In this document: piece by piece, positions 1 through 35,906 of the stretch
How positions within the stretch are numbered: the first letter of the stretch is position 1
Layout of the letters: every line of letters begins with the position of its first letter
Translations under genes and position numbers: made by a program
The notes under the pieces: generated by a model
Told to the model about the DNA's origin: nothing
Database searches by the model: none
Seen by the model: only the letters and a program-made list of their open reading frames with translations
DNA from: Oscillospiraceae bacterium
GTDB lineage: Bacteria > Bacillota > Clostridia > Oscillospirales > Ruminococcaceae
Assembly (NCBI GenBank): GCA_017461245.1
Contig: JAFTYW010000045.1
Location: 1 to 35,906, forward strand
DNA length: 35,906 bases
Reading direction: 5' to 3'

Positions 1-56
1 CTTCGGTTAAGCGCAAGAAAAAGTCCGAGGCTGCTCGTAAACGCAAGTTTAAGTAA
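1..56 (+). CDS. rpsU: 30S ribosomal protein bS21, 3' end only
   Basis: Partial gene cut by the left window edge. The frame ending in TAA at 54-56 reads S-VKRKKKSEAARKRKFK, which is essentially the C-terminal end of Bacillus-type bS21 (the part after EKP). bS21 is a small basic protein of the 30S subunit that acts near the mRNA/anti-Shine-Dalgarno region. Only the last 17 residues are visible, so nothing can be said about start or promoter. A rho-independent terminator follows within 25 bases, so bS21 is not obviously co-transcribed with the next gene. Confidence 0.88.
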   Translation, partial: SVKRKKKSEAARKRKFK

Positions 57-79
57 GTCTCAACATAACATGTATGGAT

Positions 80-104
80 AAAGCGGGCTTTGTCCCGCTT
101 TTTT
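80..104 (+). terminator. rho-independent terminator after rpsU
   Basis: AAAGCGGG at 80-87 pairs with CCCGCTTT at 94-101, with a short loop and a T-run reaching 104. It lies between the bS21 stop and the yqeG start. Confidence 0.85.
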
Positions 105-128
105 CATTATTATTTTGCGGTGATTATT

Positions 129-617
129 ATGAGTTTATTTATGCCTGATTATTTTTTTGATAAAATTTGGGATATCCCTCTTTCATTTTTGGAAGAAAAT
201 AATATAAAATGCCTACTTCTTGATGTTGATAATACATTAACCACCCACGACAATCCCGAGCCTCATCAAAATGCGGTCAAATGGCTTGATTTGGTGTCAA
301 AAGCAGGAATAAAATCGGTTATCATTTCCAATAATACAGAGCCGAGAGTTGCGCCTTTCGCAAACGATCTGGGCGTTCAGTTCGTCTCCCACGCTAAAAA
401 ACCTCTCTCAAAAGGAGCAAAGCAAGCAGTTAAGCTTACCGAAACCCCAAAAGAAAATATGCTTGTTATCGGAGATCAGATTTTTACCGATGTATTGTTT
501 GGCAAATTTTCCAAGGTTAGAACCGTTCTCGCGACTCCTATGGAGCTTGAAACAACAAAGTTTTTTAAATTTAAAAGATGGCTCGAAAGGCTTATTTTAA
601 AAGGAAAGAGGAAATAA
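129..617 (+). CDS. yqeG: YqeG-family HAD IIIA phosphatase
   Basis: A 162-residue protein of the haloacid dehalogenase superfamily, YqeG family (cytoplasmic, physiological substrate unknown). Visible motifs are the nucleophile block LLLDVDNTLT near residue 30, the SNN of motif II, and GDQIFTDV, the late acidic motif. The length fits the family. I place the start at the ATG at 129, preceded by GCGGTGA; an upstream TTG at 90 lies inside the terminator hairpin and is unlikely. The stop is separated by one base from the ATG of the next gene, so the two are probably translated from one message. A phosphatase or phosphohydrolase role is inferred from the family only. Confidence 0.85.
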   Translation: MSLFMPDYFFDKIWDIPLSFLEENNIKCLLLDVDNTLTTHDNPEPHQNAVKWLDLVSKAGIKSVIISNNTEPRVAPFANDLGVQFVSHAKKPLSKGAKQAVKLTETPKENMLVIGDQIFTDVLFGKFSKVRTVLATPMELETTKFFKFKRWLERLILKGKRK

Positions 618-618
618 A

Positions 619-1479
619 ATGAACGCATTTTTCGGTCCAGCAGGCAGAGATGATAGCTTAAATTCACTTGGATATAAAACCACCCTTGATATACCCAGAT
701 GTATGCAGGAAAAAGGGCTTGACGCCTTTGAGTATCAATGCGGCAGGGGAGTCAATGTAAAAACCGATGTTGCAAAACAACTGGGTAGCCTTGCTAAAGA
801 AAAAAACATCCGCCTTTCTTTGCATGCGCCGTATTATATTTCTCTTTCATCTGTTGAGGCGGAAAAGCGCGATAAAAGCATTGATTATATAATGCAAAGC
901 GCAAAGGCTACTGATGCTATGGGAGCAAACAGAATTATCGTTCACAGCGGCTCCTGCAGTAAAATAACCCGTGAGTATGCCCTTGAGCTTGCAAAGGACA
1001 CTCTTTTAAGAGCAAGAAAAGCTCTGGACGAAAGCGGTTTAGGTCACATTCATATCTGCCCAGAAACCATGGGCAAGATCAATCAGCTCGGAACTCTTTC
1101 TGAGGTTATGGAGCTTTGCAAAATTGACGATAGAATGATTCCTTGCATTGATTTCGGTCACCTCAACGCAAGAGATTTAGGTATAATAAAAGGCGAGCAG
1201 GAGTACGCTGCAATTCTCGATGAGATTGAAAATAAGCTTGGAGCTGACAGGCTTAAAATATTCCATTCCCATTTCTCTAAAATTGAGTATACCGCAGGCG
1301 GTGAAAAGCAGCATCTTACCTTTGACGACACACAGTTTGGCCCCGATTTTGAGCCACTTATGAACCAAGTTGTAAAGAGAAATCTTGCACCTACATTTAT
1401 TTGTGAGTCGGCAGGAACTCAGTCTGACGATGCACTTAAAATGAAGCAGTATTATCTGAAACTGAAAAGCGGTGAATAA
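619..1479 (+). CDS. endonuclease IV-like TIM-barrel protein (AP endonuclease family 2)
   Basis: A 286-residue TIM-barrel protein matching the endonuclease IV (Nfo) pattern, which cleaves DNA 5' of abasic sites in base excision repair using a zinc cluster. Metal-ligand blocks are visible in order: HAPYYIS, IIVHSG, ICPETMGK, CIDFGHLNAR, FHSHFSKIEY and ICES. The length (about 280) is normal for Nfo. It begins one base after yqeG and ends three bases before the peptidase gene, so the three form a tight translational run. Other AP-endonuclease-2-like TIM barrels are sugar isomerases, but the full set of His/Glu/Asp ligands favours a nuclease. Confidence 0.85.
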   Translation: MNAFFGPAGRDDSLNSLGYKTTLDIPRCMQEKGLDAFEYQCGRGVNVKTDVAKQLGSLAKEKNIRLSLHAPYYISLSSVEAEKRDKSIDYIMQSAKATDAMGANRIIVHSGSCSKITREYALELAKDTLLRARKALDESGLGHIHICPETMGKINQLGTLSEVMELCKIDDRMIPCIDFGHLNARDLGIIKGEQEYAAILDEIENKLGADRLKIFHSHFSKIEYTAGGEKQHLTFDDTQFGPDFEPLMNQVVKRNLAPTFICESAGTQSDDALKMKQYYLKLKSGE

Positions 1480-1481
1480 TA

Positions 1482-2561
1482 TTGAACAATTCTCGTTTGT
1501 TAAAGCTTATTAAAACAATCCCCGAAAATATTGATGCCGTAATCATCTTTGACAGTGCTAATAAAAGATATTTAACTGGCGTAAATACCGACGATGCAGG
1601 AACGCTGATTATAACCAAAAATTCGGCGTATTTTATCATTGATTCAAGGTATATTGAGGTTGTTGGATGCTCGGTAACTAAAGATATAAATGTTATTTTG
1701 CAAAATGAATTACATTCGCAAATTGCTGAGATTTTTTCAGAGCAATACGTAAAATCTTTCTCTATTGAAACCCAGAAAACGCCTATATCTGTAGCCGAAA
1801 AGTTTAAAAAGGAAATAAAAAATGCAACTCTTGATTTGAGCTATGATGCGGGTGAAGCGATAAATAAGCTGCGCAGCTTAAAAGACCAGACAGAGCTTGA
1901 GCTTATTAAAGCCGCTCAAAAAATCACAGATGATGCATTTGAATACATCCTTCCTAAAATTAAAGAAGGCAAGACCGAAAAAGAGCTTGCTTTAGAGCTT
2001 GAATTTTATATGCGTTCACACGGAGCTGACGGAGTTTCCTTTGATATAATTTTTATCGGCGGAGCAAACACTTCTATGCCGCACGGAGTTCCAAGCGATT
2101 ATAAATTAAAACACGGTGACCTTATTACCATGGATTTTGGCGCTGATTTTAACGGTTACAAAAGCGATATGACCCGTACGGTCGCTCTTGGCGCTGTTTC
2201 GGATGAGCAAAAGAAGGTTTATAATATCGTTTTAGAAGCTCAAGAGAAGGCGATAGAGCAAGTCAAAGAGGGAATGGTCTGCTCTGAAATAGATAAAATC
2301 GCCCGCGATGTAATAAAATCTTACGGCTACGGCGAATATTTCGGACACGCTCTAGGTCACAGCGTCGGTCTTGATATTCACGAATCGCCGAATTTTTCGC
2401 CCAAATGCGATACGCTTTTAAAAGAGGGAATGATCTTGTCGGTCGAGCCTGGAATATATTTGCCGAAGAAATTCGGTGTAAGAATTGAAGATTTGGTGTA
2501 TGTGACCGAAAAAGGCCCAATAAACCTTACAAAAAGCAAGAAATCCTTGATTATATTGTAA
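1482..2561 (+). CDS. pepP: Xaa-Pro aminopeptidase (M24B family)
   Basis: A 359-residue creatinase/aminopeptidase P-type protein that removes N-terminal residues preceding proline. The N-terminal third is the non-catalytic creatinase-like domain; the C-terminal pita-bread domain shows the two-metal ligands: Asp pair in MDFGADFNGYKSDMTRT, His in GHALGHSVGLDIHE, Glu in EPGIYLP and Glu in VRIEDLVYV. The start is a TTG at 1482, supported by GGTGA about eight bases upstream, which lies inside the end of the previous gene. In Clostridia this peptidase usually sits directly before efp, as here, although efp has its own promoter. Assignment to PepP rather than PepQ rests on length and neighbourhood. 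Confidence 0.88.
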   Translation: MNNSRLLKLIKTIPENIDAVIIFDSANKRYLTGVNTDDAGTLIITKNSAYFIIDSRYIEVVGCSVTKDINVILQNELHSQIAEIFSEQYVKSFSIETQKTPISVAEKFKKEIKNATLDLSYDAGEAINKLRSLKDQTELELIKAAQKITDDAFEYILPKIKEGKTEKELALELEFYMRSHGADGVSFDIIFIGGANTSMPHGVPSDYKLKHGDLITMDFGADFNGYKSDMTRTVALGAVSDEQKKVYNIVLEAQEKAIEQVKEGMVCSEIDKIARDVIKSYGYGEYFGHALGHSVGLDIHESPNFSPKCDTLLKEGMILSVEPGIYLPKKFGVRIEDLVYVTEKGPINLTKSKKSLIIL

Positions 2562-2568
2562 AAAACTA

Positions 2569-2597
2569 TTGCAAAAAATGTTTTTTTAATATAGAAT
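2569..2597 (+). promoter_or_regulatory. sigma-A-type promoter for efp
   Basis: TTGCAA at 2569-2574 and TAGAAT at 2592-2597 are separated by 17 bases in a very AT-rich gap, about 40 bases upstream of the EF-P start. Confidence 0.7.
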
Positions 2598-2636
2598 ATT
2601 AATATATTATTAAAAGTATATTTGGAGGTTATCCTA

Positions 2637-3194
2637 ATGGTATCAGCAGGAGAATTCAGAAATGGCGTTACATTCGATATGGATGGAAACGTATATCAGA
2701 TTATCGAGTTTCAGCACGTTAAACCCGGTAAAGGCGCAGCATTCGTAAGAACCAAGATCAAGAACGTTATCAGCGGTGCAGTTGTTGAAAAAACCTTCAA
2801 CCCCACTGAAAAATTCCCCACAGCTTTCGTTGAGAGAAGAGAAATGCAGTATCTCTACAATGATGGCGAGCTCTATTATTTCATGGATCAGGAAACTTAT
2901 GAGCAGATTCCCATCAATGCAGAAACTCTTGGTGAAAACTTTAAGTTCGTAAAAGAGAATATGGATGTAAAGATCCTCTCTTACAAGGGAACTGTTTTCG
3001 GTGTTGAGCCTCCGTTCTTTGTAGAACTCGAAGTAACTCAGACCGATCCCGGATTTAAGGGCGACACTGCTACTAATGCAAGCAAACCCGCAACCTTAGA
3101 GACCGGTGCAGAGATCCGTGTTCCTCTCTTTATTGATGAAGGTGATATCATCAGAATCGATACCAGAACCGGAGAATACATGGAAAGAGCATAA
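2637..3194 (+). CDS. efp: translation elongation factor P
   Basis: A 185-residue EF-P, the canonical family length. It binds between the ribosomal P and E sites and relieves stalling at polyproline stretches. The N-terminal KOW-like domain carries the modification loop [10 protein letters not shown] with the tip lysine at residue 32; two OB-type domains follow, the last with [10 protein letters not shown] and the C-terminal GxI/DTRTGEY signature. The start is the ATG at 2637, nine bases after GGAGG (2624-2628); an in-frame start at 2622 would overlap this site. Its own promoter sits just upstream and a small acidic gene follows after 32 bases, likely co-transcribed up to the terminator at 3661. 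Confidence 0.97.
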
Positions 3195-3226
3195 CCTTTT
3201 CAAAAAATATAAAGGGGGCATTTTAA

Positions 3227-3646
3227 ATGACCTTAACAGAAAAAGCAGCATATTTAAAGGGTCTTGCAAGCGGTCTTGCGCTTGATGAAACAAAACCCGA
3301 AACTAAGCTTATTAACGCACTTATCGACCTCGTTGATGATATTGCTCTTACAGTTGCTGATATTGATGACGAGCTTGCAGTTGTTGTTGAGCAGGTTGAT
3401 TTGATTGATGAGGACCTCGAGTCGTTAGAGGAAGACTTCTATGAGGATGACGAAGAAGACGATGAGGACGAGCTTATTAAAATAACCTGTCCCAACTGCG
3501 ATGACGACATTTATATTGATGATGCTATTCTTAATGATGGCGAGCTCCAGTGTCCCAACTGCGGTGAAACCTTAGAGTTTGACCTTGACTGCTGTGATTG
3601 CGATTGTGATGATTGTGATTGCTGTGAACAGGAGCAGGACGACTAA
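3227..3646 (+). CDS. CD1247-type protein with zinc ribbon and Cys/Asp-rich tail
   Basis: A 139-residue clostridial protein resembling those named CD1247 N-terminal domain-containing. The first 65 residues are predicted helical with a leucine/aspartate pattern (LDETKPETKLINALIDLVDDIA), followed by a strongly acidic linker. A zinc ribbon with two CPNC pairs (ITCPNCDD and LQCPNCGE) comes next. The C-terminus holds seven cysteines alternating with aspartates. The start ATG at 3227 follows GGGGG with normal spacing. Position directly after efp and before a terminator suggests co-expression with EF-P. Function is unknown; metal binding or nucleic acid binding is inference from the ribbon. Confidence 0.8.
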   Translation: MTLTEKAAYLKGLASGLALDETKPETKLINALIDLVDDIALTVADIDDELAVVVEQVDLIDEDLESLEEDFYEDDEEDDEDELIKITCPNCDDDIYIDDAILNDGELQCPNCGETLEFDLDCCDCDCDDCDCCEQEQDD

Positions 3647-3660
3647 CTCAAAACCTATTA

Positions 3661-3692
3661 AAAACAGCCTTAGATTTTGCTAAGGCTGTTTT
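3661..3692 (+). terminator. terminator after the efp unit
   Basis: Perfect 13-bp stem, AAAACAGCCTTAG (3661-3673) with CTAAGGCTGTTTT (3680-3692), loop of six, ending in T's. Confidence 0.85.
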
Positions 3693-3725
3693 GTCTTATC
3701 CTTATTAAATCTTGGAGTGAATTTT

Positions 3726-5216
3726 ATGAACATAAACCAGTTAATTACAGCTCTTGTTAAATATGCTCTTGATAAAAAGCTTATCAGCGAGCTTGATAAG
3801 ACCTATACTGTCAACAGAATAATCGAGATTCTTAATTTAAACGAATATACATACGAGGCTTGCGAGGAAACAGACCTCAGCGTGATTTTAAACGGAATTT
3901 GCGATTATGCAGTAGAGCAGGGAATAGTAGAGGATAGTATTGCCTATCGTGATCTTTTTGATACAAAGATCATGGGTGCGGTTATGCCCAGACCGAGCGA
4001 GGTTATAAAAGAATTTAATACCTTGTATCAGGAGAGTCCCAAGGTTGCAACTGAATATTATTATGATTTAAGCCGTAACAGCAACTATATTCGCGTTGAC
4101 AGAATTAAAAAGGATAAGAAGTGGACAACCGAAACCGAGTTTGGAACTCTTGATATTACAATAAACCTTTCAAAACCCGAAAAGGATCCCAAGGCTATTG
4201 CTGCCGCTAAAAACGCAAAGCAAAGCGGATATCCTAAATGCCTTTTATGCCGTGAAAACGAGGGATATGCAGGCAGAGTTGACTCTCCGGCAAGACAAAA
4301 CCATAGAATTATCCCTATAACCGTTAATCAAAGCGCTTGGGGAATGCAGTATTCGCCTTATGTTTACTATAATGAACACTGCATTGTCTTTAATTTCGAG
4401 CATACTCCTATGAAAATAGAGAAGGCCACGTTTGTAAAGCTCTTTGATTTCGTAAAGCTTTTCCCGCATTATTTCTTAGGCTCAAACGCTGATCTGCCGA
4501 TCGTTGGCGGCTCTATCTTAAGCCACGATCATTTCCAGGGCGGAAGATATGATTTCGCTATGGCAAAGGCTCCTATTGAAAAGACCATTACATTTGACGG
4601 TTTTGAAGACGTTGAGGCAGGAATTGTTAAATGGCCGATGTCAGTTATCAGATTACGTGGAACAAACACTGATAGAATAATAGAACTGTCTGACAAAATT
4701 TTAACAAAGTGGAGAGAGTATACCGACGAGGAAGCCTTTATTTTTGCTGAAACTGATGGTGTGCCTCACAACACGATAACTCCTATTGCAAGAAAAAATG
4801 CTGATATGTTTGAAATGGACTTAGTTCTTCGTAACAATATCACATCAGAAGAACATCCGCTTGGCGTATATCATCCGCATGCACAGTACCATCATATTAA
4901 GAAAGAAAATATTGGTCTTATAGAGGTTATGGGATTAGCTGTTCTTCCTGCAAGGCTTGAAAGGGAACTTTCTAGACTCTGTGACGCTATAATCAATGGA
5001 GACGATATTCGCGCTGATTCAGAACTCGAGAAGCATGCCGATTGGGTAGATGAGATCAAACAAAAATATTCTGATTTAAATAAAGATAATATAAATGGAA
5101 TTATCGAAAAAGAAGTTGGAATTGTTTTTGGAAAAGTTTTGGAATGTGCAGGAGTTTATAAGTGCACAGAAGACGGAAGAAATGCATTTATGAAATTCGT
5201 CAATTCTGTCAAATAA
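3726..5216 (+). CDS. galT: UDP-glucose--hexose-1-phosphate uridylyltransferase (type 2 GalT)
   Basis: A 496-residue Firmicutes-type (long) GalT that exchanges UMP between UDP-glucose and galactose-1-phosphate in the Leloir pathway. The length of about 500 residues and the SHDHFQGG active-site block are typical of the type 2 family, distinct from the 350-residue E. coli enzyme. An adjacent KCLLCREN motif is also characteristic. The chosen start is the ATG at 3726 after TTGGAGTGA; a GTG at 3717 overlaps that binding site. No galK or galE lies nearby, so the gene is a single-gene unit between two terminators. The prophage-like element begins about 80 bases after its stop, leaving the gene intact. 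Confidence 0.95.
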   Translation: MNINQLITALVKYALDKKLISELDKTYTVNRIIEILNLNEYTYEACEETDLSVILNGICDYAVEQGIVEDSIAYRDLFDTKIMGAVMPRPSEVIKEFNTLYQESPKVATEYYYDLSRNSNYIRVDRIKKDKKWTTETEFGTLDITINLSKPEKDPKAIAAAKNAKQSGYPKCLLCRENEGYAGRVDSPARQNHRIIPITVNQSAWGMQYSPYVYYNEHCIVFNFEHTPMKIEKATFVKLFDFVKLFPHYFLGSNADLPIVGGSILSHDHFQGGRYDFAMAKAPIEKTITFDGFEDVEAGIVKWPMSVIRLRGTNTDRIIELSDKILTKWREYTDEEAFIFAETDGVPHNTITPIARKNADMFEMDLVLRNNITSEEHPLGVYHPHAQYHHIKKENIGLIEVMGLAVLPARLERELSRLCDAIINGDDIRADSELEKHADWVDEIKQKYSDLNKDNINGIIEKEVGIVFGKVLECAGVYKCTEDGRNAFMKFVNSVK

Positions 5217-5227
5217 AAAGTACAAGG

Positions 5228-5256
5228 CATCCCGAGATAAAAATCGGGATGTTTTT
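5228..5256 (+). terminator. terminator after galT
   Basis: CATCCCGA (5228-5235) pairs with TCGGGATG (5244-5251), followed by five T's. Confidence 0.85.
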
Positions 5257-5288
5257 ATTATAGGGAAGTCGGTTAAAAAATCTACATA

Positions 5289-5324
5289 AGTAGACAAAAT
5301 AGATGTAGGTTTTGTATAAGTGAC
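5289..5324 (+). other. left element junction, dif-like site (candidate attL)
   Basis: Left arm AGTAGACAAAA (5289-5299), centre TAGATGTAGG (5300-5309) and right arm TTTTGTATAAGTGAC (5310-5324). The right arm is complementary, with one G-T wobble, to 9520-9534 near the other end of the element. The left arm differs slightly from the matching arm there, as expected if it is host DNA. The site also contains a weak promoter-like pair, TAGACA (5291-5296) and TATAAG (5315-5320), spaced 18 bases, which could read into rep. Confidence 0.55.
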
Positions 5325-5353
5325 GATATCTTACTTATTTGTAAGGTATCGTC
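5322..5353 (+). other. 13-bp hairpin in the rep leader
   Basis: GACGATATCTTAC (5322-5334) pairs with GTAAGGTATCGTC (5341-5353), one G-T wobble, six-base loop. It is followed by ATTTTTTATTTTG, so as RNA it looks like an attenuator or terminator; as ssDNA it could be part of a replication origin. It lies 27 bases before the rep start and overlaps the end of the left junction site by three bases. Confidence 0.65.
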
Positions 5354-5379
5354 ATTTTTTATTTTGTAGGTGATGCAAT

Positions 5380-5928
5380 GTGGCGGATTTTAAAGAAACT
5401 AAAATATATAACGTTTCGCTTATCTCGTATGCTCCTGTATCGTTTATCAAATCTACTCTTGAAAATCATATTTCACAATTAAAAGCTTATGCATTTTGTT
5501 TTCACGATAGAGATACTGATAAAGAGCCTCACACTCATATATTGATATGTTGCAAATCTCCTATGTATCTACAAACTTATATAAATTGGTTTAGGTATAT
5601 AAATGAGAATGACCAATTACAAAACACTTTCGGTCAAAAGCTTGTAGATATAAAAGGAGCTTATCAATATCTCATTCACGAAAATGACATTGATAAATAC
5701 CAATACTTACCCACTGATAGAAAGTCCTATAATGCAGATTTTTTCTCTATCTCCTCTCACGAGGATAAATCAATATTAGCTTTAACAGATATTCTTGCAG
5801 GTTGCTCGCTTCGTGATTGCGCTTTAAGATATGGCAGAGATTTTATATACCACTATGCACACATTCGACAACTCATTTTAGACATAGAGGAACAAGAGGG
5901 CATAACCCTTTTGAATATAAAAAAATAA
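5380..5928 (+). CDS. HUH rolling-circle replication initiator (Rep_2/RepB-like)
   Basis: A 182-residue protein with the layout of plasmid replication proteins of the Rep_2 family (pMV158 RepB type), which nick one strand at an origin and start rolling-circle replication. Motif 1 region is AFCFHDRDTDKEP; the metal-binding HUH-type block is PHTHILI with His51 and His53; the nucleophile region is AYQYLIHEND with Tyr95 and Tyr97 as candidates. The remaining 80 residues are helical without an obvious helicase. The start is a GTG at 5380 after TAGGTGATG. It is the first gene of the element, so it takes the role of phage gene II. Origin position is not proven; the hairpin just upstream and the structured end at 9106-9418 are candidates. 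Confidence 0.82.
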   Translation: MADFKETKIYNVSLISYAPVSFIKSTLENHISQLKAYAFCFHDRDTDKEPHTHILICCKSPMYLQTYINWFRYINENDQLQNTFGQKLVDIKGAYQYLIHENDIDKYQYLPTDRKSYNADFFSISSHEDKSILALTDILAGCSLRDCALRYGRDFIYHYAHIRQLILDIEEQEGITLLNIKK

Positions 5929-5949
5929 AACAAAAAAGGAGACAAAAAA

Positions 5950-6192
5950 ATGAAAGTAATCGGAAAAGGAAAGTATGCAGGCGAGTATCAAGGAACAAAG
6001 TATGAAAAACTGTTTTATGCAGTAGAAACAACACCGCCCAAAAAATTCGCAAATTTCCACGGTCAGTATGTTGAAACAATCGTTTGTCCCGCAACAATCG
6101 AAAACGATATTGCAAATATCGGTGATGAAATCAATGTTTATTACAACAAATATGGAAAAGTCGACGCCATTTTTGTTGTAAAAGATAAATAA
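5950..6192 (+). CDS. probable phage ssDNA-binding protein (gene V-like)
   Basis: An 80-residue, mostly beta-type soluble protein with alternating charged and aromatic residues (KYAGEYQGTKYEKLFYAVE and YYNKYGKVDAIFVV), no signal peptide or membrane span. It starts at an ATG after AAAGGAGA, 21 bases after rep. In filamentous phages a small OB-like protein in this slot, between Rep and coat gene, coats the viral strand before assembly. I do not recognise a specific family signature, so this role is inferred from size, composition and position. Alternative: a small regulator of Rep. Confidence 0.5.
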   Translation: MKVIGKGKYAGEYQGTKYEKLFYAVETTPPKKFANFHGQYVETIVCPATIENDIANIGDEINVYYNKYGKVDAIFVVKDK

Positions 6193-6213
6193 AAAATTAG
6201 GAGGGAAAGGAGA

Positions 6214-6393
6214 ATGGAGAACGCTATGGCAACTCTTTTAGGTGACATCGGCACATTTTTCACACAGTCTATCACTTGGCTTGGTGATGTGCTTGACGTA
6301 GTAACCGGAAGTCCTGCACTTCTCGTTATGGTAATCGCAATGCCTATCGTAGGCTTTGCCGTCGGTCTGCTTTCAAGACTTATCCGTCTTTAA
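6214..6393 (+). CDS. candidate major coat protein (pVIII-like), 59 aa
   Basis: A 59-residue protein starting MENAMATLLGDIG with very strong translation signals (AGGAGGGAAAGGAG just upstream). Residues 1-33 are amphipathic with acidic residues (Glu2, Asp11, Asp25, Asp28), residues 34-53 form one hydrophobic span (PALLVMVIAMPIVGFAVGLL), and the C-terminus is basic (SRLIRL). That is the layout of filamentous phage coat subunits: acidic outside, span, basic end facing DNA. No cleavable signal peptide is seen, as in some Pf3-like coats. A terminator follows within nine bases, as after gene VIII in M13-type phages, consistent with high expression. Identity is inferred. Confidence 0.7.
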   Translation: MENAMATLLGDIGTFFTQSITWLGDVLDVVTGSPALLVMVIAMPIVGFAVGLLSRLIRL

Positions 6394-6401
6394 GCAAAAT
6401 T

Positions 6402-6437
6402 ACCGCCCTTGGCCGCAAAAGTCGAGGGCGGTTTTTT
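6402..6437 (+). terminator. terminator after the coat gene
   Basis: ACCGCCCT (6402-6409) pairs with AGGGCGGT (6425-6432), followed by TTTTT. Expected to raise coat expression relative to downstream assembly genes. Confidence 0.85.
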
Positions 6438-6451
6438 CTTTGAGGTGATTT

Positions 6452-7405
6452 ATGAAAAAAATAATATCTTTAATTATTGTTGCAGTCTTTTCTATAACTG
6501 CATTATGCATTCCTTCTTTTGCATATAGTCAGAATTTCAGAAACTATTTTAAGCTTGATTATATGTCTATAGGTTCATTACCTTCCTCAGATTACTATTA
6601 CGTTATTCCTGAGGACTATAACGATATCCACGTTTATCCAAAGCAGGAAGATGCACCCTTTGGAGCTTTTTCTTTCGTTCACGTTTATTTCGATTATGAT
6701 GGCAGTCAACAGATTAAAGCTGGAGATCGCCTTGTCTGTTCTTTTGATTTTACAGTTGCAGACTTTTCTACTGTCGATAATCCTAAGCACTCGACCGCTT
6801 TTGCCAGCATTCAAGCAAAGTATAATGGAAATAAATTTCAGAAGGTCGGCACGTGCGATTTGATTCATTCGGGTTATGATTATACTCAAGGCACAAATAT
6901 CTATCGTTTTTTGGTAAATATAGATTTTTATGCACCTGAGAATATTGAAACGTTGTATTTTTCTTTTGGAGTAAATTTTAATGGGTTTGAGCCTGTAACG
7001 TCTCATGTTCTTTCTGCAACGTTTAATACTGTCGAGAATTTTTACCTTGGTTCTGCTGATTCTCCTGAAGCTCCTAAATACGACTCTAATACTGAAACTA
7101 TCGGCAAAACTGACGATTTAAAAAATCAAGAGGATAAACTAATGCAAGATACCGAGCAGGGTAGAGAAAGCACACTTTCATTATTTGCAGGTCTTGCAGA
7201 CTTAATAACCGAGCTTTCAGTTCCTCTTATGGCTATATCTGCATTATTTAATTATTTCGTAGGCAATTCTATTTTAAATAGTGTGCTTCAAATTTCATTA
7301 ACTCTTGGTCTTTTAGCCTTTGTATTTAATTTAGGTCAATCCCTTATTTCTCGTTCAAATAATCAACGTGGACAAAAACAAAATAATAAAAAAGGTGGTG
7401 GTTAA
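6452..7405 (+). CDS. secreted, C-terminally anchored minor coat/adsorption protein (pIII-like)
   Basis: A 317-residue protein with a classic signal peptide (MKKIISLIIVAVFSITALC, predicted cut after SFA near residue 24), an extracellular region of about 190 residues rich in Tyr, Asp and Phe, a charged linker (around KNQEDKLMQDTEQ), then two hydrophobic stretches (about residues 245-295) and a basic Asn/Lys/Gly tail ending KKGGG. The start ATG at 6452 follows GAGGTGA. In filamentous phages the gene after the coat gene encodes pIII, the tip protein that binds the host and anchors in the membrane; topology and position agree. No sequence match to a known pIII was recognised, so the receptor is unknown. 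Confidence 0.65.
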   Translation: MKKIISLIIVAVFSITALCIPSFAYSQNFRNYFKLDYMSIGSLPSSDYYYVIPEDYNDIHVYPKQEDAPFGAFSFVHVYFDYDGSQQIKAGDRLVCSFDFTVADFSTVDNPKHSTAFASIQAKYNGNKFQKVGTCDLIHSGYDYTQGTNIYRFLVNIDFYAPENIETLYFSFGVNFNGFEPVTSHVLSATFNTVENFYLGSADSPEAPKYDSNTETIGKTDDLKNQEDKLMQDTEQGRESTLSLFAGLADLITELSVPLMAISALFNYFVGNSILNSVLQISLTLGLLAFVFNLGQSLISRSNNQRGQKQNNKKGGG

Positions 7406-7407
7406 TT

Positions 7408-7620
7408 GTGCTAAATTTCTTTGATTGGATAGTCGGCTTTTTTGAAACTATCGGTGAAATTATTACTATGATTATAGATAGCCTTTTAACTGCTATCTCC
7501 GTCATTGCTTCTGCGGTTGCAGTTCCTGTAATCTTTACAGGTCTTGTTCCTCAAATTCTCTTAACTGCTATGTTGGCTCTTGTTTCTCTTGCGGTTATAA
7601 AATTCTTGTTAGGTAGGTGA
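7408..7620 (+). CDS. small hydrophobic phage protein, 70 aa (pVI-like position)
   Basis: A 70-residue protein with two strongly hydrophobic segments (about residues 14-33 and 36-65) and a short basic end (KFLLGR). It starts at a GTG two bases after the pIII-like stop, with AAAGGTGGTGG upstream. In inoviruses a hydrophobic protein (pVI, or DUF2523-type) follows pIII and caps the same end of the virion; that role is inferred from place and hydropathy only. Confidence 0.6.
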   Translation: MLNFFDWIVGFFETIGEIITMIIDSLLTAISVIASAVAVPVIFTGLVPQILLTAMLALVSLAVIKFLLGR

Positions 7621-7624
7621 TAAA

Positions 7625-7798
7625 ATGACACAAGCAATAAAAAGTATAATCGACTTGTTTTGGAATTTATACAATACTGTAAATGATAAGCTTGTCTTTG
7701 ATTTATTCGGCTTTGAAGTTCATTTTATGACTTTTGCCGTTTCTGCAATCGTTTTAGGCTTTGTTATATCTATCTTTTGGAAAGGAGTTAAATCGTGA
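7625..7798 (+). CDS. single-span membrane protein, 57 aa
   Basis: Reads MTQAIKSIIDLFWNLYN at the start, with an amphipathic N-terminal half, one hydrophobic span (about residues 35-51) and a basic tail (WKGVKS). It begins four bases after the previous stop with AGGTAGGTGA as binding site, and its last codons overlap the next start. Size and topology fit a virion tip or assembly protein; family not recognised. Confidence 0.55.
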   Translation: MTQAIKSIIDLFWNLYNTVNDKLVFDLFGFEVHFMTFAVSAIVLGFVISIFWKGVKS

Positions 7799-7911
7799 TA
7801 ATTTTACCTTGTTTAGAATTCTTTTTTCTATCGTTTAACTATCTGACTGCGGTTTTTCTGCTTATCTTTGCTTTTGCCTTACTTTTTAAAATAACGGGGG
7901 TATTTAAATGA
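7795..7911 (+). CDS. hydrophobic micro-protein, 38 aa
   Basis: A 38-residue protein beginning MIILPCLEFFFLSFNY, one hydrophobic span and a Lys-containing end (FKITGVFK). The GTG start overlaps the previous stop (GTGA), and AAAGGAG lies eight bases upstream, which argues for translational coupling. It also overlaps the next start. Such sizes match pVII/pIX-type tip proteins of filamentous phages, but identity is inferred. Confidence 0.5.
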   Translation: MIILPCLEFFFLSFNYLTAVFLLIFAFALLFKITGVFK

Positions 7912-7985
7912 GTCCTACTGTAGTTTTTCTTATAGCAATATTTATGGTCTTATGTATATTTCTTTTCGGAGGAGGTAGCAACTAA
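7908..7985 (+). CDS. hydrophobic micro-protein, 25 aa
   Basis: Twenty-five residues (MSPTVVFLIAIFMVL at the start, then CIFLFGGGSN), almost entirely one membrane span. The ATG overlaps the previous stop (ATGA), and its stop overlaps the next start (TAATG), so it is sandwiched by coupling on both sides. GGGGG about ten bases upstream could bind ribosomes. pVII/pIX-like by size and place; could also be only a coupling spacer. Confidence 0.42.
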   Translation: MSPTVVFLIAIFMVLCIFLFGGGSN

Positions 7986-8173
7986 TGCAAACAATTTTAT
8001 CTGCTTTAAGGTCAATTCTCGGTGAGCCTGCTTTTTATGATGCAGGTACTGGATATAGCGGTTCTTGGGATTATGGTCTTATGATAGAATATCTTGTCGG
8101 TGCCTTGATCCTTATGATTGTAATATCATCAGTATTTAGGTTTCTTATGCTTTTAGTGAAAGGAAAGAGATAA
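7985..8173 (+). CDS. single-span phage protein, 62 aa (second coat-like candidate)
   Basis: A 62-residue protein with a polar, Gly/Tyr/Asp-rich N-terminal half (GEPAFYDAGTGYSGSWDYG), one hydrophobic span (about residues 36-51) and a basic end (LLVKGKR). It starts in the TAATG overlap with GGAGGTAG upstream and ends two bases before the assembly ATPase. The acidic-span-basic layout is like a coat subunit, so it could be a minor coat protein or, since the ATPase lacks a membrane span, its membrane partner. Confidence 0.55.
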   Translation: MQTILSALRSILGEPAFYDAGTGYSGSWDYGLMIEYLVGALILMIVISSVFRFLMLLVKGKR

Positions 8174-8174
8174 A

Positions 8175-8786
8175 ATGATAAGAGTTTTCTTTGGAAATAT
8201 CGGTTGTGGTAAAACTACCTTTGCCTGCAGGCAGTTCTATAAACAACACAAAAATGATATAAAACTACTTAAAAAAGGTGAACTACCTCTATATGATAAT
8301 TACTACGCTAATTTCGACACTACGATAGCAAAAAAATGCTCTCTTGAGGGTCTTGGACAATGGACTTTTCCCGAACATTCGTATATTATCGTAGACGAGG
8401 CAGGAATTACATATAATAACCGAAAATTCAAATCATTACCGCAGGAGACTATTGCTTGGTTTAAGCTTTCAAGGCATTATAAATGCGACGTTGATTTTAT
8501 ATCGCAATCTTGGGATGATATGGATATAACTATCCGTAGACTTGCAAGCGAATTGTGGTATATAAAAAAGCTCGGTCCTTTTACTATGCTGCGTAGAGTT
8601 TATAAGAGGGTAGGAATAGACGAAAGCACACACCAAATCGTCGACTTTTACGAGTTCGGTAAAATCTTACCTTGTTTCTTGCCTTATCCGTTTCATAGAG
8701 ATAATATAAAAATATTCCTTCGCAAGCCTTACTATAAGTATTTCGACTCTTACTCAAAAGAACCTTTGCCCGAAAAATATAATTGA
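8175..8786 (+). CDS. Zot/pI-like filamentous phage assembly ATPase, short form
   Basis: A 203-residue ATPase of the Zot (zonular occludens toxin)/gene I family, which drives extrusion of filamentous phage through the membrane. Walker A is GNIGCGKT (residues 7-14) and Walker B is YIIVDEAG with Asp74-Glu75; the family's SQ/Arg region follows (FISQSWDDMDITIRRLASE). Typical Zot/pI proteins run to 350-400 residues with a transmembrane span and outside domain. This one stops after the ATPase domain and a Pro/Tyr-rich tail, and shows no membrane span. That could suit a host with no outer membrane. The toxin label in the family name does not imply toxicity here. Confidence 0.82.
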   Translation: MIRVFFGNIGCGKTTFACRQFYKQHKNDIKLLKKGELPLYDNYYANFDTTIAKKCSLEGLGQWTFPEHSYIIVDEAGITYNNRKFKSLPQETIAWFKLSRHYKCDVDFISQSWDDMDITIRRLASELWYIKKLGPFTMLRRVYKRVGIDESTHQIVDFYEFGKILPCFLPYPFHRDNIKIFLRKPYYKYFDSYSKEPLPEKYN

Positions 8787-8811
8787 CAAACTCGCTCAAA
8801 GGCATTATAAT
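8783..8811 (+). promoter_or_regulatory. perfect-consensus rightward promoter at the end of the ATPase gene
   Basis: TTGACA (8783-8788) and TATAAT (8806-8811), spaced exactly 17 bases. No plus-strand gene follows: transcription would start near the hairpin at 8820 and run antisense to the small minus-strand gene at 8853-8984. It may produce a regulatory RNA, or be fortuitous because its -10 overlaps the A-run of the opposite-strand terminator. Confidence 0.55.
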
Positions 8812-8843
8812 AAAAAAGAGGGGAGAGTGGTGAGACTCTCCCC
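8812..8843 (-). terminator. terminator of the minus-strand small gene
   Basis: GGGGAGAGT (8820-8828) pairs with ACTCTCCCC (8835-8843); read leftwards the stem is followed by TCTTTTTT, nine bases beyond the stop of the 43-aa gene. Confidence 0.75.
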
Positions 8844-8852
8844 CAGAAAAAC

Positions 8853-8984
8853 TTATTTGTTTTTCTTGTTTTTAGCCCTGTCAGGCTTTTTGAATTTAGC
8901 TTTGAAATCTACGATTATGTAATCAACCTCGTAGCCTTTCAAGGCTTTTTTCTTTGCCTTTAAGAGCTTAATAATTTTCTGCAT
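8853..8984 (-). CDS. small basic protein, 43 aa, opposite strand to the phage genes
   Basis: Reads MQKIIKLLKAKKKALKGY at the start and continues with EVDYIIVDFKAKFKK, ending in a Lys/Asn tail. About 17 of 43 residues are Lys or Arg; there is no hydrophobic span. Evidence that it is real: an excellent ribosome binding site (AAAGGAGGTGA, seven bases before the ATG), and a terminator directly after the stop. It is the only clear gene of the element on the minus strand. A nucleic-acid-binding, regulatory or accessory role is possible, but I recognise no family. Confidence 0.65.
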   Translation of the reverse strand: MQKIIKLLKAKKKALKGYEVDYIIVDFKAKFKKPDRAKNKKNK

Positions 8985-9013
8985 CGGACTCACCTCCTTT
9001 GCAGAGAGATTAT

Positions 9014-9036
9014 AAAAAGAGGGAATTAACCCCTCT
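9014..9036 (-). terminator. weak terminator-like hairpin on the minus strand
   Basis: AGAGGG (9018-9023) pairs with CCCTCT (9031-9036), loop of seven; read leftwards it is followed by TTTTT. It lies between a possible 15-codon frame and the 43-aa gene, and may reduce transcription into the latter. Confidence 0.45.
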
Positions 9037-9038
9037 CT

Positions 9039-9086
9039 TTACCAAGGTTTAGTTAAGTAGTAATACAACCATTTTACTAACTTCAT
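9039..9086 (-). CDS. possible 15-aa leader peptide or micro-gene
   Basis: A minus-strand frame MKLVKWLYYYLTKPW with AAGAAGGG nine bases before the ATG, and a terminator-like hairpin immediately after its stop. The arrangement (short frame, then hairpin, then gene) resembles an attenuator leader for the 43-aa gene, or a tiny aromatic-rich membrane-active peptide. At this length chance cannot be excluded. Confidence 0.3.
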   Translation of the reverse strand: MKLVKWLYYYLTKPW

Positions 9087-9105
9087 TGTAACCAACCCTT
9101 CTTTA

Positions 9106-9337
9106 GTTGCTATATTAAATTTTCAAGGTGCATGCCGTTGTCGGCAAGGGATAAAAAACACATAAAAATAGACCTACCTTTTATTCCGTCATAGCGGTAA
9201 TGATATACACCGCTATGACAATAGGGAATAAACGGTAGGGCGGTTTTTGTCAATATAAAACGAAGTGATATTGACAAAAAATTTTAATGTGTTATCCCTG
9301 ATCACCGACTACGGCTTGCAACTTGAAATATAACAAC
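9106..9337. repeat. large three-way stem structure in the phage intergenic region
   Basis: A long outer stem is built from nested pairs: 9106-9109 with 9334-9337, 9121-9127 with 9322-9328, 9129-9132 with 9317-9320, 9134-9138 with 9311-9315, 9140-9144 with 9305-9309, and 9147-9154 with 9292-9299. Inside it are two hairpins: 9173-9239 (6-, 8- and 10-bp segments, inner TCATAGCGGT with ACCGCTATGA) and 9244-9280 (13 bp, TTTTTGTCAATAT with ATATTGACAAAAA). Filamentous phage intergenic regions hold packaging-signal and origin hairpins, so this is a candidate packaging signal or minus-strand origin. It carries no open frame of note. Confidence 0.75.
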
Positions 9338-9355
9338 TTAAAAATTAAGTGCCAC

Positions 9356-9418
9356 TTTGGCGGCGCAGCCGATGCAGAACACATACTGCGTCTGTGTTCT
9401 GCATAGCCAATAGCCAAA
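9356..9418. repeat. extended hairpin, candidate packaging or replication signal
   Basis: A perfect 12-bp stem, ATGCAGAACACA (9372-9383) with TGTGTTCTGCAT (9393-9404), nine-base loop, plus an outer TTTGGC/GCCAAA pair (9356-9361 with 9413-9418). No T-run follows on either strand, so it is not an ordinary terminator. Confidence 0.65.
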
Positions 9419-9483
9419 TTGTTAAATCTGCATAAATTCAAACTATCAAAATTGTATCATTCTACAAAATAAAAATAATTGTA

Positions 9484-9512
9484 TTGACTTTTTAGGTTTA
9501 ATATATTAAACT
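9484..9512 (+). promoter_or_regulatory. promoter with 16-bp palindromic operator, pointing out of the right end
   Basis: TTGACT (9484-9489) and TAAACT (9507-9512), spaced 17 bases. A perfect palindrome, GTTTAATATATTAAAC (9496-9511), covers the spacer and -10, as expected of a repressor operator. In the circular form it would read through the joined ends into rep about 175 bases further on; in the integrated form it points at the host gene at 9826. No repressor gene is recognised in the element. Confidence 0.5.
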
Positions 9513-9519
9513 AATTATA

Positions 9520-9624
9520 GTCACTTGTACAAAACGATTATTTTGTCAGCTCTGATAGGGTGTAAGCCTATCAGGGCATTAACTGAATCTATTTAGTTAG
9601 ACAAAATAAATATTTTGTATAACT
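9520..9624 (+). other. right element end: inverted dif-like pair, candidate folded attP/attR
   Basis: Two inverted dif-like copies. The first has arm GTCACTTGTACAAAA (9520-9534), centre CGATTA (9535-9540) and arm TTTTGTCAGC (9541-9550). The second is a near-perfect palindrome, AGTTAGACAAAATA (9595-9608) with TATTTTGTATAACT (9611-9624). TTATTTTGTC (9538-9547) is exactly complementary to GACAAAATAA (9600-9609). Between them sits a perfect 8-bp hairpin, CTGATAGG (9552-9559) with CCTATCAG (9567-9574). This matches the inverted attP layout that folds in single-stranded CTX-phi DNA. Host DNA would resume at about 9607. Confidence 0.6.
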
Positions 9625-9629
9625 CGGGG

Positions 9630-9671
9630 AAGTAATTAAAGCTGAAAATCGGCAAAACAGCTTGATTACTT
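9630..9671. repeat. inverted repeat beyond the right junction
   Basis: AAGTAATTAAAGCTG (9630-9644) pairs with CAGCTTGATTACTT (9658-9671), one bulged A and one wobble, 13-base loop. No T-run on either side. Under the proposed boundary it is host DNA; it may insulate the next gene. Apart from a half-site-like TATTTTGTAT near 9682, nothing else is seen until the promoter at 9759. Confidence 0.5.
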
Positions 9672-9758
9672 CATTAAACTCTATTTTGTATTAAATAAAA
9701 AATAATTAATTTATGTAAGTCATTTTACAATCTTTATTTTAAAACATCTTCTTTCCTT

Positions 9759-9788
9759 TTATCGAAAAGTTTTTCTATTGCATATAAT
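9759..9788 (+). promoter_or_regulatory. weak promoter candidate for the Se/S carrier gene
   Basis: TATAAT at 9783-9788 with a poor -35 (TTATCG, 9759-9764) 18 bases upstream, 38 bases before the ATG at 9826. Confidence 0.4.
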
Positions 9789-9825
9789 GTAATGGTTTAA
9801 ATTAAAAATTCAGGAAGGTGTTTTC

Positions 9826-10062
9826 ATGCAAAAGATTTATATCAATATGCCTTCGGTTACATTTGCAATGAAATCAGAAAAAATTCTTAGTGCAAATCAT
9901 ATTTATGGCTTGGTAGTTAAAACTCCCTCTCAATTCAGCGGCTGTGGCTGTGGCTACAGTATTGTTATAAATTCCAACCAATTAGAAGCTGCTAAAAGCA
10001 TTTTAGATAAAAATAATATCAAAATAAATGATATAAGATCGTCTGATGAGGTGTATTTATGA
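9826..10062 (+). CDS. DUF3343 putative Se/S carrier-like protein
   Basis: A 78-residue protein of the DUF3343 family (Pfam label: putative Se/S carrier protein-like). The hallmark SGCGCGYSIVI segment lies near residues 42-52, giving two cysteines that could hold sulfur or selenium. The start ATG follows GGAAGGTG. Its stop overlaps the next start (ATGA), coupling it to a cysteine desulfurase, which supports transfer of sulfur or selenium from that enzyme. Direct evidence for selenium use (selA, selD) is not in the window, so sulfur is equally possible. Confidence 0.82.
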   Translation: MQKIYINMPSVTFAMKSEKILSANHIYGLVVKTPSQFSGCGCGYSIVINSNQLEAAKSILDKNNIKINDIRSSDEVYL

Positions 10063-11195
10063 TTTATTTTGATAATGCAGCCACATCTTATCCAAAGCCG
10101 CTCGAAACCGCAAAAGCAGTCTATGACAGCATCGTCAGATATGGTGGAAATCCAGGTCGAAGCGGTCATAAAATGTCCTTAAATGCTGCCAAAATCGTTT
10201 ATAATTTAAGAGAAAAAGCAGCCGATTTCTTTGGAATTAGTGATTGCGAACGGGTTATTTTAACAAAAAACTGTACCGAAGCGCTTAATTTAGCCATTTT
10301 CAGCGTGATGAAAAACGGCGGAAATGCTGTTATTTCTAATTTTGAACATAATTCGGTTATGCGGCCATTAGAATATCTCAAAAACAACAAAATTTGCAGT
10401 TATAAAGTTGCAAAAATTTCGTTTGAAAATGCGGATTTGACCGTTAAAGAGTTTGAAAAACTTGTTGACAGCAATACAAAAATGATAATTTGTACCCATG
10501 CATCAAATGTTACGGGAAAAATTGCGCCAATCAAAGAAATTTCAGAACTCTGCAAACGTAAAAATATGATTTTTTGCGTAGATGCGTCGCAAACTGCAGG
10601 CATTGTTCCTATTAATATGCAGCAAGACTGCATAGATATTTTGTGTTGCCCGGGTCACAAGGGGCTTTTTGGCCCTACCGGCACAGGTTTACTGATTGCA
10701 AATCAAAAAATTTCGATCTCCCCTATTATTTACGGCGGTACCGGAAGCGTATCAGTGAGCTTAGAACAGCCCGATTTTCTGCCGGATATAGCTGAAAGTG
10801 GAACTGTTAATGTTTCTGGTGCAGCAGGCTTATCTGCGGGCATTTCTTTCATAAATAAGGTTGGAATTAACAATATTTACAGTCACGAACTTGAGTTGGC
10901 ACGTTATTTTCACAAAAAACTGATGCAAATGCCGCATATTTTGCTTTATTCAAGCGAGCCTACCGAAAATAAATCTGTAGCAACCATTTCATTCAATGCA
11001 AAGGGCAAAGCCTCTACAGATGTTGCTGACACACTTGATAAGTATAATATAGCTGTCAGAAGCGGCTTGCATTGCTCGCCGATGGCGCATAGCTTTTTAG
11101 GAACAAGAGAAACCGGTACTGTACGGGCAAGTTTTTCGTATTTTAACACTAAAAAAGAAATAGATTATTTCTGCAACATTCTAAGACAAATATAA
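10059..11195 (+). CDS. cysteine desulfurase / selenocysteine lyase-like (class V aminotransferase fold)
   Basis: A 378-residue PLP enzyme that takes sulfur (or selenium) from cysteine (or selenocysteine). The PLP lysine is in CCPGHKGLFGPTGTG; the conserved His and Asp are in ICTHASNVTGK and FCVDASQTAG; the catalytic cysteine is in RSGLHCSPMAH near the C-terminus; the final domain ends with GTVRASFSYFNT. The length is normal. It overlaps the DUF3343 gene by four bases, so the two are coupled. The group is the family often annotated as cysteine desulfurase family protein in Clostridia, different from IscS in having a short loop around the active cysteine. No scaffold protein gene is adjacent. 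Confidence 0.9.
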   Translation: MIYFDNAATSYPKPLETAKAVYDSIVRYGGNPGRSGHKMSLNAAKIVYNLREKAADFFGISDCERVILTKNCTEALNLAIFSVMKNGGNAVISNFEHNSVMRPLEYLKNNKICSYKVAKISFENADLTVKEFEKLVDSNTKMIICTHASNVTGKIAPIKEISELCKRKNMIFCVDASQTAGIVPINMQQDCIDILCCPGHKGLFGPTGTGLLIANQKISISPIIYGGTGSVSVSLEQPDFLPDIAESGTVNVSGAAGLSAGISFINKVGINNIYSHELELARYFHKKLMQMPHILLYSSEPTENKSVATISFNAKGKASTDVADTLDKYNIAVRSGLHCSPMAHSFLGTRETGTVRASFSYFNTKKEIDYFCNILRQI

Positions 11196-11228
11196 TTATA
11201 AATTTATTATTAAATAGACAAAAACTCA

Positions 11229-11256
11229 TTGAAATTTCTAAAAAATATGGTAAAAT
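11229..11256 (+). promoter_or_regulatory. promoter for cdaA-cdaR
   Basis: TTGAAA (11229-11234) and TAAAAT (11251-11256), spaced 16 bases, 39 bases before the cdaA ATG. Confidence 0.65.
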
Positions 11257-11295
11257 AATAATATAAAAGCATAATAAGCAAAGGAATTGTGTTAT

Positions 11296-12192
11296 ATGCA
11301 GGACTTTTTTATTGCAGTTGGAGATTTCTTTTCCAGTCTATTTAATGATTTAATTAATTTTGACAGGTGGTATCTTGATTTGATAGATATCGCCCTTGTT
11401 GCCGTTATCTTGTATTTCGCAATTAAATTTGTAAGAGAAACAAGAGCTGCTCAGCTCGTTAAAGGAATTATTCTTTTTCTTGTCTTTTACCTTTTTGCAA
11501 TAGTATTTGATCTAACGACAATTTCCTTTATTCTGCAGTACGTTTTTCAATATGGTCTTGTTGCTATTGCGCTTATATTTCAGCCTGAGATCAGAAGAGC
11601 TCTCGAAAAGGTTGGTCGTAGCCAGATTTCCCACATTTTCAAGCAGCCCTCTAAGGATACTGACTCCAAATGGAGATATTCTATTGACCCGATTTGTGAG
11701 GCTTGTTACCGATTATCCTGCGACAAAACCGGCGCTTTGATTGTTATCGAGCGCAAAACTCGCTTAGGCGAAAGCGTTGAACGCGCCGTTGTTATTGATT
11801 CGATCCCCTCAGTTTCTTTAATTACAAACATATTCTTCACCAACTCACCTCTTCACGACGGCGGTCTTATCATTCGTGATGGTAGACTGTATGCCGCAAG
11901 CTGCTTCTTCCAGCCCTCTGACAAGGTTGAGAATATCAGCCTTGGCTCAAGGCATAGAGCCGCTTTGGGTGTTAGTGAGGTTTCAGATGCAATCGTTATT
12001 GTTGTTTCTGAGGAAACAGGAATCATTTCCATCGCAACTGATGGCAAGCTTATCCGCAATTTTACAAAGGAAACCCTTAAAGAGTATCTGAACGAAAATC
12101 TGCTTGATTTTGATCTTGATGAAAACGGAAATCAAGTTCAAAAGAAACAAAGTAAGATCAAATCAGTTCTGGGAAGGCGGAATGCAAAATGA
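11296..12192 (+). CDS. cdaA: diadenylate cyclase CdaA
   Basis: A 298-residue membrane diadenylate cyclase making cyclic di-AMP from two ATP; the messenger governs potassium, osmotic and wall homeostasis in Firmicutes. Three N-terminal membrane spans (residues about 25-100) precede the DAC domain, which shows TNSPLHDGGLIIRDG and the LGSRHRAALG (RHR) motif, then VSEETG. The usual DGA motif reads DGG here. The start ATG at 11296 follows AAGGA by ten bases; an upstream TTG is less likely. Its stop overlaps the cdaR start (ATGA), giving coupling. The usual third gene, glmM, is not present downstream. Confidence 0.95.
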   Translation: MQDFFIAVGDFFSSLFNDLINFDRWYLDLIDIALVAVILYFAIKFVRETRAAQLVKGIILFLVFYLFAIVFDLTTISFILQYVFQYGLVAIALIFQPEIRRALEKVGRSQISHIFKQPSKDTDSKWRYSIDPICEACYRLSCDKTGALIVIERKTRLGESVERAVVIDSIPSVSLITNIFFTNSPLHDGGLIIRDGRLYAASCFFQPSDKVENISLGSRHRAALGVSEVSDAIVIVVSEETGIISIATDGKLIRNFTKETLKEYLNENLLDFDLDENGNQVQKKQSKIKSVLGRRNAK

Positions 12193-13448
12193 AACATTTA
12201 AATATTTCCAGACTGTTCTATAATAAGACTTTTTGCCAGGTGTTTTCAATTATCGGCGCAATAATTATCTGGGCAACAGTTACGCTTACTGTTAAAACAG
12301 ACAGCGAGAAAATCATCAGAAACGTTCCTATCGACTTTTCTGTTGAAGGAACTGCTGTTGCTGCCTTGGGACTCAGCACATTTGACCACAGCGAAGATGC
12401 AGTTGACATTACCCTTTCGGGTTCACGCGGTGCCTTAAACTCTGTTACTAAAGAGGACTTTTTGGTAACTCTTTCTGTCGGCAGAGTTACAACAACGGGC
12501 AAGCATACAGTTTACATTGATGTAAACCTCAGAGATCAAAACAAAAATCTAACCGTTATTGATTATTCACCAAAATCAATTCAAGTTAATTTTGACAAGC
12601 TTGCAATAAAGACACTTCCAATCACAACCGATATCTCAAATCTCTCAGCAAAAAATGAGTTTATGCTTGATAAGGGCTATCCTGCTGCTCAAGAGGTAAC
12701 TATTTCGGGACCTGAGAGCGTTATTGGTACAGTTTCAAGCTGCGTTGCAAAAATCAACGACAGAAAGAAAGATATGGCACAAACTGCAACATTTAATTCA
12801 GTCCCCCTTATTCTTCTAGACGAAACAGGAAAAGCTGTAGAGAGCGAAAGCATATCTTTTGATAAAGATAGCGTTGATATTTCGGTACCTGTTTTAAAGA
12901 TCAAAAAGCTTCCTATTGCAGCAGATTTCATTAATAAACCCTCTAATTTTACGGATAGTGAGTTTGCATATACCCTTTCGCTTACCGAAATTGAGGTTGC
13001 TGGTCCGGTTGAAACTATTGATACAATGTCTCAACTTTATGTCAGATATGTTGATTTAAAAAGTGTTAAACCCGGAGATGTTGTGACACTGGACATTGAA
13101 CTCCCATCAGGATTTATAAACATTGCGAATATTACTTCTGTTGATGTAACCATTCCTTCAAACAATATGCAACAGAAAAACTTCACTGTAAATCAGTTTA
13201 AGTTTATAAGCGCTCCCGAAGACAAAGAGTTTACTCTTGTAACCAAAAAGCTCAGTAATGTAACTTTGGTTGGTGAGAGAACAATTATAAACAGTATTAC
13301 CGCTCAGGATATTGTTATCGAGGTTGACTTCTCAGCTGCAACTCTTTCGAGCGGAGTAACGACCCTTCCCGCCACCATTACTGTTCCTAACAAAAAAGGC
13401 GTTTTCTGGGCATACGGAAATTACGAGGTTGTAGTTCGAAGCAATTAG
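12189..13448 (+). CDS. cdaR: CdaA regulator CdaR (YbbR-domain protein)
   Basis: A 419-residue extracytoplasmic protein with one N-terminal span (VFSIIGAIIIWATVTLTV, about residues 18-35) and a series of YbbR-type beta-rich repeats (several copies of the pattern V-T-I-S/A-G-P, as in AQEVTISGPESVIG and EIEVAGPVETID). CdaR binds CdaA in the membrane and modulates its cyclase activity. It overlaps cdaA by four bases and ends just before a strong terminator, so cdaA-cdaR is a two-gene unit. Length and repeat number (about three to four) are usual for clostridial CdaR. Confidence 0.92.
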   Translation: MKHLNISRLFYNKTFCQVFSIIGAIIIWATVTLTVKTDSEKIIRNVPIDFSVEGTAVAALGLSTFDHSEDAVDITLSGSRGALNSVTKEDFLVTLSVGRVTTTGKHTVYIDVNLRDQNKNLTVIDYSPKSIQVNFDKLAIKTLPITTDISNLSAKNEFMLDKGYPAAQEVTISGPESVIGTVSSCVAKINDRKKDMAQTATFNSVPLILLDETGKAVESESISFDKDSVDISVPVLKIKKLPIAADFINKPSNFTDSEFAYTLSLTEIEVAGPVETIDTMSQLYVRYVDLKSVKPGDVVTLDIELPSGFINIANITSVDVTIPSNNMQQKNFTVNQFKFISAPEDKEFTLVTKKLSNVTLVGERTIINSITAQDIVIEVDFSAATLSSGVTTLPATITVPNKKGVFWAYGNYEVVVRSN

Positions 13449-13452
13449 CTAA

Positions 13453-13482
13453 AAAGCCGCTCTGCTAATGCGGAGCGGCTTT
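13453..13482 (+). terminator. terminator after cdaR
   Basis: Ten-bp stem AAAGCCGCTC (13453-13462) with GAGCGGCTTT (13473-13482), then ATTTTAT. Confidence 0.82.
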
Positions 13483-13508
13483 ATTTTATAAATGTGAGGT
13501 GAAAACAA

Positions 13509-15101
13509 GTGATTGTTGTCTCTGATGTTATTACAAACTTAAATGATGATCCCATCTCATCAATAGAAAAGGCAAAAAAACTTATTTCCTTGTCTGATAA
13601 CGATATTGCCGATTGTTTTGTACTTAAAACCTCAATAGATGCAAGGCATAGAAAACAGCCTCAGCTTGTTTCATCTGTAGGTTTTATAACTAAAAAAGAC
13701 GAAAAAAACCTTGTTAAAAAGCTTAATAACTCAAAAATCAGCTTTAGAAATATTTGTTCAACACTTCCAAAGGTTTCTTGTGGAAAAGTCGAATTAAAAA
13801 ATAGGCCTATTGTTGTAGGTTTTGGACCTGCCGGAATGTTTGCAGGTTTGGTTTTGGCAAGATACGGCTATCGACCGATTATAATTGAACGCGGTGCCGA
13901 GGTTGATAAGCGCGTAAAGGACGTTTCTCTGTTTTGGGAAACAGGTAAGCTTGATACTCAAAGCAATGTTCAGTTTGGTGAAGGCGGCGCAGGAACCTTT
14001 TCAGATGGAAAACTGACCACCCGAATAAACGACCCGCTTTGCGACTTTATTCTAAGCGAATTTGTTCGTTTTGGCGCACCGTCTGAAATACTTAAAAAGG
14101 CAAAGCCGCATATTGGAACCGACTATTTAAGAGAGGTCGTTAAATCAATCAAATCCGAGATCATTTCGCTTGGCGGCGAGATTTTAAATCATTCTCAGTT
14201 AACCGATTTGGCGGTCAAAAATGGCAAAATAGAGCGAATTTTCATAAACAACTTACCTATTCCCTGCTCTGCTCTTATTTTAGCTATCGGGCACAGCGCC
14301 AGAGACACCTTTGAGATGCTACTTAGCAAGGATATTATGATGCAAACAAAGCCATTTTCAATTGGTGTCAGAATTGAGCATCTGCAAGACAATATAAATT
14401 TTGGTTTATATGGAAAATACGCAGGTCACCCACTTCTTTCGAAAGGTGAATATCAACTTTCGCTTAGAAAAAATGACAGAGCAGTTTACACCTTTTGTAT
14501 GTGTCCGGGCGGCACCGTTGTGCCGTCATCTTCTGAATCGGATACAGTAGTTACAAACGGAATGAGTGTTTTTGCAAGAGATGGCAAAAATGCAAATAGT
14601 GCGCTTGTTGTTTCTGTTTCTCAAAGGGATTTTGGTGAAAATCCTATGGATGCCATAAACTTTCAGAGAAAGTTTGAAAAGGCTGCATTTACCGCGGGCG
14701 GTAGCAATTACTCCGCTCCTGCTCAAAGTGTTGGCGCGTTTTTAAATGACAAACCCGAGCTTAAGATAGGCAAAGTTGAGCCTACCTACTCGCTAGGTGT
14801 AAAAGAATGCGATTTTAACGCCATATTCCCATCTGAAATTTCAGATATGATGAAATGCGGTTTAAGCGATTTCGGGCGAAAAATACGCGGTTTTGATGCA
14901 AGTGACGCTATTTTAACCGGAATCGAAACAAGAACGTCATCCCCTGTTAGAATTTTGCGAGGAGAGAATCTTGAGTCTGTATCGGTAAGTGGACTTTATC
15001 CCTGCGGCGAAGGCGCGGGATATGCGGGCGGAATTATGAGCGCCGCAGTTGACGGTATTAAAGTTGCTCTCGCTTTGATTGAAAAATATAAACCTATGTA
15101 A
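13509..15101 (+). CDS. FAD-dependent dehydrogenase (COG2509-type)
   Basis: A 530-residue flavoprotein of the uncharacterized FAD-dependent dehydrogenase group (COG2509). After a leader domain of about 95 residues comes the Rossmann FAD-binding motif IVVGFGPAGMFAGLVLARYG followed by IIIERGAEVDKR; further group signatures are NVQFGEGGAGTFSDGKL, LAIGHSARDTF and the C-terminal YPCGEGAGYAGGIMSAAVDG. The start is a GTG at 13509 with GAGGTGA upstream. It stands alone between two terminators and its electron partner is unknown. Function beyond redox chemistry on an unknown substrate should not be assumed. Confidence 0.88.
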   Translation: MIVVSDVITNLNDDPISSIEKAKKLISLSDNDIADCFVLKTSIDARHRKQPQLVSSVGFITKKDEKNLVKKLNNSKISFRNICSTLPKVSCGKVELKNRPIVVGFGPAGMFAGLVLARYGYRPIIIERGAEVDKRVKDVSLFWETGKLDTQSNVQFGEGGAGTFSDGKLTTRINDPLCDFILSEFVRFGAPSEILKKAKPHIGTDYLREVVKSIKSEIISLGGEILNHSQLTDLAVKNGKIERIFINNLPIPCSALILAIGHSARDTFEMLLSKDIMMQTKPFSIGVRIEHLQDNINFGLYGKYAGHPLLSKGEYQLSLRKNDRAVYTFCMCPGGTVVPSSSESDTVVTNGMSVFARDGKNANSALVVSVSQRDFGENPMDAINFQRKFEKAAFTAGGSNYSAPAQSVGAFLNDKPELKIGKVEPTYSLGVKECDFNAIFPSEISDMMKCGLSDFGRKIRGFDASDAILTGIETRTSSPVRILRGENLESVSVSGLYPCGEGAGYAGGIMSAAVDGIKVALALIEKYKPM

Positions 15102-15105
15102 AAAA

Positions 15106-15136
15106 GAACCCTATGTAATTTTCTTACATAGGGTTC
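15106..15136. terminator. bidirectional terminator between convergent genes
   Basis: Perfect 13-bp stem GAACCCTATGTAA (15106-15118) with TTACATAGGGTTC (15124-15136), A-rich on the left and T-rich on the right, serving both the dehydrogenase gene (+) and pfkA (-). Confidence 0.85.
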
Positions 15137-15142
15137 TAATTT

Positions 15143-16102
15143 TTATTTAATTAAATCTGCTAACTTAAAGAGCTCCTGGTCAATGCTCTTTTTCATTTTA
15201 AGAGCTTCGTGGATATTGTAGTCAACGATGTCATTACCTTTCATAGCAACAACTCTGTTACCGATTCCATTCTTTAAAAGATCAACAGCATATTTACCCA
15301 TTCTCGAAGCAACGATCCTGTCCTTTGCAGAAGGAGCACCGCCGCGCTGAATGTGAGCCAAAATTGCGGCACGAGTTTCAATTCCCGTAGCTTCTTCGAT
15401 CTTTTTAGAAATCTCAGCAGAGCCGCCGATGCCCTCAGCAACAACAACGATAAAATTGTGCTTGCCTCTGTTTTTAGCGTCAACAACCTTTGCAAGAATA
15501 TCCTTTTCAAAATCAAAAGGAATTTCGGGAACAACTATTGCAGTTGCGCCGCCTGCAAGACCTGCGTTAAGAGCAAGGTCGCCGCATCTTCTGCCCATAA
15601 CCTCAACAACGCTGCAGCGAGCGTGAGAGTTACAGGTATCGCGAAGCTTATCAATTAAATCAACAACAGTGTTCATCGCTGTGTCGTAACCAATTGTGTA
15701 ATCGGTACAAGTAATATCATTATCAATAGTTCCGGGGATACCTACGCAGTTAATGCCGGCCGAAGAAAGATCGGCTGCGCCGCGGAAAGATCCGTCACCG
15801 CCGATAACAACAAGGCCTTCAATACCAAGCTTTTCGCAGGTTTCTTTTCCCTTTAAAACGCCTTCTTGATCCTTGAACTCAAGGCATCTTGCGGTGTAAA
15901 TAGCTGTACCGCCCTTATTGATAATATTGGAAACACTATTAACAGTCATTTCCTCGATTTTGCCGTTGATAAGACCGTTATAACCATCATAAATTCCGTA
16001 GACTTTAAATCCCTCAGCGAGAGCACAGCGCACAACCGAACGAACGGCAGCGTTCATACCGGGAGCATCTCCTCCGCTTGTTAAAACACCGATTGATCTC
16101 AT
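15143..16102 (-). CDS. pfkA: ATP-dependent 6-phosphofructokinase
   Basis: A 319-residue cytosolic PfkA, the committed step of glycolysis (fructose-6-phosphate to fructose-1,6-bisphosphate). Motifs are LTSGGDAPGMNAAVR at the N-terminus, the ATP-binding VVIGGDGSFRGA, the catalytic PGTIDNDI (with GTID), EVMGRRCGDLAL and ILAHIQRGGAPSAKDR. The length matches bacterial homotetrameric PfkA, with effector-site residues in the usual places. The gene has its own promoter and a palindrome in its leader, 126 bases after dnaE, and ends at a bidirectional terminator. In many Firmicutes dnaE-pfkA-pyk are neighbours; pyk is absent here. Confidence 0.97.
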   Translation of the reverse strand: MRSIGVLTSGGDAPGMNAAVRSVVRCALAEGFKVYGIYDGYNGLINGKIEEMTVNSVSNIINKGGTAIYTARCLEFKDQEGVLKGKETCEKLGIEGLVVIGGDGSFRGAADLSSAGINCVGIPGTIDNDITCTDYTIGYDTAMNTVVDLIDKLRDTCNSHARCSVVEVMGRRCGDLALNAGLAGGATAIVVPEIPFDFEKDILAKVVDAKNRGKHNFIVVVAEGIGGSAEISKKIEEATGIETRAAILAHIQRGGAPSAKDRIVASRMGKYAVDLLKNGIGNRVVAMKGNDIVDYNIHEALKMKKSIDQELFKLADLIK

Positions 16103-16119
16103 ACTGATTCCTCCATAAC

Positions 16120-16133
16120 ATAGTATATACTAT
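16120..16133. promoter_or_regulatory. palindrome in the pfkA leader
   Basis: Perfect 14-bp palindrome ATAGTATATACTAT, about ten bases downstream of the predicted start of transcription and just before the ribosome binding site. Could be an operator; the binding protein is unknown. Confidence 0.4.
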
Positions 16134-16138
16134 AAATA

Positions 16139-16167
16139 AGTTTATAACTATGTTACATTTATGTCAA
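16139..16167 (-). promoter_or_regulatory. promoter for pfkA
   Basis: On the minus strand TTGACA (16162-16167) and TAAACT (16139-16144), spaced 17 bases, with a GGAGG site before the ATG. Confidence 0.65.
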
Positions 16168-16228
16168 TATTTGACAAGAACTTTTTTATGGACAAATCGC
16201 TCATCTTTTAAAACGAATGTTACATTTC

Positions 16229-19200
16229 TTAATCTCTTATCACAACGCATTCATCACCTATCAAGTCGCGAATGTTGCCAATCAGAATATAATTACAGTC
16301 GGTTGTGAATTTATCGCCTAATTTAAGGAGCTTGTTTGTATCAGCAATTCGCACGATAACTTGATAATCTCCTCTGCTTGCACGTGATAAAAGATTTAAG
16401 ATGCTTTTGTATTCATAAGAGTCCTCGGAAGGCACCTTTAAAAACAGCTTTTTCTCTTTTGGCTTTGGTTTTACAAAATCCTCTGCAAAGGAAACGCTGT
16501 CGCAAATAAGCTTAGCGCTTCCCTCGTCCTTCATATCAAGCGAGCCGTTTATTAAAACTATGCTTTTCTGATCATCGACCTTGTACTCATACAGCATACT
16601 TTCAAATCTCGCAAGAATATTCGGGAACGCAAGAACCTCGATCTCGCCTTCCATATCCTCTAATGTAATATATGCCATTGATCTGTTCGATCTTGTGTTT
16701 TTAAGTTTTATTTGAGTAATGACCCCCAAAACACTTACCTTTTGCCCATCATAAAAGCGCCCAGATCCATCGTTTAGCTCACCGCTTGTAACAAGGCTGT
16801 GCTTTTTAATAAGCGAAGTGTAAGGCATAATGGGGTGTCCTGAGATGAACATTCCAACAGTTTCTTTTTCAAACTTAAGAATAATATCGTTTGTAAACTC
16901 CTCTTTTGGCGCAAGGATTACTCCGCTTGACTCTGTAAAGCTTACGCTTTCCATTGCAAACAGATTAGTCTGACCGAACATTGTTCTTTTATTCTCGGCG
17001 TCGATACTGTCAAGCACCTCGGTATACCCCTCAAGCATCTGCCTGCGGTTGTACTCAAGTGAATCGAGCGAACCGCTCTTTATAAGGCTTTCAATGGACT
17101 TTTTGTTGAAATCCTTGCCGCTGAGTCGCTTGCAGAAATCGTAGAAGGACTTAAACTTGCCTTGCTGCTGGCGACTTTTTATTATTGAGGTAATAACGCC
17201 TTTTCCAAGATTTTTAATAGCAAGAAGTCCGAAACGAATGTTGTTATTGTCAACAGTAAAACCCATATCACTCTTTGAAATATCGGGCGGCAAGACCTTA
17301 ATTCCCATTTCACCGCAAGCAGAGACATAAGAAATAAGCTTGTCTGTGTTTTCAAGAACGCTGGTCATAAGCGCCGCCATAAACTCAACGGGATAGTGAC
17401 ATTTAAGATATGCTGTTTTGTATGAAACAAAGGCATAGGCCGCGGCGTGAGATTTGTTAAATGCGTAAGAAGCAAAGCTCAGCATCTGGTCGAAAATTTC
17501 GTTAGCGGTTTTTTCGTCAACACCGCGCTTGACCGCTCCGTCGCATTCGTCAGAGCCGTAAATAAAGTTCTGGCGTTCTTTTTCCATAACGTCAAATTTT
17601 TTCTTTGACATTGCACGCCTTACAAGGTCAGCCTTACCAAGAGAATATCCCGCAAGCTCGCGGAAAATCTGCATTACCTGCTCCTGATAAACAATGCAGC
17701 CGTAAGTAACCTCTAAAATCGGCTTTAAAATAGGGTGCTTGTAGGTTATGCCCTCGGGATTGTGGCGGTTTTTGTTGTACTGCGGGATAGAATCCATCGG
17801 TCCGGGACGATAAAGAGAGATGATCGCGATTAGATCCTCAATATTTTCGGGCTTAAGAGCCATAAGTTCCTCTCTCATACCTGCGGATTCAAACTGGAAA
17901 ACGCCCTTTGTATTGCCCTTTGAAAGCATCAAAAAAGTTTCTTTGTCATTTATAGATATGCTGTTTTCATCAAAATTGGGATTTCTTTTCTTTATCTGTT
18001 TTACAGTATCATCAATTACTGTCAATGTGCGCAACCCAAGGAAATCCATCTTAAGAAGACCAAGCTCTTCAAGTGTAGTCATCGGGAACTGAGTTACAAC
18101 GCTGTCATCATTTTTCTGCAACGGAACGTAGTCCGAAACAGGCTTGTCTGTGATAACAACACCTGCTGCATGCATTGAGCTGTGGCGAGGCATTCCCTCA
18201 ACCTTTTGAGCCATATCAATAAGCTCTTTGATCTGAGCGCTTTCGTTATATTTCTCTCTTAATTTTTCTGAAGCATTTAAAGCTTTTTCAATAGTTATTT
18301 TAAGGTCGTTGGGTACAAGCTTGGCAATCTCGTCAACCACCTGATAGCTCATTCCAAGCGCCCTGCCAACGTCACGAATAGCCTGCTTTGCCGCCATTGT
18401 TCCAAAGGTTACGATCTGTGCAACATGGTCAGCACCGTATTTTCTTATAACATAATCAATAACTTCCTGTCTTCGCTCGTAACAAAAGTCAACGTCAAAG
18501 TCCGGCATGCTGATTCTTTCGGGGTTAAGAAAACGTTCAAAAAGAAGATTGTATCTGATCGGATCAATTCCGGTTATTCCAATGCAGTAAGCCGCAAGGC
18601 TTCCTGCGCCCGAGCCTCTGCCCGGGCCTACTGGAATATCGTTTTCCTTGGCAAAGCGAATAAAATCATAAACAATGAGATAATAAGTGATATATCCCAT
18701 TTTTTCTATGATTGAAAGCTCATAATTTAATCTGTCGACGATTTTCTCGTCAACATCTTTGCCGTAATTTCTATAAAGCCCCTCAAAGCAGAGCCTGTAG
18801 AAATAATCGCGGTTATTTTCTCCCGTGGGAGCGGTGTAATTAGGCAGTTTTGTGTTTCCAAACTCAAATGTTACATTGCACATATCAGCAATTTTAACCG
18901 TATTTTCGATAGCACCGTCAAAGGCAGAAAACAGCTTTTCCATTTCCTCTTTGGATTTTATATAAAAGTCCTCTGTGGAAAATTCGAGTCCACCCTCATC
19001 GTAAATAGTTTTACCGGTTTGAATGCTTATTAAAACATTCTGCATTTTTGAGTCGATTTTTTCGATATAATGAGCATCGTTTGTTGCAACAAGGCCAACA
19101 CTAAGCTCTTTTGAAAGTCTGTTTAAATCGCCTAAAATCTTTTTCTGCTCTACAATTCCATGGTCTTGAATCTCAATAAAGAAATTCTCTTTTCCAAATA

Positions 19201-19693
19201 TGTTAATATATCTTTCGGCAGCAGCTTTGGCGCCGTTATAATCGTCATTAACAAGTTTTCTGGGAATTTCTCCTGCAAGGCAGGCGGAAAGCGCAATAAG
19301 CCCCTCGGAATTTTCTTCAAGTAGCTCTAAATCAACTCTCGGTTTAGTGTAAAATCCTTCGGTGAAAGCCTGAGAAACCATTTTAATAAGGTTTTGGTAG
19401 CCAACATTGTTTTTACAAAGCAAAACAAGGTGGTAAGGCGAAACATCAATACCCGAAACCTTATCGAATCTTGTTCTCGGAGCAACATAAACCTCGCAAC
19501 CAATGATAGGCTTGACTCCCTGCGCAATGCACTCTTTATAAAAATCAACAACTCCGTTCATCACGCCGTGGTCGGTTATTGCAACGGCGGGTTGTCCGAG
19601 CTCTTTTGCACGACTAACAAGACGCTTGATTCTGCAAGCGCCGTCAAGGAGGCTGTATTCGCTGTGAACATGGAGATGCACAAACTCGGACAT
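16229..19693 (-). CDS. dnaE: DNA polymerase III subunit alpha
   Basis: A 1154-residue DnaE, the bacterial replicative polymerase alpha subunit (DnaE type; Firmicutes also have PolC). The N-terminal PHP domain begins HLHVHSEYSLLDGACRIKR; the polymerase core shows GPGRGSGAGSLAAYCIGIT, the metal-binding aspartates in MPDFDVDFCYERRQEVIDYV, and the third in LLKMDFLGLRTLTVID. Helix-hairpin-helix and the C-terminal OB domain (VSVLGVITQIKLKNTRSN onward) are present. Length is standard. The start ATG follows GGGAAGTGA. It lies 12 bases after whiA, so it is the last gene of the hprK-to-dnaE unit. Confidence 0.97.
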   Translation of the reverse strand: MSEFVHLHVHSEYSLLDGACRIKRLVSRAKELGQPAVAITDHGVMNGVVDFYKECIAQGVKPIIGCEVYVAPRTRFDKVSGIDVSPYHLVLLCKNNVGYQNLIKMVSQAFTEGFYTKPRVDLELLEENSEGLIALSACLAGEIPRKLVNDDYNGAKAAAERYINIFGKENFFIEIQDHGIVEQKKILGDLNRLSKELSVGLVATNDAHYIEKIDSKMQNVLISIQTGKTIYDEGGLEFSTEDFYIKSKEEMEKLFSAFDGAIENTVKIADMCNVTFEFGNTKLPNYTAPTGENNRDYFYRLCFEGLYRNYGKDVDEKIVDRLNYELSIIEKMGYITYYLIVYDFIRFAKENDIPVGPGRGSGAGSLAAYCIGITGIDPIRYNLLFERFLNPERISMPDFDVDFCYERRQEVIDYVIRKYGADHVAQIVTFGTMAAKQAIRDVGRALGMSYQVVDEIAKLVPNDLKITIEKALNASEKLREKYNESAQIKELIDMAQKVEGMPRHSSMHAAGVVITDKPVSDYVPLQKNDDSVVTQFPMTTLEELGLLKMDFLGLRTLTVIDDTVKQIKKRNPNFDENSISINDKETFLMLSKGNTKGVFQFESAGMREELMALKPENIEDLIAIISLYRPGPMDSIPQYNKNRHNPEGITYKHPILKPILEVTYGCIVYQEQVMQIFRELAGYSLGKADLVRRAMSKKKFDVMEKERQNFIYGSDECDGAVKRGVDEKTANEIFDQMLSFASYAFNKSHAAAYAFVSYKTAYLKCHYPVEFMAALMTSVLENTDKLISYVSACGEMGIKVLPPDISKSDMGFTVDNNNIRFGLLAIKNLGKGVITSIIKSRQQQGKFKSFYDFCKRLSGKDFNKKSIESLIKSGSLDSLEYNRRQMLEGYTEVLDSIDAENKRTMFGQTNLFAMESVSFTESSGVILAPKEEFTNDIILKFEKETVGMFISGHPIMPYTSLIKKHSLVTSGELNDGSGRFYDGQKVSVLGVITQIKLKNTRSNRSMAYITLEDMEGEIEVLAFPNILARFESMLYEYKVDDQKSIVLINGSLDMKDEGSAKLICDSVSFAEDFVKPKPKEKKLFLKVPSEDSYEYKSILNLLSRASRGDYQVIVRIADTNKLLKLGDKFTTDCNYILIGNIRDLIGDECVVIRD

Positions 19694-19705
19694 AAATTCA
19701 CTTCC

Positions 19706-20614
19706 CTATTTTTGTTTTAATTCCTCTGAAATCTGAACTATCTTCTTAAGTCTTCTGTCAATTCCCGATTTACTGAACTGGCCATTCAACTCGCGTGCCA
19801 TTTCGCTAAGCGGCATTTCGGGGTTTTCAAGCCTGAAAAGAGCGATTTTTTGCAAGTCATCTGGTAAAAACTCCATGCCTCTTTTTGAAACTATGTAATT
19901 TATTGCATCTACTTGATTTAACGCAACATTTATAGTCTTTTTAAGGTTTGCAGTTTCGCAGTTGTTTCTGCGGTTTATTCTGTTTCTAAGGTCTTTTATA
20001 ACCTTGGAATCCATAAGCTCCAGGCTCTTTTTAATTGCACCTATTCCGGTTAAAACATCCTCTATTGCAGTGCTATCCTTAAAATAAACAATATGACTTT
20101 CGCGCCTGATCATACTTTTGGGAGAAAACTCAAGTGCCGTCAGCATATTCTGGGTAAAAACCGCGTAATTCTTATTTTTAAAAGAAAGCTCAAGGTGATA
20201 TTCTGCAGAAGGATCGGCAATCGAGCCGCAACCCAAGAAAACGCCTTTTATGTATGCCCACGTAATAGCTTCGTCAAGCGAAAGTAAACCTATTGTTTCA
20301 GAAAACTTGCCGCAGTTAAAGCTATCACATATAGTTTTACAGATTTTCGCATCATCAATTTTGACTTGAAACAAGTCTCTCTTTTGCTCTTTTGAGGCAA
20401 AAAGCGTTAAAACAGGCACATTAACCCGATATAGACGACCAATCAGCTTGGAAAAGTATACCGCGACCTCATTACATTCAGATAAAAACTCAATTTCCCT
20501 TTCAGAATATGCTCTTGCAGAACAAAGCAAGCCGTAAAGCAAAGAAGCTTTACAGCTATCAGGCATCTTATATGCTTCGCATATCTCAATTTTAACCTGA
20601 TTTGAAAAAGTCAT
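19706..20614 (-). CDS. whiA: DNA-binding protein WhiA
   Basis: A 302-residue WhiA: an N-terminal LAGLIDADG-like fold (residues about 20-200, including AYIKGVFLGCGSIADPSAEYHLE) joined to a C-terminal helix-turn-helix (FLPDDLQKIALFRLENPEMPLSEMARELNGQFSKSG). It controls sporulation genes in Streptomyces and affects division and chromosome segregation in other Gram-positives; its role here is inferred. It follows rapZ by 15 bases. The usual middle gene, yvcK, is missing from the rapZ-yvcK-whiA cluster. Confidence 0.94.
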   Translation of the reverse strand: MTFSNQVKIEICEAYKMPDSCKASLLYGLLCSARAYSEREIEFLSECNEVAVYFSKLIGRLYRVNVPVLTLFASKEQKRDLFQVKIDDAKICKTICDSFNCGKFSETIGLLSLDEAITWAYIKGVFLGCGSIADPSAEYHLELSFKNKNYAVFTQNMLTALEFSPKSMIRRESHIVYFKDSTAIEDVLTGIGAIKKSLELMDSKVIKDLRNRINRRNNCETANLKKTINVALNQVDAINYIVSKRGMEFLPDDLQKIALFRLENPEMPLSEMARELNGQFSKSGIDRRLKKIVQISEELKQK

Positions 20615-20629
20615 TTGAGTTTACCCACT

Positions 20630-21490
20630 TTAATTTTTGTCAATATCCCTATGATTTACACTTACATTTATCCCGTTTTCAGAAATATGCTTTTTAAGTA
20701 TTTCCGAAAATACGACTGAGCGGTGTTTTCCGCCTGTGCATCCTATTGCAATAACAAGCTGGCTTTTTCCCTCGTCGATGTATAAAGGGATTAAGTAATC
20801 GATCATATCGACCAGCTTTTTCTCATAGATCTGAGCCTGCGGCCACTTCATAACATAGTCATAAACCGACTCATCTAATCCCGTTTTGTCCTTAAGTGCG
20901 TCGATATAGAACGGATTAGGAATGCATCTTACATCAAAAACAAGGTCTGCTTCGTTAGGCAAACCATATTTAAAGCCAAACGAAACACATCGCACTATCA
21001 TAGATTTTCTTTTATCACCCAAAAACAGACTTATTATCCGTTCTTTTAGCTGTGAAGGCGATAAAAACGAGGTGTCAATTATGTAGTCAGCGGACTCTCT
21101 GATGCGCCTCAGCATTGCTCTTTCAGCATTTATTGCAGATTGAGTACCGAGCATTCCGTCGTCAAGCGGATGTTTTCGGCGAGTTTCCTTGTATCTGTTC
21201 ATTAAAACAGCATCAACGCAGTCAAGAAAAAGGATTTTATAAGAAATATTTTGCTTTTTAAGCTCGTCAAGGCCATCATACAGAGCATAGAATAAATCTC
21301 CTCCCCGAACGTCTGTTGCGATAGCAACCTTTGAGAGCTTTTCATTTTTGCCGTTGGTGCATATCTCAGATATTTTAGGTATTAACTGAGGTGGCATATT
21401 GTCAATACAGAAATATCCAATATCCTCAAGCGCAACCATTGCGCGAGATTTTCCCGAGCCTGAAAGACCCGTTACAATAACTATTTCCAT
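20630..21490 (-). CDS. rapZ: RapZ-family nucleotide-binding protein
   Basis: A 286-residue protein of the RapZ/YvcJ family. The Walker A motif VTGLSGSGKSRAM is at the N-terminus and the C-terminal domain carries IAIGCTGGKHRSVVFSE, a conserved signature. In E. coli RapZ directs RNase E to small RNAs that control glucosamine-6-phosphate synthase; in Bacillus YvcJ affects competence. The role in this organism is unknown. It sits 12 bases after murB within the hprK-murB-rapZ-whiA-dnaE run. Confidence 0.94.
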   Translation of the reverse strand: MEIVIVTGLSGSGKSRAMVALEDIGYFCIDNMPPQLIPKISEICTNGKNEKLSKVAIATDVRGGDLFYALYDGLDELKKQNISYKILFLDCVDAVLMNRYKETRRKHPLDDGMLGTQSAINAERAMLRRIRESADYIIDTSFLSPSQLKERIISLFLGDKRKSMIVRCVSFGFKYGLPNEADLVFDVRCIPNPFYIDALKDKTGLDESVYDYVMKWPQAQIYEKKLVDMIDYLIPLYIDEGKSQLVIAIGCTGGKHRSVVFSEILKKHISENGINVSVNHRDIDKN

Positions 21491-21502
21491 AAAAACTCCA
21501 AA

Positions 21503-22402
21503 TCAAATTATTTTAACTTCCAATTCAAGCTTGTATCCCGTTTTTTCAAGAACGATTTCGGCAACTTTTTGTGATAAAGAAAGAACATCATTGCAGGTTG
21601 CGTCGCCTAAGTTTATAACAAAGCCTGCATGCTTTTCACTTATCTGCGCATCCCCAACTCTGAAGCCTTTTAAACCACACTGGTCAATTAACAAAGAAGC
21701 ATAGCTCCCCTCGGGACGCTTAAAGGTACTTCCAGCGCTTGGGAAATCAAGCGGCTGTTTTTCTTTTCGTCTGCTTAAGAGTTCAGTCATTGTTTGCTTT
21801 ATCTGAGTAGGATCGCCCTTATTTAGTCTAAGAGTAACACTTACTATGCAAAGGCTTTTATCAGAAAAATAACTGTGTCTGTACGAAAAATCAAGCTCAT
21901 CAGCGTTTATACTATGCAAATTTCCTTTTTCGTCTATATACTCGCATCCGCAAACTATATCCTTCATTTCGCCGCCGTAAGCACCTGCATTCATAACAAC
22001 TGCGCCACCAAGACTTCCCGGAATACCGTAAGCAAATTCCATTCCAGCAAGCTCGTTTTCAAGCGCAAAATTGCAAACCGTCGATAAAAGCGCTCCTGCG
22101 CCGCATTTTATGGTGTTATTATCAATAAGTTCAATATATGAAAGCTGGTTTGAGATGCAGATAGCCGCGCCTCTATAACCGTCATCTCCTACAAGAAGAT
22201 TGGACCCTTTGCCAACAATCATATAAGGAACATTAAATTCTCCGCAAAGTGAAATAGCTTTACAGCACTTTTCCACGGAATCCGGCATAACAAACACATC
22301 TGCGGCACCGCCGATTTTGAATGAGGTGTGCAGTTTCATGGATTCGTTTAAAGAAAACGAAATATTATTTAATTTTAGTTGATTTTGAAAGTCGGTAAAC
22401 AA
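21503..22402 (-). CDS. murB: UDP-N-acetylenolpyruvoylglucosamine reductase
   Basis: A 299-residue FAD enzyme that reduces UDP-GlcNAc-enolpyruvate to UDP-MurNAc for peptidoglycan. FAD-binding blocks are HTSFKIGGAADVFVMP, VGKGSNLLVGD and YGIPGSLGGAVVMNAGAYGGEM; the catalytic serine is in PSAGSTFKRPEG and the final glutamate in KLELEVKII. The shape (Type II MurB, no extra loop) is that of Gram-positive enzymes. The start is a TTG at 22402, well placed after GAGGTGATC. Confidence 0.96.
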   Translation of the reverse strand: MFTDFQNQLKLNNISFSLNESMKLHTSFKIGGAADVFVMPDSVEKCCKAISLCGEFNVPYMIVGKGSNLLVGDDGYRGAAICISNQLSYIELIDNNTIKCGAGALLSTVCNFALENELAGMEFAYGIPGSLGGAVVMNAGAYGGEMKDIVCGCEYIDEKGNLHSINADELDFSYRHSYFSDKSLCIVSVTLRLNKGDPTQIKQTMTELLSRRKEKQPLDFPSAGSTFKRPEGSYASLLIDQCGLKGFRVGDAQISEKHAGFVINLGDATCNDVLSLSQKVAEIVLEKTGYKLELEVKII

Positions 22403-22418
22403 CAGATCACCTCAAAAT

Positions 22419-23378
22419 TTATTGGTGTAATAAACCTAACATAGCGGCGCCGATAATTCCCGCGTCATTTCCAAGCTCTGCAGCAACAATTTTTGTTGCT
22501 TTTATTGGGTTGCAATCGAATGACTCCCTTGTTGCATACTCTCTGATGGGAGCAAGAAGAGTTTCCCCTTCCTTAGAAATTCCCCCGCCAATCATAAGAA
22601 TATCGGGCTGAAAAATATTTATAAAGTTGGTACAACCGCAGCCAAGATAACCGATATACGTATCAACAACCTTTTTGGCAATCGCATCGCCTTTTCGCAT
22701 AGCGTCAAAAGCTGTTCTGCCATTTACTTTTTCTAAATCTGAACCACATTCCTGCCACAAAAGGCTATCTTTATTTTGCCTCATAGCTTCTTTTGTTTGC
22801 TCTATAAGCGCGGTTGCAGAGCAATACTGCTCCATGCATCCTTTTCTGCCACAGTTACATTGTTTGCCGTTCATTTCAATAACCATATGACCAAGCTCCG
22901 CGCCAAAGAAATTAGATCCGCTGTAAATTTTGCTGTCAATTATAATTCCGCCGCCGATTCCTGTTCCAATAGTAACGCAAATCGCATCTTTGGAACCTTT
23001 TGCGGCGCCCGCAAGAAACTCACCATAGGCTGCGGAATTGGCATCATTTTCAACAAAGCAATTTACGCTAACACGCTCACAGATCAGATCTTTAAGCGGC
23101 GTGTCAAAAAATCCTAAATTATGTGCTCTTTCAACTACTCCTGTTTCAGAGTTTACTGAACCTGGAGTTCCAATGCCTATCCATTTTACATCGTTTATCG
23201 AAATATTTATACTTTTGCAAAGCTCATTTATAGTTTTAACTATATCGTCAACTATTTCTTCCGCGCTTCTGGGGCAAGCGGTCGGAATACTCTTTTTAAG
23301 AACAATTTTCTTATCATCGTTTACAATACCGATAGCAATATTGGTACCGCCTAAATCAACGCCAATATAATAGTTCAT
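22419..23378 (-). CDS. ROK-family glucokinase
   Basis: A 319-residue ROK (repressor, ORF, kinase) family sugar kinase, most likely glucokinase. The ATP-binding DLGGTNIAIGIV is at the N-terminus, the sugar site includes ENDANSAAYGEFLAGA, and the ROK zinc motif reads CNCGRKGCMEQYCS. There is no helix-turn-helix, so it is a kinase and not a repressor. It lies between hprK and murB, tying glucose phosphorylation to the carbon control gene hprK. Substrate specificity (glucose or an amino sugar) cannot be decided from motifs alone. Confidence 0.92.
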   Translation of the reverse strand: MNYYIGVDLGGTNIAIGIVNDDKKIVLKKSIPTACPRSAEEIVDDIVKTINELCKSINISINDVKWIGIGTPGSVNSETGVVERAHNLGFFDTPLKDLICERVSVNCFVENDANSAAYGEFLAGAAKGSKDAICVTIGTGIGGGIIIDSKIYSGSNFFGAELGHMVIEMNGKQCNCGRKGCMEQYCSATALIEQTKEAMRQNKDSLLWQECGSDLEKVNGRTAFDAMRKGDAIAKKVVDTYIGYLGCGCTNFINIFQPDILMIGGGISKEGETLLAPIREYATRESFDCNPIKATKIVAAELGNDAGIIGAAMLGLLHQ

Positions 23379-23388
23379 AATTTCTCCT

Positions 23389-24342
23389 TTAAGCTCTGGG
23401 GGCTATATCTCCAACAGTTTCATCATCAACCATACCAAGCTGCTTCATAAGCTCTTCAGCAGCATTATATCCCATCTTTTTCTGGCGGTTGCTCATAGCC
23501 GCGACCTCCAAGATAATAGCAAGGTTTCTACCGGGCCTTACAGGAATTGTAAGGCTTTCAACAGTTACGCCAAGAATATCAAGCTTTTCGCTTTCAATAC
23601 CAATGCGGTCGTATATCTTTTTATTATCCCACGGTTCAAGGTTAACAACCATATCAATTTTCTCTGTAACCTTGACAGCACCCATACCGAATATCTGTCT
23701 TACATTTATAATTCCTATTCCGCGAAGCTCAACAAAATGACGGATATTTTCGGGCGAAGTACCAACCAAGGTTTTGGCAGAAACCCTGCGGATCTCAACG
23801 GCATCGTCAGCAATCAATCGGTGACCGCGCTTAACAAGCTCGATCGCGGTTTCACTCTTACCGACTCCGCTTTCGCCAAGTATAAGAATACCCTCACCGT
23901 AAACCTCAACCAAAACACCGTGTCTGGTAATTCTCGGAGCAAGCTCAACATTCAAAAACGAAATGATTGCAGCAAGAAAATGCGAGGTTGCCTCAGCGGT
24001 GCGCATCAGAAACACACCGTACTTTTTGGCGGCATCAAGCATTTCAGGAATTATTTCCTTGGACCTTGCTACAACAACAAGGGGCGGTTTGTGAGACATA
24101 AAGCTGTCCAAAACCTTTTCCCTTTGCTCGCTTGAAAGTTTTTCTATATATCCGTATTCAGCGTTTCCGATAATCTGAATTCGCTTTTCATCATAGTGAT
24201 CATAATCGCCTGCAAACTGCAAACCGGGGCGGTTAACCTCGTTGCTGAAGATCTGCATTTCGGCGCAGTCAAAAGGCGAATGTATTTCTTCAAGAAACAG
24301 TTCTTTTTTGATTTTTTCAAGAGAAACTGAAAATCCGGCCAT
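23389..24342 (-). CDS. hprK: HPr kinase/phosphorylase
   Basis: A 317-residue bifunctional enzyme that phosphorylates HPr on Ser46 and removes it, the central sensor of carbon catabolite repression in Firmicutes. The N-terminal domain is followed by the P-loop ILGESGVGKSETAIEL, the family signature LELRGIGIINVRQIFG-type block (VELRGIGIINVRQIFGMGAV), and the EPWDNKKIYDRIG region. Length is standard. It is the first gene of its unit, with a good sigma-A-type promoter 33 bases upstream. Confidence 0.96.
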   Translation of the reverse strand: MAGFSVSLEKIKKELFLEEIHSPFDCAEMQIFSNEVNRPGLQFAGDYDHYDEKRIQIIGNAEYGYIEKLSSEQREKVLDSFMSHKPPLVVVARSKEIIPEMLDAAKKYGVFLMRTAEATSHFLAAIISFLNVELAPRITRHGVLVEVYGEGILILGESGVGKSETAIELVKRGHRLIADDAVEIRRVSAKTLVGTSPENIRHFVELRGIGIINVRQIFGMGAVKVTEKIDMVVNLEPWDNKKIYDRIGIESEKLDILGVTVESLTIPVRPGRNLAIILEVAAMSNRQKKMGYNAAEELMKQLGMVDDETVGDIAPRA

Positions 24343-24374
24343 ATTTATTCTCCTTAAAAAGTTATATATATTTT

Positions 24375-24403
24375 ATTATACTATTTATTTAATGTAATTT
24401 CAA
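24375..24403 (-). promoter_or_regulatory. promoter for hprK and downstream genes
   Basis: On the minus strand TTGAAA (24398-24403) and TATAAT (24375-24380), spaced 17 bases. Confidence 0.75.
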
Positions 24404-24434
24404 ATATTTATTAAAGATTTTGCGTTATTTTATG

Positions 24435-24464
24435 AAAAAAGGCTGTTTAATTTCTTAAACAGCC
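24435..24464 (-). terminator. terminator after the sortase gene
   Basis: Ten-bp stem GGCTGTTTAA (24441-24450) with TTAAACAGCC (24455-24464); read leftwards it ends in TTTTTT. Confidence 0.85.
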
Positions 24465-24470
24465 TAAAAA

Positions 24471-25220
24471 TCACTTTATTTCTTCAGTATCGCTCAGAAC
24501 ACCGACAACAAGATACCTGTATTCCTTTCCATCTCCAAGGCAGGTGCTCAATGTAACCAGCTTATCCTCGGTTGTAACTTCAATTTCTTCCCTTACATTT
24601 ACTGCGCTGTAGCCAGGATTTTTCATAGTATCAATATATTTCTGATAGCCATCATCTGTACTAAAATCAAAGGAATACATAATGTGGTAATTGTTGTATT
24701 GGAAAGCCGAAACGATTTTGTATGTCAGCTTCTTATCGGGAGTGTAGATATAAAACTCGGTACACTGGTTGAAAAATTCCTCATCCTGAAGCTTGTGAAG
24801 GTTTTCGAACATATAACCCTTGGTCATATTGTGACCGTACAACATCGTGTTTTTATCTGTAAAATCCTTTGTATTGCATCTTTTTTCGCTATAGATAGCG
24901 CCTGCATATTCGTATTTGCCGTAAATATTATGGTGAAGATAAAACTCATCGTTAGTCTTATGCTGCAAAATAGGATAATCTATATTTGTATTAGGAACAC
25001 GGATCCAGGCATAAATATCCTCGTTGGTTTGCCAAAGCTTTTCAAAATCAATTGGTTTATCAATTTTCTCAGCAGTAACTATGTTAGACGAAGCATCGGG
25101 AATGACGTTATTCTTATTCCCTTTACCTCCAATAATAGCCACTATGGCAATGCTTGCCGCAACGATAATTGCCGACAAGGCAATAATGAACGATACAATT
25201 ATTTTCTTTTTACTTGACAT
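24471..25220 (-). CDS. srtB: class B sortase
   Basis: A 249-residue membrane-anchored transpeptidase of the class B sortase family, which attaches secreted proteins to the cell wall or pili. One N-terminal span follows MSSKKKIIVSFIIALS. The catalytic His is in MLYGHNMTKGYMFENLHK and the Cys in VTLSTCLGDGKEYRYLVVGVL with the downstream Arg. The start I choose is the ATG at 25220, after AGAGGTG; a longer frame starting at 25256 would run through the secG terminator. No sorting-signal substrate lies in the window, so its targets are unknown. Confidence 0.88.
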   Translation of the reverse strand: MSSKKKIIVSFIIALSAIIVAASIAIVAIIGGKGNKNNVIPDASSNIVTAEKIDKPIDFEKLWQTNEDIYAWIRVPNTNIDYPILQHKTNDEFYLHHNIYGKYEYAGAIYSEKRCNTKDFTDKNTMLYGHNMTKGYMFENLHKLQDEEFFNQCTEFYIYTPDKKLTYKIVSAFQYNNYHIMYSFDFSTDDGYQKYIDTMKNPGYSAVNVREEIEVTTEDKLVTLSTCLGDGKEYRYLVVGVLSDTEEIK

Positions 25221-25243
25221 AAATACACCTCTGCTATGTATAC

Positions 25244-25279
25244 AAAAACCCTGCAAGCCTATCGGGATGCAGGGTTTTT
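25244..25279 (-). terminator. terminator after secG
   Basis: Twelve-bp stem AAAAACCCTGCA (25244-25255) with TGCAGGGTTTTT (25268-25279), T-run on the minus strand. It separates secG from srtB. Confidence 0.85.
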
Positions 25280-25300
25280 AAATACTTAACTTAATAAAAC

Positions 25301-25552
25301 TTAGCCAACAAATCTGCTAACAACGCCAACTGCAAGGGTAAGTACAAGGAAAACTATAACACAGATCTTTGTAAATTTCTTAAGCTTTTCCTCTCTTGTT
25401 CTGCCGCGATTGTTGTTAAAATAAGACTGAGAAGCATCACCTGTAACTGCTGATGACATAGAATCTGACGAATCTTGAAGCATAACAAGAACAATGATTG
25501 CAACGCTGGTTAAGATAAGAAAAATACCTGCAATTATTTCAAAAACGTTCAT
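25301..25552 (-). CDS. secG: preprotein translocase subunit SecG
   Basis: An 83-residue membrane protein with two spans (residues about 2-22 and 58-77) separated by a polar loop (MLQDSSDSMSSAVTGDASQS, then YFNNNRGRTREEKLKK), the standard SecG hairpin that assists SecYE. The LQDSS element is typical. It has its own promoter and terminator, so it is a single-gene unit. Confidence 0.93.
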   Translation of the reverse strand: MNVFEIIAGIFLILTSVAIIVLVMLQDSSDSMSSAVTGDASQSYFNNNRGRTREEKLKKFTKICVIVFLVLTLAVGVVSRFVG

Positions 25553-25586
25553 TTAAATTTCCTCCGAAAACTTTTTCAACTATAAG

Positions 25587-25615
25587 ATAATACCACATTT
25601 GTTTTTATTTTTCAA
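25587..25615 (-). promoter_or_regulatory. promoter for secG
   Basis: On the minus strand TTGAAA (25610-25615) and TATTAT (25587-25592), spaced 17 bases. Confidence 0.7.
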
Positions 25616-25640
25616 GGGTTTTTACATATTTTTTTAAAAA

Positions 25641-25856
25641 CTATATCTCAAAGTCCTCTTTTGACAAATCCGTCTCAAAATTAATCTTTTTGGGAACTCG
25701 CTTAAGAGGGTCGTAATCGTACCTTCTGCAGCTTGAAAAAGCGTCTACTATTCCTTTTTTCTCGCAGAAGACTCTTTCAGAATCTCCGTTTCGTTTTCCA
25801 AAGCGGCAATACATACAAGCGGGTTCGATTTTGTTGTTAAAAAGTTTAAGCTTCAC
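25641..25856 (-). CDS. small Cys-rich protein of unknown function
   Basis: A 71-residue protein (74 if an ATG at 25865 is used). I place the start at the GTG at 25856 because GAGAGGG is ten bases upstream of it, while the ATG nearly touches that site. Visible features are four cysteines in the pattern CMYCRFG ... VFCEKKG ... SSCRRYDYDPLKRVPKK, a possible small zinc or Fe-S site. It lies just downstream of recN, the last gene of the nusB-to-recN unit. I do not recognise a named family, though the Cys pattern and PLKRVP end look conserved. Confidence 0.7.
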   Translation of the reverse strand: MKLKLFNNKIEPACMYCRFGKRNGDSERVFCEKKGIVDAFSSCRRYDYDPLKRVPKKINFETDLSKEDFEI

Positions 25857-25875
25857 TTTAAACATTCCCTCTCAT

Positions 25876-27537
25876 TTAAATTAAAATAAGCTCGCGCGCA
25901 GCCTCAAGCGTTGCATCGGTTATAATTTCTCCGCCCATTATCCGAGCAACCTCGTAAACGCGCTCATTTTCATCGAGAACTCTTACAGATGTATATGTTT
26001 TATCATCGGTTTGCTTCTTTTCAATATAGAGATGCGAATCTGCAAGAGATGCAATCTGCGCAAGATGAGTTACACATAAGACCTGCTTATTTTTCGAAAC
26101 AAGTCTGATTTTCTCTCCAATTTTCCTTGCGGTCTTTCCGCTGACACCTGTATCGATTTCGTCAAAAATAAGGGTGCCGGTTAGATCTCCGTCGGTAAGT
26201 ACGGTTTTAATTGCAAGCATTATTCTTGACAGCTCGCCCCCCGAAGCGATTTTTGAAATAGGCTTAAGTTCCTCACCGCTATTTGCTGATATTAAGAACT
26301 CGATCTGGTCGCAGCCATCTGATTTGAGTTCTACTCTGTTTTGCTCAACCGCAAACTTTACATTAGGCATATCGAGGAAATTAAGCTCGCTCATAATCTG
26401 TTCGCAAAGCTTAGCCGCAGCGTCAGCTCTCTTTTTAGAAATTTCCTCGGCAATAGCGGTCGCTCTTTCTTTTAAAAGTTTGTATTTATTTTCAAGCTCC
26501 TCTTTTCTTTGCTCTCCAAAGGTTATACCGTCAAGCTCAGTTTGAAGTGCCTCGAGCTTTAAAAGAATATCCTCAACACTTCCGCCGTATTTTTGCTTGA
26601 GTCTGAATATAAGGTCAAGTCTTTCTTCAAGCGCATCAAGCTCATTCTCGTCAAAATCAAACCGACCGTCAGCGGCGCGGATCTCAGAAAAAATATCCTC
26701 TAATTCATAAACTACATTATTTGCTCTCTCAGAAAGAGCAGAAAATTCACTATCAAATTCAGAAATCTGCGAAATTGCATAGGCCGCATCTCGCACCAAG
26801 CTTAAAGCGCCCTCTCTCCTATCATCACCGTTAAGGATACTGTGGGCAGAGGAAACGCTTTCGGCTAAGTTTCCCGAGTTTTTTATCATATCTCTGCGGC
26901 TTAAAAGCTCGTCTTCCTCGCCGTTTTGAAGCTCCGCGGCAGAAATTTCATCAATCTGAAAGCTTAAAAGCTCAATTTTTCTCTCCTTAAGCTCGTCGTC
27001 GGTTTCAAGACTTAAAAGCATATCTTTTACTTCGCACATTTCTTTATACACAGCTCTATATTCTGAAACTTTGTCAGTCAAAGATGCGTATCCGTCAATA
27101 AAGCCGACGTGTTTTGAGGGAGAAAATAGCTGCTGGCTATCGTGCTGACCGTGAATGTTAATGAGTATCGGTGCGATTTGCTTAACAACAGCCATAGGAA
27201 CAAGAGCGCCGTTTAATCTAAAAACACTCCTGCCCTCAGACGACAGTTCACGGCTTAGCAAAAGCATTCCGTCCTCAGAAATATCACAACCCAGCTCGGT
27301 CAAAGCATTAATAGCATCATTCTCAAAATCGCCGAAAACTGCAGATATCTTGGCTTTTGATGCGCCGGTTCTGATAATATCTTTTGAGGTTTTCTCTCCG
27401 GTTACGGCGTTTATTGAGTCAATAATAATTGATTTACCCGCACCTGTTTCACCGGTTAATACGTTAAATCCCACAGAAAAGTCAATATTCGCCTTTTCAA
27501 TTACTGCTACATTTTCAATCTGAAGCTGAATCAGCAT
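25876..27537 (-). CDS. recN: DNA repair protein RecN
   Basis: A 553-residue SMC-like ATPase for double-strand break repair. The N-terminal Walker A reads NVLTGETGAGKSIIIDSINA; a long coiled-coil middle follows; the ABC signature is ISKIASGGELSRIMLAIK and Walker B is TLIFDEIDTGVSG. Length is standard. The ATG at 27537 follows argR by 18 bases, in the conserved argR-recN pair. Confidence 0.96.
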   Translation of the reverse strand: MLIQLQIENVAVIEKANIDFSVGFNVLTGETGAGKSIIIDSINAVTGEKTSKDIIRTGASKAKISAVFGDFENDAINALTELGCDISEDGMLLLSRELSSEGRSVFRLNGALVPMAVVKQIAPILINIHGQHDSQQLFSPSKHVGFIDGYASLTDKVSEYRAVYKEMCEVKDMLLSLETDDELKERKIELLSFQIDEISAAELQNGEEDELLSRRDMIKNSGNLAESVSSAHSILNGDDRREGALSLVRDAAYAISQISEFDSEFSALSERANNVVYELEDIFSEIRAADGRFDFDENELDALEERLDLIFRLKQKYGGSVEDILLKLEALQTELDGITFGEQRKEELENKYKLLKERATAIAEEISKKRADAAAKLCEQIMSELNFLDMPNVKFAVEQNRVELKSDGCDQIEFLISANSGEELKPISKIASGGELSRIMLAIKTVLTDGDLTGTLIFDEIDTGVSGKTARKIGEKIRLVSKNKQVLCVTHLAQIASLADSHLYIEKKQTDDKTYTSVRVLDENERVYEVARIMGGEIITDATLEAARELILI

Positions 27538-27555
27538 TGCAAATGTCCCCTTTTA

Positions 27556-28011
27556 CTATCCTTTAATAATTTGACGAATTTCGCTAACAAGCTTTAGCGC
27601 CTGCTGCTCGCTTCTTAAAAGAATAAAAACAGTATCGTCACCTGCAATAGAGCCAACAACATCGCGAATTTTCATATTATCAAGCGCGGCACAGGCAGCA
27701 TTTGCCATACCGGTGTGACACTTTAAAACAACAATATGGAAAGCATAGTCAATGCTAACAACCGCCTCAGAAAAGATTGCACGGAACTTTGTGCTAAGTT
27801 CACTCACCTTTTCCTGAGTAGGAACATCGTACTTGTAAATTCCGGTGTCAGTCATTACCTTGATCAAACGAAGCTCGCGAATATCTCTGGAAAGTGTTGC
27901 TTGTGTTGCAGAAAATCCACCTTCTTTAAGAAGCTCCATAAGCCTGCTTTGTGTGTCAACGTCGTTTTTTGAAATAATTTCAAGGATCTTTTCTTGTCTT
28001 TTCTGTTTCAC
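27556..28011 (-). CDS. argR: arginine repressor ArgR
   Basis: About 151 residues. The N-terminal winged helix (RQEKILEIISKNDVDTQ and FSATQATLSRDIRELRLIKV) binds ARG operators; the C-terminal domain with GSIAGDDTVFILLRSE binds arginine and forms hexamers. I favour the GTG at 28011 because it gives the usual MKQKRQEKI start; a TTG at 28020 is possible but its spacing to the binding site is tight. It lies directly after nadK in the xseA-to-recN run. Confidence 0.94.
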   Translation of the reverse strand: MKQKRQEKILEIISKNDVDTQSRLMELLKEGGFSATQATLSRDIRELRLIKVMTDTGIYKYDVPTQEKVSELSTKFRAIFSEAVVSIDYAFHIVVLKCHTGMANAACAALDNMKIRDVVGSIAGDDTVFILLRSEQQALKLVSEIRQIIKG

Positions 28012-28020
28012 GAGATTCAA

Positions 28021-28872
28021 CTACCTTTCCATCAGCTTTTGATTTATTGCAGAATAATAATTTTTACCTTCAAGACAAATAAATTTTACGTTTTTGTGGT
28101 ATCTGTTAATGGTTATTTTGTCGTTCTCGGTTATTTGCTGCGAACACAGTCCGTCAGCAACAACACAAGCCGTCTTTTTATCAAGATTTGCATTTGTTTT
28201 AACGGTAACAGTTTCATTTTCCGGCAAAATAATGGTCCGCGACAGCAACGAATGAGCACAAATTGGTGTAAGGGAGATTGCCTTTACAGACGGATGCATA
28301 ATCGGACCGCCCGCTGACATGGCGTAAGCCGTTGAACCGGATGCCGTTGAAAGAATGATTCCGTCAGCTCTGTAGTGCGCTGTTTCAATTCCGCCGCAAT
28401 TTACATCAATATCAATAATTCCCGAAAAAGCATTTTTGCAAATTATAACATCGTTTATTGCGTTAAAAGAGGTTTTACCGTCTTTATTTTCAATGTCAAC
28501 CTTAAGAACGAGCCGTTCCTCAATGCTGTATTTTCCCTGTGCTATTTTATGTAGTAGATTTAACTCGTCTTTTTCAATTCCGGTAAGAAAACCAAGGGTA
28601 CCAAGGTTGACCCCAATGATTGGAATTTCAAATTCAAGAAGAAGGTATGCGGCTCTGATTATAGTTCCGTCTCCACCTATTGTAACGGCAAAATCAATGT
28701 TTCCGTAAAGCTTATCTGAGGAAATGCTCTTAACACTGCTATCGGTTATCTTATCCCTTATATCCTCAAGAACATAAACTTCAACACTATCCTTTTGGAG
28801 AGCTACAATAATAGACTGAATTATTTCTAAACAATCTTTTTTTTGAAAGTTTGGAAGCAACAGTGCCTTCAA
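28021..28872 (-). CDS. nadK: NAD kinase
   Basis: About 283 residues. NadK phosphorylates NAD to NADP. The diagnostic GGDGT motif is in AVTIGGDGTIIRAAYLL, and the second domain contains ADGIILSTASGSTAYAMSAGGPI, the conserved substrate-binding block. I choose the TTG at 28872, preceded by AGAGGTGG, giving an MKALLLPNFQKK start; a GTG at 28881 overlaps that site. It is in the tlyA-nadK-argR-recN order seen across Clostridia. Confidence 0.95.
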   Translation of the reverse strand: MKALLLPNFQKKDCLEIIQSIIVALQKDSVEVYVLEDIRDKITDSSVKSISSDKLYGNIDFAVTIGGDGTIIRAAYLLLEFEIPIIGVNLGTLGFLTGIEKDELNLLHKIAQGKYSIEERLVLKVDIENKDGKTSFNAINDVIICKNAFSGIIDIDVNCGGIETAHYRADGIILSTASGSTAYAMSAGGPIMHPSVKAISLTPICAHSLLSRTIILPENETVTVKTNANLDKKTACVVADGLCSQQITENDKITINRYHKNVKFICLEGKNYYSAINQKLMER

Positions 28873-28886
28873 GACGTCCACCTCTT

Positions 28887-29693
28887 TTATTTATCAAGTT
28901 CATTATGCGATGCAGAAACGATTTTTTCTCCTGCACCCTCTTCGATTTCGCTTAATCCTGTTCCCTTTTTAAGATACAAAAGGTATTCTATGTTGCCCTC
29001 AGGGCCCTTTACAGGTGAAAAGGTTAAGCCCTTTACATCAAATTCCAGTTCTCGAGCAAATGAAATGATGCTGTTTACCACATCAATATGTACCTGCTTA
29101 TCTCTTACAACGCCTTTTTTGCCGACGTTTTCCCTCCCCGCCTCAAACTGAGGCTTTATAAGGCAAACTAATTCTCCATTATCCTGCAAAAATGATTTTG
29201 CAACCGGCAAAACAAGCTTTAACGATATAAAAGATACATCGATGCTTATAAAATCAATGGCTTGTCCAACCTGCTCTGGCGTAAGGTATCTTACGTTTGT
29301 TCTTTCTAAGTTGACAACCCTTTCGTCACATCTTAACTTCCAAGCAAGCTGACCGTAACCGACGTCTACTGCGAAAACCTTAACCGCGCCGTTTTGAAGC
29401 ATGCAATCGGTAAAACCGCCTGTTGACGCGCCAATATCCATACAAACCTTGCTTTCAAGATTTATAGGAAAGAGCCGCATTGCCTTTTCAAGCTTTAATC
29501 CGCCGCGACTAACATAGTTTAATGTATTTCCGCGAATTTCTATTTTTAAATCCTCAAAAACAGTTGCGCCAGCCTTGTCAATTCTCTCGTCATCAACAAA
29601 AACAACGCCCGACATTATGAGCGATTTAGCGCGTTCTCTTGACTGAGCAAGCCCTTTTTCAAAGAGAATAACATCAAGTCTCTTTTTCTGCAT
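28887..29693 (-). CDS. tlyA: TlyA-family rRNA 2'-O-methyltransferase (S4 + FtsJ-like)
   Basis: A 268-residue protein with an N-terminal S4 RNA-binding domain (RLDVILFEKGLAQSRERAKS) and a Rossmann methyltransferase domain carrying CMDIGASTGGFTDCMLQNGA. TlyA methylates ribose in 16S/23S rRNA in mycobacteria; the hemolysin label sometimes given is historical. It begins immediately at the dxs stop, so the two are coupled. Substrate in this organism is inferred from the family. Confidence 0.93.
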   Translation of the reverse strand: MQKKRLDVILFEKGLAQSRERAKSLIMSGVVFVDDERIDKAGATVFEDLKIEIRGNTLNYVSRGGLKLEKAMRLFPINLESKVCMDIGASTGGFTDCMLQNGAVKVFAVDVGYGQLAWKLRCDERVVNLERTNVRYLTPEQVGQAIDFISIDVSFISLKLVLPVAKSFLQDNGELVCLIKPQFEAGRENVGKKGVVRDKQVHIDVVNSIISFARELEFDVKGLTFSPVKGPEGNIEYLLYLKKGTGLSEIEEGAGEKIVSASHNELDK

Positions 29694-31556
29694 TTATATT
29701 GTTTCCTTTATAATTTTATAGATATTTTTGCTGTCAAGCTTGTACTCTTCCAAAGCCTCATTAACGGTTTGGTGAGAAATAAAGCCGTTTCCAAGCGTTC
29801 TTGTTGTATACTTACCTTTAAAGCCGCTCTTTACAAGCTCAGATCCAAAAAGCTCTGAGACCGAGCCGCGCTCTACGCCTTCTTCAATAAATATAACGTT
29901 GTCATATTTGTTTATAATGTCGATAACATCAGCAGAAGCCTCAAGCTTAACAAGCTTTAAAATATCAATGCCGATATTTTCTTGTTCGAGCATTTCTATT
30001 GCTTTAACACACTGTGCATATTCTCTGCCATAGGTGATTACAAGGCAGGAAACGCTATCTTTTCGCGATTTATAGAGAGTTTTTTCAGTGTCAGATAAAT
30101 CAAATCTTTCTGCAACGGTTTCGGGACAGCCTTTGGGGTATCTAACTGCTACAACTCCCTTTTCGTCGTAAATCGCCATGTTTAAGCAAAGCTCCAATTC
30201 AGTTATGTTGGACGGAGAATATATTGTAACGTTAGGAATTGTAGAAAGGAATGCAACATCATAAATTCCTTGATGGGTTTCACCGTCGGCACCAACTATT
30301 CCCGCTCTGTCAACCGCCAAAACGATGTGCAGATTATCTATGGCGGCATCGTGAAGCACCTGGTCATAAGAGCGCTGCAAGAACGTTGAATATATCGCAA
30401 CAACGGGAACGAGTCCGTTCTTAGCCATTCCTGCGGCGCAAGTAACGGCAAGAGGCTCTGCAATTCCAACATCAATAAATCGCCGTGGATATTCTGTCGC
30501 AAAAAGGTTAAGTCCCGAGGCATATTTCATTGCGGGAGAAATTGCGCAAATACTTGCATCTTCTTTTCCAAGCCGAGTTAAAATCTTACCGAAAGCCTCA
30601 GAAAAGCCCTCTGATGTGATATTAACTCCGTTGCCTTTTTGAATATCAAAGCAGGAAACGCCGTGATATGCTCCGGGGTTCTCCTCGGCATACTTGTAGC
30701 CTTTTCCCTTTACAGTTTCAACGTGGACAAAAACAGGCTTGTTTAAGAACTTTGCGCGCTCCAAAACCTCGCAAAGAGAGTTTACATCGTGTCCGTCAAC
30801 GGGACCCAAATAAGTAAACCCGAACTCCTCAAACCAGGTTGAATGATAAAGCGCGTATTTAAGCATTGACTTAGAACGAATAATGCGTCTGCGAAGCCAT
30901 TTTCCAATAAATGGGAGCTCGGTAATAAAGCGCTCGATCTTGTCCTTAGCCTTAAAATACTTAGGTCTTACGCGGATTTCAGAAAGGTATTTTGCAACTC
31001 CGCCGATATTTTTTGAAATCGAAACCTTGTTATCGTTTAAAATTACAACAGGTCGGTCGTGGTATCTGCCGATATTATTAAGGCCCTCATAGAACATTCC
31101 GCCGCTTGCCGCGCCGTCACCAACTACAGCGACAACGTGTCCGTCCTCGCCCGCGATAGTTTTTGCTCGCGCTAAACCAAATGCGGCGGCAAGAGAGGTA
31201 CTGCTGTGTCCTGTTGCAAAAGCGTCGTGCTCACTTTCTTTAGGTGTAGGAAATCCCGACAAGCCATTTTTAGTTCTTAAGGTGTTTAATCTTTCTTTTC
31301 TGCCTGTAAGAATTTTATGTGTGTAGGACTGATGCCCAACATCCCAGACAATTTGGTCCTTAGGACTTTCAAAAACCCTATGCAAAGCAACAGAAAGCTC
31401 AACCACTCCCAAATTGGAGGAAAGGTGTCCTCCGTTCTTTGAAAGGATCTCTATCAAAGTTTCTCTTATTTCGTCGCAAAGCGGCTCGAGCTCACTGACT
31501 GAAAGATTTTTTACGTCCTGCGGCGAGTCTATTTTTTTAAGAATTTTATTTTCCAT
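29694..31556 (-). CDS. dxs: 1-deoxy-D-xylulose-5-phosphate synthase
   Basis: A 620-residue transketolase-like enzyme, first step of the MEP isoprenoid pathway (pyruvate plus glyceraldehyde-3-phosphate). The TPP-binding motif is VGDGAASGGMFYEGLNN with LNDNKVSISKN; a transketolase pyrimidine domain (DVGIAEPLAVTCAAGMAK) and a C-terminal domain follow. The start is the ATG at 31556, seven bases after AAAGGA; a start two codons upstream would touch that site. It lies downstream of ispA, giving consecutive isoprenoid genes. Confidence 0.96.
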   Translation of the reverse strand: MENKILKKIDSPQDVKNLSVSELEPLCDEIRETLIEILSKNGGHLSSNLGVVELSVALHRVFESPKDQIVWDVGHQSYTHKILTGRKERLNTLRTKNGLSGFPTPKESEHDAFATGHSSTSLAAAFGLARAKTIAGEDGHVVAVVGDGAASGGMFYEGLNNIGRYHDRPVVILNDNKVSISKNIGGVAKYLSEIRVRPKYFKAKDKIERFITELPFIGKWLRRRIIRSKSMLKYALYHSTWFEEFGFTYLGPVDGHDVNSLCEVLERAKFLNKPVFVHVETVKGKGYKYAEENPGAYHGVSCFDIQKGNGVNITSEGFSEAFGKILTRLGKEDASICAISPAMKYASGLNLFATEYPRRFIDVGIAEPLAVTCAAGMAKNGLVPVVAIYSTFLQRSYDQVLHDAAIDNLHIVLAVDRAGIVGADGETHQGIYDVAFLSTIPNVTIYSPSNITELELCLNMAIYDEKGVVAVRYPKGCPETVAERFDLSDTEKTLYKSRKDSVSCLVITYGREYAQCVKAIEMLEQENIGIDILKLVKLEASADVIDIINKYDNVIFIEEGVERGSVSELFGSELVKSGFKGKYTTRTLGNGFISHQTVNEALEEYKLDSKNIYKIIKETI

Positions 31557-31569
31557 AAGCATTCCTTTT

Positions 31570-32454
31570 TTACATTTTTCTGGTACATAAATAATCAGAT
31601 AATTGTGTTAAAAAGGTCTTGTCCTCAAATGCATCTAATGCGGCTACTGCTTCGGTTGTAAGCCTCAAAGCGTCAGCCTTCGCTCCCTCAATTCCGTGGA
31701 AGGAAACATAAGTTGTTTTATTATTCTTTTCGTCACTGCCAATAGGTTTGCCGAGTAGCGATGCATCACCGACGCAATCAAGAATATCGTCAATGATCTG
31801 AAAGGCCAGACCGATTTTTTCGGCAAAGCGATCAGCAGCCTCAATTTTAGTTTGATCACCGCCTGCAAGAATAACCCCTGCAGTTGATGCAGCTCTCAAA
31901 AGTGCCGCTGTTTTATCTCTGTATAATGTCAGCAAAAGCTCCTCAGATATTTCTTTGCCTTCATTTTGCAGGTCAATAACCTGGCCGCCGATCATTCCCT
32001 CAGCACCTGAAAAGTTTCCTATTACAGCGGCGGCTTTCAGTTTAAGTTCAGAATTAATATTGCTTTCAGATGAAAGCATGGTTTCGAATGCAAGATTTAA
32101 AAGAGCATCTCCCGCAAGAAGCGCATTTGCTTCTCCAAAAGCCTTATGGCAGGAAGGTTTTCCCCTTCTCATATCGTCATCATCCATGCAAGGAAGATCA
32201 TCATGAATGAGCGAATAGGTGTGAATCATTTCCATTGCACAGGCAAAGGGAAGCGCCGACCTCACATCTCCGCCGCAAATTCTGTTAAACTCCAAAAGCA
32301 AGACAGGGCGTATTCTCTTTCCGCCTGCCCCAACGCTGTAATTCATAGCGTCAAAAAGCACCTGCTTCTTGGAGTCTTTGCGATTTAAAATATTATAAAG
32401 TTCTTTTTCAACTAAAGAACAATATTCCTGCAGTCTTATTTCAAAATCAACCAT
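31570..32454 (-). CDS. ispA: polyprenyl (farnesyl) diphosphate synthase
   Basis: A 294-residue trans-prenyltransferase of the IspA family. The first aspartate-rich motif is HDDLPCMDDDDMRRGKPSCH and the second IIDDILDCVGD; GGKRIRPVLLLE binds substrate. The residues before the first DDxxD fit a farnesyl/geranyl synthase of bacterial type, but chain length cannot be fixed by eye. The ATG directly adjoins the xseB stop, implying coupled translation. Confidence 0.94.
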   Translation of the reverse strand: MVDFEIRLQEYCSLVEKELYNILNRKDSKKQVLFDAMNYSVGAGGKRIRPVLLLEFNRICGGDVRSALPFACAMEMIHTYSLIHDDLPCMDDDDMRRGKPSCHKAFGEANALLAGDALLNLAFETMLSSESNINSELKLKAAAVIGNFSGAEGMIGGQVIDLQNEGKEISEELLLTLYRDKTAALLRAASTAGVILAGGDQTKIEAADRFAEKIGLAFQIIDDILDCVGDASLLGKPIGSDEKNNKTTYVSFHGIEGAKADALRLTTEAVAALDAFEDKTFLTQLSDYLCTRKM

Positions 32455-32661
32455 TTATTTATCCTCATTATTGTTTATAGCCAGACTTTTAACCTTTTGC
32501 TCAGCGGTTTCAAGGCGCTTATTGCAAAAAGCGCAAAGCTTTGTAGCCTCCTCAAAAAGCTCAAGCGACTCATCCAAAGAAGAATTTCCGTTTTCCAAAA
32601 CCGAAACAATCTCCTCTATCCTTTTCATTGCATCTTCAAAAGTTAATTTACTTTCAGCCAT
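32455..32661 (-). CDS. xseB: exodeoxyribonuclease VII small subunit
   Basis: A 68-residue, helical, acidic protein with the XseB pattern: LTFEDAMKRIEEIVSVLENG followed by SLDESLELFEEATKLCAFCNKRLE. With XseA it forms exonuclease VII, which degrades single-stranded DNA. It starts four bases after xseA. Confidence 0.94.
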   Translation of the reverse strand: MAESKLTFEDAMKRIEEIVSVLENGNSSLDESLELFEEATKLCAFCNKRLETAEQKVKSLAINNNEDK

Positions 32662-32665
32662 AATT

Positions 32666-33937
32666 TTATCCTCTTTCTTTTACAGAAGTAACGCGCACAT
32701 CGGCGGTTCCATCGTGAAAAAGTATTGAAATTTCATCGCCTGCACTCAAACCATTTGCAGTTACTGTGTTTTTATCCTTTGTAACAACAGAAAAGCCTCT
32801 TGTCAAAACCTTTAAAGGACTAAGTCCATCAAGCTTTGAAGCGTAATTCACAAGCTCAAGGCGTTTTTTATGAAGTAGCTGCTGCGATAAAGCAGAAACT
32901 GAAGAAACATTTTTACTAAGCTTTATTTTTTGCTTTTCAAAAAGCTCCTCGGGCCTGCTGAGGCAGGGTCTGCTTAAAAAGAAATTGAGCTTAGAGCGCA
33001 TATTGTCTATATAAAACTGAACGTCATTAAGACAAGGTCTGTTTTCTAAATTGTGTATTTTTTCGCTATAGTAACTTAACTTATTTTCAATAACAGAATT
33101 AAGCTTTTGCGATAATTCTGAAACGCAGAAAAGCAGTGTATTTATGTCGGGCGTACACAATTCTGCAGCTGCTGACGGTGTTGGCGCCCTGAGATCTGCG
33201 GCAAAATCTGAAATCGTAAAATCAGTTTCATGCCCTACCGCAGATACTATCGGGATTTCAGATGCATATATCTCTCTTGCCAGAGCCTCGTCGTTAAAGC
33301 ACCACAGCTCCTCGGCACTTCCGCCGCCACGGCCTATTATTATGACGTCAACTTTTTCGTTATTGTTAAAGTACTTAATACCGTCAATTATTGTTTTTGC
33401 AGCACTTTCCCCCTGCACCAGTGCAGGATATAAAACGATATGACAAAGAGGATAACGCCGCCCAAAAATATTAAGCATATCTTGAATTGCCGCCCCTGTA
33501 GGAGAGGTTACAATTCCGATTTTTTCGGGATAGCTTGGAAGCGGCTTTTTATGCCCCTCGTCAAAAATTCCCTCGGCTTTAAGCTTTTCTTTAAGTTCCT
33601 CAAAGGCAAGGGCAAGATTTCCCGCCCCGTCGGGAAGCATTTCTGTTACATATATCTGATAAATTCCGTCCCGCTCAAAAACCGAGACCTGCCCTCTGAC
33701 AATAACATTTTGGCCATCTTTTGGGGTGAATTTAACGTTTGAAGCATGCTGACGGAACATTACCGCTTTAATTATACTTTCGCTGTCCTTTAGAGAAAAA
33801 TAAAAGTGCCCGCTTTTTAAGTGATTTGTAAAATTAGAGATCTCTCCCCCAATATAAATATCACTGAGTCGGACATCGTGGTCCATTTTCAGTTTCAGGT
33901 ATTTATTAACTTGTGAAACCGAAATTACCTGTTCCAA
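32666..33937 (-). CDS. xseA: exodeoxyribonuclease VII large subunit
   Basis: About 423 residues. An N-terminal OB domain (ISVSQVNKYLKLKM and VRGQVSVFERDGIYQIYV) leads into the catalytic domain with IGIVTSPTGAAIQDMLNI, VIIIGRGGGSAEELWCFNDE and VSAVGHETDFTISDFAADLRAPTPSAAAE; a coiled-coil tail follows. I prefer the TTG at 33937, seven bases after AAAGAGG, which gives the usual short N-terminus; an ATG at 33976 would overlap the upstream gene by 20 bases. Confidence 0.94.
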   Translation of the reverse strand: MEQVISVSQVNKYLKLKMDHDVRLSDIYIGGEISNFTNHLKSGHFYFSLKDSESIIKAVMFRQHASNVKFTPKDGQNVIVRGQVSVFERDGIYQIYVTEMLPDGAGNLALAFEELKEKLKAEGIFDEGHKKPLPSYPEKIGIVTSPTGAAIQDMLNIFGRRYPLCHIVLYPALVQGESAAKTIIDGIKYFNNNEKVDVIIIGRGGGSAEELWCFNDEALAREIYASEIPIVSAVGHETDFTISDFAADLRAPTPSAAAELCTPDINTLLFCVSELSQKLNSVIENKLSYYSEKIHNLENRPCLNDVQFYIDNMRSKLNFFLSRPCLSRPEELFEKQKIKLSKNVSSVSALSQQLLHKKRLELVNYASKLDGLSPLKVLTRGFSVVTKDKNTVTANGLSAGDEISILFHDGTADVRVTSVKERG

Positions 33938-33956
33938 TTTAATTCCTCTTTCAGCT

Positions 33957-34898
33957 TTATTTAAATTGTTCATCACGAATCTTGCACAAAACCGCTATTC
34001 CCGCCGCGTTATCGCTGCTAAACCTCGGCTCAGCAAATATTCCGTTATACTTTTGAGATAAATTATCTTTTATCTTTTTGTTGGACATTACTCCACCCGC
34101 AAAAACGAACGGAAGGTTCGGATATTTTGCGCGAGCATTCTCGCATATTTTGTCAATAGTTTCACCGACAAAATCAAGGCAATACCTTGCAATATCAGCG
34201 CTGTTTTCGCCCCGTGCGAGCATTTTTTCTGTTTGATTCTGCAGTCCCGAAAGATTGCAATCCATCCCTTTAACGCAGGCCTTTATTTTAAAGGTTTTGT
34301 CTGATTTGGTTGCAAGCTCTTCGAGCTGAGCGCCGCAAGGAAAGTCAAGCCCCAGCATAACACCGACTCTGTCAATAGCTTGTCCCGCTTTAATATCAAG
34401 GCTCTTGCCGATGCACTCTACAGAAATGATTTTATCCGCGTCGGGTGTGATTTTAAGTAAATCGGTAGTTCCGCCCGAAATATGTAGCGCAAGAAACTCT
34501 TTTTTAATTAGATCAAGCCTATCAGCCGAATAAAGCGCCGCAGCAATATGCCCTCTCTGGTGTGAAAAGAAGTGCTGCCTTGCGCCATAGGCTGCAGAAA
34601 GAGCCTGCGAAAGCATTCTACCAACGAGAAAACACGGCATATACGAGCCTTGGTTATCACAAGGAGAAACCGATACGCCTACTGACGCAGGCTTTTCATT
34701 AAGCTTTGACAAAACCGCCTCTGTTACATCTCCCAGCTGTTTGACGTGCAGAAAAACTGCATCGCTCTGCCTTAAACCACAGCTATTCTCTTTAACAGGC
34801 AAAAGTAGCTTTTCAGAAATCATCTTGCCGCTTTCAGAGTCATAAGCCGCAACAGACGAGGTGTAATTACTTGTGTCAATTCCCAGATAAACAGACAC
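33957..34898 (-). CDS. TsaD-like (peptidase M22-type) protein, divergent paralog
   Basis: A 313-residue ASKHA-fold protein related to TsaD/Kae1 (tRNA threonylcarbamoyladenosine synthesis). Visible blocks are YLGIDTSNYTSSVA, the metal pair in SHQRGHIAAAL (two His), LHISGGTTDLL, and a C-terminal FVFAGGVMSN. Compared with canonical TsaD the SGGHT block reads SGGTT and the protein is shorter, so I regard it as the clostridial paralog often labelled peptidase M22. Canonical TsaD may be elsewhere. The start is a GTG at 34898 after GGGAG, one base past the nusB stop; in-frame ATGs further upstream lie inside nusB. Confidence 0.82.
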   Translation of the reverse strand: MSVYLGIDTSNYTSSVAAYDSESGKMISEKLLLPVKENSCGLRQSDAVFLHVKQLGDVTEAVLSKLNEKPASVGVSVSPCDNQGSYMPCFLVGRMLSQALSAAYGARQHFFSHQRGHIAAALYSADRLDLIKKEFLALHISGGTTDLLKITPDADKIISVECIGKSLDIKAGQAIDRVGVMLGLDFPCGAQLEELATKSDKTFKIKACVKGMDCNLSGLQNQTEKMLARGENSADIARYCLDFVGETIDKICENARAKYPNLPFVFAGGVMSNKKIKDNLSQKYNGIFAEPRFSSDNAAGIAVLCKIRDEQFK

Positions 34899-34899
34899 G

Positions 34900-35316
34900 T
34901 TATTCTCCCTTTCCGTTAGCGCGGTCCAAGCTCTTAACATAAGAGCCGAGAATTCCGTTAACAAACGAAAAATCGTCATCTCCACCGTACTTTTTGCAAA
35001 GCTCGACCGCCTCGTTAATGGTGACGCTGACGGGAATATCGTCAAACTGCATTATCTCGCCTATAGCAAGCTGGAGAACAGAAAGAGAAACCTTGCTGAT
35101 CCTCTTCATATCCCAGCGTTTTGCAAAGCTCGCTATTGTGTTGTTGATCTGCTCACAGTTTTCCTGTGTAAAGTGAATTAAACTTGATGCAAAAGCAGAC
35201 ACCTTAAAATCGCGCATTTCACCTGCAAGATCAATGATCTCATCAATACCTGCATTTGAAAACTGCGCCTCAAAATTAAGAATAAACGCCTGCTCTCTTG
35301 ATTCGCTTCGTGTCAT
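34900..35316 (-). CDS. nusB: transcription antitermination factor NusB
   Basis: A 138-residue all-helical NusB, which with NusE (S10) binds boxA RNA for antitermination on rRNA operons. Motifs: TRSESREQAFILNFEAQF at the start, and ISKVSLSVLQLAIGEIMQFD then VTINEAVELCKKYGGDDDFSFVNGIL-type core. Length is typical. It follows asp23 after a terminator, and its stop lies one base before the TsaD-like gene. Confidence 0.94.
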   Translation of the reverse strand: MTRSESREQAFILNFEAQFSNAGIDEIIDLAGEMRDFKVSAFASSLIHFTQENCEQINNTIASFAKRWDMKRISKVSLSVLQLAIGEIMQFDDIPVSVTINEAVELCKKYGGDDDFSFVNGILGSYVKSLDRANGKGE

Positions 35317-35340
35317 TTGTTATCCCCTGTTCATTTAGTC

Positions 35341-35374
35341 AAAAACACAAATAAGCCCTAATGGGCTTATTTGT
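35341..35374 (-). terminator. terminator between asp23 and nusB
   Basis: Twelve-bp stem ACAAATAAGCCC (35347-35358) with GGGCTTATTTGT (35363-35374), loop of four; read leftwards it is followed by GTTTTTG. Probably partial, since nusB has no clear promoter in the 30-base gap. Confidence 0.75.
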
Positions 35375-35752
35375 TTATTTTCTGTTTTTATCCTCAATTA
35401 CAATTCCCGAAACGTGAATATTTACCTTAGAAACTGCAATCGAAGTCATATTCTGAACAGAATCCTTGATTTTCTTCTGGATTTCGGCGGCAACAGTCTG
35501 AACCTTTGCTCCGTATTTTATCTTTAAGTAAACATCAATAACAGCCACGCCATCATTCAAATCAACCGAAACAGCGCTCTTAACAGGCTTTGATTTGAAA
35601 AGACCCTTGATGCTTGAAGGAGCAACTGCAAGCTCTGCAACGCCTTCAATTTCCTTTGCAGCAATTCTTGTGATAGCTGCAACTACATCCTCGGAAATTT
35701 TAAGATTTCCAACATTGTCAACGCGCTCAGAAAACTCATTTTGATAACTCAT
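35375..35752 (-). CDS. Asp23/Gls24 family envelope stress protein
   Basis: A 125-residue Asp23-type protein (alkaline shock family), thought to act at the cell envelope in Firmicutes. Patterns: ISEDVVAAITRIAAKEIEGV at the N-terminus, and GVAVIDVYLKIKYGAKV then VSKVNIHVSGIVIEDK near the end. The start is the ATG at 35752 with AAAGGAGGATG upstream; an upstream ATG at 35803 is unlikely because that site lies after it. A good promoter is 75 bases upstream. It opens the nusB-to-recN run. Confidence 0.92.
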   Translation of the reverse strand: MSYQNEFSERVDNVGNLKISEDVVAAITRIAAKEIEGVAELAVAPSSIKGLFKSKPVKSAVSVDLNDGVAVIDVYLKIKYGAKVQTVAAEIQKKIKDSVQNMTSIAVSKVNIHVSGIVIEDKNRK

Positions 35753-35826
35753 GGTAAATACATCCTCCTTTATTGATACATGCATAAATGCATTTTTATG
35801 CACATAATCCTTGAATATACACTTAT

Positions 35827-35854
35827 ATTATACCACAAATTTCAAAATACACAA
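35827..35854 (-). promoter_or_regulatory. promoter for asp23
   Basis: On the minus strand TTGTGT (35849-35854) and TATAAT (35827-35832), spaced 16 bases. The remaining bases to 35906 show no further feature. Confidence 0.7.
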
Positions 35855-35906
35855 CTATTTTGCTTCAACAATATTAATATTTTCTGAATTTATTTTTGTT
35901 TTTTGC

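What the first reader, a model, noticed from the sequence alone, without database searches (positions are those of the whole stretch)
9520..9624. CTX-phi-like folded single-strand attachment site formed by both ends
Seen: GTCACTTGTACAAAA (9520-9534) pairs with 5310-5324 (15 bp, one wobble) once the ends are joined, and 9538-9547 pairs perfectly with 9600-9609; the centre stays unpaired (six bases against ten), and an 8-bp hairpin sits in the loop. Known: CTX-phi has two inverted dif-like arms that fold in ssDNA so that host XerC/XerD can integrate it. Inference: this element, which has no integrase, uses the same trick. I do not know of this described for a Firmicutes phage.
Basis: partly seen in the sequence, partly recalled or inferred. 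Interest (0 to 1): 0.92.

Follow-up and report, generated by a model that had tools for sequence, protein, structure and literature searches.

The report
Folded dif-targeting site of Clostridia inovirus
A small filamentous phage integrated in an Oscillospiraceae-type bacterium carries a pair of mirrored attachment sites that can fold into the kind of single-stranded hairpin by which the cholera-toxin phage inserts itself at its host's chromosome-terminus site, a strategy I found described only in gamma-proteobacteria.

Summary
Window 5300-9606 is a 4.3-kb inovirus prophage (Rep, Zot, no integrase found) inserted at the host dif site. A second species of the genus carries a different inovirus plus satellites at the orthologous place, inside which the contig's cumulative GC skew peaks. 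Joined, the phage ends give attP1 (GACAAAA-10 nt-TTTTGTATAA); an inverted attP2 (GTACAAAA-6 nt-TTTTGTC) lies about 40 nt upstream. As single strand they fold into a forked hairpin (z -10.4) with an open centre. Published CTXphi centres are 12 and 5-7 nt. All six XerC-side centre bases can pair, by Watson-Crick or G-T, with host dif, CTXphi's published specificity rule. The host encodes XerC-like, XerD-like and FtsK-gamma proteins. Two other prophages of the order, at unrelated dif sequences, share the two-site layout (3 of 14 resolved elements); 11 do not. Five circular faecal inovirus records fold similarly. The closest relative found (Zot 76% identical) has different ends and no such fold, so the att module is exchangeable. 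Integration itself is untested. This is a new member of the CTXphi type, in a phylum where I found none described; one relative sits in a host without a detected XerD.

The parts
3717..5216 (+). host gene, galactose-1-phosphate uridylyltransferase (left flank; orthologous flank in the second species)
   Evidence: Pfam PF01087/PF02744; L007:3332-4945 has the same domains
5286..5324 (+). attL: host left dif arm (to about 5299), phage attP1 centre TAGATGTAGG (5300-5309), phage right arm TTTTGTATAAGTGAC (5310-5324)
   Evidence: sequence
5380..5928 (+). replication protein (Rep_OBD)
   Evidence: PF01719 E 1e-8
5950..6192 (+). 80-aa protein, weakly like a protein annotated RstB in a gut inovirus record
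   Evidence: phmmer E 1.1e-5 in a comparison with 11 chosen sequences only; no PHROG match
6214..6393 (+). 59-aa ORF, candidate major coat protein
   Evidence: position and size only; no family match
6452..7405 (+). 317-aa ORF, candidate pIII-like adsorption protein
   Evidence: position and size only; no family match
8175..8786 (+). Zot/pI morphogenesis ATPase
   Evidence: PF05707 E 5.2e-9, phrog_197 E 1.4e-15
9519..9551 (-). attP2: inverted dif-like site, arms around a 6-nt centre CGATTA (9535-9540)
9549..9599 (+). loop of the fork with two predicted hairpins (9549-9577; about 9580-9599)
   Evidence: fold
9596..9623 (+). attR = intact dif GTTAGACAAAA-TAAATA-TTTTGTATAAC; left arm read as phage-derived, centre and right arm as host-derived
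9826..10062 (+). host gene, Se/S carrier-like protein (right flank)
   Evidence: PF11823; orthologue beside the array in the second species

Best explanation
The element is an integrase-less inovirus with a CTXphi-type attachment site. In the (+) strand, attP1 and attP2 pair into a forked hairpin that resembles a double-stranded dif site with a bulged centre. The host XerC (best candidate: the 328-aa XerC-like protein), bound with XerD, exchanges one strand at the left-arm/centre boundary with the chromosomal dif, and the resulting junction is resolved by replication. The product is what the window shows: attL with a 10-nt centre, attP2, and one intact dif on the right. Shown here: the geometry, the predicted fold, the location at dif, the parts, and recurrence of the layout. 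Inferred: that XerC/XerD catalyse it, that single-stranded DNA is the substrate, and that insertion is not readily reversed.
For: Fold z -10.4. Centres of 10 and 6 nt against 12 and 5-7 in CTXphi (passages of PMC4246890; table in PMC3089051). The first six bases of the attP1 centre, TAGATG, pair 6 of 6 with the dif bottom strand, 4 Watson-Crick and 2 G-T; in CTXphi such pairing next to the XerC site sets specificity. The orthologous site in a second species holds another inovirus and satellites, and the cumulative GC skew of that contig is highest at 237 kb, inside the 231.7-241.9 kb array; in the window itself it is highest at 15 kb, about 5 kb from dif. XerC-like and XerD-like genes and FtsK gamma are in the host genome. 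L151 and L085b have the same two-site layout at unrelated dif sequences (0 of 1000 shuffles each). Five circular inovirus records (two sequence clusters) fold likewise just after rep.
Against: No experiment and no read data. The nearest relative found (L007, Zot 76% identical) has different ends and no fold beyond chance (z -0.7 with the correct join). 11 of 14 resolved elements show no convincing second site (L076 and L092 re-tested at 29 and 123 of 1000). No empty dif of this host was found: a pattern search of 41 genomes met only the two occupied sites. One of 1000 shuffles reaches the window's score. Both Xer proteins fall below the NCBIfam XerC/XerD equivalog cut-offs.
Confidence: 0.8

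Rival explanations
1. Double-stranded Xer integration (VGJphi-like): attP1 alone recombines with dif in the replicative form; attP2 is a relic or has another role.
For: L007's phage and 11 of 14 resolved elements lie at dif-like sites without a convincing second site, so insertion there without this fold evidently occurs in these bacteria.
Against: attP1 has a 10-nt centre; in CTXphi the extended attP1 centre is reported unsuitable for Xer exchange as double strand (passage of PMC4246890). attP2 pairs with attP1 over both arms in three elements with unrelated arms.
Confidence: 0.1
2. The fork is a replication or packaging hairpin (minus-strand origin or packaging signal) that overlaps the prophage end.
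For: Filamentous phages carry such hairpins (recalled, no call); the fold lies in a hairpin-rich intergenic stretch.
Against: The paired arms are the dif arms themselves, and the fork sits on the integration junction in the window, L151 and L085b.
Confidence: 0.06
3. A tyrosine recombinase of another element (such as the small one of the dif-linked satellite in L007) rather than the host Xer proteins inserts the phage.
For: L007 has satellites with a 208-aa tyrosine recombinase at the same dif; the window's genome holds 8 PF00589 matches, of which XerC-like and XerD-like are two.
Against: No satellite is seen in the window; the site is the host dif; L008, L076, L151 and L085b lie next to a family-wide xer gene.
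Confidence: 0.04

Closest known systems
CTXphi-type IMEX (CTXphi of Vibrio cholerae; PMC3089051 says the attP sites of CUS-1 and Ypf have features for the same ssDNA route)
   Same: No integrase, Zot; two inverted dif-like sites some tens of nt apart; attP1 centre extended, attP2 centre about 6; forked (+)-strand fold; one intact dif plus two dif-like sites after insertion; XerC-side pairing with dif
   Different: Oscillospiraceae-type host; different arms and dif; a Rep_OBD replication protein; 4.3 kb instead of about 7 kb; about 40 nt rather than 90 nt between the sites; no experimental proof
TLCphi- and VGJphi-type IMEX
   Same: Integrase-less elements at dif with one dif-like site; the half-site elements here (L007 phage, L008, L087) look more like these
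   Different: The window phage has a second inverted site and an extended centre
Inoviruses of Roux et al. 2019 (PMC6813254) and Enterocloster inoviruses (PMC10061712)
   Same: Inovirus prophages, some in Gram-positive gut bacteria, flanked by direct repeats
   Different: In the passages I saw the att sites are described as direct repeats (some in a tRNA or by an integrase); words beginning with Xer do not occur in either main text
XerS/difSL and XerH/difH single-recombinase systems (PMC5357621, passages)
   Same: Recombinase gene next to a dif-like palindrome, as in 23 of the 30 best-scoring xer loci of the host family
   Different: The window's own host has an unlinked, less symmetric dif and both XerC-like and XerD-like proteins

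Membership tests
CTXphi-type IMEX | integrated at host dif near the terminus | tested here: met
   orthologous site in a second species; GC-skew maximum at 237 kb of G002 contig 14, array at 231.7-241.9 kb; no empty site seen
CTXphi-type IMEX | no phage integrase | tested here: met
   no PF00589 match on the window contig
CTXphi-type IMEX | two inverted dif-like sites, attP1 with extended centre and attP2 with 5-7 nt | tested here: met
   10 and 6 nt
CTXphi-type IMEX | (+) strand folds into a forked hairpin | tested here: met
   predicted fold only, z -10.4
CTXphi-type IMEX | attP1 centre bases on the XerC side can pair with dif | tested here: met
   6 of 6, two as G-T; rule from PMC3089051 and PMC4246890
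CTXphi-type IMEX | host XerC and XerD present | tested here: met
   XerC-like 328 aa and XerD-like 296 aa, both below the NCBIfam XerC/XerD cut-offs; XerD orthologue set
CTXphi-type IMEX | integration uses ssDNA and needs XerC catalysis | not testable with these tools
   needs experiment
TLCphi/VGJphi-type IMEX | single dif-like attP, no inverted partner | tested here: not met
   second site present
Inoviridae | Zot/pI ATPase with a small Rep and small ORFs in one block | tested here: met
   Zot and Rep_OBD matches; coat proteins by position only

The most novel reading that the evidence does not exclude
CTXphi-type single-strand integration is a recurrent inovirus strategy in Clostridia and does not need the two-recombinase XerC/XerD pair: in hosts with one Xer gene beside a fully symmetric dif (as G082 for L085b), asymmetry is supplied by the bulged phage centre rather than by two different recombinases.
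Probability: 0.45. Interest if true: 0.82.

Novelty: new member of a known kind. Interest (0 to 1): 0.7.

Why it matters
It would take a single-strand integration mechanism that I found described only in gamma-proteobacteria to Clostridia, at a concrete, testable site, and would explain how some inoviruses without an integrase enter these chromosomes. Comparing hosts that have XerC plus XerD with hosts that seem to have a single Xer could test what gives Xer strand exchange its direction.

Tried and rejected
Searches of viral contigs with the Zot protein, a Zot alignment and Rep found no relative; a dif-core pattern there gave 6 loci that I did not follow. A dif pattern with up to 3 mismatches found no empty site in 41 genomes. 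The unanchored scan for forks was borderline, and its first version missed the window. Considered and rejected: a chance hairpin, a replication or packaging hairpin, double-strand Xer exchange with attP1 alone, and a recombinase acting in trans. L168 looked like a candidate by its arms but had no second site. L009 gives a fork of score 22, within the shuffled range, and its right end was not resolved; it is not counted. The likeness of the 80-aa protein to RstB is too weak to claim.

How the 14 were chosen: of 50 Zot loci that I fetched, a subset of the hits (one search ran on all 50), these are the elements whose two ends I could place by a direct repeat holding a dif-like arm; L085 gives two of them. 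L007's inovirus and satellite were left out of that test because they share the other arm and were only folded; L167 was also left out. My first fold of the L007 phage had three wrong centre bases at the join and of its satellite a one-base slip; redone: z -0.7 and -6.1. In one search the joins of L161 and L168 were out of register; redone (z -2.0 and -4.4, no two-site pairing seen). One search was not affected.

Circular records: 64 matched, 28 fetched. 24 were scanned for dif-like arms and 2 had both arms of a fork; 3 were fetched afterwards as relatives of those 2; one (L215) was fetched but not analysed. In the anchored test Dulem virus 74 gave 0 of 500 and Dulem virus 70 gave 10 of 500; the other three were only folded. 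Their 9- and 6-nt centres are read by eye.

Full report
Observation. 9520-9534 pairs with 5310-5324 over 15 bases with one wobble, 9538-9547 pairs with 9600-9609, and the loop contains the 8-bp hairpin and a second one. The junction 9606/5300 follows from comparing attL (AGTAGACAAAATAGATGTAGGTTTTGTATAAG) with attR (GTTAGACAAAATAAATATTTTGTATAAC), which share AGACAAAATA; joining anywhere in that stretch gives the same attP. Folded as DNA, the 123-nt joined site has -29.6 kcal/mol against -7.4 (sd 2.1) for 500 dinucleotide shuffles, z -10.4. Without anchoring at the junction the two-site pattern is only borderline.

The element. It lies between a host galT gene and a host Se/S-carrier gene. The assigned genes are on the + strand: Rep (Rep_OBD), an 80-aa protein, small ORFs, a 317-aa ORF and Zot (PF05707, phrog_197). 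No tyrosine-recombinase gene was found on this contig.

The site is dif. A second species of the same genus (G002; L007, a MAG titled Oscillospiraceae bacterium) has the same flanking genes. Between them lie a different inovirus (Zot 76% identical, another Rep, other ends) and two tandem copies (2544 bp apart) of a satellite with a Rep and a small tyrosine recombinase, all joined through ATATTTTGTATA-type sites. The cumulative GC skew of that 309-kb contig is highest at 237 kb, inside the 231.7-241.9 kb array. The window's genome encodes a XerC-like 328-aa protein, a XerD-like 296-aa protein and an FtsK gamma domain.

CTXphi-type anatomy. From PMC3089051 (part 1 of 3 of the text read) and passages of PMC4246890 and PMC5357621: CTXphi has two inverted dif-like sites about 90 bp apart, attP1 with a 12-bp and attP2 with a 5-7-bp centre; they pair in the (+) strand; only XerC catalysis is needed; specificity depends on pairing of the centre bases next to the XerC site; insertion leaves one functional dif and two dif-like sites. 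The window has attP1 with 10 nt, attP2 with 6 nt, about 40 nt between them, one intact dif at 9596-9623, and a centre (TAGATG against TAAATA) that can pair 6 of 6 with the dif bottom strand, two of them as G-T. CTXphi El Tor attP1 on dif1 gives 4 of 6 by the same count, L151 5 of 6 and L085b 4 of 6.

Relatives. Zot searches covered 41 genomes of relatives (2 with a match), 396 of the family (24), 394 of the order (25) and 391 of the class (21); the sets overlap. Of 50 fetched Zot loci, 14 elements could be placed at both ends by a direct repeat with a dif-like arm. With attP1 held fixed and flanks shuffled, three have a second inverted site beyond chance: the window (27; 1 of 1000 shuffles), L151 in G655 (25; 0 of 1000; centres 10 and 6-7; dif AACTCAACAAAATAAAAATTTTGTTGAGTT) and L085b in G082 (28; 0 of 1000; centres 9 and 6; dif ATTTCGCTAAATGAAAATTTAGCGAAAT). 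Four ORFs scanned inside each of L151 and L085b gave Zot and Rep_trans but no integrase; the tyrosine recombinase lies just outside, next to dif. The other 11 gave no convincing second site. Five circular inovirus records from lemur faeces (Dulem virus 67, 69, 70, 73, 74; two sequence clusters, hosts unknown) have a similar fork right after rep, of which one of the two tested anchored gave 0 of 500 and the other 10 of 500.

Which recombinase. The 328-aa XerC-like protein has a match in 57 of 61 family genomes. In the 30 best-scoring loci, 23 have a symmetric dif-like palindrome within 260 nt upstream, 2 have a palindrome that I judge not dif-like, 5 have none. None of those 23 genomes has a XerD orthologue at E below 1e-80, whereas 4 of the 7 others do, the window's genome among them; in all 6 of 36 genomes have one (several genomes are incomplete). 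Arm symmetry is 9 of 12 positions in the window host's dif and 10 of 12 in G002, against 12 of 12 in the five xer-adjacent sites compared. So XerC plus XerD is the fitting reading for the window. L151's host G655 has both an adjacent xer-dif and a XerD-like gene, while no XerD was detected in G082, the host of L085b.

Literature. No CTX-type site in a Firmicutes phage turned up in searches (listings, plus passages of the papers named above and of PMC3025954, and PMC6813254 and PMC10061712). The library holds only open-licence papers, so this is not proof of absence.

Verdict. The fold, the site and the parts fit CTXphi-type integration, and the layout recurs in two relatives with unrelated arms. 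The step from anatomy to reaction (XerC/XerD acting on folded single-stranded DNA) is inference, rated 0.8.

Noticed in passing
L007 10114-15210: Two tandem copies, 2544 bp apart, of a satellite (REP_ORF2-G2P Rep plus a 208-aa tyrosine recombinase) at the host dif beside an inovirus; its joined att region also folds strongly (z -6.1), reminiscent of the CTX/RS1/TLC arrays of Vibrio.
   Followed up: partly
L110-L139, L106, L008, L076, L151, L085: XerC-like genes of this host family often have a symmetric dif-like palindrome directly upstream (23 of the 30 best-scoring family loci), with no XerD orthologue detected in those 23 genomes: an apparent single-recombinase xer-dif module in Clostridia.
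   Followed up: partly
L164 and L170 (G886:C1, Zot at 1918064, 1925377, 1932690): Three copies of an inovirus Zot gene exactly 7313 bp apart; the stretch compared (over 10 kb at that offset) is identical, so a tandem array.
   Followed up: no
L195 2195-2344 versus L214 2240-2389: These two forks (Dulem virus 70 and 69) differ at 4 of 150 bases, 3 of them in the two attP centres, as CTXphi variants differ in their centres; hosts unknown.
   Followed up: partly
L007 9977-10237: A scaffold gap of 10 N lies between two copies of a stretch of over 100 bases that starts at the att site, probably an assembly-graph branch where junctions meet.
   Followed up: no
L090 (reverse strand) 2143-11900: Long shared stretches about 8.5 kb apart around a Zot gene, suggesting two related inovirus copies in tandem, with no dif-like repeat recognised.
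   Followed up: no
window 8820-9350 and 9620-9680: Further inverted repeats: between Zot and attP2 in the phage, and one on the host side of dif (GAAGTAATTAAAGC...GCTTGATTACTTC).
   Followed up: no
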